Virus record (IMG/VR): IMGVR_UViG_3300049216_000109 | Coordinates: 1-60,226 of that record | Origin: a virus | DNA length: 60,226 bases | Strand: one strand, 5' to 3' | Shown here: positions 1 through 60,226 of the stretch, in pieces | Position numbering within the stretch: position 1 is the stretch's first letter | How the letters are laid out: each line of letters begins with the position of its first letter | Program-made: the position numbers and the translations under genes | Notes under the pieces: generated by a model | The model's input: only the letters and a program-made list of their open reading frames with translations | The model's database searches: none | Told to the model about the DNA's origin: nothing

Positions 1-81
1 GTCCCCCGTTGCGATGTCCCCCGTTGCGATGTCCCCCGTTGCGATGTCCCCCGTTGCGATGTCCCCCGTTGCGATGTCCCC
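1..81. repeat. 15-bp tandem repeat array, left end
   Basis: Five exact copies of GTCCCCCGTTGCGAT (1-75) are followed by a 6-bp partial copy. The same unit closes the window at its right end, so both arrays are probably one array cut by the assembly. The repeat is GC-rich, unlike the AT-rich flank. A TGA at 81-83 ends the reading frame that runs in from the right end. Confidence 0.95.
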
Positions 82-122
82 TGAAGTATAACTAACTATT
101 GATACCAACCTCTCACGCAAAA

Positions 123-147
123 CTAGCCACCCATTGAGGGTGGCTAG
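123..147 (-). terminator. Rho-independent terminator
   Basis: A perfect 10-bp stem (CTAGCCACCC / GGGTGGCTAG) encloses a 5-nt loop. Read on the minus strand it is followed by TTTT, so it should end the minus-strand transcript of the gene at 169-507. It may also block plus-strand readthrough from the repeat ORF. Confidence 0.85.
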
Positions 148-168
148 CTAAGGATGAAGCAGCGTGGG

Positions 169-507
169 CTACTCAATCACGATGGTTGGGTTGGTGACCT
201 TCGTGAAACCATCCTTCGTGAGGAAATGCATGTGGTAGCGGACCGAAGGAGCGACGCCACCCTTTGCCTTGAGTCCGGCCTCCTCCGCAATCTTCGCGAT
301 GTCGTCGATGGACAACGGAACCGGCGAGCTCTTGAGCGAGTCGAAGGTGATCTGCCGCTGCTTGCCGCGAAACTTCTGCTCGACCGAGGGGTCAACCGCG
401 AGCTCAAAGAGACGCTCTTCGACGGGGGTGACCTTGATGACGGGAGCTGCCGTCTCAGTGGTGGGGAGGACTTCTGCGATCTGCTGGGAATTCGTTTTCT
501 TTGCCAT
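169..507 (-). CDS. Winged-helix DNA-binding-like protein
   Basis: The protein has 112 residues. Its second half looks like a winged helix: a helix around SIDDIAKIAEEAG, then a region rich in basic and aromatic residues (VRYHMHFLTKDGFTKV). The stretch FRGKQRQ and what follows aligns with FRGQRQI in the protein at 20784-21164, so the two are probably paralogues. ATG at 507 has AAAGGAAA upstream, in a leader duplicated in front of the next gene. It is GC-richer than its surroundings. Role unknown; a transcription factor or an abundant DNA-coating protein would fit. Confidence 0.7.
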   Translation of the reverse strand: MAKKTNSQQIAEVLPTTETAAPVIKVTPVEERLFELAVDPSVEQKFRGKQRQITFDSLKSSPVPLSIDDIAKIAEEAGLKAKGGVAPSVRYHMHFLTKDGFTKVTNPTIVIE

Positions 508-510
508 GGT

Positions 511-621
511 AGTAATTTCCTTTCGGGTTGAGCTGAGTAACTAATCAGCATCAATAGGATAATAATACATCATTTTTGCTGCGTTGTAAACAAAAAAGTG
601 AGCAAGTTTGCAAATTATTTT
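511..621. repeat. Duplicated promoter-leader segment, copy 1
   Basis: About 111 bp closely matching 805-915 (offset 294 bp). It holds the ribosome-binding region, untranslated leader, promoter and upstream GTGAGCAAGTTTGCAAATT of a minus-strand gene. The least conserved part is the spacer around 566-584. One copy drives 169-507 and the other 615-803. Confidence 0.9.
562..599 (-). promoter_or_regulatory. Early promoter, TTTACA family
   Basis: On the minus strand: TTTACA (585-590), 17-bp spacer, TATTAT (562-567), preceded by CACTTTTTTG. It reads into the gene at 169-507. The upstream element recurs at four other promoters between 850 and 1430. Confidence 0.85.
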
Positions 622-803
622 ACTGGAGTGATTTCTTCATAGGAGATGAAATCCTCAACACCTTCAGAGTATGGAGACTCAGAATACTTAGTAAAGGTGT
701 AGTTTCCCTCAACTAGGAAATTCTCCAACTGCAGCTGCTCATTGGTTGAGTCCGCTATTACAAAATGCCAACGGCCGTCTTTTGAGAAGATTTTATAATA
801 CAT
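615..803 (-). CDS. Hypothetical early protein, 62 aa
   Basis: Start MYYKIF at 803 is chosen because AAAGGAAATTACTC lies just upstream; the longer frame only translates the duplicated leader. The product is small, acidic and rich in aromatic residues, with no recognised domain. It lies behind its own copy of the duplicated promoter segment. Confidence 0.7.
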   Translation of the reverse strand: MYYKIFSKDGRWHFVIADSTNEQLQLENFLVEGNYTFTKYSESPYSEGVEDFISYEEITPVK

Positions 804-804
804 G

Positions 805-915
805 AGTAATTTCCTTTCGGGTTGAGCTGAGTAACTAATCAGCATCAATAGGATAATAGTATCCTATTTGTGGTGACTTGTAAACAAAAAAGTGAGCAAG
901 TTTGCAAATTATTTT
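805..915. repeat. Duplicated promoter-leader segment, copy 2
   Basis: Second copy of the 511-621 segment. Its 5' end overlaps the last codons of the small gene at 909-1064. Confidence 0.9.
856..893 (-). promoter_or_regulatory. Early promoter, TTTACA family
   Basis: Minus strand: TTTACA (879-884), 17-bp spacer, TACTAT (856-861), with the conserved GCTCACTTTTTTG immediately upstream. It drives 615-803. Confidence 0.85.
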
Positions 916-1064
916 TCGTCGTAGATTTTAGCGACTTCGATGAGAATTTCAGACAGAGATTTTCCATCTGTCTTCATGTAGTCGATAACTTCTTCTAGCA
1001 TGTCCAGCGTGACTTCCGAATCGGTAAGAATTTCTTCTGAGTCGATATCAATAGTGATCTTCAT
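909..1064 (-). CDS. Hypothetical acidic early protein, 51 aa
   Basis: ATG at 1064 follows a perfect GGAGG (spacing 5-6). The product begins MKITIDIDSEEI and is strongly acidic, with predicted helices and no known domain. Tiny acidic early phage proteins often inhibit host factors, but nothing here shows that. Confidence 0.75.
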   Translation of the reverse strand: MKITIDIDSEEILTDSEVTLDMLEEVIDYMKTDGKSLSEILIEVAKIYDEK

Positions 1065-1080
1065 GTTTCCTCCTATAACC

Positions 1081-1118
1081 ATTATACAAAATGTAAATCA
1101 AGTTGTACACAAAAAAAG
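1081..1118 (-). promoter_or_regulatory. Early promoter upstream of 909-1064
   Basis: Minus strand: TGTACA (1104-1109), 17-bp spacer, TATAAT (1081-1086), preceded by GCTCACTTTTTTTG. It combines the TGTACA -35 of one family with the upstream element of the other. Confidence 0.85.
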
Positions 1119-1150
1119 TGAGCAAAGTCACAAAATAAATATCGGAAAGC

Positions 1151-1193
1151 TGCTCACTTTTTTGTTTACAGATTCACGAAAATGTGATATAAT
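1151..1193 (+). promoter_or_regulatory. Early promoter, plus strand, TTTACA family
   Basis: TGCTCACTTTTTTG is followed by TTTACA (1165-1170), a 17-bp spacer and TATAAT (1188-1193). It is near consensus, and divergent from the minus-strand promoter at 1081-1118. The nearest downstream product is the structured non-coding stretch 1200-1385. Confidence 0.85.
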
Positions 1194-1199
1194 TCGCGC

Positions 1200-1385
1200 G
1201 TATACGTGTGCACGCGGGCGCCCTCGCGCGCGGGATATATTGTTGTGAGCGAGTTATCACAAAAGTCACCAGGATGAGTCAGGCGGGACCCAGTTCGAAT
1301 TGACAATATCTACTACCTTATTTTCAAAAGAGTCACTCCTGGCTCACACCTCGCGCTCCGAAATCTGAAGAAACAAAGTTACAAA
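1200..1385 (+). ncRNA. Candidate structured non-coding RNA
   Basis: A strong promoter ends at 1193, but no convincing gene follows before a second promoter at 1388. The start is very GC-rich with alternating CG. Further on, TGTGAGC (1244-1250) can pair with GCTCACA (1342-1348), and CCAGGA (1269-1274) with TCCTGG (1337-1342). No clear terminator was seen. It could be a small RNA or a leader shared with the next transcript. Confidence 0.45.
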
Positions 1386-1387
1386 GC

Positions 1388-1430
1388 TGCTCACTTTTTT
1401 GTTTACACCATGACAAAGATGTGATATAAT
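1388..1430 (+). promoter_or_regulatory. Early promoter, plus strand, TTTACA family
   Basis: GCTGCTCACTTTTTTG, TTTACA (1402-1407), 17-bp spacer, TATAAT (1425-1430). It nearly repeats the 1151-1193 promoter, including the GATGTGATATAAT ending. It feeds the small genes from 1562 on. The leader 1441-1530 has ATATACAC / GTGTATAT, which can form a hairpin, and three GTGTATA repeats. Confidence 0.85.
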
Positions 1431-1561
1431 TGAATAGTGAGGATAATGTGCATCTGAAATATACACTTTTCAATATATTCCAATTTGTGTATATAGCTTG
1501 GTGTATATTCCATTTGGTGTATACTTCGGTTTCCTCAGCTTCGGGAGACCGAGCGCTTGAA

Positions 1562-1618
1562 ATGGCTCGCGTATCAAAAGAAGCTAATCTCGCCGTCTGG
1601 AGTAAATACTTCTCATGA
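1562..1618 (+). CDS. Possible 18-aa leader peptide
   Basis: ATG at 1562 opens an 18-residue frame (MARVSKEANLAVW...) whose TGA overlaps the next ATG (ATGA at 1615-1618). The overlap suggests translational coupling. No good ribosome-binding site precedes it. Confidence 0.3.
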   Translation: MARVSKEANLAVWSKYFS

Positions 1619-1863
1619 AATTCAAAGTGAAGACACCTCTTCATAAGAAGAACAGGAAAAGAAGTAGAGATAGTCACGTGTATCGTCAAGTTCTGATGTC
1701 TGACTTTCTGCAGGCTAAGATAGACGAGGTCCCTAAGAAGTATTTCGAGACGGAGAAAAGCTACACTCGACGAATACTCCGGTCTATAATTGCCGCGTTC
1801 CCTTCGTCGTGGGAGTTAGTTCCCGATGATGAAGTTATTGTTGAGAGGGCTAATCCTAGATAA
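1615..1863 (+). CDS. Hypothetical basic early protein, 82 aa
   Basis: The N-terminus is very basic (MKFKVKTPLHKKNRKRSR), followed by a helical region around LQAKIDEVPKKYFETEKSY. This would suit nucleic-acid binding, but no family is recognised. It starts within an ATGA overlap and heads a run of tightly spaced small genes. Confidence 0.6.
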   Translation: MKFKVKTPLHKKNRKRSRDSHVYRQVLMSDFLQAKIDEVPKKYFETEKSYTRRILRSIIAAFPSSWELVPDDEVIVERANPR

Positions 1864-1907
1864 TAGTTATGGCTGTAGCAAGACGTCAATTCACTTGGAG
1901 GATAGTT

Positions 1908-2057
1908 ATGGTCGAGGATAAGTATTCACTCGCTCTGGAAGTTACGAATATAGAAACTAGGAAACGAGAACTGTTCGCCGCGGGTGGTATTACGGAAGCT
2001 CAGCTCGAGAAACTCTCAGATTTCATAACAGAGCTTCTAGACGAATTGGCAGGATAG
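1908..2057 (+). CDS. Hypothetical protein, 49 aa
   Basis: ATG at 1908 is preferred because GGAGG lies 7 bases upstream; an in-frame ATG at 1869 has a poor site. The product is acidic, with a predicted C-terminal helix (TEAQLEKLSDFITELLDEL). The GGATAGTTATGG initiation context recurs at the next gene. Confidence 0.6.
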   Translation: MVEDKYSLALEVTNIETRKRELFAAGGITEAQLEKLSDFITELLDELAG

Positions 2058-2059
2058 TT

Positions 2060-2185
2060 ATGGTGCCTAAGACTTGCTCATTCTGCTCGGGACGCGGTTC
2101 TATTGCTTGCGCTTCAATAGGACAGAACCCTCGTCTAATACGCAAAGTTTGCTGTATGTGTGGTGGGACTGGTAAAACTAAGTAG
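2060..2185 (+). CDS. Small zinc-ribbon protein, DnaJ-type CxxCxGxG repeats
   Basis: The frame encodes 41 residues. It has two zinc-ribbon half-sites, CSFCSGRGSIAC and CCMCGGTGKTK, resembling the CxxCxGxG knuckles of DnaJ. Such tiny zinc proteins are frequent in phage early operons. The start shares the GGATAGTTATGG context of the preceding gene. Confidence 0.6.
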   Translation: MVPKTCSFCSGRGSIACASIGQNPRLIRKVCCMCGGTGKTK

Positions 2186-2413
2186 AAAATGAAAATTGCG
2201 GGCGGCTTGACGCGCGTCCCATTTCGACCACCTTTCTAAACTGGTGAAGACTCTCTATAGAAACTTACGGACCGTTGCGAGTTTTGAAAAAAACGAGAAA
2301 TGACTGTTTTCTACACTGAGAAATTGTTGTGCATTAAAATGAGTTATGGCCTTGCATTTCTATTAAGACTGTTTGTCTAAACTGGCTACGTCCTTTCATA
2401 GTAGTATTTAATT

Positions 2414-2704
2414 TTTTCATAATAACGTAAAAATGGGCCCTATATTTCAATACTGTAACTCGAGTATTGAGAAAAATCTCACCAATAAGTGCATAAATAA
2501 AACTATTCTTAGATAAAAAGTGACTTTACCAGATAAAAGGTAACACCGGGTAACATCTGGATGTTACCTTTTGTCCAGTCCTATGTTATTGATATCATTA
2601 CACTTAGTCACTACTTGTGTGAAAGGTAACAGGTAACATCATAAAAATCAATACTCACCATACAACGTTTATTTATAGGGCCCATTTTTACGTTATTATG
2701 AAAA
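2414..2704. repeat. Perfect 31-bp inverted repeat with 229-bp core
   Basis: The left arm 2414-2444 and right arm 2674-2704 are exact reverse complements; each contains TAACGTAAAAATGGGCCC or its complement. The core has no ORF. No convincing target-site duplication flanks the arms. It could be a MITE-like element, a cruciform at an origin, or a resolution site. Confidence 0.85.
2535..2639. promoter_or_regulatory. GGTAACA iterons, candidate replication origin or operator
   Basis: GGTAACA occurs at 2539, 2549, 2625 and 2632, and inverted as TGTTACC at 2562-2568. AAAAGGTAACA (2535-2545) and TGTTACCTTTT (2562-2572) form a perfect 11-bp dyad; an inner GGTAACAT-CTGG-ATGTTACC hairpin is the alternative. 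Spaced direct and inverted copies inside a larger inverted repeat look like binding sites for an initiator or repressor. Confidence 0.55.
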
Positions 2705-2815
2705 TTTATAACCCTTGCATAAATGAACTAAAAGCGCGGAGCGCGCAGCACCTATCTCTTGTAAAGTGCATCATAATTCTCACCTTATAACTACAGATCA
2801 TATTATAATAGACAT

Positions 2816-3169
2816 ATGAGATACAAAAACACAAAGATAACCGCAGACTCTCTTTTGAAAGCTAACTTTTACTATTCTCGTGATTACGAGACGCGGGAAT
2901 ATAAAGGCGAAACCCTAGTAAATGTAAACGTGATATTGGAGTTTACATTCCTAGACGGTAAAAGATATCGCTACGTACAAGTTCCCAAAGGTTTAACAGA
3001 TGAGTCATTTAAGAAGTTTATAGAGTATCTTAAGGTTGAGGCTCTAATGACTAGTAAAAAATCCATTAAACCTCCTGAGATATTAGAGTATTACATGTTT
3101 AGATTAAGAGGAGAGTATCATTTCGAACTAGTAAAGGAACTTCCTAAAAACATATACTTCACGAGTTAA
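2816..3169 (+). CDS. Hypothetical protein, 117 aa (paralogue of next gene)
   Basis: No known domain. A beta-rich N-terminal half contains VNVILEFTFLDGKRYRYVQV, then VPKGLTDESFKKF and a C-terminus PKNIYFTS. The neighbour at 3172 has the same order (IILEV..., IPRGLAVEELENL, PPGNLFLSA), so the pair probably arose by duplication. TATAAT at 2804-2809 ends only 6 bases before the ATG and no ribosome-binding site is visible, so the message may be leaderless. Confidence 0.65.
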   Translation: MRYKNTKITADSLLKANFYYSRDYETREYKGETLVNVNVILEFTFLDGKRYRYVQVPKGLTDESFKKFIEYLKVEALMTSKKSIKPPEILEYYMFRLRGEYHFELVKELPKNIYFTS

Positions 3170-3171
3170 TC

Positions 3172-3531
3172 ATGGACATAAACGGCTATAAAGTTAAATT
3201 AGTAGATAAGTTGGCTTATAAATATAAGCCCATCAGACCTCTTGGTAAAAAACCTATTGAAGATCAAAAAGTAATAGCAGTGAAGATAATTTTAGAAGTT
3301 TTAGAAAAAGGACAACCAAGCTACATAGGAGTAAGTATTCCTAGAGGGTTGGCGGTGGAGGAACTAGAGAACCTCCAAGAATTCTGTCTTAGTAAAATTA
3401 AAAGAAGGTACTCTTTTGGTATAAGATACGAAAAAGCTAGAGTGTCAAAATACTTAATGGTATCTGAATCTATGCAGAAGTTTGTCCCAATGGAGTCCCT
3501 CCCTCCCGGTAATCTTTTTTTATCCGCGTGA
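3172..3531 (+). CDS. Hypothetical protein, 119 aa (paralogue of previous gene)
   Basis: It starts 3 bases after the preceding stop. It shares a central block (strand, then PRGL plus an acidic helix) and a similar C-terminus with the upstream gene. The protein at 8328 may be a distant third member (VPKGVPVAKIRPL). Function unknown. Confidence 0.65.
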   Translation: MDINGYKVKLVDKLAYKYKPIRPLGKKPIEDQKVIAVKIILEVLEKGQPSYIGVSIPRGLAVEELENLQEFCLSKIKRRYSFGIRYEKARVSKYLMVSESMQKFVPMESLPPGNLFLSA

Positions 3532-3541
3532 AATAAAGTGG

Positions 3542-3571
3542 TGTACATCTTTGTAAAATGTATTATACAAT
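3542..3571 (+). promoter_or_regulatory. Early promoter, TGTACA family
   Basis: TGTACA (3542-3547), 18-bp spacer, TACAAT (3566-3571), preceded by AATAAAGTGG as at 6142 and 57203. It drives the low-complexity protein cluster from 3649. Confidence 0.8.
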
Positions 3572-3648
3572 TATTCAGGTGGTAAAAAAGTGCGGCGAAC
3601 GGCCAGGAGACTGGAAGAGCTTTAGAAATACAAAGGAGTAGAAAGCAA

Positions 3649-4203
<555 letters not shown>

Positions 4204-4214
4204 AGGAGAACACC

Positions 4215-5009
4215 GTGAACACATGGTCTAAGGATGAAAATGGCGTTGAATGGGTTTCAGACGGCAACGGCAACAAAAACTCGGTTAAGTATTGGGGTTC
4301 TCGTGAAAAGGCTGAAAAGGCACTCAATAGTTTAATAAATTGCAGCGATTGCAGCGATTGCAGCGATTGCAACTCTTGCAGCTCTTGCCACTCTTGCAGC
4401 TCTTGCAGCTCTTGCGGCGATTGCAGCGATTGCAGCTCTTGCAACGACTGCAGCAATTGCAACGATTCCAGCTCTTGCCACTCTTGCAGCTCTTGTCACT
4501 CTTGCCGCTCTTGCAGCTCTTGCTACTATTGCTACTATTGCAGCGATTGCAGCTCTTGCAGCTCTTGCAGCTATTGCCGCTCTTGCCGCTCTTGCCACTC
4601 TTGCAGCTCTTGCAGCTCTTGCCGCTCTTGCAGCGATTGCAACTATTGCCGAGACAAAAATGGAAATGAGGAAGGTCAGAAAATCGAACCTATTCTGATC
4701 CCAAAGATTCCCAACATACACCAAACGGTATATGCAGCAGCATCGAATCCCAACTCTCTCAACATGAGGGATTTGCATACCTGCGAAAACACTCATTGCA
4801 GGGCAGGGTGGGTCACGACGTTAGCGGGACCTGAGGGGAAGAAACTAGAAGATTTCTTAGGATGGGAGGTCGCCGCCATGGTGATCTACGTGGAAAGTGG
4901 ATACCTTGAAATCAACCCGGCTCGATTCTTCGACGGTAATGAAATTGCTTTAGCTGACATGAAGCGTCTAGCTGAACTGGAAGCCTCCAATGCTTCAGTA
5001 AACCTGTAG
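4215..5009 (+). CDS. Protein with Cys-x-x triplet repeat and conserved C-terminal domain
   Basis: The product has 264 residues. Residues 43-145 are 35 triplets of the form C-x-x (CSDCSDCNSCSSCHSC...), with Cys at every third position except one Cys-to-Ser slot; the x residues are Ser, Asp, Asn, His, Arg, Tyr or Gly. Residues about 165-255 form a separate domain (NIHQTVYAAAS, TCENTHCRAGWV, LADMKRLAE) of a kind I associate with other phage and bacterial proteins of variable repeat content. Metal binding or a disulfide-laddered rod are possible. RBS AAAGGAG. Confidence 0.65.
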   Translation: MNTWSKDENGVEWVSDGNGNKNSVKYWGSREKAEKALNSLINCSDCSDCSDCNSCSSCHSCSSCSSCGDCSDCSSCNDCSNCNDSSSCHSCSSCHSCRSCSSCYYCYYCSDCSSCSSCSYCRSCRSCHSCSSCSSCRSCSDCNYCRDKNGNEEGQKIEPILIPKIPNIHQTVYAAASNPNSLNMRDLHTCENTHCRAGWVTTLAGPEGKKLEDFLGWEVAAMVIYVESGYLEINPARFFDGNEIALADMKRLAELEASNASVNL

Positions 5010-5025
5010 GAAAGAGGTAAACACA

Positions 5026-5223
5026 ATGGCAACTGAATTCAGAGATAAAACCTTCTGGGATTTAGAGTTTCACAAGAAGAGCCGCGGCTGGGGTCGCATG
5101 GGAAAACAGTTCAACACCTTGCAACTCGCCAAACAACAGAAAGAAGTTTACGAACGGGTCGACGGTTGTTGTGAATGGCGCGTCGTACGTGTATACGAAC
5201 GTGTTGAAGTTGAAGCAGCATAA
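5026..5223 (+). CDS. Hypothetical protein, 65 aa
   Basis: A small basic protein starting MATEFRDKTFWDLEF, with a GAGG-type site upstream. No domain is recognised. It lies between the Cys-repeat and Ala-repeat genes and is probably cotranscribed from the 3542 promoter. Confidence 0.6.
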   Translation: MATEFRDKTFWDLEFHKKSRGWGRMGKQFNTLQLAKQQKEVYERVDGCCEWRVVRVYERVEVEAA

Positions 5224-5278
5224 CCAGCATCCCTAGAAGTGCAAACGCTAATGCACCACTAACCCCTAAAGGAACGTT

Positions 5279-5980
5279 ATGAGTGTCACGATTGAAGCGA
5301 TGATTGAACGCTGGAGTGGGATGGATCGGCCACTCTTGAGTGGAAAATTGATCGACACTGCTGGCTGCAAGTGCGCTCAGGGTGATGTCCTGTCGTGCGC
5401 CGGATTTACCGATGACGAATTGAGCAAGATGACGCAGTTCAACGCCGACAAGGAAGTAGCCCAAATCCTCGGCATCAGCCGTACTCACGCCGTATTGCTT
5501 CGAAACGTGAACGATAAGATTGGCGGGGCTCCACAACTGGTGCTGTCTGAACCTTCCCAAATCATTGGCGACCAAGCGACACTCTTGCTCGCCTTTTGGC
5601 TGCATCTCGACGGGCTTTCGGCTGCTGATTGGGAGAATGCGGGGGCTGCTGAGTGGGCTGCTGCGAGGTCTGCTGCGAGGTATGCCGATTTGGCTGCTGC
5701 GAGGTCTGCTGCGGAGGCTGTGTCGGATGTTGCGAGGGATGCGTGGGCTGCTGCGAGGTCTGCTGCGGAGGCTGCTGCGGAGGCTGCTGCGTGGGAGGCT
5801 ATGTCGGATGCTGCGAGGGATGCTGCGAGGTCTGCTGCGAGGTCTGCTGCGGAGGCTGCTGCGGAGGCGTCTAGCGAAATCCAAGGCATCGTGCAGTTGG
5901 AGAAGGACGGTCGCCAACCCTTCTTCCTCGCTTTCTTCGGATTCAAAACCTGGGACGATGTTCGCGTCCTAATTAAGTAG
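5279..5980 (+). CDS. Protein with AARSAAE repeat helix and conserved phage N-terminal domain
   Basis: The product has 233 residues. Residues 1-120 form a compact domain with CKCAQGDVLSCAGF and VAQILGIS, common among phage hypothetical proteins. Residues about 121-200 are imperfect repeats of AARSAAEAAAEAA/WEA/SDAARD, predicted as one long helix. A C-terminal domain follows (FFLAFFGFKTWDDV). The DNA repeats are GCTGCTGCGGAG-like and prone to slippage. A broken relative of the repeat lies at 6372-6534. Confidence 0.6.
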   Translation: MSVTIEAMIERWSGMDRPLLSGKLIDTAGCKCAQGDVLSCAGFTDDELSKMTQFNADKEVAQILGISRTHAVLLRNVNDKIGGAPQLVLSEPSQIIGDQATLLLAFWLHLDGLSAADWENAGAAEWAAARSAARYADLAAARSAAEAVSDVARDAWAAARSAAEAAAEAAAWEAMSDAARDAARSAARSAAEAAAEASSEIQGIVQLEKDGRQPFFLAFFGFKTWDDVRVLIK

Positions 5981-6031
5981 TTTCACGCACCAGCAACCAG
6001 CCGTGTCTATGGGCGGCGAAGGAGAGATGAG

Positions 6032-6136
6032 ATGGCAAACCAGTTCGACATTCAACCGCCGCCCGGAGGCGCAAGTCCAGCAGAGAGTGCCGCAGCTCTT
6101 ATTGAGTGTGAAAATAGAAATGCTCAATTGAAATAA
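6032..6136 (+). CDS. Hypothetical protein, 34 aa
   Basis: MANQFDIQPPPGGASPAES... starts 8 bases after GGAGAGAT. It is short, Pro/Ala-rich, and ends just before the promoter at 6142. No known family. Confidence 0.5.
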   Translation: MANQFDIQPPPGGASPAESAAALIECENRNAQLK

Positions 6137-6141
6137 AGTAG

Positions 6142-6171
6142 TGTACAACTCGTATACACTCATATTACAAT
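6142..6171 (+). promoter_or_regulatory. Early promoter, TGTACA family
   Basis: AATAAAGTAG precedes TGTACA (6142-6147), then an 18-bp spacer and TACAAT (6166-6171). The spacer carries GTATACA, also present in the 57203 promoter. Confidence 0.8.
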
Positions 6172-6192
6172 AATTATATGAGCAGAGGATAA

Positions 6193-6375
6193 ATGAAGAT
6201 AATACTAACTATCGAGTCAACAGACAAAGATATCTCCATGGAGAATGTGAAGAGCATTCTAAGTGACGCTGTGGAAGATATAGAGCTTATGTTTCCTGAC
6301 GAGGCCTTCTTAGAAAGACCAAACACATTTAATTCTTTTCTCAAGAATATATGTACTTTAGAGGTTTTATCATGA
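6193..6375 (+). CDS. Hypothetical protein, 60 aa
   Basis: A small acidic protein starting MKIILTIESTDKDISM. It resembles in style the acidic early proteins at 909-1064 but shows no domain. Its TGA overlaps the next ATG (ATGA at 6372-6375). Confidence 0.6.
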   Translation: MKIILTIESTDKDISMENVKSILSDAVEDIELMFPDEAFLERPNTFNSFLKNICTLEVLS

Positions 6376-6534
6376 CCGACACTAGAGAGCTACGCAAATG
6401 GCAGGCAAATGCAAGGGCTGCTGCGTGGGAGGATGCGGGGCTGCTGCGGAGGCTGCGTGGTCTGCTGCGTGGGAGGATGCGGGGCTGATGCGTGGTCTGC
6501 TGCGGGAGTGGTCAACGTCAACCGAATCCCGTAG
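6372..6534 (+). pseudogene. Ala-rich repeat gene with two G-tract frameshifts
   Basis: As written, ATG 6372 gives only 38 residues and stops at 6488. The start MTDTRELRKWQANARAAAWEDAG matches the style of the repeats in 5279-5980. Adding one G to each GGGG tract (6437-6440 and 6481-6484) restores a 54-residue frame ending at TAG 6532-6534, with repeats AAAEAAWSAAWEDAG. In the gene at 5279 the equivalent tract has five G. Either the gene is broken, it is phase-variable, or the homopolymers were miscalled. Confidence 0.55.
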
Positions 6535-6563
6535 GCCGTCCTGCTGCCAGAAGGAGCAAGCGC

Positions 6564-6728
6564 ATGAGTGAGATTGAGATGTGGATTGATTCAATTGTGC
6601 GGCGAGTTCAGGAGTTGCCTGACCGCAATAGCCCCGATGACCAGCCGGAAATGATGATGGTGACGGACAAGGAACTACGAGACATCATCATGGATCGCTG
6701 CCAAGCAATTAACTTGGAGATCACATAA
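6564..6728 (+). CDS. Hypothetical protein, 54 aa
   Basis: MSEIEMWIDSIVRRV follows AAGGAG at 6551-6556, which decides this start over longer upstream frames. The product is acidic and helical with no recognised family. Confidence 0.6.
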   Translation: MSEIEMWIDSIVRRVQELPDRNSPDDQPEMMMVTDKELRDIIMDRCQAINLEIT

Positions 6729-6781
6729 TGCCGAGCCTTTGCGATGGGCTACAGGCAGGATAGGTATCAAGGAGACTGACG

Positions 6782-6994
6782 ATGATCGACACCAAAGAGC
6801 TACGGAGACTGCTAGCGGAAGCTACACCGGGCGATTGGGAATTGCTTGCTTCTCCACCGGATTGGAAGATTATCGACAGCAATGGCGACACAGTAGCTAT
6901 CGTGCCGACAAAGAACGATGGAAGGGAGCTCACCAACGCCCGCCTTATCGTCGCCCTATGCAACGAAGCCCTTACCGCACCGGAGGACAAATGA
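6782..6994 (+). CDS. Ea22-like protein
   Basis: This 70-residue protein has the ead/Ea22 signature: MIDTKELRRLLAEATPGDWE, a middle GDTVAIV and NARLIVALCNEAL near the end. Ea22-like genes lie in accessory regions of lambdoid and many other phages; their function is unresolved. RBS AAGGAGACTGACG. GC-rich compared with the replication genes. Confidence 0.75.
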   Translation: MIDTKELRRLLAEATPGDWELLASPPDWKIIDSNGDTVAIVPTKNDGRELTNARLIVALCNEALTAPEDK

Positions 6995-7368
6995 ACTGCA
7001 TCCACGAAGTGCCGCTAAACCAGATATGCGCTGTCTGCAACAGCGAAAGCCTTGACGGGTCACGTTTTGTGAAATCCGAAATGACGAACGGCACGACAAC
7101 CACAGCTTCCCCAGAGGTTGTAGGGTTGCCCTATCCCACGCTTTACTATCCCGCGTCTACGGAGGACTGGCGTAACCCCTACGACGGCAAAGGAATGTAC
7201 TTCGCCATGCAAGCTGATGCTTATATTGATTCAATAAAAGCCGCCCACTCCCAGACCAAGGCGGTTCTGGCGGAAGCTGTGGAATTGATGAAGAAGAGGG
7301 CTGTAAATCCTGCTTCTCCAGTTGGTCTGTTCCTCGCCAAGATCGCAGCAACCGAAGGGAGCAAGTAG
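6991..7368 (+). CDS. Hypothetical protein with N-terminal Cys/His cluster, 125 aa
   Basis: Start ATG at 6991 overlaps the preceding TGA (ATGA). The N-terminus MNCIHEVPLNQICAVC could bind zinc; a helical tail follows (KAVLAEAVELMKKRA). No family recognised. A longer frame from 6739 would overlap the Ea22-like gene and is not preferred. Confidence 0.6.
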   Translation: MNCIHEVPLNQICAVCNSESLDGSRFVKSEMTNGTTTTASPEVVGLPYPTLYYPASTEDWRNPYDGKGMYFAMQADAYIDSIKAAHSQTKAVLAEAVELMKKRAVNPASPVGLFLAKIAATEGSK

Positions 7369-7758
7369 ATGGCATACGGAAAGTGTTTGAACTGTGGGAA
7401 ACTCGGACACAGCATGGCTGAGTGCCATGACACACCGCCAGCGGCCTCCGCGCATGGGTTCCGCGAATGGTGGGAGTCCGCATACCCGGACGTTGCAAGG
7501 CAAGCGAAGAACGCTGATGCACCTTGGGACTTCGGAGCCGCCGTTGCGAAAGCTCAAGAGGTCGCAGCCAAGGCAGCATGGGAAGTGTCTGAGGCAGCCT
7601 CACGCGCAAAGCTGGAATCCGCCGAGGCCGAACTAGCGCGGTTGCGGAGTCTGATTGAAATAGCTATTACGCGAATACAACGTTACGACGACGTGGAAGC
7701 TGTAAGGATTTTACGAACAGCCCTCGCGGAACCTGCGAAGAAGGAAGGCAAACCATGA
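7369..7758 (+). CDS. CCHC zinc-knuckle protein, 129 aa
   Basis: Residues 7-20 (CLNCGKLGHSMAEC) match the C-x2-C-x4-H-x4-C zinc knuckle of retroviral Gag and RNA-binding proteins. The rest is an Ala/Glu-rich helix (VAKAQEVAAKAAWEVSEAAS) and a second helix pair. Single-stranded nucleic-acid binding is likely; its phage role is unknown. The stop overlaps the next start. Confidence 0.65.
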   Translation: MAYGKCLNCGKLGHSMAECHDTPPAASAHGFREWWESAYPDVARQAKNADAPWDFGAAVAKAQEVAAKAAWEVSEAASRAKLESAEAELARLRSLIEIAITRIQRYDDVEAVRILRTALAEPAKKEGKP

Positions 7759-7913
7759 CTATGTTTATCGTTTTTCGGGAAGCATGGAAATTAGGTTGGA
7801 GGCCGTGGAGCAAACAGAGATTGGAAATTAGACAGACAATTCCTTTGGAGTGTTATGGAGGACTTGTTGTGGTTTGGGATTTTATTGAACCTGCGAAGAA
7901 GGAAGGTGAGTGA
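7755..7913 (+). CDS. Hypothetical protein, 52 aa
   Basis: ATG 7755 overlaps the upstream TGA (ATGA). The sequence MTMFIVFREAWKLGW... has no known domain. Its end (EPAKKEGE) repeats the end of the previous protein (EPAKKEGKP) and the DNA is also similar, so a short duplication is likely. Confidence 0.5.
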   Translation: MTMFIVFREAWKLGWRPWSKQRLEIRQTIPLECYGGLVVVWDFIEPAKKEGE

Positions 7914-8059
7914 TGAGTCCTGCCCTACTCACCGCCGCACAGAAACGCGAAGCATGGGATGCGCACTACGCCAAGCTCATCCAGTGCGGCATAGACCACC
8001 CGCTCCCTATCCCTATCCCTGTCCCGCCGCCTTTTCCTAGGCCGAAGAGGAAGGACTGA
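7913..8059 (+). CDS. Hypothetical Pro-rich protein, 48 aa
   Basis: It starts in a TGATG overlap with the previous gene. MSPALLTAAQKREAWDAHY precedes a Pro-rich tail (LPIPIPVPPPFP). Function unknown. Confidence 0.5.
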   Translation: MSPALLTAAQKREAWDAHYAKLIQCGIDHPLPIPIPVPPPFPRPKRKD

Positions 8060-8060
8060 A

Positions 8061-8165
8061 TTGATATCCTATCTCATCATCGGTTTGGTCATCGTCTACT
8101 ATGCCTGCCTGATAGTATTAGCGGCGACGTTCACTGGAAAATTTACGCGCAAGGACGACAAATGA
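8061..8165 (+). CDS. Small single-span membrane protein, 34 aa (TTG start)
   Basis: TTG at 8061 opens a frame with one hydrophobic span (SYLIIGLVIVYYACLIVLAA) and a basic end (KFTRKDDK). GGAAGG upstream serves as a ribosome site. The TTG start makes the call uncertain. Confidence 0.45.
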   Translation: MISYLIIGLVIVYYACLIVLAATFTGKFTRKDDK

Positions 8166-8341
8166 CCTGCTACATCTGCTCCCAGCCCGCTATCGGCACA
8201 GCCAGCAACGGGAGAACGTACTGCCATCGCCCTGCTTGCTTTTGTTGGCGGGGAGAGCGGCTAAAGTTCCAGATCGAGCGCGAGGCAAAGAAAGAAACTT
8301 TAATTAGACTTAAAGAAGGAGTAACAAATGTTAGGAAATAG
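8162..8341 (+). CDS. Small Cys-rich zinc-finger-like protein, 59 aa
   Basis: ATG overlaps the upstream TGA (ATGA). MTCYICSQPAIGT...CHRPACFC gives a treble-clef-like Cys/His pattern, followed by a charged helix. It ends 14 bases inside the next gene, consistent with coupled translation. Confidence 0.55.
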   Translation: MTCYICSQPAIGTASNGRTYCHRPACFCWRGERLKFQIEREAKKETLIRLKEGVTNVRK

Positions 8342-8744
8342 CATTCCCGTAGAAAACATGAGCCACTTAACTAGTTCTTTTCCTCTTCGTAGTGAGAGTG
8401 AAAAGATGGGATACATCGACCGTGATACAGATGGAATTCACCCGACTCAACAAACTAAGAAGAAAATTAAACTGCAGCTTCTGTTCTTAATCCCTGGTGA
8501 AGCTAGTGATGACGTAAATGAAGAAGATCAGAGACCAGACTCACTTCCTCGTGTAGCAGCTATAAGAGTTCCTAAGGGAGTTCCAGTAGCTAAGATTCGC
8601 CCTCTGATTCGACACGTTGAGAACCAGTTACAAGATATTTTCGGTAGAAGTAAGAGACTTAACTTCGTAATGGTGTGTGAAGAAGATTCAGAAAACTGGC
8701 AATTCGAGTGGGAGCTTCCTACTTTTGGAGTGGTGTACGTATAG
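8328..8744 (+). CDS. Hypothetical protein, 138 aa
   Basis: The start has AAGGAG upstream. The middle is acidic (EASDDVNEEDQRP) and is followed by VAAIRVPKGVPVAKIRPL, which loosely recalls the VPKGL/IPRGL block of the genes at 2816 and 3172. Codon use here returns to AT-rich. No known family. Confidence 0.6.
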   Translation: MLGNSIPVENMSHLTSSFPLRSESEKMGYIDRDTDGIHPTQQTKKKIKLQLLFLIPGEASDDVNEEDQRPDSLPRVAAIRVPKGVPVAKIRPLIRHVENQLQDIFGRSKRLNFVMVCEEDSENWQFEWELPTFGVVYV

Positions 8745-8775
8745 AAAAATAGTTATACAAGTTGTCATTTTGTTG

Positions 8776-8805
8776 TGTACAACTTGTTATACATTGATTT
8801 ATATT
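8776..8805 (+). promoter_or_regulatory. Early promoter, TGTACA family
   Basis: TGTACA (8776-8781), 18-bp spacer, TATATT (8800-8805). TTGTGTACAACTTGTTATAC is shared almost exactly with the promoter at 11278, suggesting a common operator overlapping the -35. Confidence 0.8.
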
Positions 8806-8832
8806 AATAATAGATCAAAACGGGAGAATACT

Positions 8833-9021
8833 ATGTACGTCTACCAATTTACTGATATCTACAGTTATAAAGATTGGAAAGATTGGGAGAACATAGCAAA
8901 TGCTCGTAGGGGTCATTACAAAGCCATAAAGGAAGCTTGCTTCTATGAGCGTCCTTACTCAAAAGTACCTTCCACATCGAACTTCAAGGAGAACGCCCAT
9001 GCTAGTACTTATAACAGTTGA
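8833..9021 (+). CDS. Hypothetical protein, 62 aa
   Basis: ATG 8833 follows GGGAG and lies just downstream of a promoter. The product starts MYVYQFTDIYSYKDW and is basic and aromatic. Unrecognised. Confidence 0.6.
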   Translation: MYVYQFTDIYSYKDWKDWENIANARRGHYKAIKEACFYERPYSKVPSTSNFKENAHASTYNS

Positions 9022-9199
9022 ACCTTCACAGGATTTAGGCTTTTGCGCAGAAGTAAGGCTTGGTAGAGACCGGGCTGTTCGCACTGGGTTTGTCGAGGAG
9101 AAGCTCGCCAGCACGTGGGCTAACATGATGGCTAAAAAGATTGAGAAGCAACACAGAGACATCTCTAAGTTAACTAGCTGTAAGAAGTTCGATTCATAG
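8999..9199 (+). CDS. Hypothetical protein, 66 aa
   Basis: The start MLVLITVEPSQ is set by AAGGAG just upstream and overlaps the previous gene by 23 bases. A basic helix lies at the C-terminus (MMAKKIEKQHRDISK). No family recognised. Confidence 0.6.
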   Translation: MLVLITVEPSQDLGFCAEVRLGRDRAVRTGFVEEKLASTWANMMAKKIEKQHRDISKLTSCKKFDS

Positions 9200-9206
9200 A
9201 CTTTTG

Positions 9207-9316
9207 CGCAAGTTACTTACTTGCGTCTTGCTATTAGAATTCACTATCACGCTAAAGACATGCTTCTTCATACCTGGTCGAAGATAGTGAGAAGCGCCCT
9301 AATAGCAAGACGGAGG
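9207..9316 (+). ncRNA. Structured RNA leader upstream of 9326
   Basis: A perfect 14-bp stem (9224-9237 with 9299-9312) encloses an 8-bp stem (9241-9248 with 9283-9290). A third hairpin, CGCAAG-CTTGCG (9207-9225), overlaps the outer stem's 5' arm and would compete with it. The outer 3' arm ends on the GGAGG (9312-9316) of the next gene, so folding could gate translation. The inner part contains TGGTCGAA, also found in the 21173-21309 leader. Confidence 0.6.
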
Positions 9317-9325
9317 TAAATTACC

Positions 9326-9580
9326 TTGAGTATTGAAGTAGGACAAAGATACAGGTCTAAGACCATTCCTGGTGTAGTAAGGGTTATAGTAGGCATTAGG
9401 ACTCTTACAGCAAGGAACGGAGAAAAAGTAAAATCAGTTTTCTATGATATCTATGAAAATGGAAAACTAGATTTAGAAGAGAGTATTATGTCAGAAGAAG
9501 ACTTTCTGCGTTATTCTGAGCTGTTGCCTACTACGTCAACTTCTGCTGAACGACTACTGAAGTCACTTAAAGGAGAGTGA
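9326..9580 (+). CDS. Hypothetical protein, 84 aa (TTG start)
   Basis: TTG at 9326 is placed by GGAGG 9 bases upstream. The product (MSIEVGQRYRSKTIPGVVRV) looks like a small beta-barrel followed by an acidic helix. Its ribosome site adjoins the structured leader, so expression may be structure-controlled. Confidence 0.6.
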   Translation: MSIEVGQRYRSKTIPGVVRVIVGIRTLTARNGEKVKSVFYDIYENGKLDLEESIMSEEDFLRYSELLPTTSTSAERLLKSLKGE

Positions 9581-10014
9581 TGAGATTCTCTGCTATTCTA
9601 TTAGTTGTAGATAGAGTTTCTACATTAGCTCTTAGTGGAGCTAGAGGCCACAAGATTCTAATGGGAGAAGAGCTGATAAAGAAATCTATAAACTCTATTA
9701 TAGGTAAACCTTTATTTGCAGAAAAAAATCTGATTCATCATGACAGGTTTAACTCTATTGGAGTAATAGATGAAGCAGGAGTCACAGGGGACTTAGTATG
9801 GATTAAAGGTTCTTTATTTAGCTGGCACTCCATCTGCTTATCTTTGTCTGCCTCTGAAGAAATACTAGGAGTAAGTTTTGACGCTGAGAATGCTAGAATA
9901 GTAGACATGAGGAAGTCTATTTGGGAATTACAGCACATAGAGTTTGTAGGAGCTACTGTAATCTTACAAAAACACGCGGCCTATAGACAAGACTGTTTAT
10001 TCTGGCTAGAATAA
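9580..10014 (+). CDS. Prohead-protease-like protein, 144 aa
   Basis: ATG 9580 overlaps the upstream stop (TGATG) and follows AAAGGAG. GHKILMGEELIKKSINS, then GKPLF, HHDRFNSIGVIDEAGVTGD and VGATVILQKHAAY resemble the strand order of phage prohead-protease-like proteins. Catalytic residues cannot be assigned with confidence, and the gene is far from the capsid genes. An early protease or a non-catalytic relative is possible. Confidence 0.45.
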   Translation: MRFSAILLVVDRVSTLALSGARGHKILMGEELIKKSINSIIGKPLFAEKNLIHHDRFNSIGVIDEAGVTGDLVWIKGSLFSWHSICLSLSASEEILGVSFDAENARIVDMRKSIWELQHIEFVGATVILQKHAAYRQDCLFWLE

Positions 10015-10019
10015 AAGTC

Positions 10020-10110
10020 ATCCTAGGGTGATCATGTTTTAATGGGTGAGTGTATACACATTTATATGACTCGCATTTCACCCTGGCCAACCTGAGTGTC
10101 TCCAGGATAT
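10020..10110 (+). repeat. Composite hairpin element, copy D
   Basis: GGGTGA (10044-10049) pairs with TCACCC (10078-10083) around a loop with GTGTATACA and ATGACTC. It is followed by a CCTGG/CCAGG hairpin (10082-10086 and 10102-10106). The order matches the reverse complement of copies A, B and C elsewhere. It sits between two plus-strand genes. Confidence 0.5.
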
Positions 10111-10118
10111 ACTTTAAA

Positions 10119-10139
10119 TAAATTGATTATATCAATTTA
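10119..10139. promoter_or_regulatory. 9-bp palindrome, possible operator
   Basis: TAAATTGAT-TAT-ATCAATTTA lies 15 bases before the ATG of the membrane protein at 10154. The perfect dyad and AT content suit a repressor site such as that of the small Cro-like protein at 11325. No good promoter was identified around it. Confidence 0.4.
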
Positions 10140-10153
10140 TTACAAGGATTAAT

Positions 10154-10312
10154 ATGAAGAAAACTTACGAATCCGAAAGAGAGAGATTGATAAGCTCTCT
10201 AAACAAATCTCCTCGTAGAGAAAGTCAAGTAACTGTAGTTATAGGAACTATTATAGTTTTTATACTACTGGCTTTTGCTGCTTGGGTGTGGACGGTGAAG
10301 CCATGGCTATAA
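10154..10312 (+). CDS. Single-span membrane protein, 52 aa
   Basis: ATG 10154 follows AAGGATTA. A basic N-terminal helix (MKKTYESERERLISSL) precedes one hydrophobic span (VTVVIGTIIVFILLAFAAW). Topology is probably N-in. Function unknown; superinfection exclusion or host-membrane modulation are guesses. Confidence 0.6.
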   Translation: MKKTYESERERLISSLNKSPRRESQVTVVIGTIIVFILLAFAAWVWTVKPWL

Positions 10313-10527
10313 TGGTCTCTAAACTAAAGCTTGAAACTTTACAAGACATCGTAAGAAGTGTCTATGGTGAAGAAACTACGTGTCACAAAGAACATGTGCA
10401 CATAGTAGGAGGGGCTCCTCGAGAGGAGTTCACCCTAGTAAGATCAGGTAAGACGATAAGCGTAGTAACTAACACCGAGCATAAAGCTTGGCTGTATACT
10501 GCAGATAGTATACTGAAAGGAAAATAG
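10303..10527 (+). CDS. Hypothetical protein, 74 aa
   Basis: The start MAIMVSKLKLETL overlaps the previous gene by 10 bases. The frame could begin earlier at 10282 (GTG), but ATG 10303 is preferred. No domain recognised. Confidence 0.55.
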   Translation: MAIMVSKLKLETLQDIVRSVYGEETTCHKEHVHIVGGAPREEFTLVRSGKTISVVTNTEHKAWLYTADSILKGK

Positions 10528-10529
10528 TT

Positions 10530-10772
10530 ATGGCTTCTTCAGTAGTTGTTTCATGTGATTTAGAAGGTTGCGACAAGAAGAAAGGTTCTGTCAACCATTG
10601 GTTTAAAGTTTCTATCGATAAAGGAACTTTCTATTGCTTCCCTTACTCCGACTATTCCAAATCATCACCATCAATAAAAGATGTTTGTGGAGCAGAGCAC
10701 GCGATGACTTTCTTCAGTAGGTTCCTATCGGATGGAACCTTAGAGATGACTATACCAGATGAGAAAGTTTGA
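10530..10772 (+). CDS. Hypothetical Cys/His protein, 80 aa
   Basis: CDLEGCDKK, a central FYCF, and VCGAEHAMTFFSRFL suggest a zinc-stabilised fold, as in other small proteins of this genome. GGAAAATAGTTATGG is its initiation context. Confidence 0.6.
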   Translation: MASSVVVSCDLEGCDKKKGSVNHWFKVSIDKGTFYCFPYSDYSKSSPSIKDVCGAEHAMTFFSRFLSDGTLEMTIPDEKV

Positions 10773-10992
10773 ATTCTTAGTTAAAGACCAATACGGTGAC
10801 ATCTGGAATCTAGAGCCTTTTACTAGTAGAAGATTTGCTAATGACTTTATCTACTGGATTAAACCTCAACTGAACTCATACAGAGAACTATTCGTGATAT
10901 GTAAGGAGATAGAAATACATGGAAATGACCCTAGACCAGTTAATAACCCCACCAAAGAAAGGGTCAGTAAGTTTCATAGCTCTGACTTCTAA
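10759..10992 (+). CDS. Hypothetical protein, 77 aa
   Basis: It overlaps the previous gene by 14 bases. MRKFEFLVKDQYGDIWNLEPF suggests an alpha/beta fold. Its last third overlaps the following gene in another frame. Unrecognised. Confidence 0.55.
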   Translation: MRKFEFLVKDQYGDIWNLEPFTSRRFANDFIYWIKPQLNSYRELFVICKEIEIHGNDPRPVNNPTKERVSKFHSSDF

Positions 10993-11266
10993 GAATCACG
11001 AGTGCTCTTACTGCGAAGTCCTTACTCTAGCAGAGTTTACCTTGAGATTTAGAGAAGGTTTAGCTTACGAGTATCAGACTGTAGCTAGAGTATGTGCCTT
11101 ACACAAGGAGATTATAAAAGTTAGTAGAGAAGCCATGAAAAATGTAGTTCTTCGAAAACGATCTACCAATAAATCTCTAAGCTTTAATCCTTACTCTCCT
11201 CTATCTGCTGTTAGTACAGGTCGCCGAGTTAATCCTAGAGGGTATTCAGACTATAGTAATCGGTAG
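10919..11266 (+). CDS. Hypothetical protein, 115 aa
   Basis: ATG 10919 follows AAGGAGATAG. HECSYCEVLT and VCALHKEI give a C-x2-C...C-x2-H pattern typical of small zinc proteins; the C-terminal third is basic and Ser-rich. It overlaps the preceding gene by 74 bases, so one of the two ends may be misjudged. Confidence 0.55.
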   Translation: MEMTLDQLITPPKKGSVSFIALTSKNHECSYCEVLTLAEFTLRFREGLAYEYQTVARVCALHKEIIKVSREAMKNVVLRKRSTNKSLSFNPYSPLSAVSTGRRVNPRGYSDYSNR

Positions 11267-11277
11267 AAAAATAGTTG

Positions 11278-11307
11278 TGTACAACTTGTTATACGATGGT
11301 TTATAAT
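11278..11307 (+). promoter_or_regulatory. Early promoter, TGTACA family
   Basis: TGTACA (11278-11283), 18-bp spacer, TATAAT (11302-11307). The GTTGTGTACAAC around the -35 is a near-palindrome. It precedes the Cro-like repressor, suggesting autoregulation. Confidence 0.85.
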
Positions 11308-11324
11308 AGAATTATTGGATACTT

Positions 11325-11546
11325 ATGATTATTTCTTCAAAAGTCGACGAAGTTATGGAGTCTAAGGATCTATCTTTAGACCAATTAATTGAGAAGACAG
11401 GGCTCACTAGAATGACTCTCTTCAATGCTCGTAAAGGCTCTAATGTAACTCTCAAAACAGCACTTGCAATATCTGAAGCACTTGAAGTTCCTCTCGAAGA
11501 AATATGGTCGACGGAGGATAGCTTTGCAAACGTTCTTACCCAGTAA
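11325..11546 (+). CDS. Cro/C1-type helix-turn-helix regulator, 73 aa
   Basis: A complete XRE-like HTH: LDQLIEKTGLTRMTLFNARKG is the HTH core, with LKTALAISEALEVPLEEIW as the following helices. There is no dimerisation domain, as in Cro. It may bind the palindromes of the TGTACA promoters or the dyad at 10119; this is inference from position. Confidence 0.85.
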   Translation: MIISSKVDEVMESKDLSLDQLIEKTGLTRMTLFNARKGSNVTLKTALAISEALEVPLEEIWSTEDSFANVLTQ

Positions 11547-11985
11547 ATCTTTTGTAAGTTCAATGGAGTTTCTCGACGTAAAAAGGCTTGGGAAACAAAG
11601 AGTGGAAGCCGCTCAAATACTCGAGATGCTTACAAACAAGCCTGTTCTACCAAAGAATATTGGGGCTTTGCCTCCATTTACTCGTGATTGGGGAGGCTGG
11701 TCGCGTCACCCGGCTGTATTGATGTGGAAAGGGCATGAAGAGTGGTTAAAGTTATATCTTCACTGCTCAATAGGAGAGTGGGAATCACGCTACTACAATA
11801 ACAACATCGTAGTTCCAGACTATGATACAAGTACACAAAAGCCTCCACCTTGGCTAGGGTATGAGCCTTTTCACCTTTCTCATAGATCTAATCTTTTGAG
11901 AAAAGATTCTAAGCACTACCGTCAATTTTGGCCAGATGACCCAGATGACTTGGATTACTTTTGGCCTACAAAATCAGGATTTTAA
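11524..11985 (+). CDS. Pyrimidine-dimer DNA glycosylase-like protein (MSMEG_6728 family)
   Basis: The protein has 153 residues. TTG 11524 is chosen because GGAGG lies just upstream and the family starts MQTFLP. Conserved blocks are DVKRLGKQRVEAAQIL, WSRHPAVLMWKGHEEWL, PPPWLG, FHLSHRSNLLRKD and FWPDDPDDL. Members are annotated as pyrimidine-dimer glycosylase / endonuclease V-like repair enzymes, though direct biochemistry for this branch is limited. It overlaps the Cro-like gene by 23 bases. Confidence 0.8.
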   Translation: MQTFLPSKSFVSSMEFLDVKRLGKQRVEAAQILEMLTNKPVLPKNIGALPPFTRDWGGWSRHPAVLMWKGHEEWLKLYLHCSIGEWESRYYNNNIVVPDYDTSTQKPPPWLGYEPFHLSHRSNLLRKDSKHYRQFWPDDPDDLDYFWPTKSGF

Positions 11986-11999
11986 AGGAGAAAGAAAAA

Positions 12000-12296
12000 A
12001 TGCCGAAGTCTAAAACTTATACAAAAGCTCAAATAGAGGAAATCCAGAAAGCTTCTTTTCAAGAAGGCTACAAAGAAGGCTACAACAAAGCTATAGAGAA
12101 TGATAAGATTCTCCGTAAAGCTTTTAAGCAGAGTCCAGAGGAAAGACTTAAGACAGCTGAGCATGAATTGAAAGTGGCTCAGGAATTGGTATATCTTCAC
12201 GAGACACTTGAAGCAGAGAATAAGGAAGCAACTCGTCTTCACTCAAAGATTAAGTTCTTGGAGAATAATCCTGAGCTTGTAGACATTATTTCCTAA
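12000..12296 (+). CDS. Coiled-coil protein, 98 aa
   Basis: ATG 12000 follows AAAGGAGAAAG. The product is Lys/Glu-rich with heptad-like spacing from residue 40 on (RLKTAEHELKVAQELVYLHETL). EGYKEGYNKAI appears near the N-terminus. A scaffold or oligomeric adaptor would fit; no family recognised. Confidence 0.6.
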   Translation: MPKSKTYTKAQIEEIQKASFQEGYKEGYNKAIENDKILRKAFKQSPEERLKTAEHELKVAQELVYLHETLEAENKEATRLHSKIKFLENNPELVDIIS

Positions 12297-12302
12297 AAGT
12301 AA

Positions 12303-12376
12303 GCGGGAATAGCTCAATTGGTTAGAGCAAACGGCTCATAATCGTTAGGTTCTCAGTTCAAGTCTGAGTTCCCGCA
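12303..12376 (+). tRNA. tRNA with anticodon CAT, probably Ile2 type
   Basis: The cloverleaf is complete: acceptor GCGGGAA/TTCCCGC, D arm AGCTCAATTGGTTAGAGC, anticodon stem AACGG/TCGTT with loop CTCATAA, T arm CTCAG-TTCAAGT-CTGAG, discriminator A. CCA is not encoded. It lacks the initiator hallmarks (1-72 mismatch, GGG/CCC anticodon stem). CTCATAATCG and GTTCAAGTC resemble tRNA-Ile2, which reads AUA after lysidine modification. AUA is frequent in this phage. Elongator Met is the alternative. Confidence 0.9.
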
Positions 12377-12397
12377 CTAAAGTTTTTAAGTTGACCC

Positions 12398-12504
12398 AGG
12401 GTAACAAGAGGTATGTCATGCCCACTTAAGTGAGTTATCCTGTGACTCCGATAATTCGGATGCAATACTAAGATAGTTTTCTACTTTACTTAGTATAAGA
12501 TTGC
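12398..12504 (+). ncRNA. Structured intergenic RNA after the tRNA
   Basis: Three helices in series are visible: AGGGTAAC/GTTATCCT (12398-12405, 12434-12441), TCCGA-TAAT-TCGGA (12447-12460) and ATACTAAG/CTTAGTAT (12465-12472, 12489-12496), with GCAA/TTGC outside the last. About 230 bases separate the tRNA from the helicase gene. It may be a leader of the helicase operon or a small RNA processed with the tRNA. Confidence 0.4.
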
Positions 12505-12606
12505 TTAAAAGTAGAGGTTTCTAGTCTTACCTCAGATAAATGTAGAAAAGTCTTGGTAGTAAGAATTGCTAGAGTTCTTACTACTAAGCACAATTTGAGA
12601 TTCTAT

Positions 12607-14115
12607 ATGATTGACGTATCAAAACTCGACTGGTCTAGATGTAAGTACCCTCCATTTAAGCATCAGGTAGAAGGAGTACATTCTTTACTAAAGTACCCTT
12701 ATTTTGCGATACTTGATGAGATGGGGAACGGGAAAACCAAGCAGATAATTGACTCTGCTTGTTTTCTTTATGAAGGTCGAGAAATAGATACCATAGTCAT
12801 CATGTGCCCAGCACAAGTAAAAGATGTATGGGCTCATCCTGAGTACTCTCAAATCATAGAACATTCATTTGTAGATGGAGTAATCTGTGAGTTTAACAGT
12901 AGGACAAACTCTCTACCTTCTAAAGAAAGAGGTCTTACTTGGGTAATAACTTCAATTGAGTTGCTTAGAAATGAGAAGCATGTAAGAACTTTATTGACCA
13001 TTCTTAAAGGTAGAAAGTACTGGGGAGTAGTTGATGAGTCTAGTACAATCTCAAACCCCAAAGCTTCTCAAACTAGAGGGTGTATAAAGGTAGGCTCTAA
13101 AGCCTGTAGGAGAACCATTCTTAATGGAACTCCAATAGGTAATTCACCTTTAAATGTATATTCTCAGTTTGAGTATCTTGACCCAATGATTTTGGGATTT
13201 AAGAACTTTTACGCTTTTCGTAACCGTCACGCTAAGCTTGGCGGCTATATGAATAAGCAGGTAGTGGGATTTTATTACTTAGAAGAAATTCAAGACAAGA
13301 TAAAGCCCTTTGTTCTACGTAGACTCAAGAAAGACTGTCTAGACTTACCTGAAAAGATACTAGCCCCTATAAAGGAAGTAAGACTTTCACAGACTACTTG
13401 GGAAAAGTACGTTCAAATGAGAGAGGAGTTTGTAACTTACTTAAACAGTCAAGAAGGTGGCTCGGTGTCCACTGTGACTACAGCTCCAGTTAAAGCTCTT
13501 CGATTAGCTCAGATGTGCTCAGGGTTCTTGGGAGGAATAGATGATGGCGAGTCAGATGAAACTTCTACTGTAGAAATTGGCTGTGAGCTCACGAATGCTT
13601 TCTTAGAAAATCTAGAGTTTAGATTATCTACAGAGCTAATGCTAAAGCTAATTGTTTGGTGCAGGTTTAGGCCTGAGATTGCTCGTCTTAAGAAGATGGT
13701 AAACGCTCGTTTTCCTGAGATGATAGTAGAAGTCTTACAAGGAGGAATGACGAAGAATGAAAGGGAGAAAGCTAAGAGCCTATTTCACCCAGATGCTCCA
13801 GAACCTAATGGACCGGCTCTCCTCATTGGACAACCACAGGCCGGAAGATTTGGGCTCAATTTCACCAAATGTAGTAATGTGGATAGGCTTTCTACTGACT
13901 ATTCTTACCTTACTTACTCTCAGAGTAATGACCGAGTAGATCGTCCTGGTCAAAAGAATACTATGTTGTTTCAGGAGTATATCGTAGTAGGGCCTAATCG
14001 AGAGAGAACAGTAAGTGGAGTAATTCATAAAGCTTTGAAGACTCATGAAGAAGTAGCTACCTGGACATGTTCTCGGTGGGTGGCTGAGATAATGAAGGAG
14101 AACGAAGATGACTGA
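12607..14115 (+). CDS. SNF2-like DEAD/DEAH helicase, 502 aa
   Basis: FKHQVEGV (Q-like), DEMGNGKT (Walker A, residues 37-44, compare DEMGLGKT in SNF2), VDESSTI (motif II, DESS in place of DEAH), LNGTPIGN (motif III) and a C-terminal lobe with SNDRVDRPGQ (motif VI) identify an SF2/SNF2-family ATPase. Phage members are placed in replication or recombination modules. The start at 12607 lacks a strong ribosome site; TTG 12553 is an alternative. It begins the replication operon. Confidence 0.85.
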   Translation: MIDVSKLDWSRCKYPPFKHQVEGVHSLLKYPYFAILDEMGNGKTKQIIDSACFLYEGREIDTIVIMCPAQVKDVWAHPEYSQIIEHSFVDGVICEFNSRTNSLPSKERGLTWVITSIELLRNEKHVRTLLTILKGRKYWGVVDESSTISNPKASQTRGCIKVGSKACRRTILNGTPIGNSPLNVYSQFEYLDPMILGFKNFYAFRNRHAKLGGYMNKQVVGFYYLEEIQDKIKPFVLRRLKKDCLDLPEKILAPIKEVRLSQTTWEKYVQMREEFVTYLNSQEGGSVSTVTTAPVKALRLAQMCSGFLGGIDDGESDETSTVEIGCELTNAFLENLEFRLSTELMLKLIVWCRFRPEIARLKKMVNARFPEMIVEVLQGGMTKNEREKAKSLFHPDAPEPNGPALLIGQPQAGRFGLNFTKCSNVDRLSTDYSYLTYSQSNDRVDRPGQKNTMLFQEYIVVGPNRERTVSGVIHKALKTHEEVATWTCSRWVAEIMKENEDD

Positions 14116-14269
14116 TCATGTTCTATGTGGTCACAGAATGTATCAAGGTAAAGTAGTAATGGCTGCCTGTTCTTGTGGGGAAATTACCAATTATCGAGTT
14201 CCTCTGAATGACCTAAAAGAGTTTGTGTGCCCAAGAGACCCAAATCGCGAAGGAGTAAAACGTGGGTAA
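14108..14269 (+). CDS. Small zinc-finger-like protein, 53 aa
   Basis: It starts inside the helicase gene (8-base overlap). MTDHVLCGHRM, ACSCGEI and FVCPRDP give a Cys/His set compatible with one zinc site. No known family. Confidence 0.55.
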   Translation: MTDHVLCGHRMYQGKVVMAACSCGEITNYRVPLNDLKEFVCPRDPNREGVKRG

Positions 14270-14804
14270 ATATAGCAAGTTTAAAGATTCTATGACTTCT
14301 TTTACTATTGAACCTGAGTATCAAGACAGGGTCAATAATGAAAAGGATCGAGTAAAGAGAATGTTACTCGAGGAAGGTAAAAAAGGTTCTATAAGTGAGT
14401 TTGCTGAAGTTTTGCTAAAGGCTCGCTTAGAAAAGGCTCGCTTAGAAAAGTTAGAGAAAGCTGAAAATCTAACTATCGAAGCAATGACTCAAATTCTAGT
14501 GGAACTCATGGAGGATGAAGCATTAACCAATGTGAAGATGGACAATGGTGTTTCTATGTCTATCAAAGATGACGTCTACTGCAACGTAGAAAACAAACAG
14601 CTCTTTAATCAATGGATTAAGGAGACAGGTCAAGAAGACCTTCTCACGGTGAACTACCAGACAATGGCATCAATTGTCAAGAAACGCCTCTCTGGTGAGT
14701 TAACTATTGGTGAAGGTGAAGAAACAATTCCACCTGGAATTAACACGTACTTTAAACAGGGAATCATGGTAAGAGGAGCGAAAAACCTTGGCATCGAAGA
14801 CTGA
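14262..14804 (+). CDS. Hypothetical replication-module protein, 180 aa (GTG start)
   Basis: GTG 14262 is preceded by AAGGAG. A charged coiled-coil (LLKARLEKARLEKLEKAE, with an exact 7-residue repeat) separates an N-terminal region from a C-terminal part ending PPGINTYFKQGIMVRGAKNL. It lies directly before the ssDNA-binding-like gene and overlaps it. No function is assigned. Confidence 0.6.
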   Translation: MGKYSKFKDSMTSFTIEPEYQDRVNNEKDRVKRMLLEEGKKGSISEFAEVLLKARLEKARLEKLEKAENLTIEAMTQILVELMEDEALTNVKMDNGVSMSIKDDVYCNVENKQLFNQWIKETGQEDLLTVNYQTMASIVKKRLSGELTIGEGEETIPPGINTYFKQGIMVRGAKNLGIED

Positions 14805-15603
14805 ATTGACAACTAAATCAGGTACTGAGCTTACTCAAATTGAGCAAGTTCCCGAGTTTCTCAAGTCTCACATCGGTCAGGCTGCTGGACTTGAGGACGT
14901 AGAGCAGAGTGATATTCTTATCCCACGTTTGGGACTCTGTCAAGCTCTTTCTCCTCAAAAGAGAAAGTCACACGCTTCATACATCGAAGGTCTTAAGGAA
15001 GGGGACCTGTTCAACACAGTAACTCAAGAAGTGTATGGTTCTGAATTGGAAGTGGTTCTTCTCTTCTTCTTCAAGAATCGTATCAAGTACTTCCCGATCG
15101 ATTCTGGTGGGGGCATAGACTGCATATCGCCAAATGGAATTGACCAAGGTCGTATTTCTCCTGATGGCTGTTCTGTGTGCCGGTATTCTCAGTTTGGTAA
15201 CGGAGAAGACCAAGAAGAAGGTAAGAAACAGTCTGCCCCTGAGTGCACGATGTATCACAACTTGATGGCTTTCATAACAAGCGATAAGTCCCCAATTGCT
15301 ATTAGCTTTAAGTCTACCGGACTCAAGGTAACTAAGCAGCTACTAGCTCAGATTCGCATGTCGCGACTGCCGATGTATGCTAAGAAGTATACCATCTCAG
15401 TTGTGACAGCAAAAGCAGGCCAGAATGAGTGGTTCGAGAAAAGGATTACTCCTAATGGTTTTGTGGATGCTACGATGTATGCTGAGATGGAGAAAAACTT
15501 CGAGCAACTCAAGGCAGCTAACGTTAAGGTTGATACTACTGGTGAAGGTGATGAGTCCTTCAACATAGGTAATGAGCCTTATCACACAGAAACGGAACTC
15601 TAA
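14788..15603 (+). CDS. ssDNA-binding-like protein, 271 aa (TTG start)
   Basis: TTG 14788 follows GAGGAG. QSDILIPRLGLCQALSPQ, LKEGDLFNTVTQEVYG and VVLLFFFKNRI are the blocks of a widespread phage family often placed with replication proteins and annotated as ssDNA-binding or hypothetical. CSVCRYS and CTMYHN add a possible zinc site. The C-terminus is acidic (GEGDESF). The ssDNA-binding role is inferred from context. Confidence 0.55.
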   Translation: MASKTELTTKSGTELTQIEQVPEFLKSHIGQAAGLEDVEQSDILIPRLGLCQALSPQKRKSHASYIEGLKEGDLFNTVTQEVYGSELEVVLLFFFKNRIKYFPIDSGGGIDCISPNGIDQGRISPDGCSVCRYSQFGNGEDQEEGKKQSAPECTMYHNLMAFITSDKSPIAISFKSTGLKVTKQLLAQIRMSRLPMYAKKYTISVVTAKAGQNEWFEKRITPNGFVDATMYAEMEKNFEQLKAANVKVDTTGEGDESFNIGNEPYHTETEL

Positions 15604-15681
15604 CAATAATTAAAGTAGCAGGCCTTGTCTAAACATAGATGAGGTCTGCTTCTTTCTTCTTCTCAGCAGAGGTTTAAGTAA

Positions 15682-17172
15682 GTGTTGAAAGAGTTCAGTA
15701 AGTTATTTGTCGGAAGTAGTTTAGCTCATGGTACCTGGTCTAAAGAAACAGGTAACATGGCTACCTTGCAGTCTGCGGCAAAAGAAGAAGATTTTAGAAA
15801 ACATTTAGAAGGAGAATTAGGTTTAGGTATCATTCCAGTCAATGAGTCAGGTATGTGCTCATTTGGGGCCATAGACATCGACATCGACACTATTAACCAT
15901 AGTGACCTATTCAATAGAGTTAAGCTACGTAATCTTCCTCTTAATGTCTGCCGTAGTAAATCTGGAGGAGCTCACCTTTACGTATTCTTTAAAGAGTCTC
16001 AGCACGCTTCATTCGTTCAAATTCTTTTAAAGAAGTGGACTGCCCTATTAGGCTACCCCTCTAAGACTGAGATATTTCCAAAGCAAAGTATTAGCACTAG
16101 ACTAAGTCTAGGGAATTGGATAAATCTACCGTACTTTAACTCTAAAAATACTGTAAGGTACTGTGTCGATGAGAGAGGAAGTCTTAATCTTGAGGAGTTT
16201 ATCGAGAGTGTAAAGTACTTTGAAGGTGAAGAGAATATAGACCAAAATCTAAACTCTAATCTTATACAGATTGGAGATATGCCACCTTGCTTAAAGGAGT
16301 TAACAAATGAAGGATTACCCCCTGGAACAAGAAACGTGGGGCTCTTTTCGTACGGAGTCTTTTATAGAAAATCCTCACCCAACGGATGGCAAGATAAGCT
16401 TCGTTACCATAATCAGAACTACGTTAGCCCTCCTCTGGGATCTCGTGAGGTTGAGGCGCTCATTAAAAGTCTCTCAGATCGTCAGTATCAGTACAAGTGT
16501 GACGAAGAACCACTATGTTCACACTGTGACCGTAAAACATGTCTCACTCTTCCCTACGGAGTAGGAAATAAACCCTGGCAAGATGATAACAACTTTGATG
16601 AAATTACGTACGGAAATCTTAGAAAAATCCTTACAGATCCACCTAACTACATCTTAGAGGTTAATGGTAGAGACCTTCACCTAGACTCTAATGAGTTCAG
16701 GTCATTTGAGAAGCTGCGCAAGAGAGTTTTTGAAGTTCATGACGCGATTATTCGTCCGATGAAACAGCAGCAGTGGGACCAAAAATTAAGAGAACTACTC
16801 GCTAACAAAGTAGATATTGAAGCTCCTGATGATGCTTCTGAGTACGGCTCAATAACAAATAAGATTGATGACTTCTTATGTCTTAGCGACAGGTCTAAGA
16901 ATCGTGAAGATTTGCTACGTGGAATGCCAATACTGGAAGAAGGTAAGATTATGTTTCAGGTGTCTTACCTTCAAAAGTACTTAGTCTCCCAAAAAGTTAT
17001 GATTGAGAATAATGAGCTTTTCTCAATTATACATAGGAGAGAGTGCGAGCATAAGTTAGTTAAGATTAAAGGTAAAGTAATTCGAGCTTGGTCTATAGAC
17101 GCTGAGTTAGTCAATAGACAGACAGAAGATTACTCAGATGCGCAATTTGAGCCAGAGGAGAGTGATATTTAG
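15682..17172 (+). CDS. AEP-type primase / PrimPol-like protein, 496 aa
   Basis: GAIDIDID (62-69) matches the catalytic DxD of archaeo-eukaryotic primases; RSKSGGAHLYVFF (91-103), EIFPKQ and GNWINLP follow in the order seen in TOTE-type primase domains. A CxxC pair and neighbouring Cys (CDEEPLCSHCDRKTC) could bind zinc. No helicase domain is fused; the SNF2- and UvrD-like helicases are separate. GTG start with AGAGG upstream. It should prime replication for the family A polymerase. Confidence 0.8.
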   Translation: MLKEFSKLFVGSSLAHGTWSKETGNMATLQSAAKEEDFRKHLEGELGLGIIPVNESGMCSFGAIDIDIDTINHSDLFNRVKLRNLPLNVCRSKSGGAHLYVFFKESQHASFVQILLKKWTALLGYPSKTEIFPKQSISTRLSLGNWINLPYFNSKNTVRYCVDERGSLNLEEFIESVKYFEGEENIDQNLNSNLIQIGDMPPCLKELTNEGLPPGTRNVGLFSYGVFYRKSSPNGWQDKLRYHNQNYVSPPLGSREVEALIKSLSDRQYQYKCDEEPLCSHCDRKTCLTLPYGVGNKPWQDDNNFDEITYGNLRKILTDPPNYILEVNGRDLHLDSNEFRSFEKLRKRVFEVHDAIIRPMKQQQWDQKLRELLANKVDIEAPDDASEYGSITNKIDDFLCLSDRSKNREDLLRGMPILEEGKIMFQVSYLQKYLVSQKVMIENNELFSIIHRRECEHKLVKIKGKVIRAWSIDAELVNRQTEDYSDAQFEPEESDI

Positions 17173-17232
17173 AAATGATGGATTGGGTGAAATATGAAAA
17201 CTATGATTCCTAAGTATACACTAGAGTAACCT

Positions 17233-17300
17233 GAGTTAATTAGGGTAAATATGCAATTTATTTACATAGGTATACTCATTTATAAATTGCATTTTTATCC
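17233..17300 (+). repeat. Composite hairpin element, copy A
   Basis: ATGCAATTTAT (17251-17261) pairs perfectly with ATAAATTGCAT (17282-17292) around a 20-nt loop ending ACTCATTT. AGGGTAAATATGCAATT aligns with AGGTTAAATATGCAAAT in copies B and C. An outer AGGGTAAA/TTTATCCT pairing can extend the stem. It lies between the primase and exonuclease genes. Confidence 0.7.
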
Positions 17301-17336
17301 TGGAATGACTAATTTCAACATAGAAAGAGTGAACTT

Positions 17337-18038
17337 ATGCGACTTTTGGGCTTAGACTTTGAGACTACTGGATTAGTACCAGGAGTTGACGTAATTACTG
17401 AAGTGGGAGCCGTGATATGGGACACGGACCGCAAAGTTCCTGTCTTGATAGACAACTACTTTGTGTGGGATGGTGAAACTAAGCTAAGTGATCTGATTAT
17501 TCGAATCACAGGCATTCAACAGAAAGACTTAGAAGAGTTTGGAGTTACTCATCAAGAGGGATTCCTTCGTCTAATAGACTTGATGGAGTCGTGCGATGCG
17601 GTAGTAGCTCATAATAAAGCTTTTGATAAGGGGTTCTTCGACGCTTGGTGCAAGAAGTTGATAAGTGATGCTCAAGAGATAAAAGAGCTCCCGTGGATTT
17701 GTACAGTTAATGACGTGGACTATCTCGACTCTGGAAGCAGCAAGAAACTTACCTACTTAGGAGCAGATCACGGATTTCTAAATCCGTTCTCACATCGTGC
17801 TGTATTCGACGTGCTTACTATGCTAGTTGTTCTGAGTAACTATGACATTGAAGTAGTAATAGAAGGCTCTAAACAGCCCAGCATAGTTATTGAGGCTCAG
17901 GTATCTTTTCAAGATAAGGATAAGGCTCGTGAACGTGGATTTAAGTGGGACCCAAACAAACGTAAGTGGTTAAAGCCTATGAAGAGAGCTAAGTGGGAGG
18001 CGGAAGAATTCCCATTCGATACAAGGATAGTGGAATGA
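17337..18038 (+). CDS. DnaQ-like 3'-5' exonuclease with C-terminal DUF5710-like domain
   Basis: LDFETTG (Exo I, D and E), AHNKAFDKGF (Exo II) and HRAVFDVL (Exo III, H-x4-D) define a DEDDh exonuclease, residues 1-175. The C-terminal 55 residues (KDKARERGFKWDPNKRKW) match the small DUF5710 module found on DNA-metabolism proteins. It could proofread or process ends in replication. The polymerase at 23587 has its own exonuclease motifs. Confidence 0.85.
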   Translation: MRLLGLDFETTGLVPGVDVITEVGAVIWDTDRKVPVLIDNYFVWDGETKLSDLIIRITGIQQKDLEEFGVTHQEGFLRLIDLMESCDAVVAHNKAFDKGFFDAWCKKLISDAQEIKELPWICTVNDVDYLDSGSSKKLTYLGADHGFLNPFSHRAVFDVLTMLVVLSNYDIEVVIEGSKQPSIVIEAQVSFQDKDKARERGFKWDPNKRKWLKPMKRAKWEAEEFPFDTRIVE

Positions 18039-18523
18039 CACTTACTAAACCTAATACATTCTGCTTAACTGTAGACCCATTTGAAAAAGAGTGTTCGTCT
18101 ATGAATATACACCCAGAAATGTGGAATAACTTTTTGCAAGATTCTCACTTTTTAGGAACCGCAGATGAGATCATAGAAGCTACCAAAGACGGAGGTTACT
18201 ACGTAGTAGATAATGAGTCTCTAGCTCAAATTGCTCTTGAAAGCACTGCTGGGACAGACATACACCCTGTAATAGTTTACATGATGTGTAGTCACTCATT
18301 CTGGGCTGCTATATCTCTCGCTGTGGTTTCTCACACTAAGATTGTTGAACACGAAGTAGATGTTACCTTTACTAGGAGCTCATTTAATAACGAGGCTTTT
18401 ATTCCTGAGAATGTTGTAAAGGTGAAAGCTAACAACCCTCGTAAGTTTGATTACGTACTCAAAAGTAAAGTTGGAGTAAAAGAAGAGAAAAAGAAAGAAG
18501 AACAACAGTTAAGTTTGTTCTAG
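18035..18523 (+). CDS. Hypothetical protein with C-terminal clamp-binding motif, 162 aa
   Basis: ATG 18035 overlaps the exonuclease stop (ATGA). The body is unrecognised (TADEIIEATKDGGYYVVDNE). After a Lys/Glu linker the protein ends QQLSLF, which fits the QL(S/D)LF consensus for the bacterial beta sliding clamp. No clamp gene is seen in this genome, so it may recruit the host clamp to the phage fork. Confidence 0.6.
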   Translation: MTLTKPNTFCLTVDPFEKECSSMNIHPEMWNNFLQDSHFLGTADEIIEATKDGGYYVVDNESLAQIALESTAGTDIHPVIVYMMCSHSFWAAISLAVVSHTKIVEHEVDVTFTRSSFNNEAFIPENVVKVKANNPRKFDYVLKSKVGVKEEKKKEEQQLSLF

Positions 18524-18533
18524 GTGATAAGAC

Positions 18534-20015
18534 ATGAAGCTAAAGATACTAGGACCTCCAGGTACAGGGAAGACAACTCGATTAATGGAACTACTAGAGA
18601 AGGAAATAGAGTCAGGCACTAAACCTAATAGAGTAGCTTTCCTTACCTTTACTCGAGCAGCTAGGCAAGAAGCCCTATTCAGAACAGGTAGGTCTGAAGA
18701 TGATTTTCCTTTTCTGAGAACTATTCACTCTATTTGCTACAGACAGTTAGCTATGACTCAAATGTCTCTGGTAAAACCTACTGATATAGTAGCGTTTGGA
18801 AAGTTTATAGGAGTTAAGATGTGCGGTAGCTTGCTAGACCCATGGGTGGAGGAGCACCAAAGACGGTGGGAAGCGCCAACTCTAGGAGACATGCTACTTC
18901 AAATTAACCACCTAGGTAGACACCGAGGTATTCTGCTCAAAGAGGCTATGGTCAACGCTTCTACTGAGATAGATTATAGGTATGCAGTCTGGTTTACTAA
19001 AGCTTATAGAAAGTATAAGTCCAACGAAAACCTCTTAGACTACACAGACCTATTAATGCAATACATGGATAATGGAAAGCCTCTGGATATAGATGTCATG
19101 TTCGTAGATGAGGCTCAGGATTTGTCTAGACTTCAATGGGAAGTTGTCGAGAAATTAGGAGCTAGAGCAAAAAGACACTATATTTCTGGAGATGACGACC
19201 AAGCTATTTTCCAGTGGGCTGGAGCTGACAGCTCTGCATTTCAACAGTTAGAGACTGATGACGTACAGGTACTAAATCAGTCCTATAGGATTCCTAGAAG
19301 TATCCATAAGGTAGCTAAGTCTATATCCGATAGGATTAAGCTAAGGCTAGTTAAAGAGTATAAGCCTAGGCCTGCGGATGGTGAGGTAGCTAATATAGGC
19401 TATATTACTGCTGGTGACTACAAAGAAGACACATTCGTACTCTTCAGAAATCACTATAGAGGGCATCACCTAGCTAGACAACTAAATGAGGAAGGAATTC
19501 CTTTTATTGGCTCTGGAAGTCCACTACTAGATCCTGAAGTAAGAGTAGCCTTACAAACTTGGTATACTCTACTAAAGAAAGGAGAAATACCAGCTAACTC
19601 ACTTCGAAAGATGTTAAAGTTCGGCACTGAAGACTACTTCTACGTAGACAAGAAGATACCTAAAAGTAATAGGGTCTATAGGATAGATGAAGTCTTTATA
19701 AAGGTTCCTCATTGGAACCAATGGGCTTCTCATCTAAAAGGTTTACCTGGGAAAGATGTGATAGAGAATTATATTAGAAGAGTAGGATTCAAGAGAACAG
19801 CTAAACCTAATACTCAGCTAATGTCTATACACCAGAGCAAAGGTAGAGAGGCTCATACGGTGATACTAGACACTGAGATAAGTAAACAAGTCTACGATGG
19901 CTATATAAAAGATCCTGATGAGGAAAACAGAGTTTGGTACGTAGGAATCACTAGGGCTAAAGAAAGACTATTCACTCTGATGCCTGATGGAGGCTACTCC
20001 TACAAAGTATTGTGA
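18534..20015 (+). CDS. UvrD/Rep-like SF1 helicase, 493 aa
   Basis: GPPGTGKT (7-14), LTFTRAA (motif Ia), TIHS, FVDEAQDLS (motif II), GDDDQAIFQWAGA (motif III), LNQSYRIP (motif IV), SIHQSKGREA (motif V) and YVGITRAKERL (motif VI) are all present and in order. It is shorter than UvrD, as typical for phage members. A 3'-5' DNA helicase role in replication or recombination is likely. Confidence 0.92.
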   Translation: MKLKILGPPGTGKTTRLMELLEKEIESGTKPNRVAFLTFTRAARQEALFRTGRSEDDFPFLRTIHSICYRQLAMTQMSLVKPTDIVAFGKFIGVKMCGSLLDPWVEEHQRRWEAPTLGDMLLQINHLGRHRGILLKEAMVNASTEIDYRYAVWFTKAYRKYKSNENLLDYTDLLMQYMDNGKPLDIDVMFVDEAQDLSRLQWEVVEKLGARAKRHYISGDDDQAIFQWAGADSSAFQQLETDDVQVLNQSYRIPRSIHKVAKSISDRIKLRLVKEYKPRPADGEVANIGYITAGDYKEDTFVLFRNHYRGHHLARQLNEEGIPFIGSGSPLLDPEVRVALQTWYTLLKKGEIPANSLRKMLKFGTEDYFYVDKKIPKSNRVYRIDEVFIKVPHWNQWASHLKGLPGKDVIENYIRRVGFKRTAKPNTQLMSIHQSKGREAHTVILDTEISKQVYDGYIKDPDEENRVWYVGITRAKERLFTLMPDGGYSYKVL

Positions 20016-20071
20016 TTTACTTTATGCATAGTCCTAGCATTAAAATAATTCAAAACTTGCTCATTATTTTG

Positions 20072-20101
20072 TGTACAACTATTTGAATTGCAATGTATAA
20101 T
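20072..20101 (+). promoter_or_regulatory. Early/middle promoter, TGTACA family
   Basis: TGTACA (20072-20077), 18-bp spacer, TATAAT (20096-20101), preceded by TTGCTCATTATTTTG, a diverged form of the GCTCACTTTTTTG element. It drives 20152 onward. Confidence 0.8.
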
Positions 20102-20151
20102 TATTTTAGATTGATAAATGGTATGTATATCAATCGGAAAAGAGAAGCTCA

Positions 20152-20766
20152 GTGGATATCCGGGAGTTCACAACCTATAGCGAAAGCTCTCCAGTCTGCG
20201 GTTACGGGATATGGATAGTAATTGAAGAAGGTAAAAGAATTCACTTGCTTCATCCAATTCATCTAGCTGAACTGATTATAACCGAGTATGAGTTTAAGTC
20301 TGGTAGTGGAAACACTCTGTGGCCTATAAACTCTACTGGGTGTGTTTTCAATTCTTCTAGATTCATATCATCCTTCAAAGAGAGAATAGCATTTTTCGTG
20401 GAAAATGGAAGGTCTTTTCCTATTCAGACAGTAGCTAAAGCTATAGCTGAATTTGAAGAGATTCCATTCGATAAAGCTATGTCTTACATAGGAAGTCTCT
20501 CGGTTGATGAGTTTGGAGAATCGATATCTAGGATATCTGACAAAGCCAATCGAGTGTACAGAGTTAACGATTCAGTAGACATTAATTCTTACAGAGGGCG
20601 AGCATTTGCTTTACTCAGTGCTTTTAAGGCAAATGGTCCAGCTTCCATCTATCAGATAACACCGCTGGTAGATGGAAAGCTTAAAACTAAGACTGACTTA
20701 AGTAGAGTGGTGACCTACTTTGTCAATAAACTAGCATCTGAAGGAGTACTTCAGATCGTGGCTTAG
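20152..20766 (+). CDS. Hypothetical protein with C-terminal winged-helix-like region, 204 aa
   Basis: GTG 20152, with AGAGAAG upstream. The C-terminal 65 residues (GRAFALLSAFKANGPASIY, then DLSRVVTYFVNKLASEGVLQIV) look like a winged helix. The N-terminal half is unrecognised. It lies just upstream of a second winged-helix gene, so transcription control is plausible. Confidence 0.55.
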   Translation: MDIREFTTYSESSPVCGYGIWIVIEEGKRIHLLHPIHLAELIITEYEFKSGSGNTLWPINSTGCVFNSSRFISSFKERIAFFVENGRSFPIQTVAKAIAEFEEIPFDKAMSYIGSLSVDEFGESISRISDKANRVYRVNDSVDINSYRGRAFALLSAFKANGPASIYQITPLVDGKLKTKTDLSRVVTYFVNKLASEGVLQIVA

Positions 20767-20783
20767 GCCAAAGGAGAAACACA

Positions 20784-21164
20784 ATGAAGGACGCAATCGT
20801 TGAAGAGGCAGTAGTAGCTGACAAGCCGAAGACTAAGAAGGGCACCAAGACTGAAGTTGAGGGTGCTGAGCCGAAGGAGAAGAAGACTCGTTCCGCTCCG
20901 AAGAGTAAGACTGGTACTTTCCGACTGATTTCTGGTGTCGACCCCACCGCTTTCCGTGGACAGCGCCAGATTGTCGTGAAGGCACTCATCTCTCTCGGTG
21001 AGGGTTCCTTCACAGCAGCAGATATCGCAGCCAAGACTGAGGGTCTCGTTTCGAAGACTCCTATTGAGGCTTCCACTCTGTATCATCTTCGCGGGCTGGT
21101 AGATGACGGTAAGGCGGAGTTTACTCCGTCTGCTGAGCCTGTTGTGGAAAAAGTTGCTGCATAA
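20784..21164 (+). CDS. Winged-helix protein with charged N-terminus, 126 aa
   Basis: Residues 1-50 are Lys/Glu/Ala-rich and probably disordered; residues 55-115 form a winged helix (FRGQRQIVVKALISLGEGSF, then ASTLYHLRGLVDDGKAEF). It shares the FRG-QRQ core with the protein at 169-507. GC content and codon use exceed those of its neighbours, suggesting high expression or separate origin. A histone-like or regulatory role is possible. RBS AAAGGAG. Confidence 0.65.
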   Translation: MKDAIVEEAVVADKPKTKKGTKTEVEGAEPKEKKTRSAPKSKTGTFRLISGVDPTAFRGQRQIVVKALISLGEGSFTAADIAAKTEGLVSKTPIEASTLYHLRGLVDDGKAEFTPSAEPVVEKVAA

Positions 21165-21172
21165 CTAATGAG

Positions 21173-21309
21173 GGTCTCTCGAAAGAGAGGCCCTTATAGG
21201 AGCACTAGTTGTTGGAGTAAAATAGGGCACGATAGAATCAAGGTTCTATTGAGCATGGTCGAAAGCCCCTCTTCACCTAGTGCTCCTATAAGGGTATATC
21301 CCTTATAGA
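21173..21309 (+). ncRNA. Leader RNA with mutually exclusive helices
   Basis: GGGTCTCTC-GAAA-GAGAGGCCC (21173-21194) is a GNRA-capped hairpin, possibly terminating the upstream gene. Its 3' end overlaps an 18-bp perfect arm CCCTTATAGGAGCACTAG (21192-21209) that pairs with 21278-21295. That second arm can instead pair with CCCTTATAG at 21301-21309. Inside are ATAGAA/TTCTAT and AGGGC/GCCCCT pairings. Competing helices are typical of attenuators or riboswitches. It precedes the nucleotide-kinase operon; no T-run follows the last helix. Confidence 0.65.
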
Positions 21310-21381
21310 TCACCACTCATTTGTTAGAGTAGTAATTTCTAGCTATGACCTTAGGTGTGAAGTTGACACGAGGAAACAGTT

Positions 21382-22314
21382 ATGGGTAGAGTAGTGATTC
21401 TTGAAGGTCCGGACGGAGGTGGGAAAACTACCTTAGCGAAAAGACTTATAAATGAAGGTTTTGAGTATAGACATGAAGGGCCTCCACCTCCTGAGATGGA
21501 TAGAGTGGCTCACTACTTAAGAATACTTCATGACTCAGTAGAATCTGGAAAAAACATCGTTCACGACCGGTTATGGCTTGGAGAAAGAATCTATGGCCCT
21601 ATAGCTAGAGGCGTAGATAAGTTAGGTGATGAAGGTCAAAGGCTATTTGAAAGACTTCACAGGTCTAAGTCTATTCACCAGTACATTTGCACTCCTAACA
21701 TAGGGGCAGCTAGAGCTAATTATAGAATTAAAATTAGCGAAGCTGATGATTTTCTAAAGTCCACTGAAAAGTGGGAAAAGGTGTATACCAACTACGTGAG
21801 TTGGCTTAAGTCAAACCCAGTTATGGCTCAGTTATATGACTATACACTAGATTCTAATCATGACCGAATAGTGAGTGAGATTTTCTCATTCCAAAACGCT
21901 TTAAGAGTTCTTCCTACAGGTACTATAGGTTCTCCTGATGCTAGACTGTTGTTCGTCGGAGATAGACCTAACCACAGAACAATAGATGTTCCTTTCTTTT
22001 CTCTCAAGGGCTCTAGTGCTTACCTCAATAAAACACTTAGTAAGTGCTTACTAGATGAGTCTGAGATTGCTTTTTCTAATGCCAGGTCCCACACAGGGAA
22101 AGAACATGATTTAGGAGCAATACTGTCCAAGTTGCCTAAGTTAGAACATATTTTCTTGATGGGGGCTATAGCTAGAGAATGGTTCTATGCTAGAAGTAAC
22201 GTGAAGACGACTTACAAGATTTCCTGCATACCTCACCCCTCTTATCTAAAGAGGTTCAAAGGGCACAACCTATCAGTTATGGCTGACATAATCAATAAGG
22301 AGATATATGGCTGA
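21382..22314 (+). CDS. Deoxynucleotide-monophosphate-kinase-like protein fused to a UDG-like domain, 310 aa
   Basis: Residues 1-165 are a thymidylate-kinase-like P-loop domain: EGPDGGGKT (8-16), HDRLWLGERIYGP (61-73). Residues 188-310 resemble the uracil-DNA-glycosylase superfamily (family 4/5-like): LLFVGDRPN (189-197), PFF, a central LGAILSKLP helix and HPSYLKRF (285-292). The fusion suggests an enzyme acting on modified nucleotides or bases. It overlaps the ThyA-like gene by 8 bases and heads the candidate DNA-modification operon. RBS GAGGAAAC. Confidence 0.75.
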   Translation: MGRVVILEGPDGGGKTTLAKRLINEGFEYRHEGPPPPEMDRVAHYLRILHDSVESGKNIVHDRLWLGERIYGPIARGVDKLGDEGQRLFERLHRSKSIHQYICTPNIGAARANYRIKISEADDFLKSTEKWEKVYTNYVSWLKSNPVMAQLYDYTLDSNHDRIVSEIFSFQNALRVLPTGTIGSPDARLLFVGDRPNHRTIDVPFFSLKGSSAYLNKTLSKCLLDESEIAFSNARSHTGKEHDLGAILSKLPKLEHIFLMGAIAREWFYARSNVKTTYKISCIPHPSYLKRFKGHNLSVMADIINKEIYG

Positions 22315-23155
22315 GAAAGTATACGGATCTACATTTGGAATAGCTTGGACAGAATTACTTCGTCGACTAATTGAGAGAGGTAAAGTCTCTGAACCTCGTA
22401 GTATGGTGACAAAGGAAATACTCAACGTTACTCTAGAGGTTGAGAATGGTTTAGCTAACATCTTAGTTAATAATATACGAGACTTAAACTACAGATTCAT
22501 GATCGCCGAATGGTTATGGATTCAAGGCGGACTGAATGACGTGAATATACTAGCAAAGTACAATTCAGTCATGAAGAAGTTCTCAGATGATGGCGAGATT
22601 CTGTCTGGAGCATACGGCCCAAGGCTAATGCCGCAGATTCCATATGTTCTGGAGAGCCTGAACAAACCAGACTCTCGACAGGCTGTGGCCACAATTTGGA
22701 CCCCTAGCCCTGAGGATTCTAAAGATATTCCCTGTACTATATCTTTGCAGTGGATGATACGCGGAGGAAAAGTCCACTGTACAGCTAACATGAGAAGTTC
22801 GGACGTCTGGCTCGGACTTCCTTATGACTTCTTTACGTTTTCTCAGTTGACCAATTACGTAGCTATGAGACTAGGTAGACCTGTAGGTTCAGTGACTATG
22901 AATCTAGCCTCCTCTCATATCTATGAAGAGCATTGGGATAAAGGAAAGTTAGCTTCTTATAATGCTACCAAGAATACGATATGGTCGCCCCATATTCCTA
23001 GAAGTGAGCCTGTTCCTGATGCTGATGCTATAAAAGCAATGTTGGAGAATGATTTACACACTTATGTGGGTAAGTTCTGGAATAACTATAGACTAGCTTT
23101 AAAGCAAGATAAAAAGTTCTCACTGGAGGTGTTAAGTGGACTCTGTAAGAATTGA
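22307..23155 (+). CDS. Thymidylate-synthase-family enzyme, probably dCMP (hydroxy)methylase
   Basis: 282 residues with ThyA landmarks: EWLWIQGG, GAYGPRL, DSRQ (122-125), catalytic Cys143 in DIPCTISLQW, RSSD (163-166), and HIY (204-206). The motif LGLPYD (169-174) has Asp174 where dUMP-specific enzymes have Asn (LGVPFN). T4 dCMP hydroxymethylase has Asp at this place, and Asn-to-Asp changes shift ThyA toward dCMP. This predicts a cytosine-based product. The overlap with both neighbours indicates coupled expression. Confidence 0.8.
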   Translation: MAEKVYGSTFGIAWTELLRRLIERGKVSEPRSMVTKEILNVTLEVENGLANILVNNIRDLNYRFMIAEWLWIQGGLNDVNILAKYNSVMKKFSDDGEILSGAYGPRLMPQIPYVLESLNKPDSRQAVATIWTPSPEDSKDIPCTISLQWMIRGGKVHCTANMRSSDVWLGLPYDFFTFSQLTNYVAMRLGRPVGSVTMNLASSHIYEEHWDKGKLASYNATKNTIWSPHIPRSEPVPDADAIKAMLENDLHTYVGKFWNNYRLALKQDKKFSLEVLSGLCKN

Positions 23156-23594
23156 TCGACCTAGCAAGCATCAATACTACTTAAAGATGTTAGACTTAGT
23201 AGCATCTAGAAGTACCTGCATAAGACGAGCTGTTGGAGCAATAATAGTAGATGGAGATGGTCATGTTCTCAGTACTGGGTATAATGGTGTTGTTAGGGGT
23301 TTTGACCACTGTGTTGACAGTCCTTGTGCTGGCGCTAACGATAGACCTGGTGAAACGTCAAACTGCATGGCAGTCCATGCGGAACAAAATGCTTTGTTGC
23401 AGTGCACTAGTCTTGACCGTGCTAGGACTATTTATTGTAGTTGCCTTCCGTGTTTCACTTGCGCCAAACTCATCTGTAATACTAAGATAGACACTGTGAT
23501 CTGCTTAGAAGATTATGCTGATCATCGTGGACTTGATCTAATGATTAAGAGTGAGATAACAGTTAATGTAGCTGGAAAGGTATATAATGGCTAG
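23136..23594 (+). CDS. dCMP deaminase, 152 aa
   Basis: HAEQNAL (His81, catalytic Glu83) and CLPCFTC (Cys106, Cys109) form the cytidine-deaminase zinc site; GYNGVVRGFDHC is the nucleotide-binding loop of dCMP deaminases. It converts dCMP to dUMP. GTG start with GGAGG upstream, overlapping the ThyA-like gene by 20 bases. If the neighbour uses dCMP, the two would compete for the same pool. Confidence 0.9.
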   Translation: MDSVRIDRPSKHQYYLKMLDLVASRSTCIRRAVGAIIVDGDGHVLSTGYNGVVRGFDHCVDSPCAGANDRPGETSNCMAVHAEQNALLQCTSLDRARTIYCSCLPCFTCAKLICNTKIDTVICLEDYADHRGLDLMIKSEITVNVAGKVYNG

Positions 23595-25479
23595 GATTCT
23601 TCCCAAGCCTGGGATGGTAGGAAATCTATTCAGTGGTCATTCAGTAGACTCTGGGTGGAGAGCTCCTCAAGAATTACCTGACATTTCAGGTTATCCAGCT
23701 GATGCTAGGTTTGGATTAGATACCGAGTTTACATTTACTGATAAGAATATCCAGAACGCTAAGCAGGTTGGAATATCTATATGTACTCCTGACAATAAGA
23801 AGTTTTACTTGCCTCACGGGCACTATGGTGGTGGAAACTTAGATGAGAATTCTGTTCGTCGGTGGGGTAAAACTCAGTTAGCTGGGAGACACCTCTGTAT
23901 TCTAAATGCTAAAGCTGACATAGTAGTAATGAGAAATTGGGGATTAGACCTTGAGGAAATAGGAGCTAAGGTACATGACCCTGCATTTAAGGCCGCTCTT
24001 CTAGACGAGACTAGACGTAGATTCAATCTGCAAGAATTAGCTGAGGATATTCTAGGCGACAAAAAAGTTGGGCTAGAAGGAGACAAGTCCAATATAGCTG
24101 AGATGTCTGCTTCAGAGGTAGGCTCTTACGCAGAGCATGACGCTTACCTACACCGAGAGTTAGATATAGTTCAACAAAAACTAATTGATGAAGAAGGCTT
24201 AACTGCAGTTTGTGAATTAGAGGACCAGTTAATCTACTCAACAGTAGCTATGGAAACTATAGGAGCTTTGATTGATAGACCAAAGCTTGAGTGCTGGGTT
24301 AAGGAGGTTGACTTAGCTCATCAATCTGCTATACTAGAACTCCATAGAACGACAGGTCTAAAGATTAACCCTAATTCTAGTAAGGATTTAGCTAAGTTAT
24401 TTCATCATTATAGTCTTCCTATACCTACTAGAGAGGAAGAACTTGGAGGCGGGGAGACTTTTGAAGAAGAGTATCTTTCAAAAGTAGAACACCCTTGCGT
24501 GAGACTTGTTATAGCCGCTCGTAAGCTTCACTCATTGAACACTAAGTACTTAAAAAAGTACTTAAAGAATCTAGACCATAGCAACATTCTTCGCTACAGT
24601 CTTCATCAGCTACGTGGTGATGAACATGGTACAGTTACTGGGCGCTACGCGTCAGCTGCTCCGAGTAGCGGCGGTATCAACGTTCAACAAGTAATGAAAG
24701 TTGAAAGTCAATTAGAAGAAGAGTTTATTCGTGATTGGATTGTTCGTGAGCTTTTTATTCCTGCTGACGGTAAGATTTATGTTTCTGCTGATGCTAGTCA
24801 GATTGAGTTTAGGTGGTTTGCTCATTACTCTAAGTCAGAAAGACTTATAAGAGAATATAATGAAGACCCGACAATGGACTTCCATCAGTTAGTAGCTAAT
24901 ATGCTAGGCCAAAAACGCAAGGATGCGAAGCATAATAACTTTGGAAAACTGTACACGATGGGAATCCCAAAGTTAGCTAGAAAGCTAGGGTTATCCTGTA
25001 CTTGCGGGTGTGACACTAAGGAACAGTGGAATAGAGCAAATCACCACGCAGAATGTAGGATGAGAAAAGCTTTTGCTATAAGTAAGGAATATGATGAGAA
25101 GTTTCCTGAGGCAAAAGTTCTCTCTAATGAGGCTATGAAAGTAGCTAAAAATAGGGGCTATGTAAGAACAGTAATGGGCCGCCGTAGGCGTTACCCTACT
25201 AAAGAGAGACTACACTCTGCCTTGAATGCGATCATACAAGGCACAGCTGCTGATACCTTAAAGATAAAACTCTTAGATACCTATAACAATAGAAAACTAT
25301 TGAAATTAGATTTAAGAGCTACGGTACATGATGAGTTGGATGGGGACATTGACCCAGATCCGAAATATAAGAAAATGTTTAAAGAGTTACTAGAGTCACC
25401 TGATTCTAGAATTGCTTGTAGAGTACCTTTGCTGTGGGATATAGAAACTGGAGCTAATTGGCGGGAGGCCACTGAATAA
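23587..25479 (+). CDS. Family A DNA polymerase, 630 aa
   Basis: Exonuclease domain: DTEFTF (D45, E47), a YAEHDAYL motif. Polymerase: GTVTGRYAS, motif A DASQIEFRW, motif B RKDAKHNNFGKLY (K and F as in Pol I), motif C VHDELDGD. All catalytic carboxylates are present. Just after motif B there is a Cys/His-rich insert (LSCTCGCD...HHAEC) not usual for Pol I. It has no 5' nuclease domain. It should be the replicative polymerase. Confidence 0.95.
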   Translation: MARILPKPGMVGNLFSGHSVDSGWRAPQELPDISGYPADARFGLDTEFTFTDKNIQNAKQVGISICTPDNKKFYLPHGHYGGGNLDENSVRRWGKTQLAGRHLCILNAKADIVVMRNWGLDLEEIGAKVHDPAFKAALLDETRRRFNLQELAEDILGDKKVGLEGDKSNIAEMSASEVGSYAEHDAYLHRELDIVQQKLIDEEGLTAVCELEDQLIYSTVAMETIGALIDRPKLECWVKEVDLAHQSAILELHRTTGLKINPNSSKDLAKLFHHYSLPIPTREEELGGGETFEEEYLSKVEHPCVRLVIAARKLHSLNTKYLKKYLKNLDHSNILRYSLHQLRGDEHGTVTGRYASAAPSSGGINVQQVMKVESQLEEEFIRDWIVRELFIPADGKIYVSADASQIEFRWFAHYSKSERLIREYNEDPTMDFHQLVANMLGQKRKDAKHNNFGKLYTMGIPKLARKLGLSCTCGCDTKEQWNRANHHAECRMRKAFAISKEYDEKFPEAKVLSNEAMKVAKNRGYVRTVMGRRRRYPTKERLHSALNAIIQGTAADTLKIKLLDTYNNRKLLKLDLRATVHDELDGDIDPDPKYKKMFKELLESPDSRIACRVPLLWDIETGANWREATE

Positions 25480-25713
25480 ATGGTAGATATAACTTTAGTT
25501 GAACACCTGTATAATGACCTTAGTGGTGGAGCAAAAGACGTGCTAAACCAGCTGGTAAAAGTAACTTGGGATGGTAATATAAGTTCAAAGGTAGGTAGAG
25601 ACGAGCTTATAAATAAAGGTCTAGCCACTAGATTTGAAGGATTTACAGTACTAAGTGATTCCGGCTTAAGGGTGCTACAGATTTTAGGTAAACTAGAAAG
25701 GTTGACTCAATGA
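25480..25713 (+). CDS. Hypothetical small protein, 77 aa
   Basis: It starts directly after the polymerase stop and overlaps the next gene. The helical pattern with LINKGLATRFEGFTVLSDSGLRVL suggests a small winged helix. No family recognised. Confidence 0.55.
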   Translation: MVDITLVEHLYNDLSGGAKDVLNQLVKVTWDGNISSKVGRDELINKGLATRFEGFTVLSDSGLRVLQILGKLERLTQ

Positions 25714-26726
25714 AAATACTTATAACTGGGTACACCACAAGAATGACAGGAAGTAAATGGGTATCAATGGACTACATAACCTTTAGTACTCTTCTAGAAG
25801 AGATACTTAAGGACATGGGTCATGAAGTAGAGCGCCGTAAAGTCCTGATTGGTGAAGAACTAAATCATGTATATGATTTTGCATTCTGCGGGGTTGCTCC
25901 TCTAAGTTCTATGACGTCTAGTAGAGTCTGTGAAACTCATTACGCTATGGACTCTATGGTAGGCAGATGTGTAACTTACGCAGATGATTGGAGTTTCTGT
26001 GGGTATGGCGACTCTGTTCGCTATACTCTAGGTCGTTGGGAACAGTATTTGAACTACAAGAGATTTCCTTACTCTAATTCTGTAATTGAGCAGACTCGAC
26101 AATCTCTGGAGTTAATGATGAGAGTAGATGAGCTCTATAACGCTCCTGTATTAGCTCCGATGTTTCCATGGGGTAATCATAGATTCTTGATGACAGGTAG
26201 TAAAGGTGATGGTAACTATAAAGCTAAGCTAATTACGGTAGACCCTAGTGCTTGGGTGGAATTCCCTAATGTGGATATTCCTAAGCCCTCTCAGAGAACT
26301 AGGCAGTGGGTAATGGCAGCTCTAGCTGATCATACTCCTTGGATAAAGAAACAACACTTAAGGCTTCCAATAGTTTATATTGGAAATAAGAGAATGGAAG
26401 GAGTTAGAGTACTCAATGAAACAGATACTGTGCGCCTCTTTAGTAATAGTTTTGGTGTGCTTTCCGTGGGTTATCCTTCTGCTGGTTCTGGTTGGTGGAG
26501 GACTCGTTATCTTAACGCGGCCTGGGCAGAGACGTTAATTTACTCCGACCCTAGGGACGCCGCAACAATGGGCGAAGCTTTCAGGGGGTCTGCTGATGAA
26601 TTTGAGAGCATAATAACTGATAATGAGTATCTTCAAAGAGTAGAGGCCCAAGCTAACTGGCTCTATGGAAATATATCAGACAAGAGTACAGTACAGCATA
26701 CTCTAGAAAGGTTGATGAAGAAATGA
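25710..26726 (+). CDS. GT-B-like glycosyltransferase, 338 aa
   Basis: The N-terminal half begins MKILITGYTTRMTGS with a following helix and EILKDMGHEVERRKV, the Rossmann start typical of GT-B enzymes. The C-terminal half has LSVGYPSAGSGWWRTRYLNAAWAETLIYSDPRDA and ends with alternating helices, as in GT-B sugar-nucleotide lobes. Similar phage proteins of unknown or DNA-glycosylating function are known to me. Being beside a dCMP-type ThyA homologue and the polymerase, it may glycosylate modified bases; protein glycosylation is the alternative. Confidence 0.6.
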   Translation: MKILITGYTTRMTGSKWVSMDYITFSTLLEEILKDMGHEVERRKVLIGEELNHVYDFAFCGVAPLSSMTSSRVCETHYAMDSMVGRCVTYADDWSFCGYGDSVRYTLGRWEQYLNYKRFPYSNSVIEQTRQSLELMMRVDELYNAPVLAPMFPWGNHRFLMTGSKGDGNYKAKLITVDPSAWVEFPNVDIPKPSQRTRQWVMAALADHTPWIKKQHLRLPIVYIGNKRMEGVRVLNETDTVRLFSNSFGVLSVGYPSAGSGWWRTRYLNAAWAETLIYSDPRDAATMGEAFRGSADEFESIITDNEYLQRVEAQANWLYGNISDKSTVQHTLERLMKK

Positions 26727-27205
26727 AAGAATCTTCTTATCTATCGGCTCTTTCTCTAGATATAGAAAAACAGATAGGTGGAAAGGTTATAAAGACTAGT
26801 GACAGGTCTACTCTTGGTCTTCCAGACTCGACTCACATTCTTGATGGAATAGTAACATACATCGAAGCTAAGATTGGAGATAAAGTAGAATTCGACTTAG
26901 ATGGTGTTCCATACGTACAGCCGTGGAGAACAGTAAAAAAAGACTTAAGGCAATACGAAGTATGTAAGTCTATGGCGAAGCATGCCTCTGTAGTTTACGC
27001 GATCTACTATCCTGAGATTAAGAAATCAGCTATTATAACAGTTGAAGTGTTAGCTCAGTTCCGGCCTGTAGAAGGTGAAACTACTCTCCCTTATCTCTGT
27101 AGTGAAGAAGTGCTATGCAGTGGAAGAGGAATTAAGCAACTTAAACAAGTTATGGCTCGACACAGAAAGGAAGTATATGGAAGACTTAGTAAGAGCTTTT
27201 CATGA
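26723..27205 (+). CDS. PD-(D/E)XK nuclease-like protein, 160 aa
   Basis: GLPDSTHILDGIVTYIEAKI carries the D...ExK active site, and the following DLRQYEVCKSMAKHASVVYAIYYP fits the rest of the fold. Holliday-junction resolvase or RecB-like nuclease are the usual phage roles. It starts within the glycosyltransferase stop (ATGA). Confidence 0.7.
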   Translation: MKESSYLSALSLDIEKQIGGKVIKTSDRSTLGLPDSTHILDGIVTYIEAKIGDKVEFDLDGVPYVQPWRTVKKDLRQYEVCKSMAKHASVVYAIYYPEIKKSAIITVEVLAQFRPVEGETTLPYLCSEEVLCSGRGIKQLKQVMARHRKEVYGRLSKSFS

Positions 27206-27584
27206 AAAGTACGGTCACCTAGTTTCTAAACAACCTACAACTCTTATACCAGAATCTGTTAAAGATTTGAGAAAAGAACTCATATCCGAAGAATATGAGG
27301 AGCTTTTAGAGGCTATTGAACTTAATAGTTTAACTGATATAGCAGATGGAGCGGCGGATCTTATATATGTTATTATAGGAACATGCTTATCATATGGAAT
27401 TCCTATTGAACGTATATTTAGAGAAGTTCATAACTCTAACATGACTAAGACTGCTATTAAGGCAGAGAGCGGCCAGAAGTATGGGACTAAAACACCTAAA
27501 GGCCCTGACTATAAAGCTCCTGACATACATAGAATTCTGTTTAATCCAAAAACTAGTACTCTTCTTGAGACTCTTAATAGCTAG
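27177..27584 (+). CDS. MazG-like nucleotide pyrophosphohydrolase, 135 aa
   Basis: SEEYEELLEAIELN (EExxE) and DIADGAADLIYVIIGTCLSYGI (D-x2-D) are the magnesium-binding motifs of all-alpha NTP pyrophosphohydrolases. NMTK and APDI follow as in phage MazG-like proteins. Start ATG 27177 follows AAAGGAAG. Such enzymes trim the nucleotide pool, possibly removing unmodified dCTP or alarmones; the substrate is unknown. Confidence 0.8.
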   Translation: MEDLVRAFHEKYGHLVSKQPTTLIPESVKDLRKELISEEYEELLEAIELNSLTDIADGAADLIYVIIGTCLSYGIPIERIFREVHNSNMTKTAIKAESGQKYGTKTPKGPDYKAPDIHRILFNPKTSTLLETLNS

Positions 27585-27600
27585 CACAAACACAAAAATG

Positions 27601-27634
27601 CCCACGCCCTGATTGGTGATTATCAGGGCGTGGG
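27601..27634. terminator. Bidirectional terminator between convergent operons
   Basis: A perfect 13-bp stem (CCCACGCCCTGAT with ATCAGGGCGTGGG) and 8-nt loop lie between the convergent MazG-like gene and late operon end. No T-run follows on the plus strand. On the minus strand the hairpin is followed by CATTTTTG. It should separate early and late transcription. Confidence 0.85.
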
Positions 27635-27670
27635 TAATATAGCAATTCATAAAACTATTAATTTAATTCA

Positions 27671-27750
27671 TCACCAGGGAAACCTGGTGATATCAAGGTT
27701 AAATATGCAAATAAAAATTGATTGATTACTCATTCAAATTTTGCACATTA
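27671..27750 (+). repeat. Composite hairpin element, copy C
   Basis: TCACCAGG-GAAA-CCTGGTGA (27671-27690) is a perfect hairpin with a GNRA loop. AGGTTAAATATGCAAAT (27696-27712) follows, 17 bases identical to copy B. A weaker TGCAAA/TTTGCA stem surrounds a loop with ACTCATT. Confidence 0.7.
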
Positions 27751-27754
27751 TTCC

Positions 27755-27988
27755 TTATTCACTAGCGATCTGAGCAAGACCCGCCTCAATTTCCTTAGTG
27801 ATGTGGCCTTCCATGAAAGGAGGCCAACTGGTAAGGTTAATAGATAGAGTTTCTCCGTCATAGTTAAAAGTACCACTTACTCCCATGTGGTTAAAGCTAC
27901 CACTGTCACCAGATATAGCCAGTCCTTCTGAGTTAAGCTTAACTACCGCAGACTTAAATTGAGCAGGAGTCAACTTTTGAGTAATCAT
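27755..27988 (-). CDS. Hypothetical protein, 77 aa
   Basis: The last gene of the late operon. SGSFNHMGVSGTFNYDGETLSINLTSWPP suggests a beta sheet, followed by a C-terminal helix. Proteins of this style are common near lysis genes, but the role is unknown. Confidence 0.6.
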   Translation of the reverse strand: MITQKLTPAQFKSAVVKLNSEGLAISGDSGSFNHMGVSGTFNYDGETLSINLTSWPPFMEGHITKEIEAGLAQIASE

Positions 27989-27992
27989 AAAG

Positions 27993-28451
27993 TTAGACCT
28001 CCTTTGCTACTGAATTTGCGGGAGAGAGTGCGGCGGCTGGAATAGCTACAGCAGGAGTAGGTGGAAAAGCAGCCACAAGAGCAGCAAGTTCCTTAACTAT
28101 AAGAGTTACATCAGCGACGCTAGTAGGATTCTTGACCTGAGAAGCTGTGAGCAAACTAGAAAGGCTAGTCTGAACTCCAAGAATAAGGTTCTTAACACTT
28201 AGAGTAGGACCAATCGCAGTTACGAGACTACTAGCTGCAGTAAGATCCGTCTCAGCCTTATTGATAATAGCCGTAGCAGCATTACCTGCTATAGGGCCTC
28301 CTTCTAGAGAAATAACAGTCTCTAGAACAGGACCTACAAAAGTAAGAGTAGTAAGAGCTACGGTTTCAAACTTTGGAGCTGCTCCCCAAAGCTTTTCAAT
28401 TTCCTTTTCCATCTTACTGGCGAATGTTTCTAAATCCTTGATGAAGCTCAT
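27993..28451 (-). CDS. Hypothetical Ala-rich helical protein, 152 aa
   Basis: MSFIKDLETFASKMEKEIEKLWG begins a largely helical, Ala/Val/Ser-rich protein. It has no clear membrane span and no recognised domain. It lies between a small unknown gene and the putative holin. Confidence 0.6.
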   Translation of the reverse strand: MSFIKDLETFASKMEKEIEKLWGAAPKFETVALTTLTFVGPVLETVISLEGGPIAGNAATAIINKAETDLTAASSLVTAIGPTLSVKNLILGVQTSLSSLLTASQVKNPTSVADVTLIVKELAALVAAFPPTPAVAIPAAALSPANSVAKEV

Positions 28452-28453
28452 TT

Positions 28454-28753
28454 TTAATTCTCCTTGTTGAAAGTTGATGAGTCTGAAACTGGAGGTATTT
28501 GAGTAGTGGTTGAGTCTTTTATAACCGTACCTGGAGGAACATCATTAGGGTCAGGACTCTTAGTAACGTCCTTACCTGTAAGCATTGTAGAAGCAATAGC
28601 TATAAGAGCGGCTGCTACACTAGTAGAAGATACTAGAGCAGCCATTCTAAGACCAGGATCTGTTCTAGACTCTGCGAATATGAATACCGTAAGTCCTACA
28701 CAAAAGACTATACAAGCTAAGGCTATTAAATTGTTACTGGGCTTTGAGCTCAT
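28454..28753 (-). CDS. Putative holin, 99 aa
   Basis: Two hydrophobic spans (LIALACIVFCVGLTVFIF and MAALVSSTSVAAALIAIAS) are separated by a short charged loop, followed by a polar Pro/Asp/Ser-rich C-terminus. Size, topology and position next to the endolysin fit a class II-like holin, but no family is recognised. Confidence 0.6.
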   Translation of the reverse strand: MSSKPSNNLIALACIVFCVGLTVFIFAESRTDPGLRMAALVSSTSVAAALIAIASTMLTGKDVTKSPDPNDVPPGTVIKDSTTTQIPPVSDSSTFNKEN

Positions 28754-29319
28754 GTTGAAACTCCTAAAAAGAGATTTTTTGTCCAGTCATTTCTTTCTTT
28801 GAAAGCAGGATTAGATACGTTTCTTCCGCACTGTTCGGCCATCTTAGTAAAGTCTGGGGCGGGTAGATTAGCTGCAGCTAATAAGTTTCTATACTTAGAA
28901 AGTCCGCCTTCTCCGAGATTCCACCCCATGTCTAAGCATCCAACCTTTGCTAGGTCAGGAAAACTATAGTAGTTAGGAATAAGTTTAGGAAGCCAACCAT
29001 CTACTTTAAGCAGCATCTTTTCTGTTATAGCTTCAATATCTGAGCCATCTAGAAAGAGACCAGAATCTGATCTATAGGCTTTAGCTACCATTCCCCCTGG
29101 TAGAGCTTTAACTCTATTCCACTCTGCTTGTATTTCTGAAGGGCTAGCTACTTCAGATTGAACTGTCTTCCATGGAAGACTCATCATAGAGTTTATATCT
29201 GAAACTAATAGACCTTTAGCTGTAGTAGCATTAGGAGGTTTATCAGAATCAAGATATAGCCAAGATATGCTGCCTTCCCATAGATTTAATTTTTCGAGTT
29301 CAATATCTATGTAAGACAT
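28750..29319 (-). CDS. Endolysin, GH24-like lysozyme, 189 aa
   Basis: LNLWEGSISWLYLDSD places Glu near the start as in T4-like lysozymes (EG...L..Y.D), and LGWNLGEGG-type DMGWNLGEGG and ERNDWTKNLF match later family blocks. The rest is diverged. It should cleave peptidoglycan. It has no signal peptide, so it needs the holin. It overlaps the neighbours by 1-4 bases. Confidence 0.7.
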   Translation of the reverse strand: MSYIDIELEKLNLWEGSISWLYLDSDKPPNATTAKGLLVSDINSMMSLPWKTVQSEVASPSEIQAEWNRVKALPGGMVAKAYRSDSGLFLDGSDIEAITEKMLLKVDGWLPKLIPNYYSFPDLAKVGCLDMGWNLGEGGLSKYRNLLAAANLPAPDFTKMAEQCGRNVSNPAFKERNDWTKNLFLGVST

Positions 29320-29696
29320 TATCTGTTCTTACCTTCCTTTGTTTCAGTGTCTGTTGTAGTGTCTAGTTTATCGCCATTAGACTGTGTTTCATGAGTAGTT
29401 TGTCGCTCTACATAGACAGTCTGCTGGGCTGGGGGGTGCACTGTGTTGTAGACGGTGAACCCTAACGTAGCTAAGATACCAAGCACTCCAATGAAAAGTG
29501 CTACTCGGTTAGATCGAGCGTTGCGCCGGTCTTCCGCGCGCTCTAGTCGCTCTTCCTTGCGCGTTTCTTCTTCGTTGCGCTGCCATTGCATCAATGCTTC
29601 CACATTGCCCTTCAATCCTAGTTCTCCGTTTCCCCAGATGACTTTCTGAATCAACCGAAACTCTTCTCGCGTTACAACTTCCCCACCATCTGACAT
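29319..29696 (-). CDS. Single-span membrane protein with coiled coil, lysis-associated
   Basis: MSDGGEVVTREEF is set as start by GAGGAG. A charged coiled-coil (WQRNEEETRKEERLERAEDRRNARS) precedes one membrane span (VALFIGVLGILATLGFTVYN) and a polar tail. It recalls XhlA-type holin partners or an inner-membrane spanin, but is not clearly either. GC rises here. Confidence 0.55.
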   Translation of the reverse strand: MSDGGEVVTREEFRLIQKVIWGNGELGLKGNVEALMQWQRNEEETRKEERLERAEDRRNARSNRVALFIGVLGILATLGFTVYNTVHPPAQQTVYVERQTTHETQSNGDKLDTTTDTETKEGKNR

Positions 29697-29789
29697 CTTT
29701 ACTCCTCTATATTTAATGCTCACCCTCACCTTGCGGCTCACCCATTACTGGTGCGAGGGGTGCGGTATTCAAAATACCAACTATAAAAC

Positions 29790-30182
29790 CTAACTTGCCG
29801 GACAGCTATTGCCCGCTGGCAGCGCGACGGGATAGATCACTACGCTCAATGCTCCGCGACTTGTTGATGCAGGCCGCGTCACCATCACGAAGATATTCTG
29901 CTGCGGGTTGGCGGCGAGGTAGGCTGCAATCCGTGCGGTGATGTAGGTCTGCTGCGCCTGCACCTGCGCGGTCTCGGCGGCGTTGCCACTGACGGCGGTG
30001 AGTGCGGCTGTCCACTGCGGAGCAAGCACAGCAGGGAGCGCACCAGCAGCGGGGCAGCCAACGCCAGACACCGACCACACAACACTGTTCTGAGGAGTGG
30101 GCGACTGGAGTTGCTGTTGGGCGCGGCTTGCGGGGTTGAGGGTGAGGGCGACGAAGAAGAGTGCGAAGTATAGCTTTTTCAT
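29790..30182 (-). CDS. Secreted Ala/Gln-rich protein with signal peptide, 130 aa
   Basis: Start MKKLYFALFFVALTLNPASRAQ at 30182 with AAAGG upstream; cleavage after SRA is predicted. The mature part is rich in Ala, Gln and Pro (AAYLAANPQQNIFVMV). GC-rich, with codon use unlike the replication genes. Possibly acquired from a host genome; a role at the cell envelope is likely. Confidence 0.6.
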   Translation of the reverse strand: MKKLYFALFFVALTLNPASRAQQQLQSPTPQNSVVWSVSGVGCPAAGALPAVLAPQWTAALTAVSGNAAETAQVQAQQTYITARIAAYLAANPQQNIFVMVTRPASTSRGALSVVIYPVALPAGNSCPAS

Positions 30183-30232
30183 GGTATGCCTTTCTTGGTT
30201 GAGGTTAGCAGTGCGTGACGATTTTGTGGTGG

Positions 30233-32263
30233 TTATATCTTTAGAACCCAAACACCACTGAGACAAACGGATAGATGCGCATCTTCTGAAAAAATCCATT
30301 CTCCCGCATTTGAACAGCCTCCCGATGGCGCACTTACCACTCCGACCTGCAAGCGCGGAACTAGCGGGTTTGCACTCGCTCCGTCCTGCTTGGTCGAGAG
30401 TGTCAAGTTGTCGCCGAAGTTACCATCGTCGGTCCCGATGACACGAGCCTGCGGAATGTTGCTGTGATTGTTCGTGTTGTAGAAGTCCAGCGAAACCGAC
30501 GACCCACTTCCGCCGCCAGCGTTGTACAGCACCATGCCCGGCAGGTTTCCGTTCGGCACATTACCCGTTAGGAACGCCTCGCCACTCATCGTCTGATTGC
30601 TCTGCACACCGCCAAACACCGCAGTCCCATTCGCCAGCACTCCACCACTTGGGTCTACCTGAAATAAGCCTGCTGATGCAGAGAATGAGCCGTCAGTGTT
30701 GATGTAAAAGTAACCGCCAGCCGCATAGACGGAGCCGCCGGAATCCACTTCAAACGTATCGTTCTGGGCATAAAAACTTCCGTCGGGGTTTACGTTGAAC
30801 GCATCATTCGAAGCGTTGAAGGAACCATCGGCATTAATGGTAAAGTTCCCGCCAGAGCTAGTCGCAAACGTTGCTCCGTAAGAAAAGAGTGATTGGTTGC
30901 CGTCGCTTTCAAGGTCCACAGCCGGTAACGGGGAGCCGTAGTCGTAGAGATACAAAACGCCTGAGTAGCTGTCCGCAGGGTCAAAGCCTAAGTATGCGTA
31001 TTCCCCCACATGACGCAAGCCGCCGCAACCATACACGCAGGGAACGTTTTCGCCCAAAGACAACCCTGGCCCTACATCCCCTTCGATGTTCATAAGGTTG
31101 GGGCCGAACTCCACCTGCACTTGGCCGGCAGGGTCGTAGGCAATCAAATTAGGCGCATAGTTAGCCGTGGTGTTGTTGTATGTACCGTCGAGCAGCCAGC
31201 CGCCTTGACAGTTGGCCGTGCCAGCCAAGCTAGACTCAGACGGGTAGTACAGCAGTGCGTTGCCGCCGTTGCCGGAAACATCGCAGTTGGCATCGTTGAT
31301 GCTGTAGGCTCCGGTGTCCATGATGGCTTGCAGGGCAGATTGAGTAAATGTCCCGCTGCTGCAAACAGCAAGTGATCCACCACCGGGCCCACCTGTAAAA
31401 CACGGAACTTGACCTGCCGTTGCGCCTGCCCCGGAATTTGCAGCAGCACCGATTTTAAGTAAATACAGGTTCAGACTACTATCAATAAAGATGGGTATCT
31501 GGGAAAAGGAGGTGACTGGGTTTGTTGTGGGACCGATTGTAGTTCCGCCGCAGATAGTGAATGAATCGATGACAGGGCAGCCGCCTCCAACACCGTATTG
31601 CAGGAAAGCAGAACAGTAAATACCGTTGCAAGACTTGTATCCCACAGCGTGAACATAGTCATTTCCGCCAGCTAAGTAGTTGCTGTAGCCAGCAACGCCA
31701 TTGGAAGTCACATCTCCCGTGTTGTCATACGTCGCACCAGTTGCCGCATTGAGCTCAGCAAGGCTAAATGCTGTTCCAGCCGTGCTACAAGAGTTTGTGT
31801 AAGGCGAGTAAAAATATGAAGAAGAAACGTTGCAATTCGCTGCCAATTTCAAAACTGTTGCCAGATTCGCAGCGGTAACGGAAGTAGGCGCAGAACTACC
31901 GCTGTAAAAAGGAATGCCTGTAAGTGAAACGCCACTCAGTGTATAGCTAGGAGTAGTCGAACTATAATATGGTACGCTCCACTGATTAGAAGCTGTTGAG
32001 AAAGCAAAAGCTGCTCCTCCAGGTCCTATAAAGCCGTTGGCTTGTACCGTGCCACCAACAATAACATTATCAGTAACAGAAAGAGCTGGGATAGGCTTAA
32101 CTCCACTTAAATACTGGTCGAGTAAATTGAAGTTAAGGTTAAGTGGTATATTCCAGTTATTTGAACCGGTAGCGGGAATCTGCAGGCCAATGTTTGGTGT
32201 AGGAGTATACTGAGCAAAGCACGTACTTGACAGCAAAAAAATTAGCGATAAAAGTTTCTTCAT
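30233..32263 (-). CDS. Putative tail fibre protein with N-terminal signal peptide, 676 aa
   Basis: Start MKKLLSLIFLLSSTCFAQ at 32263 follows GGAGA and looks like a Sec signal. PNIGLQIPATGSNNWNIPLNLNFNLLD then resembles the N-terminal domain of phage fibre proteins. The C-terminal 250 residues hold beta repeats of the form DGSF-ASNDAFNVNP. The 3' two-thirds is GC-rich, the 5' part AT-rich, indicating a mosaic gene. It likely forms the distal fibre; a signal peptide on a virion protein is unusual. Confidence 0.65.
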   Translation of the reverse strand: MKKLLSLIFLLSSTCFAQYTPTPNIGLQIPATGSNNWNIPLNLNFNLLDQYLSGVKPIPALSVTDNVIVGGTVQANGFIGPGGAAFAFSTASNQWSVPYYSSTTPSYTLSGVSLTGIPFYSGSSAPTSVTAANLATVLKLAANCNVSSSYFYSPYTNSCSTAGTAFSLAELNAATGATYDNTGDVTSNGVAGYSNYLAGGNDYVHAVGYKSCNGIYCSAFLQYGVGGGCPVIDSFTICGGTTIGPTTNPVTSFSQIPIFIDSSLNLYLLKIGAAANSGAGATAGQVPCFTGGPGGGSLAVCSSGTFTQSALQAIMDTGAYSINDANCDVSGNGGNALLYYPSESSLAGTANCQGGWLLDGTYNNTTANYAPNLIAYDPAGQVQVEFGPNLMNIEGDVGPGLSLGENVPCVYGCGGLRHVGEYAYLGFDPADSYSGVLYLYDYGSPLPAVDLESDGNQSLFSYGATFATSSGGNFTINADGSFNASNDAFNVNPDGSFYAQNDTFEVDSGGSVYAAGGYFYINTDGSFSASAGLFQVDPSGGVLANGTAVFGGVQSNQTMSGEAFLTGNVPNGNLPGMVLYNAGGGSGSSVSLDFYNTNNHSNIPQARVIGTDDGNFGDNLTLSTKQDGASANPLVPRLQVGVVSAPSGGCSNAGEWIFSEDAHLSVCLSGVWVLKI

Positions 32264-32270
32264 ATTTCTC

Positions 32271-33116
32271 CTAGTAACCAATAGCAAACCACCAACATGG
32301 AAAGCCAGCCCTATTTCCATTTAAGCTGCTTACTGTAGCAAGATAAAAACTAGTATTGCTGTTAATTGCCATGATAGGCGTATCTGCAGCAGAACCCGAA
32401 TTAGCATTGCTTCTACAAGCTTGAAGATTTACGCAAGCTGTGGGAAATGGTGTCGGAAAAGAATAATTTCCATTAGTTTGTGCTAAATAACCCCATTGAA
32501 CCAATAGACCAATGGGAAGTTTTACATAACCATTAACCCCTAGTAAGAATGGAGGGGTAGCGTTGTCAACAGGCCAAATAGTACCGTCCTGCCGAACTAT
32601 AAATGACTGGGTGGTTACGCTGTTGGGAACAGTGCTTACGGGCTGCCAACCGTTGATATTAGTAGGTGGCACAAAGGTGTAGGCTGTAGCTCCTTGCTTA
32701 ATCACAAAGGTTAAAGTTTGCCCGATCTGCTGACCTGTAAGAGTAGAACTAGTTACATTAGCAGCTAAGACAAAGTCAAAACCATTAGTTGACGTAGCAT
32801 TGAATACTGGAGTAGTAGAAAATGATACTGAGGTAAGATTAGATTTTAGATCTGCGAATGTAACGATGTTAGCTAGAACAGACTCTAGAGTAGCTATATT
32901 AGCATCACTAGTGCTGTAGTTCTTATTAGCTAAAGCGGCAGCAAAAGCAGCTATGAACGTGGACCATTGATAAAAAGCCTTATTAGCTAATATAGAAGGA
33001 AATTCCTGACCATCTATAGCTCCACTAGACCTCTGAGAATCTGCTAAATACGCTGAATCCGTTTCCTGATTATTTGCGCCAGGGTTAAACTGAAGAAAAT
33101 TAGTAGTTCCAGCCAT
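32271..33116 (-). CDS. Tail fibre / collar protein with gp53-like C-terminus, 281 aa
   Basis: The C-terminal 80 residues (VQWGYLAQTNGNYSFPTPFP to CWWFAIGY) match the gp53-like tail fibre C-terminal domain (FPxxFP ... WxAIGY). The N-terminus FNPGANNQETDSAYLAD is typical of proteins attaching fibre to baseplate. It precedes the fibre gene by 7 bases. Confidence 0.75.
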   Translation of the reverse strand: MAGTTNFLQFNPGANNQETDSAYLADSQRSSGAIDGQEFPSILANKAFYQWSTFIAAFAAALANKNYSTSDANIATLESVLANIVTFADLKSNLTSVSFSTTPVFNATSTNGFDFVLAANVTSSTLTGQQIGQTLTFVIKQGATAYTFVPPTNINGWQPVSTVPNSVTTQSFIVRQDGTIWPVDNATPPFLLGVNGYVKLPIGLLVQWGYLAQTNGNYSFPTPFPTACVNLQACRSNANSGSAADTPIMAINSNTSFYLATVSSLNGNRAGFPCWWFAIGY

Positions 33117-33125
33117 TTAAGCTCC

Positions 33126-33710
33126 TTATGTCCAACTACCTACGCCAAACCCGGCGATATAAGTATTAGCAGGGCCAAACCCAAAGTATGGGAAAGCTCC
33201 AAACTCATACGTATACTGAACAGCCTGAGGTCTCGGTATGATAAAATCGTTAGTAATCAAGTCCAGTAGAATAGAAGTAAAAGAACCAGAAAGAATGATA
33301 GTAGCGGTCATATTCTGGTTATCTATAACTGCTATCTGACCAGCAGGAAAGAGTGACTTCCAGATAGGGTACAGACTATCTAAAGTTCCATCCCATTGGT
33401 TATTAGCTATAGTAGCTTTTAGAAGAATCCTATAGGTAGCATCATCTAGAATAGGACTAACGCCGTCACTAGGCTGAAAAGGTACTAATCTCGCTACTCC
33501 AACTATCTGTCCTAGAATATCTAACTGAGCCCCCACTGCAAAGTCTAAGTCGAAAGCTGAGGTTACAAACTGCAAACAGTTAGAAATATCATTAGCTATA
33601 CTCAGTACCGCATATAACCAGTCATTGAATTCAGGAGCAGTTCTATACTCTGAAGTAAGTAAATTAAGATAGTATCCTATCTGAAGAGCTTGAGTAGGTA
33701 GTTGTCCCAT
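33126..33710 (-). CDS. DUF2612-family baseplate protein, 194 aa
   Basis: YYLNLLTSEYRTAPEFNDWL, FDLDFAVGAQLDILGQIVGVAR and a central repeat of strands match DUF2612, which lies after baseplate J in contractile tails and joins fibre to baseplate wedge. It ends one base from the J-like gene. Confidence 0.8.
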   Translation of the reverse strand: MGQLPTQALQIGYYLNLLTSEYRTAPEFNDWLYAVLSIANDISNCLQFVTSAFDLDFAVGAQLDILGQIVGVARLVPFQPSDGVSPILDDATYRILLKATIANNQWDGTLDSLYPIWKSLFPAGQIAVIDNQNMTATIILSGSFTSILLDLITNDFIIPRPQAVQYTYEFGAFPYFGFGPANTYIAGFGVGSWT

Positions 33711-34909
33711 TATACCACCGTCAGTACTACGTCTGCCAAAGTACCTGAAGAAACTTGGAAGAAAAGAAGAGTTATATCAGTAGTTCCAGTAGGGCTTGGA
33801 GAAGTTCCTATGGTCATAGCTCTAATTGAGAAAATTGGAAGAGCCAGATTAGGCATCACAGAAAGAGCTGCTCCATACATAGCAGACTGAGTGACTTCTT
33901 CTCCTATCTGAAGGCTATTCAGGTAGTTAACTATAGCTGTTCTAATAGAAAGTTGAGTAGCTGTAGTAAAAGCTGCTGTTAGGCCATGTACTGACAAACT
34001 AACATAGATAGGTACTGCTACAGGTCTTACAAAACCAATATTAGTAACTGCTCCTGAATTAGGATCAGTAATAGGAACTATGGTCATTGTAGGAACGGTT
34101 GCTCCTTGAGTATTACATCCTATTCCACGATTATTGAATATAGCGGTAGCTACATCAGTGTCTGTTCCTCCCATTACAACGCAGGTCAATGAGTGCCCTT
34201 CATTGCCGTAAGAATCAGTTACAGAAGTTTGATTCTCTAGAATGTTAGTGAGAGTTACTCCCTCAACTGCTTTTACTTCAGCTGAAGTTCCAGCTAGTCT
34301 AGTACTAGAAGGAAGAGCTACTGAGTACGCTTGGCGGGCTCTAAGGGCGGAATCAGCTTCTACAGAAGTACCTACTACAGCCGAAGTAGGATTAGTAGCT
34401 GAAGTCCAGCCAGAGGTGAATCCACCTACAGGGTTATTTATAGTATTAGGAGCAGCTGACACAGGTCCAATCTGTTGACAAGTAGCTGTAGCGTAAACAC
34501 TACCTCCACCACCTATAGTTACTCCAGATGGGAGATTCCATAGCACTCCATTAGTGTCCTGAAGAACTGCATTATTAATAACAGTACCTGCTACTCCAGA
34601 AAGTAAAATGGAAGCAGTAGAAGAAGATGAGGCAAGTCTAGTAAGACCGTTTAACTTAACTATAGAGTCTAAGTCTGAACCAATAGCAGTCTGAGGAGAA
34701 CGAGCGTTATAGGCTAACTGACAAAGATTCATATTGTCATTAAGTTTAATAGCTACTGCCGATACCCACTGATAATCAGCTGAGTCATTTCCTAGGTATA
34801 CAGTAGACCCGTAGATACTAGTGTAGGCAGATAAAAGAGCAGACTGTATATCAGAATAAGCTGGAATAGACAAGCCAGTAGGGAGTATAACTGGAGCGAA
34901 ATAAGCCAT
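33710..34909 (-). CDS. Baseplate J-like protein, 399 aa
   Basis: SDIQSALLSAYTSIYGS, DYQWVSAVAIKLNDNMNL and the core DALLRARQAYS-like stretch SALRARQAYSVAL with GYGNEGHSL-like loop identify the Mu gp47 / P2 J family, the baseplate wedge. Length is normal for the family. Confidence 0.9.
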   Translation of the reverse strand: MAYFAPVILPTGLSIPAYSDIQSALLSAYTSIYGSTVYLGNDSADYQWVSAVAIKLNDNMNLCQLAYNARSPQTAIGSDLDSIVKLNGLTRLASSSSTASILLSGVAGTVINNAVLQDTNGVLWNLPSGVTIGGGGSVYATATCQQIGPVSAAPNTINNPVGGFTSGWTSATNPTSAVVGTSVEADSALRARQAYSVALPSSTRLAGTSAEVKAVEGVTLTNILENQTSVTDSYGNEGHSLTCVVMGGTDTDVATAIFNNRGIGCNTQGATVPTMTIVPITDPNSGAVTNIGFVRPVAVPIYVSLSVHGLTAAFTTATQLSIRTAIVNYLNSLQIGEEVTQSAMYGAALSVMPNLALPIFSIRAMTIGTSPSPTGTTDITLLFFQVSSGTLADVVLTVV

Positions 34910-34919
34910 AATTCTCCCT

Positions 34920-35321
34920 CTAACTGGTTGAAGTGGTTAAGGAACTGGACAATGCAGGAGCGTTATTTATAGACACAGTACCAAATTGAGTTTGAACAAC
35001 AGCGCTGTAAGTTAAACTCCTACCACTAAGAACTACGTCTACTGAGCTAATAGATAGTACATAAGGGGTCCCTAGTATCCTTGAAGATATTATGTTAGTA
35101 ATAACATCTATATTGTTTCTACCAGCAGAAGACCCAAGTATAGACTGAAACAAAGGAAGCCCATCGGTAACATTCAAGAACCACTCACCACGAAAAAGTC
35201 TCATTCGGGTGTTAATGATTTGAGTTACTGCCGCTAAGTCAGAGATGAAATTATTCTGACCGTTTCCATATAGTGGGTCCCAGGTTGTAGGATTAAGCGC
35301 TCGTACTGTTATCGTGGCCAT
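34920..35321 (-). CDS. gp25/W-like baseplate wedge protein, 133 aa
   Basis: NFISDLAAVTQIINTRMRLFRGEWFLNVTDGLPL fits the gp25-like wedge family as found beside J-like genes; LFRGEWFLN is the best-conserved block. The C-terminal tail is Ser/Thr-rich. It lies between spike and J genes, as expected. Confidence 0.75.
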   Translation of the reverse strand: MATITVRALNPTTWDPLYGNGQNNFISDLAAVTQIINTRMRLFRGEWFLNVTDGLPLFQSILGSSAGRNNIDVITNIISSRILGTPYVLSISSVDVVLSGRSLTYSAVVQTQFGTVSINNAPALSSSLTTSTS

Positions 35322-36031
35322 TACTCAGCCTCCAGTACAGTGGTTATAGAAGATGTAGGTGGAACAGGACCTGTATATCCTTTTGCTACTAGGAAAGGTT
35401 CTATGTTAGTAGTAAACCAAGAAAAGAATTCTTGAGTCATTACTGGAGAAGCCGATCCGCCGCTAGAAATTACCTTAACAGAAGGAGCTGTTATGGTAAC
35501 TCCTACGCTAGAAAGATCTATCATTACAGATTGGTCATCAGACCTAATCTGCATTGAGCTAGTAGAGTAGTTTTCCAGTACCTTAGGTTGAGACCAAGGA
35601 CCGAAAAGAGCGATGGCATCAGATAGGTCGTGTCGACGTCTATCATAAGGAGGATTTACTCCTCCATTCTGCCACCAGCCATCTATACACGTGTCTGAGA
35701 AAATAAGTAAACACTCTGTTCCCTCAACAATTGGAAGAGTCACTGACCAACCAGGAACTCTCATCATACAGATAGGCACATCCTGAATAGGATCTATACT
35801 TACTGTAGTAGGCACAGCTTGTGGAGAACTAGAACTAGGTGTTTGAGTTGTGCCAGGAGGAGGCAGCATCACTATCTCTTGTATAGCTGGTCTAACTACA
35901 CAAGTTTGCTTCTCAGCATTAAAAGACACTACTACTCCTGGTATAGAGGACCTCATCGCACAAGCCCACTGCCAAAGAGCTCCTTCTATTGACTCAGTGT
36001 GTATTCCTAACCTAGCTTGAACTGAATACAT
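35321..36031 (-). CDS. Gp138-family membrane-puncturing spike, 236 aa
   Basis: IPGVVVSFNAEKQTCVVRPAIQ is the OB-fold start of the Gp138/gp45 spike family; PICMMRVPGWSVTLPI and GTECLLIFSDTCIDGWWQNG follow. The C-terminal beta part should form the needle. It is the central tip of the contractile tail. Confidence 0.85.
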   Translation of the reverse strand: MYSVQARLGIHTESIEGALWQWACAMRSSIPGVVVSFNAEKQTCVVRPAIQEIVMLPPPGTTQTPSSSSPQAVPTTVSIDPIQDVPICMMRVPGWSVTLPIVEGTECLLIFSDTCIDGWWQNGGVNPPYDRRRHDLSDAIALFGPWSQPKVLENYSTSSMQIRSDDQSVMIDLSSVGVTITAPSVKVISSGGSASPVMTQEFFSWFTTNIEPFLVAKGYTGPVPPTSSITTVLEAE

Positions 36032-36040
36032 CTTAATCCT

Positions 36041-37138
36041 CTATCTGTTACTAGTAGCCACGGCTTGCTGCGATTGTCCAAGTAACTGAACAACGTCCAC
36101 AATCTGAGCGATTCCAGTTATATCAGTATACCACTCATTTCCTCTAGTGTCTCCAGAGAATGAAACTCCAACAACAATATACTGACTCACTAGTGGTACA
36201 GGAACTCCTCCAGAAGGTATAGGGTACTCAATTGGAGCCTGTCTAATAAACTGCATCTGCAGCCCTACCTGACAAAGAGGAGAAACTACTTGAACTCTAG
36301 GATCGAGAAGAACTCTAAACTCTACGCCAAATTGAGTTTGCTTAGGCTGACCTATTAGAGTTAACGTGACTCCGTCTACAACTTCAGGCGGTCCTCCACC
36401 TTGAGGTAGAGGAGCATAAGTAGCTACGACATCCCCAACTGCCTTTTGTAAAGATGCTAGATTCCAGCCTTTATTATCAAACCAAGAAAGCAGACTATTT
36501 TGATCAGCTAAGGCTTTTAAGTAAGTGTGAGGAGTTCCAAAATAAGACTTACCTCGAGGAAGTTGAGTTGCTCCTCTACCTGGAATATCACTGTCCAACA
36601 AAGGTTCCACAAGTGTAGGTTGTATAGGAATCTCAACCAAAGAACTCTGAGCTATAAATCTAGCTTGAGTAAATTGAGTAGACAGTGAAGGTACAGTAGC
36701 ATTCAAGAAGTTTTGAGTAGTAAGTAGTCTATTGAGTAGACAGTGAAGTATTAGTCTCTTATCAACCACATCTACTCTATCTTGAATAGTATAGAAAATA
36801 GGCCCTGTAAAAATAGCAGGAGGAGTAGAAGGAGAAGGATAGTCTGCTTGGTAGCCAGCCGATAGAGTTACTATATCACCTTCCTGAATAATAGACTGGT
36901 AGAGATTTTTCCCTACTGAAGGACCTGTAGATATGTAACCATCCGCATTCCAGATCGTTATCTCCGCCTGCCAAAAGGCAGAAAAAGCCAATTGAACAAC
37001 ATTAAAAGTAATCCTTAATGCTTGAGGTTCAAATGTATCAGAGGTAACTACAATGGGAACTCCTGCTGAAGGTCCTGTGCTCGGAGTAATCGTGAGGCTG
37101 TACGCTCGACCAAAGAAAGGAGTTGTTGATTGACTCAT
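36041..37138 (-). CDS. Baseplate hub protein (gp27/Mu gp44-like), 365 aa
   Basis: ITFNVVQLAFSAFWQAEITIWNAD and the later GDIVTLSAGYQADYP fit hub proteins that form the trimer between tube and spike. Position (before the spike, after Dit- and plug-like genes) supports the call. Confidence 0.7.
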   Translation of the reverse strand: MSQSTTPFFGRAYSLTITPSTGPSAGVPIVVTSDTFEPQALRITFNVVQLAFSAFWQAEITIWNADGYISTGPSVGKNLYQSIIQEGDIVTLSAGYQADYPSPSTPPAIFTGPIFYTIQDRVDVVDKRLILHCLLNRLLTTQNFLNATVPSLSTQFTQARFIAQSSLVEIPIQPTLVEPLLDSDIPGRGATQLPRGKSYFGTPHTYLKALADQNSLLSWFDNKGWNLASLQKAVGDVVATYAPLPQGGGPPEVVDGVTLTLIGQPKQTQFGVEFRVLLDPRVQVVSPLCQVGLQMQFIRQAPIEYPIPSGGVPVPLVSQYIVVGVSFSGDTRGNEWYTDITGIAQIVDVVQLLGQSQQAVATSNR

Positions 37139-37140
37139 TA

Positions 37141-37205
37141 TAGTATCCTAGGTGATTGTGTGCATATAATTCGTGAGTATACAATCATCCATGGTTTGCA
37201 TACAT
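37141..37205 (+). repeat. Composite hairpin element, copy E (diverged)
   Basis: GATTGT pairs with ACAATC around a 21-nt loop containing GTGAGTATAC, as in copy D. CCTAGG lies before and TTTGCATA after. It lies between two minus-strand baseplate genes. Confidence 0.4.
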
Positions 37206-37208
37206 ACT

Positions 37209-37634
37209 CTAAATTAGCGGCGTATCGCCTACCCATAGCTGAAAAGCAGTTCCTAAATTAGAAGCGTCAGGGTAGTCTTGTCCACCTTGTCCTGATGCTC
37301 CTCCATAGCCACCAAAACCATAGCCACCTTGACCGTAACCTACATCAGAGGCTCCAGTAACAGTAAGATTAGCTACGTTGACGATGTACCAACTTCCAAT
37401 AGCTAGGTATCTTTGCTGTTGAAGTAAATTACCAGCAGGATAATTACCACAGATCATTGGAATAGAATCAATGAGAAGATTATTAGAGGAATCAGATACA
37501 CTTAGAAGCCAGTAACCTGCCATCTCATTAAACTTTACAGTCAAATTAAGAGTTAGAGGTGCTCCATCTACCTGAAGTAGAACTGTTAACTGCTGATTAG
37601 GAGAGTTAGTAAGTGGAACTATTTGAAGACTCAT
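37209..37634 (-). CDS. Baseplate plug-like protein (Pam3 gp18-like), 141 aa
   Basis: LTVLLQVDGAPLTLNLTVKFNEMAGYWLLSV and LLQQQRYLAIGSWYIVN match the cyanophage Pam3 plug family seen in simple myovirus baseplates. A Gly/Tyr-rich insertion (GYGQGGYGFGGYGGASGQGG) is an oddity. Confidence 0.7.
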   Translation of the reverse strand: MSLQIVPLTNSPNQQLTVLLQVDGAPLTLNLTVKFNEMAGYWLLSVSDSSNNLLIDSIPMICGNYPAGNLLQQQRYLAIGSWYIVNVANLTVTGASDVGYGQGGYGFGGYGGASGQGGQDYPDASNLGTAFQLWVGDTPLI

Positions 37635-37636
37635 CT

Positions 37637-38383
37637 CTAGGACCCCTTCGGTACGCAGTTTCCTAGATTTCCACTACTGACAGTACCTGCTCCTGGTACA
37701 TCACAGGGAACAATATCGGGATAAGCACTAGAAGGCACAACATTCTGTTGTTGGTTCTCATATCCTGGTATAGTAGGAACTAAAAGACCTTGAGGAGAAT
37801 CATCAGTAGTTTGCGGTCTAGTGCTGGTAGATGATGTAGACAAAGAACTAACTGAGGCAGAGATAAGCTCTTCTAGTACTATAGTGGCCCTCAAAGCATG
37901 AGAAGTTCTATTAGTGTCTGGAGAGTCCATACTCTCTATAAGCATATTCTTATAGGTGTCTAGTCTTGTGGTTACTGTAAGTGGAGTTCCTGTTGCCTGT
38001 ATACCTTTAAGAATCTGCCAAGCAGATATACTTTTAGTAGAAGCTCCTACCCAAATTCCATCAGTAAAAGAAGACATAGCATCACTCATACCAATTTCTA
38101 GAACTACCCTAGAAGGCATGTTATAGAAATGATCTGAGATATTAGCTCCAGTCAAAACTGGGTGCTGAGTCTTCTTGATGACTCTTTTGTGTGAAGCTTT
38201 TAAGACAGCGTCGAAAACATAATCTATAGCCGGAACTCCACCTGTATAAACTGGAGCAGAAGCTAACCCGCTTGAGTTATAAACTGGAGCTGACACTAAA
38301 ACAGGATTACCTACTTGAGGTACTGTAATTATAGTTACAGCAGGTTTAGAGTACTGCGGAGGAGTCCACGTAGAAGCAGCCAT
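37637..38383 (-). CDS. Dit-like baseplate protein, 248 aa
   Basis: IDYVFDAVLKASHKRVIKKTQHPVL, NISDHFYNMPSRVVLEIGMSD and LLESM-like MLIESMDSPDT fit Dit-like N-terminal domains of phage baseplates. The C-terminus is a Ser/Thr/Pro-rich tail with two Cys. It follows the tape measure gene. Confidence 0.7.
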   Translation of the reverse strand: MAASTWTPPQYSKPAVTIITVPQVGNPVLVSAPVYNSSGLASAPVYTGGVPAIDYVFDAVLKASHKRVIKKTQHPVLTGANISDHFYNMPSRVVLEIGMSDAMSSFTDGIWVGASTKSISAWQILKGIQATGTPLTVTTRLDTYKNMLIESMDSPDTNRTSHALRATIVLEELISASVSSLSTSSTSTRPQTTDDSPQGLLVPTIPGYENQQQNVVPSSAYPDIVPCDVPGAGTVSSGNLGNCVPKGS

Positions 38384-40008
38384 TAGTAATATGATCCTCC
38401 CGCAGTTTGAGCCATTGAATTGGCGCTTCCGGTCTTAAGTATATCCTCTACTGAGCCCTTTACAAACTTATGCCATTCATGATCAGGTAAAGACTTAGGA
38501 ACATTAATAGTGATATTACCGATAGTAACTTTACCATCTCCTATTACAGGGTCAGGAGCGCCATAAGCAAACGTATCAACCTTGTGAGTATAATATGAAG
38601 GATCTCTTTTTTTGAATCCTCCATACTCAGCAAGAGCCCCTGCTACGTCTCCATGGTGTTTATGCAGCAAATCATTAAGGTACATAGCAGCACCAAGAGT
38701 ATTTCCTTCTTCAGTGTCTGGGTCTACTCCATAGTGTTTAGCTGTAGAAGGAAGAAGTTGAAACTTACCTCTAGCTCTTTCCTTAAGAGGATTCCCAAAG
38801 GAATCAGTAGCTTTCCCTAAAACCACATGACCCATGGCGTCAAATTGACCATGACTAGACTCAGTTTTAGATATCCCATAGAGTAGCTTCAAGAAAGCTG
38901 GATTACTCAGAGCAGACTTCATGTCATCGGATAGAGCTATAGAAGAATTAGAGCTACTGCTATTTCCTCTAGCTATCATATTTTCAAACTTAATTATGTT
39001 TTGTAAGTCAGGATTCTTTGAATTATAACTATTATCTAAAACATCATTATACAGTTTGTCATTCTCAGCGTCGCCAGCAGCTCTCATCTGGTGATATTTC
39101 TTCATGTCACGACGAACTAACGCATTAACGGCAGAGAAATCAGCTCCTATAGCAGCTGTAAGGTGTCCCATCATTTTCATGAAAAGGTCACCTGTAAGAA
39201 CAGCTCTACCCATTCCAATCACTATATCTTCAAAAGCTTTCGCTAGGTTCTTTAGACTAAACTCAGTAGTTTGAAGAGAATTGTCCCCGCTCATAACTCC
39301 TGTAAGAAAGGTAAAGTCTCCTGCAAGCTGCTTAAAAGTGTCTCCAACATCATGAGCCACAGACTCAAAAGTTTCCCATACAGGAATAATGTCGGTAGAT
39401 ATCTTATCTGACCATCCAGGCATTTCAGTCTCAAACCACTGACCTAGATTCTTAAGCTTATCCTCAAGTCCGCCTTCACTGTAGCCGAGCTTTTCGAACA
39501 CCTTAGAAATTGTACCACTACCTAGTAGCTCTAATTCATGAGATAGAAAACCAACTTCCATCTTCACGCCTCGGATGCTAACCATGTTGTGATCAAAACC
39601 CTTACCGAGAGTATCGCCCAACTTCATGTATCTAGCGTAAAGTACTTGAAACCTAGCGTTTAACTCTGGGTCTGCTGCAATATCCCCCATTGAAGCGCCA
39701 AGGTCGTCTAGGGCAAGTTGCATAGCCCTAGCGTTATCTTTAGACATCACCATGTGCATACCAAAAAGTCTATATGCTTGGTCAGTAGAAGCAGTCTTAT
39801 CGGCTAGACCAATTAAGCCAAGACCTATGCTTGATATAGCCCCTATAGCCGCGACTTCAAAAGCAGCAAAACCTTCTACACTAAGTTTACTAAACTGAGA
39901 TACTGCATTTTGAGACTGCTTTAAAGCGTCATGAAACTTATTAAAAGAATTAGTGTCTACTGCAGAACCGAGCTTAACTAGATAAGAGTCGAGGACATTT
40001 TGTGACAT
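38383..40008 (-). CDS. Tape measure protein with lytic transglycosylase domain, 541 aa
   Basis: The N-terminal helical part (KLGSAVDTNSFNKFHDALKQ) and hydrophobic helices near residue 50 are typical of tape measures. Residues about 370-480 form an SLT-like domain: YGISKTESSHGQF with catalytic Glu, RGKFQLLPSTAKHYGVDP. The short length predicts a short tail. The domain should open peptidoglycan during entry. Start overlaps the chaperone stop (TAATG). Confidence 0.85.
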   Translation of the reverse strand: MSQNVLDSYLVKLGSAVDTNSFNKFHDALKQSQNAVSQFSKLSVEGFAAFEVAAIGAISSIGLGLIGLADKTASTDQAYRLFGMHMVMSKDNARAMQLALDDLGASMGDIAADPELNARFQVLYARYMKLGDTLGKGFDHNMVSIRGVKMEVGFLSHELELLGSGTISKVFEKLGYSEGGLEDKLKNLGQWFETEMPGWSDKISTDIIPVWETFESVAHDVGDTFKQLAGDFTFLTGVMSGDNSLQTTEFSLKNLAKAFEDIVIGMGRAVLTGDLFMKMMGHLTAAIGADFSAVNALVRRDMKKYHQMRAAGDAENDKLYNDVLDNSYNSKNPDLQNIIKFENMIARGNSSSSNSSIALSDDMKSALSNPAFLKLLYGISKTESSHGQFDAMGHVVLGKATDSFGNPLKERARGKFQLLPSTAKHYGVDPDTEEGNTLGAAMYLNDLLHKHHGDVAGALAEYGGFKKRDPSYYTHKVDTFAYGAPDPVIGDGKVTIGNITINVPKSLPDHEWHKFVKGSVEDILKTGSANSMAQTAGGSYY

Positions 40009-40588
40009 TAGTCATCTCTCCTATTAAACTCTCTTGCTATGTTAGTATTCTCCGCTTTAAAGTCCATGACCTCTAGTATATCAAACAAATCGTCTGCAGT
40101 ATAGGTCCCATCGAAAGTTTCATGCAGTTTCCAGAAACCTGCTTCGACTGGTCTCATAAGAGGATAGTACAGTGAAACGTATTCCACCGGCTCCCATCCA
40201 GGAGACTCTACTGAGGTTCGTTCGATTTGTCGTCTACTAAAAAAGGTGCTATGCTTAGCATGATAGATTCAGAGGTAAGCCTCAACAGAAAATCTGGCTT
40301 ATCCGCTAGAAACTTATCAGCTACTGCTCCAGCTGCAGATAGAATAGGAACAGGAAGTTGAACCCCGTCCCGTAGTTCCATTCTCTGAACTACTGCAAGA
40401 GCTAAACTCTGAAGCTCATTGAACTCTTCCCGTGAACATGTACCTAATGCAGAAAGAAGTAATCCGCTACTAGTTGCTCGCCTACCTAAAGTAGTAAACA
40501 TCCAGCATGAAAGACGAGCGTCCATCTTATTAATGCGGTAAAGATTATCCTCTATCTGAACATCTTTGTAAGCTACGCGGGGTTCCAT
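40008..40588 (-). CDS. Tail assembly chaperone, -1 frameshift fusion product
   Basis: The zero frame (40208-40588) ends soon after TTTTTTA, the canonical X-XXY-YYZ slippery heptamer, on the minus strand at 40244-40238 in the right phase. Slipping by -1 opens a frame without stop to TAA 40010-40008, adding about 75 residues with VEYVSLYYPLMRPVEAGFW and DLFDILEVMDF. This mirrors the lambda G/GT arrangement just before the tape measure gene. No independent start exists for the second frame. Confidence 0.75.
40208..40588 (-). CDS. Tail assembly chaperone, unshifted product, 126 aa
   Basis: YKDVQIEDNLYRINKMDARLSCWMF and an all-helical fold fit the first tail chaperone of KPP10-type myoviruses. 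It lies between tail tube and tape measure, the usual place, and ends 30-36 bases after the slippery heptamer. Confidence 0.75.
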   Translation of the reverse strand: MEPRVAYKDVQIEDNLYRINKMDARLSCWMFTTLGRRATSSGLLLSALGTCSREEFNELQSLALAVVQRMELRDGVQLPVPILSAAGAVADKFLADKPDFLLRLTSESIMLSIAPFLVDDKSNEPQ

Positions 40589-40610
40589 TGAGCTTCTCCT
40601 TTAAAGTTTA

Positions 40611-41054
40611 TTACTCTTGTACAGCGTTAGCGGCCATTAACTTCCAAGTTACTGAACCACCAGTAGGACCATAGGACTTATCTGGAATCTTCAGAGGGGC
40701 GACTCCTGTGAGAATGTGAGTAGCTCCAGAAATTGTGTCAGTAAAAAATATAGAAGCAGCAGCATAGGTAGTGAGGTCACCGAGTTCACCTTCAGTGTAC
40801 TTAGTGTTTGCCCAATCTACCAAGAATTCCTGAAGGCTACTATTCTGCTGGCATTCAATGTCGAGATAAGCAGGAGCCCCAGACACATAGCTAATCATCA
40901 CAGTACCATCTGCCGCGACATCGTGAACAGTACGATCTACGGTATTACCTATGACCAAGTGCTTAATTCCCTCTTGACCTTGAAAAAGATAAATCCCTAC
41001 ATCCGGGTCAGTGAATGACCCAACTAGAGCTTTATACGAGTACGTAGTAGCCAT
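40611..41054 (-). CDS. Tail tube protein (DUF3277, KPP10 ORF10-like), 147 aa
   Basis: YSYKALVGSFTDPDVGIYLFQGQEGI and a C-terminal GGSVTWKLMAANA match the DUF3277 family, which forms the inner tube in this myovirus group. The neighbour upstream is the sheath. Confidence 0.85.
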   Translation of the reverse strand: MATTYSYKALVGSFTDPDVGIYLFQGQEGIKHLVIGNTVDRTVHDVAADGTVMISYVSGAPAYLDIECQQNSSLQEFLVDWANTKYTEGELGDLTTYAAASIFFTDTISGATHILTGVAPLKIPDKSYGPTGGSVTWKLMAANAVQE

Positions 41055-41107
41055 GTGATTCCTTTCCGCTACGGGTAATGAAATGAATGAATTCTATTAA
41101 TTTATAT

Positions 41108-41190
41108 TCACCTGGAGATATCCTAGTCATTCCAGGTTAAATATGCAAATTATTTATGATATAACACTCATTTATAATTTGCATACCCGT
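41108..41190 (+). repeat. Composite hairpin element, copy B
   Basis: CCTGG (41111-41115) pairs with CCAGG (41132-41136); AGGTTAAATATGCAAAT (41134-41150) is identical over 17 bases to copy C. TATGCAAATTAT (41142-41153) and ATAATTTGCATA (41174-41185) form a perfect 12-bp stem around a 20-nt loop ending ACTCATTT. It lies between minus-strand sheath and tube genes. Confidence 0.75.
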
Positions 41191-41195
41191 ATTGA

Positions 41196-42629
41196 TTATA
41201 TCTGCACAAGAACCTCTACTGTGACAAAGTGAACAGCTCCAGCTTCAATCAAGGCTACGTAGATAGGAGGAGCTTGGCGGGTAGCTACAAGGCCAGGGTT
41301 CTGCGCTCCCCATGTTTTATAGGAAGGAGAGAGAACCATATAACCATTAGGAAGAGTAGTACCAGGAGTAAGACTAAGGATAGTCTGCCCGTTCCAAGTT
41401 CCTTGTGCTATGAAGCCTGTATTGTAGGAAGTAGCCAAAGCGCCCTGTACAGCTTGAATGAGAATCTGCTGACCAGCATCTGTCTGAGGAACCTTAGGAA
41501 CTGAGGTAATAGCATTCATGATAGCATACTGAATGTTAGAAGCCAAGATGTCTAGATTAAGAATCTGGTCAAAGAACACCCCAGGCGCCATCATCGTGCT
41601 TTGTTCTAGCACATTGAACGAACTACCATAGTTGAGGTAAAGATTTCCGTTAGGACCACTAGCTGTACTAGTACCTTCAATGTTACTTATCTGGCTAGTA
41701 CTTAGTCCATTAGGACCGGTAGGCTCAGTAACTACTCCAATAAGAGGAACGCCACCACTGAACTTCTCAGTAAATGCAGAATTAGTCAACTGAGTGTTAG
41801 AAGCCATTGACTGACCCATAACTGCTGCAGTAAAATAAATCTGATTAGGGTACAACCCGCTCTGAGTAGTCGACCACTGCATCCAAGTACGCTTAGAGCT
41901 TAAGTTGAACATCTGAACAAATGGATTGTTCGCTATTCCATTAGATACTGAAGTGTCAGAACTATTACCAAAGTAAATAGTACCAGACTGACCCAGAACC
42001 CAAGCAGAAATTGCAAGGTGATCAGCATCAACAGCGCCGCAAACCATACCGGGGTACCAGACTGCGCTAGCTGTACGGCAAGCTTGAAAAGCCTGTAAGC
42101 AGCTTTCACCAATAGCTGTAACGTCGATTTCTAGACCTGTTCCAGTGCCGCCTGTAGTAGCAAGGTCATTAGCTATAGTGTAACCTGTTCCTTGAGTATA
42201 GAGAGTAACTCCAGTGACTATGCCACCAATGATTACACTTGAAACTCTAAGTACTCCGTAGCTAGCACCTGATTGAGTAATGGTAACCTTGTCTCCAACT
42301 ACATAACCAGTACCAGCTACTCCAATAGTCACAGCCGAAATAGCAGTAAGGTCTTGACAGCCTACACAAAGTTGCTGAGGAGCAGGAGACTGACTAAAGT
42401 AAATAGTGGCCGCTATGTACTCAGGGCTAGTAAGTGAGAAACCGTCACTCAACATAGCTGTAGAGTAAGTAGAAGACAGGTAAGTTCTAACTCTAGAATT
42501 AGGACCATATGAAGGAATTACACCAGAAGAGCCTACTATTAGCCCTGTATTAAACTTCGGGGCTGCTACTTGTGGTGACGCAGTTACTACACTAACATCC
42601 GCAATAATCTGCAGCGGTAAAGTCGCCAT
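41196..42629 (-). CDS. Tail sheath protein (DUF3383), 477 aa
   Basis: LPLQIIADVSVVTASPQVAAPKFN, SPEYIAATIYFSQSP and a conserved C-terminus fit the DUF3383 contractile sheath family. Residues about 90-170 contain a repeated beta insertion (GTGYVVGDKVTIT). It proves a contractile tail. Confidence 0.9.
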   Translation of the reverse strand: MATLPLQIIADVSVVTASPQVAAPKFNTGLIVGSSGVIPSYGPNSRVRTYLSSTYSTAMLSDGFSLTSPEYIAATIYFSQSPAPQQLCVGCQDLTAISAVTIGVAGTGYVVGDKVTITQSGASYGVLRVSSVIIGGIVTGVTLYTQGTGYTIANDLATTGGTGTGLEIDVTAIGESCLQAFQACRTASAVWYPGMVCGAVDADHLAISAWVLGQSGTIYFGNSSDTSVSNGIANNPFVQMFNLSSKRTWMQWSTTQSGLYPNQIYFTAAVMGQSMASNTQLTNSAFTEKFSGGVPLIGVVTEPTGPNGLSTSQISNIEGTSTASGPNGNLYLNYGSSFNVLEQSTMMAPGVFFDQILNLDILASNIQYAIMNAITSVPKVPQTDAGQQILIQAVQGALATSYNTGFIAQGTWNGQTILSLTPGTTLPNGYMVLSPSYKTWGAQNPGLVATRQAPPIYVALIEAGAVHFVTVEVLVQI

Positions 42630-42631
42630 AT

Positions 42632-43456
42632 CTAAACTCCTTCAGGTTCTGTGACAGTAAAGCTTTCAAACTCACCATCTTTTGTGTATATGCTAACAGG
42701 AACACTCTCAACGAGTCCAACTTCGAATGTTTCGGTTATCTGCTCATAAAAATTAGCTTCAAGGTCAATTCTTTCCCACCACCTACCTTGAAACTCTTGA
42801 GGACCTCTAGATGGCTCCTTAATTGAAGGAATCACGTAAAGATTATATCCAGATAGGTAATAATAGACAAATGGAATAGTTATTAGGGCAGAGCGAATTG
42901 CCCTAGCATTATCTAAACCATCAGGCCCGTAGAATGTCCAAGATACCTTCCAACCCCTAGTAAATACGTCTGTGTTAGTAATACTAGTCTCACCAGCTGT
43001 GCCTACTACATCTCTCATACGGCCGTAGTCAGCATCATAAGGAACACATCTTACAGTAACTGTATCAGTAGTAATTGGAGGGCCAGGTTGTCCTTCGATT
43101 TGCCACGCTATCCTAACTTGATTAGGTACGATAGGATTAGCTATTGTGGCTAAGTTATCTGTTCCAGTAGAAGTAGCTGCATTACTAAGAGTTATTGTTG
43201 ATACTCCAATAGCTTGTATAACTGTAGCAGGAGGACCACTGGGTACAAAAGAGCTATTCACCATCTGACCTACGGCTAGATTAGCCATACTCGCCGGAGT
43301 AGCTACATTACTTCCTGATACAAAAGTTATAGGTACCTGAAACATTACAAGACCCAGCATTTGAGCAGTTATAGTCTGGAAAACATTCTGAATCTGAGAG
43401 TCAGTAAGAGCAGTAGAGGTCAGACTAGTACCATCTAGGTAGGTAATCGTAGCCAT
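42632..43456 (-). CDS. Tail completion / neck terminator protein (LIC_12616-like), 274 aa
   Basis: LTDSQIQNVFQTITAQMLGL then, after an inserted beta domain (residues about 40-100), VRIAWQIEGQPGPPITTDTV and DVFTRGWKVSWTFYGPDG match the LIC_12616 / neck terminator family. It should end the tail at the neck. Confidence 0.75.
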   Translation of the reverse strand: MATITYLDGTSLTSTALTDSQIQNVFQTITAQMLGLVMFQVPITFVSGSNVATPASMANLAVGQMVNSSFVPSGPPATVIQAIGVSTITLSNAATSTGTDNLATIANPIVPNQVRIAWQIEGQPGPPITTDTVTVRCVPYDADYGRMRDVVGTAGETSITNTDVFTRGWKVSWTFYGPDGLDNARAIRSALITIPFVYYYLSGYNLYVIPSIKEPSRGPQEFQGRWWERIDLEANFYEQITETFEVGLVESVPVSIYTKDGEFESFTVTEPEGV

Positions 43457-43457
43457 A

Positions 43458-43832
43458 TTAGTTCCCCTGTATTCTTACTGCTATAGCTCTCCAGTAGTTC
43501 CTATTAGGATAAGTACCTACTTTCATTACCCTATAGGTTTGGTAGTTCCAGATCATTTTATCGCTTACAAACTGTTGTCCATTAGCGTCTTCTTGAGTTT
43601 CATAGATTCTTTGGGTAGAGTGAAATATCATAGAACCTGTGACTCTATCTCCTTCAGGTATCATCAAGAGGTCTTGCTCAGAAGCTACGGAAACTACTCC
43701 ATACCCTGGAAGATTTATAACGGAAGTAACCCAGCCTCCTACTTGAAACTGACCGGTAGAACGTTCAATTACCCAAGGTTCAGATAAGACACCGTCGTCA
43801 ATTGTTGCTGACAGATCGCTAACTTCACTCAT
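43458..43832 (-). CDS. Neck / head-tail joining protein, 124 aa
   Basis: VASEQDLLMIPEGDRVTGSMIFHS and MIWNYQTYRVMKVGTYPNRNYWRAI resemble the small beta-barrel stopper proteins between connector and tail genes. The call rests on position and style. Confidence 0.6.
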   Translation of the reverse strand: MSEVSDLSATIDDGVLSEPWVIERSTGQFQVGGWVTSVINLPGYGVVSVASEQDLLMIPEGDRVTGSMIFHSTQRIYETQEDANGQQFVSDKMIWNYQTYRVMKVGTYPNRNYWRAIAVRIQGN

Positions 43833-44388
43833 CTGATTCCTCTTTAACTACATAAGTAATTGCGTCCTTCATTACTCCTGTATCCACACCAGGTCTATCG
43901 CTACCTTTTTCAGCAATAGTTCTAGGAGCATTAGGAGCCCAAGAATTGCGGTCATCAGTAAACCACTTCTTAGCTGCGTTAGACCCTGCCATTCCTGCCC
44001 GCTTCAAGAACTTCTTAGCTTCTTCAGGTTTATTTTCTAGAGTAGCTTTCGTAGCTTGCGCAATTTCATGAGCTATAGCCTGTCTATTTCCATCTGCTTC
44101 AATAGCAGGTTCTAGAACAGGTCTAGCTGGTTGATGGCTAATTTCTGAGCCTTTACTAAAAATATACAGAATCTCAGCATTGTTTAACTCAGAAGCAGCT
44201 GCTGCAGCTACTAGTTTTGTTTTTCTAGTAGAACTAGCTTTTTCAGCCAGAGTAATGAGTTGTTTTTTTCTAGCCGCCGCATTGGTAGTAGGAATTCCTA
44301 CATAGACTGCTAGATTATCTATCTTTTTTAGAGAGGCTTGAAGACTTTTGGAGTTGCTGGACCGAGCTACTGATACTGTGGGCTTCAT
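43825..44388 (-). CDS. HK97 gp10-like neck protein, 187 aa
   Basis: NLAVYVGIP, NNAEILYIFSKGSEISHQPARPVLEPAIE and a helical C-terminus match the tail-completion family of HK97 gp10 type (IPARPFLRP-like block). It overlaps both neighbours. Confidence 0.75.
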   Translation of the reverse strand: MKPTVSVARSSNSKSLQASLKKIDNLAVYVGIPTTNAAARKKQLITLAEKASSTRKTKLVAAAAASELNNAEILYIFSKGSEISHQPARPVLEPAIEADGNRQAIAHEIAQATKATLENKPEEAKKFLKRAGMAGSNAAKKWFTDDRNSWAPNAPRTIAEKGSDRPGVDTGVMKDAITYVVKEESDE

Positions 44389-44476
44389 CTATAGCTCCTG
44401 TCCGATTAGCCCACATTAAGATTTCTCGGTCTTTCCAGTTGTTATCCGGCTCATCTTTATCGAGGTTTTTGCGCAT
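44315..44476 (-). CDS. Small hypothetical protein overlapping the neck gene, 53 aa
   Basis: MRKNLDKDEPDNNWKDREIL begins 5 bases after the preceding gene ends and overlaps the following gene by 74 bases. No strong ribosome site; reinitiation is possible. It fills the only gap between two virion genes. Confidence 0.4.
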   Translation of the reverse strand: MRKNLDKDEPDNNWKDREILMWANRTGAIDEAHSISSSVQQLQKSSSLSKKDR

Positions 44477-44480
44477 AGTT

Positions 44481-45224
44481 CTATTGCACCCAGATCGGCC
44501 CAGCATTCAACGCTCTAGCTATGCTTATAAACTGTTCCCCATACTGAGTTTCAGTCCAAGCTCCCCATTGCTCATAGCTTCCAATTAACTGAGAAGTAGC
44601 ACCAACGTCTCCAGCATGTCTAGAGATGATTATTCCCTTAGTGAGACCGGAAGAAGCTACCTCAGAAGCAGTAAGATTAGGTCCAGATTCCGTTCTCATG
44701 AACAGCGTTAAGTAGTGAGCAACAAAAAAGCAAATACACGTGACCCAAGCTTCCTGATAGCGAGCAAACATAACAGAAGCTAAGGCCAAGGTAAGGTAAG
44801 TTCTAACAACTACTAACGGAACAAAAGGAGAAGTGTAAGCAGTAAATGTAGTACCATCGCACAAAGGATTGCAATTCAAAGAAATAGAAGTCGTTCCTAT
44901 CTCAGTAATAATAGCATCCTTCTTAAAATTGGGACTCACCAATAACTGCCCTACTTGTAGACCTTGTATGGTATCTGAAGTGAACCCTGTAATAGTATTG
45001 TCAAAAGAATGGTAAGAAACTCCACTTATGTTAGTAGCTGGACCAAAGAACTTTGGGTATATGTTCAAAAAGTCAGTTACAGTAAATGGCGGGTTTCCAC
45101 CCCATACTACTCCAGCAGCAGCTGCGAATTGCCAACATGTTAAAGTTTGAAGGTCTACTCCAGCTGTCCCATACAACATATCAAAGAAAGAAACTATGTT
45201 AGTAGACCCAAAACCAGTATTCAC
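44481..45224 (-). CDS. Head-tail adaptor (DUF4054-like), 247 aa
   Basis: DFLNIYPKF at the start, a central inserted beta segment, then VTCICFFVAHYLTLF and ISRHAGDVGATSQL match the DUF4054 connector family of myoviruses, which sits on the portal ring. Confidence 0.75.
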   Translation of the reverse strand: MNTGFGSTNIVSFFDMLYGTAGVDLQTLTCWQFAAAAGVVWGGNPPFTVTDFLNIYPKFFGPATNISGVSYHSFDNTITGFTSDTIQGLQVGQLLVSPNFKKDAIITEIGTTSISLNCNPLCDGTTFTAYTSPFVPLVVVRTYLTLALASVMFARYQEAWVTCICFFVAHYLTLFMRTESGPNLTASEVASSGLTKGIIISRHAGDVGATSQLIGSYEQWGAWTETQYGEQFISIARALNAGPIWVQ

Positions 45225-45229
45225 GTTAG

Positions 45230-45547
45230 TTACCTCACAGCAACAGGAGTCTTCTCAGCTACTTCTACTTTTGCTTCAGGCTCTGTCTTTGTTCCTGGAA
45301 TCTCTTCGACGTCTTCCTCGTCATCAGCCTCTTCCTCGTCATGAGGAATCTCAGTTTCGGGCTTTTCAGTTTCATCATCTTCAGGCTTATCCTTAAGAAT
45401 TGAAATGTAGTTACCCTTCTTAAGCATCTTAATCTGAGGGTGGTCGTTCACGTCTTCAGGAACATTCTTAGTCTGCTTGGCTGGAATGTTAATAATTCCT
45501 TGAGAAGCAGAGTGAAGAGCAATAGCACGATGTGTGTGGATTCGCAT
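45230..45547 (-). CDS. Acidic protein between capsid and adaptor genes, 105 aa
   Basis: The first 55 residues include NVPEDVNDHPQIKMLKKGNYISIL, a small basic/beta segment; the rest is very acidic (HDEEEADDEEDVEEIPG). Similar short proteins follow the capsid gene in related phages. Function unknown. Confidence 0.6.
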   Translation of the reverse strand: MRIHTHRAIALHSASQGIINIPAKQTKNVPEDVNDHPQIKMLKKGNYISILKDKPEDDETEKPETEIPHDEEEADDEEDVEEIPGTKTEPEAKVEVAEKTPVAVR

Positions 45548-45602
45548 GTGGTTTCCTTTAAAAGTGTAGGCCCTAGGTTTTAACGCCTAGGGCCTAGTTA
45601 TT

Positions 45603-46607
45603 TTAGGCGCCGTAGTACTGTCCCACGGTAGTAGGACGGTTAATCTTAACGACACCAATATTGCCCAAATAGAGAAACTCAAACGCGCCCGAGACGATTG
45701 AAGGAGGAGCGCCAAATCGCGTTATTTCCTGCGGTATACCAAGGGACAAGCAGTCCTTGTCATACTTATACGCGATTATGACCTGAGTAGTACCAGGACC
45801 CTGACCATCAAGCCATGTAGGAAGCGGGTAAATCTCCGGCTCTATGCCAAAAGCAGAACCAAAGTAGTTCTTCTTGACATAGTCCTGAATACTCGCATAA
45901 CCCGAAGGTCCACCTACAACAGCCATTGGCTGAGTAATGTAGAGGTACTGAGCCGGAGGAATAAGGAACCGATCCGGCATTGCACCAGGAGCGCTTCCGC
46001 TATTCTGCCAGTTCTGATTGGCCATGAAGTTAAAGTCAGCTAGAATCTGAGTAGCTGTCTTCGTGCTCCAAGTTGTAGTGTTGCCAGTACCAGTTGCAGG
46101 CAAAGCAGTAGACGTGACTGCAGGGTTATTAATAAGACCCTGCTGACCTGCGTATCCTGCATAGGCACGAGTGTCTAGTGTCTTGCTGTAGTCAACGCGA
46201 ACACCCTTATCAAGGAGGTCCTGAGGACTACGTCCTACCTGAGCCATGCGAAGAGATTCCACAATCGGAATCCGCACACGGACCTGATAGGGGAATACCG
46301 GCCAGGTATCCTGATTGACGTTGTACTCAATCACTCGTGAATCGTTGGTCTGAGAACCAGCGGAATTATCGCGAGGTCCACGGAAATCAACGTTGTGAGC
46401 GACGTGGTTCATAATCCAACCACCGCCACGATCGATTGGTAGATCGCGAAGATACGTATAGTTCTCCAGAGGGAGACGTACAATCGGATCAAGCTTAGCA
46501 AGCTCTGCCATGAGGAAGGTCTGACCGGTAGCAGCCGCGGCGGCATCGGAGAGAATCTTCCCGCTTCGCAGAGCGTTTAGACTCTGTTGATATTCTTTGG
46601 GATTCAT
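45603..46607 (-). CDS. Major capsid protein (DUF2184), 334 aa
   Basis: LAKLDPIVRLPLENYTYLRDLPID, YQVRVRIPIVESLRMAQVGRSP and DYSKTLDTRAYAG are blocks of the DUF2184 capsid family (HK97 fold). Length and position are typical. RBS AAAGG. Confidence 0.9.
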   Translation of the reverse strand: MNPKEYQQSLNALRSGKILSDAAAAATGQTFLMAELAKLDPIVRLPLENYTYLRDLPIDRGGGWIMNHVAHNVDFRGPRDNSAGSQTNDSRVIEYNVNQDTWPVFPYQVRVRIPIVESLRMAQVGRSPQDLLDKGVRVDYSKTLDTRAYAGYAGQQGLINNPAVTSTALPATGTGNTTTWSTKTATQILADFNFMANQNWQNSGSAPGAMPDRFLIPPAQYLYITQPMAVVGGPSGYASIQDYVKKNYFGSAFGIEPEIYPLPTWLDGQGPGTTQVIIAYKYDKDCLSLGIPQEITRFGAPPSIVSGAFEFLYLGNIGVVKINRPTTVGQYYGA

Positions 46608-46625
46608 TTCTTACCTTTCCGCCGA

Positions 46626-47186
46626 TTAGGCAATAGTACGGGCCAAAATTGTAACCTGAGCAGTAAGGTCGGTTTCGAGATAACCAGTCTTCCACTTCAG
46701 ATTAGTCAGAGCAACAGTATTGGCGCCATCAGCAACAGCCTCAAGACCACCAATTACACCATTCGGAATAGCTCCATTAAGAGCGACTCGAATGTAAACA
46801 GTACCACCAGCAGTAGGAGTACCATTGTTACAGCTAACATTGATTGTGCCTTGAACAAGGCCGTCCATGACAGATCCGGGAAGGTAAGCCCCGCCGGGAG
46901 TAAGAGCGTCATTGGAACCAGCAGCATTATAGGCTGTGTTAATGTTGACGTTGCTAGCAGCAATTCCAAGAGGAGTAGCTGCTGTAATGGTTCCAGCACC
47001 TGCAATGAACGTCTTAACACTCGAGTAAGTGTTGTTCGTGTTCAAAATGATGGTCTCGCCAAATGCAACAGAAAGAGTATCGGTGGGATTGACCTGTCGG
47101 GCAGTTCGAAGAGAATAACCTTCATTACTGATATTGCCGACAAAGCCGAGGTATAGTCCTTTAACAGGAATTACTGAGGCTGGCAT
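46626..47186 (-). CDS. Structural cement / decoration protein (Gp24-like), 186 aa
   Basis: YLGFVGNISNEGYSLRTARQVNP, FGETIILN, and a long beta-rich body match the structural cement protein encoded before the DUF2184 capsid. It should stabilise the capsid shell. Confidence 0.8.
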   Translation of the reverse strand: MPASVIPVKGLYLGFVGNISNEGYSLRTARQVNPTDTLSVAFGETIILNTNNTYSSVKTFIAGAGTITAATPLGIAASNVNINTAYNAAGSNDALTPGGAYLPGSVMDGLVQGTINVSCNNGTPTAGGTVYIRVALNGAIPNGVIGGLEAVADGANTVALTNLKWKTGYLETDLTAQVTILARTIA

Positions 47187-47947
47187 TATTTTGTCTCCTT
47201 ATTGGTAGTGTGTGCTGTTTGGTGTTTCTTGAGGCCTACCTGGTAAGGAACGCCCTCAAAACATGTACAAGGGTCTTCTTGCTTAGAATCAGTAATCACA
47301 AGAGGAATATGCTCGGGAATCTTAGTCTTACTCAGTTTTGAGTAAGCTCTTCCACCTGCAAGATTAAGGTTCTTAACAGCTCCATTGTAGCTATCAATCA
47401 TAGTCTGCTCTAGAACCGTACGCTTAGACTTAGGCTTGCAGACCAAAGCAGCGACGAGTGGCTTAGTCTTCTTGAGGTAATCACGAACAGAATCATTCGC
47501 TTGCTTCAAGACACTCTCACCAACATCATCAATCTCGTCAGCATCAGTGGACATTTTATCACCCTCTTCAGCTTGAGTCTTTTCATCCTGCTTTTCTACT
47601 CCTGCGGGTTTTTCGTCCTCAGGCTCTTCGTCATCCTTCTTTTCTTTCTTATCTTCAGGCTTCTCTTCTTCAAGATCCTCAAGCTTTTCATCAGCATCTG
47701 TGACAGGCTTAGTTTCACCCTTCAAGAATGATGCAAGAGCATCTTTGTCACCACCCTTGTCGCAATAGTCCTTAACCATGGATATATGCTCCTTGTGTGG
47801 GTCTTCATCCTTTTTCTCTTCCTTATCAGGTTCAGCGTCTGTTATAGGCTTGAGAGCATGAAGTTCCTTAAAGGCCTCAGCCCGCTCTTCAGGAGTGGCA
47901 TCAGAAGTCTTCAACCAATCCCCAAAAATCTTATCTTTCCATGACAT
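47186..47947 (-). CDS. Scaffold protein from internal start, 253 aa
   Basis: AAAGGAGATTAAC precedes an in-frame ATG at 47947 (MSWKDKIFGDWLKTSD), a better site than most genes here have. The product would hold only the charged helical scaffold region and the conserved C-terminus. Nested scaffolds occur in lambda and other phages. Evidence is sequence-only. Confidence 0.6.
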   Translation of the reverse strand: MSWKDKIFGDWLKTSDATPEERAEAFKELHALKPITDAEPDKEEKKDEDPHKEHISMVKDYCDKGGDKDALASFLKGETKPVTDADEKLEDLEEEKPEDKKEKKDDEEPEDEKPAGVEKQDEKTQAEEGDKMSTDADEIDDVGESVLKQANDSVRDYLKKTKPLVAALVCKPKSKRTVLEQTMIDSYNGAVKNLNLAGGRAYSKLSKTKIPEHIPLVITDSKQEDPCTCFEGVPYQVGLKKHQTAHTTNKETK

Positions 47948-48601
47948 GTTAATCTCCTTTTTCTTCTTGATTTCTGGTTCAGGTTTAACTTCAAACTCGA
48001 CTTTAGGCGATTCGGTTGGAGCAGAGTCTCCTATAGCTATGACAGGACCCGCTCTGCCTTTTTCGACTACAGCTACGTGATTTCCGCGTAGACGATAAAC
48101 TATAATAGTACCATCGTCTAGCTTCTTCAACTTCATACTATACCCAAGGCTAACGTCTCGCACAGCGTAATCAGCATTAGGGTCAGCTTCAGGTCTAATC
48201 TTTTCTATAAGGTCAGGGTCTTTGATATGCAAGTCACCTTTTAAGGTAACCTCACCATCAATCTCATCTCCCTTACAGACTTTTTCTAGATGACCACAGT
48301 TCAATTCTTTGTCGTTATCCAAGTGAACGACAGAGCCGTCAGGATGCTCATCTACGACAGTAATACCTTCTAATGACTTAATGAACTCTGGGTCGAGTAC
48401 AGATTCCTTAGGCCGGTAAATCTTGTATTTTGTGTTAGGTTCTAAATTCCAGCTATCTTCATAACCAGGAAAACCTACAAGTTCTCTACCATAGTACTCC
48501 TGGAATCCCGATCTACATAGAGGTACGTTCTCACATATAAGATAGCCTTGAACTGTCTTACTGATGTTAGGAGACAGCATCAAAGAATAATACTTTGGCA
48601 T
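47186..48601 (-). CDS. DUF2213 prohead protease fused to scaffold, 471 aa
   Basis: Residues 1-200 match DUF2213: VQGYLICENVPLCRSGFQEYYG, EHPDGSVV, GHLEKV and DYAVRDVSLGYS. This family is associated with capsid maturation. Residues 215-380 are Lys/Glu/Asp-rich and helical, as in scaffolds. An internal start at 47947 would yield the scaffold alone. The arrangement parallels lambda C/Nu3. Confidence 0.8.
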   Translation of the reverse strand: MPKYYSLMLSPNISKTVQGYLICENVPLCRSGFQEYYGRELVGFPGYEDSWNLEPNTKYKIYRPKESVLDPEFIKSLEGITVVDEHPDGSVVHLDNDKELNCGHLEKVCKGDEIDGEVTLKGDLHIKDPDLIEKIRPEADPNADYAVRDVSLGYSMKLKKLDDGTIIVYRLRGNHVAVVEKGRAGPVIAIGDSAPTESPKVEFEVKPEPEIKKKKEINMSWKDKIFGDWLKTSDATPEERAEAFKELHALKPITDAEPDKEEKKDEDPHKEHISMVKDYCDKGGDKDALASFLKGETKPVTDADEKLEDLEEEKPEDKKEKKDDEEPEDEKPAGVEKQDEKTQAEEGDKMSTDADEIDDVGESVLKQANDSVRDYLKKTKPLVAALVCKPKSKRTVLEQTMIDSYNGAVKNLNLAGGRAYSKLSKTKIPEHIPLVITDSKQEDPCTCFEGVPYQVGLKKHQTAHTTNKETK

Positions 48602-48603
48602 GG

Positions 48604-49464
48604 TTACTCCTTAATCTTCCTGTAGTATTCTTTCCTCTCTTTAGTAGAGGGAGGCTTAGGAATATCAGAGGGAGGATTATAGGTATAGGATTGTTTATGA
48701 AGATGCTCATCTAACTTAGCTGGAGTAGACCCGACTAGAAGGTTAGTCGGAGTCTCGGTAAAACTTTTTGTAGTGCCTCTTTTATCTCCATAAGCTTCTC
48801 CTTTTAAATACCGTAAACTTACAGTATTCCCATTTTCATTCTTATATGAATTAAGACGATATTGAGTTTTATGCTCATCACTTCCTTTATGGGTAACCCT
48901 TCCTTGTTTAGTTTCCACATCACCCCAACCTTCGTGTTTAGCAGGAGCAAAACCATGTTTACGTAGAACATCGTGATATGGCTTAATCGGGTGGGCGTCT
49001 TCAGCCACATCCTCAGCTATATCACCATCACCATCGCCATCCTTAGCTGTAGCCTTTGGCTTCTTAGGCATTGGATTCTCGACTTGGTTCTTATACCGTT
49101 CTATTACTGAACCAGTAGAAGGAGCTGAATGAGCAGGATGAATTGCGTCTTCAGCCACATCCTCATCATTAAAAGAACCAGTTCTAAGTGGTTCCTTTTC
49201 CTTCACGCTCTTTACGTTTTGAGGATATTCTCGATGTTGCTCAGCGCCTTCTAGCTTAGGAAACCGACTGTTAGCATTCTCGCCTTTATACTCGTAGGCC
49301 GCATCAAGAGCAGGTACTTCTGAAACCCTAGGGTCAATGGAGTCCATTGCCATTGTAGGTATTCCATATTCAGTTGGAATGGTAGGAGTACGCTGAGCAG
49401 TTGGAACAGCTTGAGTAATTTTTGGTCCTGAACTGAAAACTGAGTGACCGCCACTAATTGCCAT
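48604..49464 (-). CDS. Capsid-operon accessory protein with HPIKPYH...LRKHG module, 286 aa
   Basis: The N-terminal half is Pro/Ser-rich and low-complexity; AEDVAEDAHPIKPYHDVLRKHGF starts a small module that recurs at 52535 and 53301. A further domain (YLKGEAYGDKRG, NLLVGSTPAKLDEHLHKQSY) also recurs at 53301 (SPAKLDRNLHAQSY). Perhaps these proteins are internal capsid or ejected proteins; no family is recognised. Confidence 0.6.
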   Translation of the reverse strand: MAISGGHSVFSSGPKITQAVPTAQRTPTIPTEYGIPTMAMDSIDPRVSEVPALDAAYEYKGENANSRFPKLEGAEQHREYPQNVKSVKEKEPLRTGSFNDEDVAEDAIHPAHSAPSTGSVIERYKNQVENPMPKKPKATAKDGDGDGDIAEDVAEDAHPIKPYHDVLRKHGFAPAKHEGWGDVETKQGRVTHKGSDEHKTQYRLNSYKNENGNTVSLRYLKGEAYGDKRGTTKSFTETPTNLLVGSTPAKLDEHLHKQSYTYNPPSDIPKPPSTKERKEYYRKIKE

Positions 49465-49639
49465 GTTTCACCTTCTTAATTTGATTATCTGGTGACTGAT
49501 ATGAACTTAGTCCAAGACCAGGCGCTGGGCTTACTACGGCTCCACTATTTCCACCTGTATAGTTGGGATATCCAGAATTAGGTAATGCTGAAGCAGGAAG
49601 AAAAGCAGAATTCCCAGCGTTGTTAATTTCTTTCTTCAT
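49454..49639 (-). CDS. Hypothetical Gly/Pro/Asn-rich protein, 61 aa
   Basis: A short low-complexity protein (FLPASALPNSGYPNYTGGNSG) overlapping both neighbours by a few bases. Probably a minor capsid-operon product; unrecognised. Confidence 0.5.
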   Translation of the reverse strand: MKKEINNAGNSAFLPASALPNSGYPNYTGGNSGAVVSPAPGLGLSSYQSPDNQIKKVKHGN

Positions 49640-50496
49640 GCGGCCATCCTTGACTCAATTCCTGATAACCGAGTAAATTGCGTTTTAGTTAACATCTGGA
49701 TTCTACCTTCACTGTAGACTCTTACAAGACCTGTCTTATCAAAGACGTCCTCAGTTGATAAGATCGGTAAAGAGTTACAACGACAGTTAGGGCAATCCCC
49801 GGCAGCATAATGACCGAGTAGTGGAGGCATTCCAATAAGAGACTCAGGAGAAGGCAGGTCCTTCCAAAACACTACCACAGCTTGCATGTGTCTATGAGAA
49901 GGTCTTACTCTACGGTCTCTAGAATTCCACCACTGAAAACAAGGTATGTCGAGTTCTTCACTGCGAGCTCTTGTAAGAGCTGTACTAGCTGAGCTAGTCT
50001 GTGTTCTAGCTAGCATAGCTATTCGACTGTTCATTACCTGTGGAAATCTAAACTTCAAAATCTTAGCTATAGCATCAGGTCTAGTGCCTTGTCTAGAAGC
50101 CTCAGCGATTTCTATAGAGAGTTGCTTTGATACATCTGCAGGAATTTCAGCTATGTACTGAGCGTTCTGTTGAACAAGCTCATTGACTCTAACTCCTAGA
50201 CGACCTGAAAGTTCTTGAGAGAGAAGGTCGTAGATTATTGAGCTTCTCTGAGTTTTTATAGCTGCTTTATTCCAATTGCTGAAGTTAACAGCAGAGACTC
50301 GAGTAATCATGTTCAAAGCTACTCGAGTACTAACTTCTACTACGCTCTTTCTAGTACTTACAGAAGCGAGCTCTTTCAACCAGTACTCATCGCTTATATC
50401 TTTAAGTTTATCCGGTAGCCAGGACTTAATAAGTTTTGAGAGTACTGTACGGTAGGCAACCTCTAGAGTGTCAGGTAGTTCAAAGGCCGTAGACAT
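49636..50496 (-). CDS. MuF-like head morphogenesis protein, 286 aa
   Basis: WWNSRDRRVRPSHRHMQAVV and the C-terminal CPNCRCNSLPI are the diagnostic blocks of the phage MuF domain. It has a helical N-terminus. MuF proteins link portal and capsid and are often fused to effectors; this one is not. Confidence 0.85.
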   Translation of the reverse strand: MSTAFELPDTLEVAYRTVLSKLIKSWLPDKLKDISDEYWLKELASVSTRKSVVEVSTRVALNMITRVSAVNFSNWNKAAIKTQRSSIIYDLLSQELSGRLGVRVNELVQQNAQYIAEIPADVSKQLSIEIAEASRQGTRPDAIAKILKFRFPQVMNSRIAMLARTQTSSASTALTRARSEELDIPCFQWWNSRDRRVRPSHRHMQAVVVFWKDLPSPESLIGMPPLLGHYAAGDCPNCRCNSLPILSTEDVFDKTGLVRVYSEGRIQMLTKTQFTRLSGIESRMAA

Positions 50497-50498
50497 GA

Positions 50499-50951
50499 TT
50501 ACCTCAGCTGTACAGGCTCATTTAGATTTCCACGCTCTAGCCAAGCTTTAAATACAGAAATAGTCATTGGAGTGATATTTTGGAAAATTCGTGCACCCGA
50601 GGAATGATTGATTATATAGTGATATTTTGCATCATTCACCGTGGGATACCCTAGCATCACCTTATGTTCATCAAATTTCTCAGGATTATTCATTATACCC
50701 TGGTCCACTACGTATACTTCTTTACTATCAGGAGAATTACCTAAGTAACAGTCAACATCGTCACTATCAGCTCCAACATAACCTTTTATAAAGCCATAGT
50801 CGTCATTCATCTTATGAGACCAGCCTTTACCTTGTCGGATACTACCCTTAGGATTCTCAATACAAATAGTTAGGCCGTGAAACTTTTTAGTCTCTAGTAC
50901 GCGAGGCTCAGAATCTAGCAGTATAGGAAGAGGATAATAAGGAATGTTCAC
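50499..50951 (-). CDS. Inorganic-pyrophosphatase-like (InPase) domain protein, 150 aa
   Basis: LTICIENPKGSIRQGKGWSHKM, DYGFIKGYVGADSDDVDCYLG, VYVVDQ and FDEHKVMLGYPT match the small InPase domain found in phage structural operons and polyvalent proteins. The D-x-D-x2-D-like cluster could bind metal. The activity in the virion is unknown. It sits between portal and MuF genes. Confidence 0.75.
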   Translation of the reverse strand: MNIPYYPLPILLDSEPRVLETKKFHGLTICIENPKGSIRQGKGWSHKMNDDYGFIKGYVGADSDDVDCYLGNSPDSKEVYVVDQGIMNNPEKFDEHKVMLGYPTVNDAKYHYIINHSSGARIFQNITPMTISVFKAWLERGNLNEPVQLR

Positions 50952-50953
50952 TA

Positions 50954-52519
50954 CTACCTCCCTAGAGCGTGCTTAATGCCTTTAGGCTTATCACCAACTT
51001 CAGCGGGCTTTTCATCTAAGTTATCAAGCTTCTTAGCCTCACCGCCGGGATTCTGATCACCCCCTTCTTGCTGTGATTCTCCTGCTATTTCCTGTTCTAG
51101 CTCCATCTGGTCTAAGCCGATTTCACTAGCAAACTTATCAGGAGTTCTTTCAACAGCTTTCTGAGTAATGTTCGTGGCGAAACCATTGCGGCGGCTAGCT
51201 TGCATAAGCTCCATACGAGCTTCGCGCTTAGTCATAAGATCAGAGTTATAGGCTTGAACCACGGTGTTAGTAGTAACTGTAGCCATGTCCATCCGCTCTC
51301 GTTCAGTCATCGTACGAGTCGGAGCCCAGTGATATTCTATGTCATCTGGTACAAAACCCCAAGTACTCATCGCGATGATTGGGATTATAGTATCGATGAT
51401 TTGTCCGTCTTCGCTAGTTCTCTTCTGATCAATCTTATCATAATACAGTTGAAGACCAGACTCACCAGTATTACTAAGACCACCTTCTCGTCCGAAGATA
51501 AGTTCATATGGAATCTCACAAGCAGCAGAAAGGTCCTTCATGAACTCATGGTACATTTCAGATATACCACCGAAACCATACTGAGTTTGCTGAAGACGGC
51601 CATCCTTGCCAAGAACTAGAAGACCTTGATTATTCAATAGGTCACTTATCTGCTCCATACGTTGAGCAAAGTTCATGTAACCTTTATTCGTACCACCGGC
51701 ACCTGACATCAACGTAGCTAGTTGAGGCTCTTCAATGCTTAGAATCTGAGCTCTTGTCAAGAGAGAGACTATATTCCAGCTGCTGTAGTCTCTCTTCTTA
51801 AGCTCATCAAACATAACTTCAACTTCAGACATTCCCCAGTAAAGCTCCACTTGAACTTCCCACTGAGGCAATTCACGACCAGTAAAACGCAAAAGCCGAC
51901 TATGGTGAATGTTTACATTACCAGAGTCCATGATTGCGTTATAGTAAGTCGGTAATCCAAAGTTCTTAGGGTCTTGAATGTTGCTATTGATTTCTGGACC
52001 AGGTATGATACCAGACCAACGGTCTAGAGGAATAAGTCCTTTATAAGACCCAAGCTCAATGTCATCAAGCTTTAGCGGCTTAGTCAGATCATCGTGGCCA
52101 TCTATTACTATAACAGCAGCCGCTCCGCCAAACAGGCGACCCCACTTACGAGAAGTACGCAGCCGAGTTAAAGTCATCGTGTCTTTAACTGTCTTATTGA
52201 AAGCATTGACTTGCTCAGGAGTAAGCTCAGTATCTAGAATAGGAAAGGACTTGTAGATGTCTTCAGCGAACTGATCAATTACCTTGCGTACTACCCAGGA
52301 GCTACGATACAAACTTAGTATCAATGGGTAGTCTTGCGTAAGTCTCACAAGAGGATACTGACCAGCCTCAGCCAAGTTATTTGTCCCAGTACCCAACCGA
52401 GCAGGCTGATTACTGTAGCTGTCAGTCATTATCCGACTAGCATAGTTTTTCTCATCGTTCTTTGGAAGAGGCTTTACCTTAGGGCCACTAGAAGTCTTAA
52501 CTGATTTCCTCGTAGCCAT
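50954..52519 (-). CDS. Portal protein (DUF1073), 521 aa
   Basis: YPLILSLYRSSWVVRKVIDQFAED, LRTSRKWGRLFGGAAAVIV and PYELIFGREGGLSNTGESGL are typical blocks of the DUF1073 portal family. The C-terminus is acidic. It forms the DNA entry vertex. Confidence 0.88.
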   Translation of the reverse strand: MATRKSVKTSSGPKVKPLPKNDEKNYASRIMTDSYSNQPARLGTGTNNLAEAGQYPLVRLTQDYPLILSLYRSSWVVRKVIDQFAEDIYKSFPILDTELTPEQVNAFNKTVKDTMTLTRLRTSRKWGRLFGGAAAVIVIDGHDDLTKPLKLDDIELGSYKGLIPLDRWSGIIPGPEINSNIQDPKNFGLPTYYNAIMDSGNVNIHHSRLLRFTGRELPQWEVQVELYWGMSEVEVMFDELKKRDYSSWNIVSLLTRAQILSIEEPQLATLMSGAGGTNKGYMNFAQRMEQISDLLNNQGLLVLGKDGRLQQTQYGFGGISEMYHEFMKDLSAACEIPYELIFGREGGLSNTGESGLQLYYDKIDQKRTSEDGQIIDTIIPIIAMSTWGFVPDDIEYHWAPTRTMTERERMDMATVTTNTVVQAYNSDLMTKREARMELMQASRRNGFATNITQKAVERTPDKFASEIGLDQMELEQEIAGESQQEGGDQNPGGEAKKLDNLDEKPAEVGDKPKGIKHALGR

Positions 52520-52534
52520 TAGCCTACTTCCTTT

Positions 52535-52837
52535 CTAGAAGTCTTTTCCCTTGCGTTTCTCTACTGAACTAAGCTCAGATTTAAGAGCCTCAGGAGAATT
52601 AGCAAAATTAACATGAGGTCCATCATCTCTATGGGAAATTCCAAAACGATCTACTTTTCCTGAAGTCACTCCACCAACAACTTCATGACCTTGATGATTC
52701 TTGTATTCAACTACTTTAGTCTCATTACTATTACCTACCCTATAAGTTCCAGTAGGTTTGTACCCATGTTCTCTTAGAGCCTCGTGATAAGGGGTAATAG
52801 GATGAGCATCCGCAAGAATTGAGTTTCCTGTGTTCAT
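52535..52837 (-). CDS. Capsid-operon accessory protein, HPITPYH...LREHG module, 100 aa
   Basis: ADAHPITPYHEALREHGY is followed by a compact alpha/beta domain (ETKVVEYKNHQGHEVV). It is the shortest of three paralogues (48604, 53301). Helix, then basic strands with GH, loosely recalls double-stranded RNA-binding or HicA-like folds; this is a weak guess. Confidence 0.55.
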   Translation of the reverse strand: MNTGNSILADAHPITPYHEALREHGYKPTGTYRVGNSNETKVVEYKNHQGHEVVGGVTSGKVDRFGISHRDDGPHVNFANSPEALKSELSSVEKRKGKDF

Positions 52838-53298
52838 TAGTCGTCTCCAGAACGCTCAACTTTACTTTTCTTAGTAGTCTCTTCGAATTTACCATCAGGC
52901 TTACGTTCATGTAGAGACTCGGTAAACTTTTTACCTGTAGGGCCGGTCGAGTCATTCATGTCATGCTCGTTCTGATGTTCACCGCGTATAGAGGCTCTTT
53001 TAGTCTCAGGGCCATGATGCTCTGGTAGAGGAGTTTTACTCTTCCATTGTTTGTAAGCCTCATCATTTATTTGGTCGCGTTCTTCTTTTTCACTATAACC
53101 ATTAAAATCTACAGCAACCTCATCAGCAGCAGACTTATAACCTTCAAAGAAGTCCGGTCGGTTTCCGTTGCTCTCACCATGAGGTATTGGAGCTGAAGTA
53201 TGAAAAGGTACGGAAAGATCATCAAAAGAAGTATGAGCAGCAGAGTCATTAGTTACAGGAATACTGTAAGCAGAACTTCCCATATTCACTGTCTTCAT
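52837..53298 (-). CDS. Hypothetical hydrophilic capsid-operon protein, 153 aa
   Basis: Very hydrophilic and probably disordered (EKEERDQINDEAYKQWKSKTP, GEHQNEHDMNDSTG). It abuts its neighbours without gaps. Unrecognised. Confidence 0.55.
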   Translation of the reverse strand: MKTVNMGSSAYSIPVTNDSAAHTSFDDLSVPFHTSAPIPHGESNGNRPDFFEGYKSAADEVAVDFNGYSEKEERDQINDEAYKQWKSKTPLPEHHGPETKRASIRGEHQNEHDMNDSTGPTGKKFTESLHERKPDGKFEETTKKSKVERSGDD

Positions 53299-53300
53299 GA

Positions 53301-53702
53301 CTACTCCTTTAGTTTTGCGTGGTTGGCTCGTACTTCATCAGGCTTCATCTTAGCTGGAACGCTCTCTGGAGCTCTATACGACTGAGCATGAAGATTACGG
53401 TCGAGCTTAGCTGGAGAGTTATTTACTCGAGGAGCAGTGGCCTCAGGATCACCAGAATGAGTAATGGAATTCACATTTCCATAATCAGGACCAGCCTGAT
53501 GAGCGTGAAGCTCTACATGCTCAGCTCCGCCTTTAGGATTAGGAACGACATAGTTATTCTTCCGGACATCGCCTTCACGAGTGTGACCAGCGTACTTAGC
53601 ACCATGAGACCGAAGAACATCATGGAAAGGAGTAATCGGGTTAGCATCCTCCATAGCGTCATTAGCTTGCTGTAGAACAGAACCGCCCCAAGGAATCTTC
53701 AT
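53301..53702 (-). CDS. Capsid-operon accessory protein, NPITPFH...LRSHG module, 133 aa
   Basis: EDANPITPFHDVLRSHGAKY marks the shared module; GDVRKNNYVVPNPKGGAEHVEL is the strand-rich part; the tail matches the 48604 protein. See that entry. Confidence 0.55.
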   Translation of the reverse strand: MKIPWGGSVLQQANDAMEDANPITPFHDVLRSHGAKYAGHTREGDVRKNNYVVPNPKGGAEHVELHAHQAGPDYGNVNSITHSGDPEATAPRVNNSPAKLDRNLHAQSYRAPESVPAKMKPDEVRANHAKLKE

Positions 53703-53917
53703 ATTAACTCACTCCCTTCAATTGCTTTATCTAACTCGCTGTCGGTAGGAAAATATCCATTACCTGGAGTTGAAATGTCTTCCGCTACTTCTAATCTCTC
53801 AAAATGGTACAATTCTGTAGATGTAGTCTCTTGCCAGTTGCAAGGCTGACCAGCAATAGCCCCACAGTTAGTTAGGTCAGGATTTTGATGAGGACAGTTA
53901 ACCTCTAAAGGACTCAT
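53699..53917 (-). CDS. Small Cys/His protein next to terminase, 72 aa
   Basis: MSPLEVNCPHQNPDLTNCGAIAG starts within the terminase stop (ATGA) with AAAGGG upstream. CPH...C...C could bind zinc. Proteins of this style (Cys-Pro...G.PC) often lie beside terminases; role unknown. Confidence 0.55.
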   Translation of the reverse strand: MSPLEVNCPHQNPDLTNCGAIAGQPCNWQETTSTELYHFERLEVAEDISTPGNGYFPTDSELDKAIEGSELI

Positions 53918-55227
53918 GCTGCCCTTTCTATAGTGGAAAGCACTCTCCACTCAGGGAATATCTCCATAATTCCATACCTCTTAGCGTCTTGAGTATGGTC
54001 ATTTATCTTCAATGGAACTTCATTGCCTTTTTCAGAGGCTTTCTTATCCCACGAGTATAGACCGCACTCACGTCTCTCATTCACACAATCTTCATGAACT
54101 CTAAGTAACTTACAGGCCATTACTTCTGAAACTCGATGAATACCAGCTGCGACGTCATTATCCGCGTCTACTACCCAGTGACCTCGTTTAACAAGCTCTA
54201 ATTTGAAACTAGCCGCGCTAGGGTCAACTACAATTTTAGGATTGTTGATGCCTATTACTCTTGAGTTCCTCATGAACTCTTCTAGGTCATCCGCGTACTC
54301 ACTATCAGTTTTCTGTCTCATTTCTTTGACAGAATCCCAGTAGTACTCGCGATCCATCCAAGCTACTTCACCGTCATCAAAGAACTCTAAGAACACGCAA
54401 GGATTGTGAGTTCCATAATCTATTGAAATGACGTGATTAGCGTAACCCCCAGCACCATATAAACTCAGAGGTCTACGCGGTAGAGGAAGACCAGTAGAAG
54501 TATTTGTTCTATTCTCTACTAGCTCGTCTGTGTAGACAAGGTCCTCAGACCAAGAATCTTTATAGATAGCGCCTTCTGCTACCACCCAAAGACCGAGAAT
54601 GTAGCGCTGGTAGTAAACGCCCTTCTGAGAAGCTATAATCTGCTTCTTTGTCTTCTTCTCGATGTTCGGGTTATCTTCTAGAGTAAAGTGAATTACTTCT
54701 AGGTCTTCTTCAAAGTTCTCGTTGTGAATGACTTCAGTAAAGAGGTAGTGTTGAGGAGTACCAGGGTTCGTGGTAGCATATAGTCTCGCACCCGGGGGAG
54801 AAAGCCGAAGAAACAACTGCATCGTAAAACTGCGTGGAAATTCAGTCCACTCATCACATATCGCGATGCCGATTGTCATACCAAGGATATTCTTGTATGA
54901 CGCTTCGTCTCGAGCTCCAATAATGAACCATTGAACCCCAAACAACCAAAGTTCACCAGAAGCTCTATTGTAGGAGTAGTTCTTCTTGCCTACTACCGAG
55001 AAGATGTCTAAGAGCATGTTCTTATAGACAGTCTGCTTAGTAGCTCCGCAAATGACTCGCTTACCAGATACATTGTAGTTACAAAGATGATAAATCAGCT
55101 TAGCATCTACAGCGAACGTCTTAGAGCTTCTAACTGAACCTTCTAGTAGCGTGTACTTCTTGTCCTCACTCGGGTTACGCTTGATAAACTTATGAGCTTT
55201 ATACCCGAAAGGTTTGAAGATTGGCAC
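53914..55227 (-). CDS. terL: Terminase large subunit, 437 aa
   Basis: LLEGSVRSSKT (Walker A-like, G30-T37), GIAICDEWTEF (Walker B), YATTNPGTPQHYLF (coupling motif), and nuclease-domain blocks HVISIDYGTHNPCVFLEF and KIVVDPSAASF (Asp residues) identify TerL. It packages DNA into the prohead and cuts it. The length is usual for the family. Confidence 0.92.
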   Translation of the reverse strand: MPIFKPFGYKAHKFIKRNPSEDKKYTLLEGSVRSSKTFAVDAKLIYHLCNYNVSGKRVICGATKQTVYKNMLLDIFSVVGKKNYSYNRASGELWLFGVQWFIIGARDEASYKNILGMTIGIAICDEWTEFPRSFTMQLFLRLSPPGARLYATTNPGTPQHYLFTEVIHNENFEEDLEVIHFTLEDNPNIEKKTKKQIIASQKGVYYQRYILGLWVVAEGAIYKDSWSEDLVYTDELVENRTNTSTGLPLPRRPLSLYGAGGYANHVISIDYGTHNPCVFLEFFDDGEVAWMDREYYWDSVKEMRQKTDSEYADDLEEFMRNSRVIGINNPKIVVDPSAASFKLELVKRGHWVVDADNDVAAGIHRVSEVMACKLLRVHEDCVNERRECGLYSWDKKASEKGNEVPLKINDHTQDAKRYGIMEIFPEWRVLSTIERAA

Positions 55228-55259
55228 AGAACTATTTCCGATCTATAAGGTTCATAGGA

Positions 55260-55691
55260 TTACTCCCGTAATTTATGAAGCTTAGATTTAACACCTAAGA
55301 AGACTTTTCTATCTTCATTGTCATGTTGTTCAGGAGTAGTCAGAGTATGGCTTATAGCTTCTGGGGGAATATGACTACTAGTTCTAAATGAACTAGAGCC
55401 AGGCATTCCTCTATCTGGGTCTTTTTGAAGATTTTTTACTGAAGGATGATTAGCATGAATAGCTACTGTATGAACTTCTTTATACTTAGAACTAGCGACT
55501 TCTCTTCCAGCATCAGGAGTAGTAGCTACGTAGTTATAAGCTTTACCGTCTTTTTCAGGAGTAGGTCTTAAACCATGTTCTTTAATTGAAGCAATATTAG
55601 ATGGGCTAGAGCTATGATAAACGTAATCATGCAATCTAGAGTCGTTAACTAAAGTGTCAATGGCTAAAGCGGAAGAGCCGCCATTAATCAT
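55260..55691 (-). CDS. ADP-ribosyltransferase-like protein, 143 aa
   Basis: Start MINGGSSALA at 55691 follows GAGGAGT. DYVYHSSSPSNIASIKEHGLRP (Y25, H26) resembles the first strand-helix of ART/KptA-like folds; YNYVATTPDAG and SSHIPPEAI follow in suitable places. The final catalytic residue is not certain. It sits between the terminase genes, so it could be packaged or act late on host proteins. The family call is from fold pattern only. Confidence 0.45.
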   Translation of the reverse strand: MINGGSSALAIDTLVNDSRLHDYVYHSSSPSNIASIKEHGLRPTPEKDGKAYNYVATTPDAGREVASSKYKEVHTVAIHANHPSVKNLQKDPDRGMPGSSSFRTSSHIPPEAISHTLTTPEQHDNEDRKVFLGVKSKLHKLRE

Positions 55692-55695
55692 ATAA

Positions 55696-56136
55696 TTACT
55701 CCTCAGTTCCTGGCGCAGCTCCATGAAAGTCTGCTTCGACTTCCTCTGTCTCTTCATCACCTTCGAGGTCGTCATCCGGAGGAGCAGGTTCACCACCCAT
55801 TATCTTAGCAAGCTCCATGAGTTCAACGTTGCTACCAGCAGCAATCACCTTCTCAGCCGTTTTACCTTCTGTGGTCTCACGGAGCTCTTTGATAGCTACA
55901 AAGCAAATCTCATCGTCTTTCACTCGGCCAATAGCACGATCAACGACTTGTTTAGCGATAGCGACAGCATACGTGTCACCAGCTTCTAAACTCATTCTCT
56001 GTTTCAGGTCTTCACTGACCGGCTTCGCCAGCTGAGCACGATACGCCTTACTAAGAAGACCAATGCCCTTACTGGGCTTCTTCTTGATAGCTGAAACGTA
56101 GTACTCAGTCTTGTAGTCTTGAGAGACTCCTCCCAT
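55696..56136 (-). CDS. Putative terminase small subunit, 146 aa
   Basis: Basic N-terminus (YYVSAIKKKPSKGIG), helical core with DTYAVAIAKQVVDRAIGRVKD and CFVAIKELRETTEGKTAEKV, and a strongly acidic C-terminus. Position immediately upstream of TerL and the helical core fit a small terminase. No HTH is certain. Confidence 0.6.
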   Translation of the reverse strand: MGGVSQDYKTEYYVSAIKKKPSKGIGLLSKAYRAQLAKPVSEDLKQRMSLEAGDTYAVAIAKQVVDRAIGRVKDDEICFVAIKELRETTEGKTAEKVIAAGSNVELMELAKIMGGEPAPPDDDLEGDEETEEVEADFHGAAPGTEE

Positions 56137-56165
56137 GGTTGGCCTCCTCTCTTAACTTTATAGGG

Positions 56166-56333
56166 CTAGTAATAAACCGTCTGACCCTGAATCACTTTGT
56201 TGACAACATCTGTAGGATAAGCAGCAGCATATTTAGAAGTCGCCACTGCAGCAGTAGCGGCTACGATAGGCAAAGTCTGCGTGACATTCAGAGTCGAAGT
56301 AGCTGTAACAGCAAACAAAAAGTAAGCTTCCAT
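56166..56333 (-). CDS. Hypothetical Ala/Thr-rich protein, 55 aa (paralogue a)
   Basis: MEAYFLFAVTATSTLNVTQTL starts after AAGGAG at 56333. It aligns throughout with the next protein (KYAAAYPTDVVN..QGQTVYY versus KYTAVYSTDVVN..AGQLVYY), with the same length. Tandem duplication; role unknown. Confidence 0.65.
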   Translation of the reverse strand: MEAYFLFAVTATSTLNVTQTLPIVAATAAVATSKYAAAYPTDVVNKVIQGQTVYY

Positions 56334-56344
56334 GGAAAATCTCC

Positions 56345-56512
56345 TTAGTAGTAAACTAGCTGACCAGCACACACCGCATTAACTACGTCAGTAGAGTATA
56401 CAGCTGTATACTTAGTAATAGCTGACGAAGCAGTAGTCGCTGCAATAGAAAGAGTCTGTACTGTACCCTCTACAGAGGTAGCAGTAACTTTAAATAGAGT
56501 GTAAGGATTCAT
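56345..56512 (-). CDS. Hypothetical Ala/Thr-rich protein, 55 aa (paralogue b)
   Basis: MNPYTLFKVTATSVEGTVQTL follows GGAGG. Same length and pattern as its neighbour at 56166-56333. Confidence 0.65.
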   Translation of the reverse strand: MNPYTLFKVTATSVEGTVQTLSIAATTASSAITKYTAVYSTDVVNAVCAGQLVYY

Positions 56513-56520
56513 TTAGCCTC

Positions 56521-56799
56521 CTAGATTACGGGCTTTAAGTGTTTTAAGTGGTTGCTCTTGATTCGTTGAACGATGTGTATGCCGCCTGGCCCACCAGAAG
56601 GCGTTCGTCTTAAGAAGTACGTTGGCGCGGTAGTGATGTAGTTCCTACCGTGTTTACCTTTTACGAGGAGATACTCTTCTTCGTGAATACCTTTTATAGC
56701 CTCTTCAGCTGGTACATGAATATGGTTCTCATGACTCGGATCTATACCGTAGTTAACAAGTTGCCCGACTTCCTCAGCAGTTAATAGACAGGCGTCCAT
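56521..56799 (-). CDS. Hypothetical protein, 92 aa
   Basis: MDACLLTAEEVGQLVNYGID, then HENHIHVPAEEAI and a basic C-terminus (RIKSNHLKHLKPV). His-rich; no family recognised. Near the start of the late operon. Confidence 0.55.
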   Translation of the reverse strand: MDACLLTAEEVGQLVNYGIDPSHENHIHVPAEEAIKGIHEEEYLLVKGKHGRNYITTAPTYFLRRTPSGGPGGIHIVQRIKSNHLKHLKPVI

Positions 56800-56800
56800 T

Positions 56801-57022
56801 CTATCCCTCGCGGCGAAGAGCTGACTTATTTATTGTGAGCTGCCCGACGCAGGCTCCAAAATGCTGGTGGTATAGTATGCAATTTGAGCCATACTTATCA
56901 GGCTTGTGGCAAAGTCTAGAGTTTAACTCTGTTTCTTTATAGCCTAAGTGAGAGAAGCCCCTATCTCCTCGAGTTTGAAGACTATGATAGAGATTTATAG
57001 ATCCGTCCTTCGTGACTCTCAT
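56801..57022 (-). CDS. Hypothetical Cys/His protein, 73 aa
   Basis: First gene of the late operon. The sequence MRVTKDGSINLYHSLQTRGD has a middle region with several Cys and His (LCHKP, NCILYHQHFGAC), possibly zinc-binding. It sits just inside the divergent regulatory region. Confidence 0.55.
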   Translation of the reverse strand: MRVTKDGSINLYHSLQTRGDRGFSHLGYKETELNSRLCHKPDKYGSNCILYHQHFGACVGQLTINKSALRREG

Positions 57023-57200
57023 CTTTAGGCACCTTTACTACAACCTGATTTAAGCTCCAGCTAAAGCTCTGGATAGCTCTGAATTGGACTGTTCAAATCA
57101 GTGAATCAGCCCATACCTTTTATAATCTAGATCAATTGTATCATGCCGCGCCTATAGGTTCGCACTATTTTAATGCACGTTTTAAGCAGAGAAATAAAGT
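57023..57200 (-). promoter_or_regulatory. Divergent intergenic region, candidate late promoter
   Basis: On the minus strand, GATTATAAAA is a -10-like site without a good -35, as expected for an activated late promoter. CTGAATTG...CAAATCAG forms an 8-bp dyad with one mismatch, and CTCCAG...CTCTGG a second dyad, closer to the gene. No ORF is supported. Confidence 0.35.
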
Positions 57201-57202
57201 AG

Positions 57203-57231
57203 TGTACAACTCAGTATACATGGGATATAAT
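57203..57231 (+). promoter_or_regulatory. Early promoter, TGTACA family
   Basis: AATAAAGTAG precedes TGTACA (57203-57208), then a 17-bp spacer and TATAAT (57226-57231). It resembles the 6142 promoter in upstream sequence and in the GTATACA of its spacer, and starts the right-end early operon. Confidence 0.85.
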
Positions 57232-57247
57232 AGTAATAGAGGCCAAT

Positions 57248-57457
57248 ATGAATAAGATAGTGGACATATCTAGATTAGCTAGAAACCATCTCAAGGAAGT
57301 TACGTTTCGATTCGATTCAACACATCAGACGCTAAGTATAGACTTCGAGAACGGCATTGTCGAAGCATTTGCTAGAGGTTCTGGAGCGTCAACTGAAGAA
57401 GCCGCTGAAGTAGTTGAGCGAGTCAGGAATTACATTAGAAGGTGGGGCTTTGACTAA
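57248..57457 (+). CDS. Hypothetical protein, 69 aa
   Basis: MNKIVDISRLARNHLKEVTF, beta-like middle and C-terminal helix (EEAAEVVERVRNYIRRWGF). GAGG precedes the ATG. First gene of the right-end early operon; unrecognised. Confidence 0.6.
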   Translation: MNKIVDISRLARNHLKEVTFRFDSTHQTLSIDFENGIVEAFARGSGASTEEAAEVVERVRNYIRRWGFD

Positions 57458-57642
57458 TGGACAAATATCAGTTCACGTACTTCATAGTTCAACTGAGTTC
57501 TTTAGGCTGGCTCACTGTAAATGGGACAGAATGGGTCGAGACTTCAGATGAGAAAGAAGCTATCCAGTTCCACAGGTATCGAGACGCACTAGCCGTACTA
57601 GAGGGTTTCTTTTACGGTAACGGGATAATTCACGGGAGGTAG
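57457..57642 (+). CDS. Hypothetical protein, 61 aa
   Basis: It overlaps the previous stop by one base (TAATG). MDKYQFTYFIVQLSSLGWLT suggests an alpha/beta fold. Unrecognised. Confidence 0.6.
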   Translation: MDKYQFTYFIVQLSSLGWLTVNGTEWVETSDEKEAIQFHRYRDALAVLEGFFYGNGIIHGR

Positions 57643-57643
57643 T

Positions 57644-57844
57644 ATGTCTTTATCAACGAGAGAGCGTCAAGATAATAATCGAGCGCTTCAACAGCTTGAG
57701 AGTATAGTCGCAGCTATCAAGAGAGTTACCTTGTCTGATAAGGACAATGTTCTAAACAATGGTGAAGTAACTCTCATACATACTTTCGCTTTAGACTTAG
57801 CCTATAGAATAAAGCTTCGGAGGGAGAAACATGAAAGTTGGTAG
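57644..57844 (+). CDS. Hypothetical protein, 66 aa
   Basis: All-helical and charged (RQDNNRALQQLESIVAAIKR). GGGAGG upstream of the ATG. Unrecognised. Confidence 0.6.
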   Translation: MSLSTRERQDNNRALQQLESIVAAIKRVTLSDKDNVLNNGEVTLIHTFALDLAYRIKLRREKHESW

Positions 57845-57858
57845 CAAGGAGAACAATT

Positions 57859-58326
57859 ATGGGAAATAACAAAATAGCTTGGTACTCAATTCTAGATGAG
57901 AGAGAGAAGTCAGAATTGATCGGTTGGATTCGCGACGGCTCAACTTCATATGAAGACATCGCTCAGATGTATGGTCGTAAACCTTATGACATAGGAAACT
58001 TCGCTAGTTCTATGGGAATAGTAAGAAGGCCTCGAGGGTCGAAGAATAAAGAACCTGAGATAAACCTCACAGATCTAAAGAGTATTGACCGAAAGCTTGA
58101 AGAGTCTCTTAAGAAGATTGAAGATGAGAAGAGACTTATCGAGGAGTTGAAGGCAAAGAGAGCAGAACTCTCGGTACGGTTTGAATGGGACGATAGTGAT
58201 GTACTCGTATTTGGTATCAAAGCAGGACAACCTATGAGAGCTTCAGCTAGGGAATGGATACAATTTCTAAACTTAGAGGGCGCCCGTAAGTTGAGAGAAT
58301 TCATCGCGAATAGGAGTATAGTGTGA
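57859..58326 (+). CDS. HTH and coiled-coil protein, 155 aa
   Basis: Start MGNNKIAWYSILDEREKSEL follows AAGGAG. TSYEDIAQMYGRKPYDIGNFASSMGI looks like a helix-turn-helix; KLEESLKKIEDEKRLIEELKAK is a coiled coil; a C-terminal alpha/beta part follows. A DNA-binding regulator is likely. Confidence 0.6.
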   Translation: MGNNKIAWYSILDEREKSELIGWIRDGSTSYEDIAQMYGRKPYDIGNFASSMGIVRRPRGSKNKEPEINLTDLKSIDRKLEESLKKIEDEKRLIEELKAKRAELSVRFEWDDSDVLVFGIKAGQPMRASAREWIQFLNLEGARKLREFIANRSIV

Positions 58327-58378
58327 GAACAGACATAGGACTCGGGTGGTCGGTTATTAATTTCGATTGGAGGAGTAA

Positions 58379-59494
58379 GTGAAAACCATAGAACTATCGA
58401 TGACGACCAACTACGTAAACTCTTGGACATTCAAAGAAGCTATACGTGAGATTCTACAAAACTGTATAGATCAGGAGATTGTTAACCCAGACAATAAAGT
58501 AGAAGTTCACTACGAGAGTGAAAGTCAGAAACTGATCATCACCAACACACTATCTACATTAGATCGCAAGTCTCTGCTACTCGGTGCTTCTACTAAGAGT
58601 GATGATGCTCAGACTGTCGGTAAGTTCGGCGAAGGTTATAAACTAGCGCTATTAGTACTGTGTCGGTTGGGTTACAAAGTTAAGATTCTTAACTACGGTA
58701 AGAAAGAGAAGTGGACACCTGCAATCCGTAGGAGTAAGCAGTTTGAATCTGAAGTACTTTGTATAGACATTGAGAAGTACATCTTTACTAGTGTTCCTGA
58801 CGCTAATCTCTCGTTCGTAATTCACGATGTTACGGAGGAAGAGTATCGAGAAGTAGTCGAGCGAACGCTTCAACTTCAAGAGGTTAGCGACTCTTCTAGG
58901 CTATTTAGTGAATATGGTGAAGTTCTCCTGAGTGACACCCACGCTAAGTCACTATTTGTCAATGGACTGTTTATCTGTAGAGTAGATAAACTACAACATG
59001 GTTATAACTTCAAACCACAGTACATTAACCTAGATCGAGATAGAAGCGTAGTGAGAGACTTTGATCTATTCTGGTTAACAAGTCAAGTGTGGATATCTTT
59101 ATGGAAAGAGAATAAAGAGCTAGTTGAGGATATGATCGAGAGTGGTGTTCATGAGATTGAGTACATTCAAAACTTAGGCTCTTACTCAATCAATGACTCG
59201 TTGTTAGACCGATTCATAAGCAAATACGGTAGTGACTCAGTTCCTGTAACGAATGATGATCAAGTCAAATTAGCTAAAGAGTCTGGACGTAAGCCAGTTA
59301 TCGTGTCACAGTCATACTATACTGGAATTACGTCTTCCGCGCTATATTCTAACAGGTATCCTACTCAGAAAGTAAAATCTCCGCGTGAGATACTTCAAGA
59401 TTTCTACGATGAGTATAGTGTAGAGTTAGCTGGAGTTGTTGGTGAGGCTTTTGAGAAAATAATTGAGACATCAGAAGGATGGGAGGTGAAGTAG
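58379..59494 (+). CDS. GHKL (HSP90-like) ATPase, 371 aa
   Basis: EILQNCIDQE (N-box Glu24, Asn28) and VGKFGEGYKLALLVL (G-box) define the Bergerat ATP-binding fold of gyrase, Hsp90, MutL and histidine kinases. The middle (FVNGLFICRV) and helical C-terminus show no kinase or topoisomerase domain. Stand-alone phage GHKL ATPases are known but not understood. GTG start with GGAGG upstream. Confidence 0.8.
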   Translation: MKTIELSMTTNYVNSWTFKEAIREILQNCIDQEIVNPDNKVEVHYESESQKLIITNTLSTLDRKSLLLGASTKSDDAQTVGKFGEGYKLALLVLCRLGYKVKILNYGKKEKWTPAIRRSKQFESEVLCIDIEKYIFTSVPDANLSFVIHDVTEEEYREVVERTLQLQEVSDSSRLFSEYGEVLLSDTHAKSLFVNGLFICRVDKLQHGYNFKPQYINLDRDRSVVRDFDLFWLTSQVWISLWKENKELVEDMIESGVHEIEYIQNLGSYSINDSLLDRFISKYGSDSVPVTNDDQVKLAKESGRKPVIVSQSYYTGITSSALYSNRYPTQKVKSPREILQDFYDEYSVELAGVVGEAFEKIIETSEGWEVK

Positions 59495-59713
59495 ATGAAC
59501 CTATTTAACATACCAGAAAAGACAAGAGCCCTAGCTACTATAAGCTTAGAGATAGATCAGCAGGCTAGAACGATGAATGCTTGTAATTACGCTATACAAG
59601 TTCTTAAAGAAACAGGACTACTAGAGGTAGATTTTCTTAAAGAAGAGTTTGCAAGAGCCTCTAAAATGGTCGTTAGTCTAATGGTTGCAAAGGAAATATG
59701 GGAGAACAAATGA
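59495..59713 (+). CDS. Hypothetical protein, 72 aa
   Basis: Helical throughout (ALATISLEIDQQARTMNACNY). It begins directly at the GHKL stop; its TGA overlaps the next ATG. Unrecognised. Confidence 0.6.
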   Translation: MNLFNIPEKTRALATISLEIDQQARTMNACNYAIQVLKETGLLEVDFLKEEFARASKMVVSLMVAKEIWENK

Positions 59714-59964
59714 GTAGACCTATTGAAGACCATGAGATTCTAGATATGATCGAATTTATTCGAGCTTCTGTATTAGGAATCGGGATTAGATCTAATCTGG
59801 AGGCGATGCTTCTAGAGTTATTTGAGTATAGGATGCGTTCTAATCAAATGAATGCTGAGAGAACTAGAAGTTTTATTAGACCAATAAATTGTCTAGACAC
59901 AATTGAAGGGGCTACTAATCCTTTTATTAAGAGGAAAACTATGACAAAGAATGGAAGATGTTAA
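59710..59964 (+). CDS. Hypothetical protein, 84 aa
   Basis: ATG 59710 (MSRPIEDHEIL) overlaps the previous stop and has GGGAG upstream; ATG 59698 is an alternative. Helical, with a basic tail (KRKTMTKNGRC). Unrecognised; last complete gene before the repeat junction. Confidence 0.6.
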   Translation: MSRPIEDHEILDMIEFIRASVLGIGIRSNLEAMLLELFEYRMRSNQMNAERTRSFIRPINCLDTIEGATNPFIKRKTMTKNGRC

Positions 59965-59966
59965 AC

Positions 59967-60226
59967 ATGCTGCCTTCTTTTAAAGAGTATAAAGTGACCC
60001 TCAAAATGACCCCCAAAACTTGGGAGTTTATATTTAGATTTCTGGGCCCGGTACGTGAGTTGGTCGGAGGCGCGGCCGGGCGGCGGAAACATCTGCCCCA
60101 GGCTTTTCCCCTAGCGTCGCGCGATGTCCCCCGTTGCGATGTCCCCCGTTGCGATGTCCCCCGTTGCGATGTCCCCCGTTGCGATGTCCCCCGTTGCGAT
60201 GTCCCCCGTTGCGATGTCCCCCGTTG
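59967..60226 (+). CDS. Junction-spanning ORF with VPRCD pentapeptide repeats (partial)
   Basis: ATG at 59967 follows a weak GGAAGA site. About 53 codons precede the 15-bp array, which is read as Val-Pro-Arg-Cys-Asp repeats. If the circle is closed, the frame continues into 1-80 and ends at TGA 81-83, giving a protein of roughly 110 residues. All six frames of the repeat are stop-free, so openness alone is weak evidence. Composition changes sharply near 60030, from AT-rich to GC-rich. No function is suggested. Confidence 0.35.
   Translation, partial: MLPSFKEYKVTLKMTPKTWEFIFRFLGPVRELVGGAAGRRKHLPQAFPLASRDVPRCDVPRCDVPRCDVPRCDVPRCDVPRCDVPR
60121..60226. repeat. 15-bp tandem repeat array, right end
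   Basis: After GCGAT at 60121-60125 there are six full copies of GTCCCCCGTTGCGAT (60126-60215) and an 11-bp partial copy. The last 11 bases equal the first 11 of the window, as expected for an assembly overlap on a circular or terminally redundant molecule. True copy number is uncertain because short reads collapse such arrays. Confidence 0.95.

Follow-up and report, generated by a model that had tools for sequence, protein, structure and literature searches.

A thymidylate kinase-like/uracil-DNA glycosylase-like fusion in a candidate T-even-like cytosine hypermodification operon of mostly uncultured phages

Among the closest described systems to the locus reported here is the T-even pathway, in which dC is replaced by glycosylated 5-hydroxymethyl-dC (T4 gp42, gp56, gp1, a-gt, b-gt, cd), and in phage XP12 5-methyl-dCMP is made by a ThyA-type route. 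Within T4 gp42, Asp179 is required for the recognition and protonation of cytosine and Cys148 acts as the nucleophile; this Asp settles the use of dCMP and does not separate methyl from hydroxymethyl transfer (PMC6400193). A second point of reference is the cultured Stenotrophomonas phage AXL3. Of 37 restriction enzymes tried on its DNA, 35, each with G or C in its recognition site, failed to cut, and only TasI and Tru1I, whose sites are A/T-only, did so; the authors proposed a route from dCMP via dUMP and dTMP to dTDP, and the phage also encodes ThyX for dTMP (PMC7504290).

Comparison of the T-even pathway with a gene block in IMGVR_UViG_3300049216_000109, a 60,226-bp IMG/VR viral record that was analysed whole and is referred to below as the window, revealed a shared set of a predicted Asp-type dCMP hydroxymethylase, a dNMP kinase, a dCMP deaminase, an NTP pyrophosphohydrolase (NTP-PPase) and a candidate GT-B transferase. 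In contrast to the T-even system, the window joins a TMPK-like kinase and a UDG domain in one protein, has a family A polymerase and a GT-B-like protein of another sequence family (phrog_14998), and groups the set compactly as an operon, within a phage that has Pam3-like genes. This phage carries contractile-tail genes (sheath, baseplate, portal, terminase), and upstream of the block, on the plus strand, encodes a helicase, Pam3-type proteins, a primase, an exonuclease and a UvrD helicase. Relatives of Pam3 gp33 and gp34 at 14262-15603 (Pfam DUF7307 and Pam3_Gp34) place it near Pam3-like small myoviruses, and an Imm-5-like putative immunity protein domain lies at 3649-4203 (Pfam PF21805, E = 1.7e-06). 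GATC is scarce in the whole window (107 observed vs 194.5 expected, 0.55), and most other 4-bp palindromes are found at about expectation; palindrome counts as a sign of G/C-site avoidance were dropped as uninformative, there being no general avoidance except of GATC.

The block lies on the plus strand throughout, and its genes between 21382 and 26726 abut or share 4-20 bases with their neighbours in an operon-like manner. It begins with the 310-aa kinase-UDG fusion (21382..22314), composed of a TMPK-like dNMP kinase (residues 1 to ~175) and a UDG-superfamily domain (residues ~178-310), followed by a 282-aa ThyA homologue predicted to be a dCMP 5-hydroxymethylase (22307..23155), a dCMP deaminase with HAE and PCxxC-type zinc motifs (23136..23594; PF00383, 2.2e-19), the family A DNA polymerase PolA (23587..25479; PF00476, 9.9e-50), a small 77-aa ORF with a counterpart in some relatives (25480..25713; L007, L025) and the 338-aa GT-B-like protein, a candidate hmC glycosyltransferase (25710..26726). 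Next comes a conserved 160-aa protein (26723..27205) for which a family match was sought and none found; an IEAK stretch, PD-(D/E)XK-like by eye only, makes it a possible nuclease. A MazG/PRA-PH-type NTP pyrophosphohydrolase and possible dCTPase (27075..27584), conserved downstream of the GT-B-like gene, completes the block; its start is uncertain, as relatives point to a shorter protein. Sugar-nucleotide genes were not recognised within the window. The gene set named in an earlier note on this DNA was found in order and on the plus strand, through open reading frames and, for the fusion, ThyA, deaminase and PolA, through family matches; the span proposed there (21173-26726) contains these genes, yet starts upstream of the first ATG at 21382 and leaves out the MazG/PRA-PH gene.

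The kinase domain of the fusion matched phrog_761 ('thymidylate kinase', 3.6e-13), with a Pfam score under the cut-off, and its residues K15, D62 and R63 (P-loop GPDGxGKT, DR motif) are kept in 64/64 rows of the fusion alignment, which holds the window twice (WIN and L026). The UDG domain, with the motifs GDRPN, DVPF, SNA and HPSYLKRF, reached 23.4 bits against PF03167 (7.1e-05) where the Pfam cut-off is 24.3, and the corresponding domain of the relative L056 lies above it with 29.4 bits. An AF2 model of the fusion was confident (pLDDT 89.8, pTM 0.86), and Foldseek matched its kinase half to thymidylate and deoxynucleoside kinases and its UDG half to the family-4 UDGs of T. maritima and T. thermophilus and to UdgX (1l9g, 1vk2, 1ui0; E ~1e-7 to 1e-5), while the A5 profile matched 1ui0 with E = 0.0011. 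At the level of the modelled folds, these matches confirm a TMPK-fold kinase joined to a UDG-superfamily domain, the earlier note having proposed a kinase/UDG-like fusion.

A single-sequence scan returned 0 viral relatives of the fusion, and an alignment/profile query returned 131 in IMG/VR; among the best 80 of these 131 and other loci, 63 distinct proteins, the window copy included, contain both domains. A scan of bacterial genomes gave partial P-loop matches only, with no bacterial fusion among the matches listed at that sensitivity. Two cultured phages are among the carriers of the kinase-UDG fusion: in AXL3 it is gp29, labelled 'thymidylate kinase' since 2020, and in Pseudoxanthomonas phage PW916 an ORF left without annotation. 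The fusion is common in uncultured phages and not peculiar to the window phage, and literature searches of open-licence papers found no published description of it; its earlier characterization as a new combination holds with regard to the literature, but not as a trait of this one phage. The order fusion-ThyA-deaminase-PolA-GT-(MazG) recurs in about ten further IMG/VR contigs, as far as the fetched stretches reach (L001-L007, L019 and L025, with L040, L042 and L044 added by later scans; in L019 the ThyA is split and the contig begins inside the fusion), and this recurrence takes the block far beyond chance.

The ThyA homologue (Pfam PF00303, E = 7.6e-23) was earlier described as having a dCMP-type active site, and its D174 indeed aligns with D179 of T4 gp42. 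This residue is Asp in every relative covering the site, including all loci picked for the fusion regardless of ThyA, and the nucleophile C143 (T4 C148) is invariant in the alignment. The same procedure returned Asp for T4 gp42 and Asn for the dUMP hydroxymethylase SPO1 gp29; Asn is also found in the second, td-type ThyA of Morganella and Providencia phages (Rgz1/PSTRCR_121), and the alignment of E. coli TS, whose determinant residue is Asn177, has no Asp at this position. The Asp at the determinant makes dCMP the likely substrate of the window enzyme, which could transfer a methyl instead of a hydroxymethyl group.

With regard to cultured relatives, the gp27-gp30 region of AXL3 and its counterpart in PW916 share with the window the kinase-UDG fusion (AXL3 gp29), the Asp-type ThyA, the dCMP deaminase and the NTP-PPase. 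The cutting pattern of AXL3 DNA would be expected if its C (or G) were modified. In contrast to the window, the stretch read showed no phrog_14998 GT, and upstream of the operon lies a methyltransferase, suggesting that the modification of AXL3 may differ.

The GT-B-like protein belongs to phrog_14998, a family without an assigned function, and the GT-B-like call of the earlier note has its support in fold and profile comparison only, Pfam and NCBIfam giving no match. An AF2 model from eight sequences was poor (pLDDT 51.7); its best PDB fold matches are GT-B enzymes (alpha-1,3-fucosyltransferase, E 1.4e-3, probability 0.99), and glycosyltransferases are frequent among the named viral matches. 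A 44-sequence profile aligned to T4 beta-GT in its C-terminal domain (E 3.6e-4, probability 37%), GWWR.RYLNAAWAE aligning with the sugar-nucleotide domain, and profile comparison with the PDB gave chance matches only. When single sequences served as targets alongside unrelated T4/RB69 proteins, T4 beta-GT and alpha-GT gave the top scores, though weak ones; a relationship to alpha-GT was rejected, as the signal disappeared once an alpha-GT profile was used. The GT lies within the fetched flanks of 37/60 fusion loci, and an Asp-type ThyA was found in eight of the nine named phages bearing it, phage C48C1 being the exception. We conclude that the window protein is a candidate GT-B glycosyltransferase, a weaker call than for the other genes.

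Cultured phages with this GT family include Rgz1, DSL-LC01 and Gordonia GMA2, and in the first two the homologue occurs beside sugar genes. In Morganella phage Rgz1 (L028 3372-6776) it is flanked by an arabinose-5-phosphate isomerase and a nucleotide-sugar protein, in a cluster that matches the proposed UDP-arabinose genes of RB69, and is a candidate arabinosyl-hmC transferase of Gualtarvirus phages; the transferase proposed for RB69 itself, ORF003c, is not detectably related to the window GT, whose profile gave no match to it. In Actinomycetia phage DSL-LC01 (L029 6992-9128) a homologue directly precedes UDP-galactopyranose mutase, a neighbour that suggests a furanose sugar on DNA. The differing neighbours indicate that the sugar may vary among phages.

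The UDG domain of the window shares with family-4 UDG and UdgX the fold, motif 1 G-[DE], the stacking Phe, the uracil-reading Asn and motif 2 HP[SQ], and differs by its HPxYxKRF motif and its position C-terminal to a kinase. Family-4 UDG carries a four-cysteine iron-sulfur cluster, whereas the window domain has two Cys only and no CxxC. Mapping of the pocket onto Tth UDGa, with residue roles taken from PMC5387724, placed E41, E47, F54, N80 and H155 at D194, T200, F205, N233 and H285 of the window; in Tth UDGa, N80 reads uracil N3 and O4, E47 blocks 5-methyl groups, and loss of the catalytic His lowers k2 by >3 orders of magnitude (PMC5387724). The Asn is kept in 64/64 rows and the stacking Phe in 62/64, whereas the thymine-excluding E47 is replaced, by T200 in the window and by Ser or Thr in most rows. 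The combination of a kept Asn and a replaced Glu suggests a pocket that reads a uracil-type base and may have room for a group at C5, for instance hydroxymethyl, and we infer that the domain does uracil-type (U/hmU) surveillance. The catalytic His is present in 37 of the 63 rows reaching the site, H285 of the window included, and one clade of 26 sequences has Pro instead. Within the L078-L124 fusions this clade has PPPLYHMQ in place of HPxYxKRF, with the catalytic His lost and the base-reading Asn retained; the window's own group retains HP[SQ][YF][LW][KR]RF. Proteins of the Pro clade are probably inefficient glycosylases, and the function shared by the fusions as a whole is, judging from these residues, not glycosylase activity. 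Overall, the UDG half combines a family-4/UdgX-like fold with a remodelled pocket and is not a canonical uracil glycosylase.

Pseudomonas phage PMBT14 encodes a DNA polymerase I carrying a family-4-type UDG at its N terminus (L034 10522-13026; Pfam 3.7e-24) and has a comparable operon with a kinase, an NTP-PPase, a ThyA homologue and a dCMP deaminase, and this fusion of a true UDG to PolA supports a link of the UDG domain to the pathway. MW202510 has an annotated 'G:T/U glycosylase', which lacks a UDG match in Pfam and was therefore left out of the stand-alone UDGs.

From the genes, folds, residues, conservation and co-occurrence, which are directly established, we infer each reaction, the sugar and the role of the UDG domain in the following proposal, to which we assign a probability of about 0.68, namely that the operon replaces dC by glycosylated 5-hydroxymethyl-dC in the T-even manner. 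The MazG-type enzyme would remove dCTP and yield dCMP, which the ThyA homologue would convert to 5hm-dCMP; the kinase domain would make 5hm-dCDP and a host kinase the triphosphate, PolA would incorporate 5hm-dCTP, and the GT-B-like protein would glycosylate the hmC of the DNA. The dCMP deaminase would feed dTMP synthesis and also risk dUMP and hm-dUMP, and the UDG-like domain probably recognises U or 5-hydroxymethyluracil and would excise it in proteins that retain the catalytic His, the window's included. The T-even-like pathway of the earlier note is supported in its cytosine hypermodification by the invariant ThyA Asp, the conserved gene order and the restriction resistance of AXL3 DNA; the glycosyl transfer and the sugar are not established.

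One alternative, which we consider unlikely, has the ThyA homologue producing 5-methyl-dCMP in the way of phage XP12, or else plain hmC, with the GT-B-like protein acting on a protein or a cell-surface glycan. The Asp determines dCMP use and leaves the choice between methyl and hydroxymethyl open (PMC6400193), and the AXL3-type operons have a methyltransferase instead of the phrog_14998 GT in the stretch read; against this, phage groups far removed from one another have the GT co-located with ThyA and the fusion, and the GT shows profile similarity to T4 beta-GT. Ordinary nucleotide metabolism, in which deaminase, thymidylate synthase and thymidylate kinase form a route to dTTP and the UDG repairs uracil, accords with the gene annotations and with the dTDP route of the AXL3 paper, but we consider it highly improbable given the Asp, not Asn, at the ThyA determinant and the presence in AXL3 of both ThyX for dTMP and restriction-resistant DNA (PMC7504290).

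Compatible with T-even-like hypermodification is the more tentative idea that the UDG domain is a non-enzymatic base-binding module, which guides the kinase by sensing hm-dCMP or hm-dUMP, or tethers it to the replisome. The retention of Asn and Phe where the catalytic His has become Pro, a loss that is so costly in Tth UDGa (PMC5387724), would fit such a module, but the His motif is intact in the window's group, and the UDG-PolA fusion of PMBT14 argues for action on DNA. Equally speculative is a kinase with built-in editing, in which a UDG-derived pocket with an opened C5 gate would destroy or withhold hm-dUMP, arising by deamination of hm-dCMP, or hmU in DNA, and so keep hmC genomes from filling with hmU. 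If true, this would to our knowledge be the first quality-control step of a phage for a hypermodified base, perhaps by a glycosidase at the nucleotide level.

New here are the TMPK-UDG fusion as a hallmark of the route, its breadth and a candidate transferase family. Under the proposal, a large and mainly uncultured set of phages would share cytosine hypermodification of the T-even style, with the kinase-UDG fusion beside an Asp-type ThyA as its genomic signature and phrog_14998 as a new candidate family of DNA glycosyltransferases. It raises the question of how an hmC-based phage guards against deamination to hmU, and the proposed modification itself would serve escape from bacterial defences.
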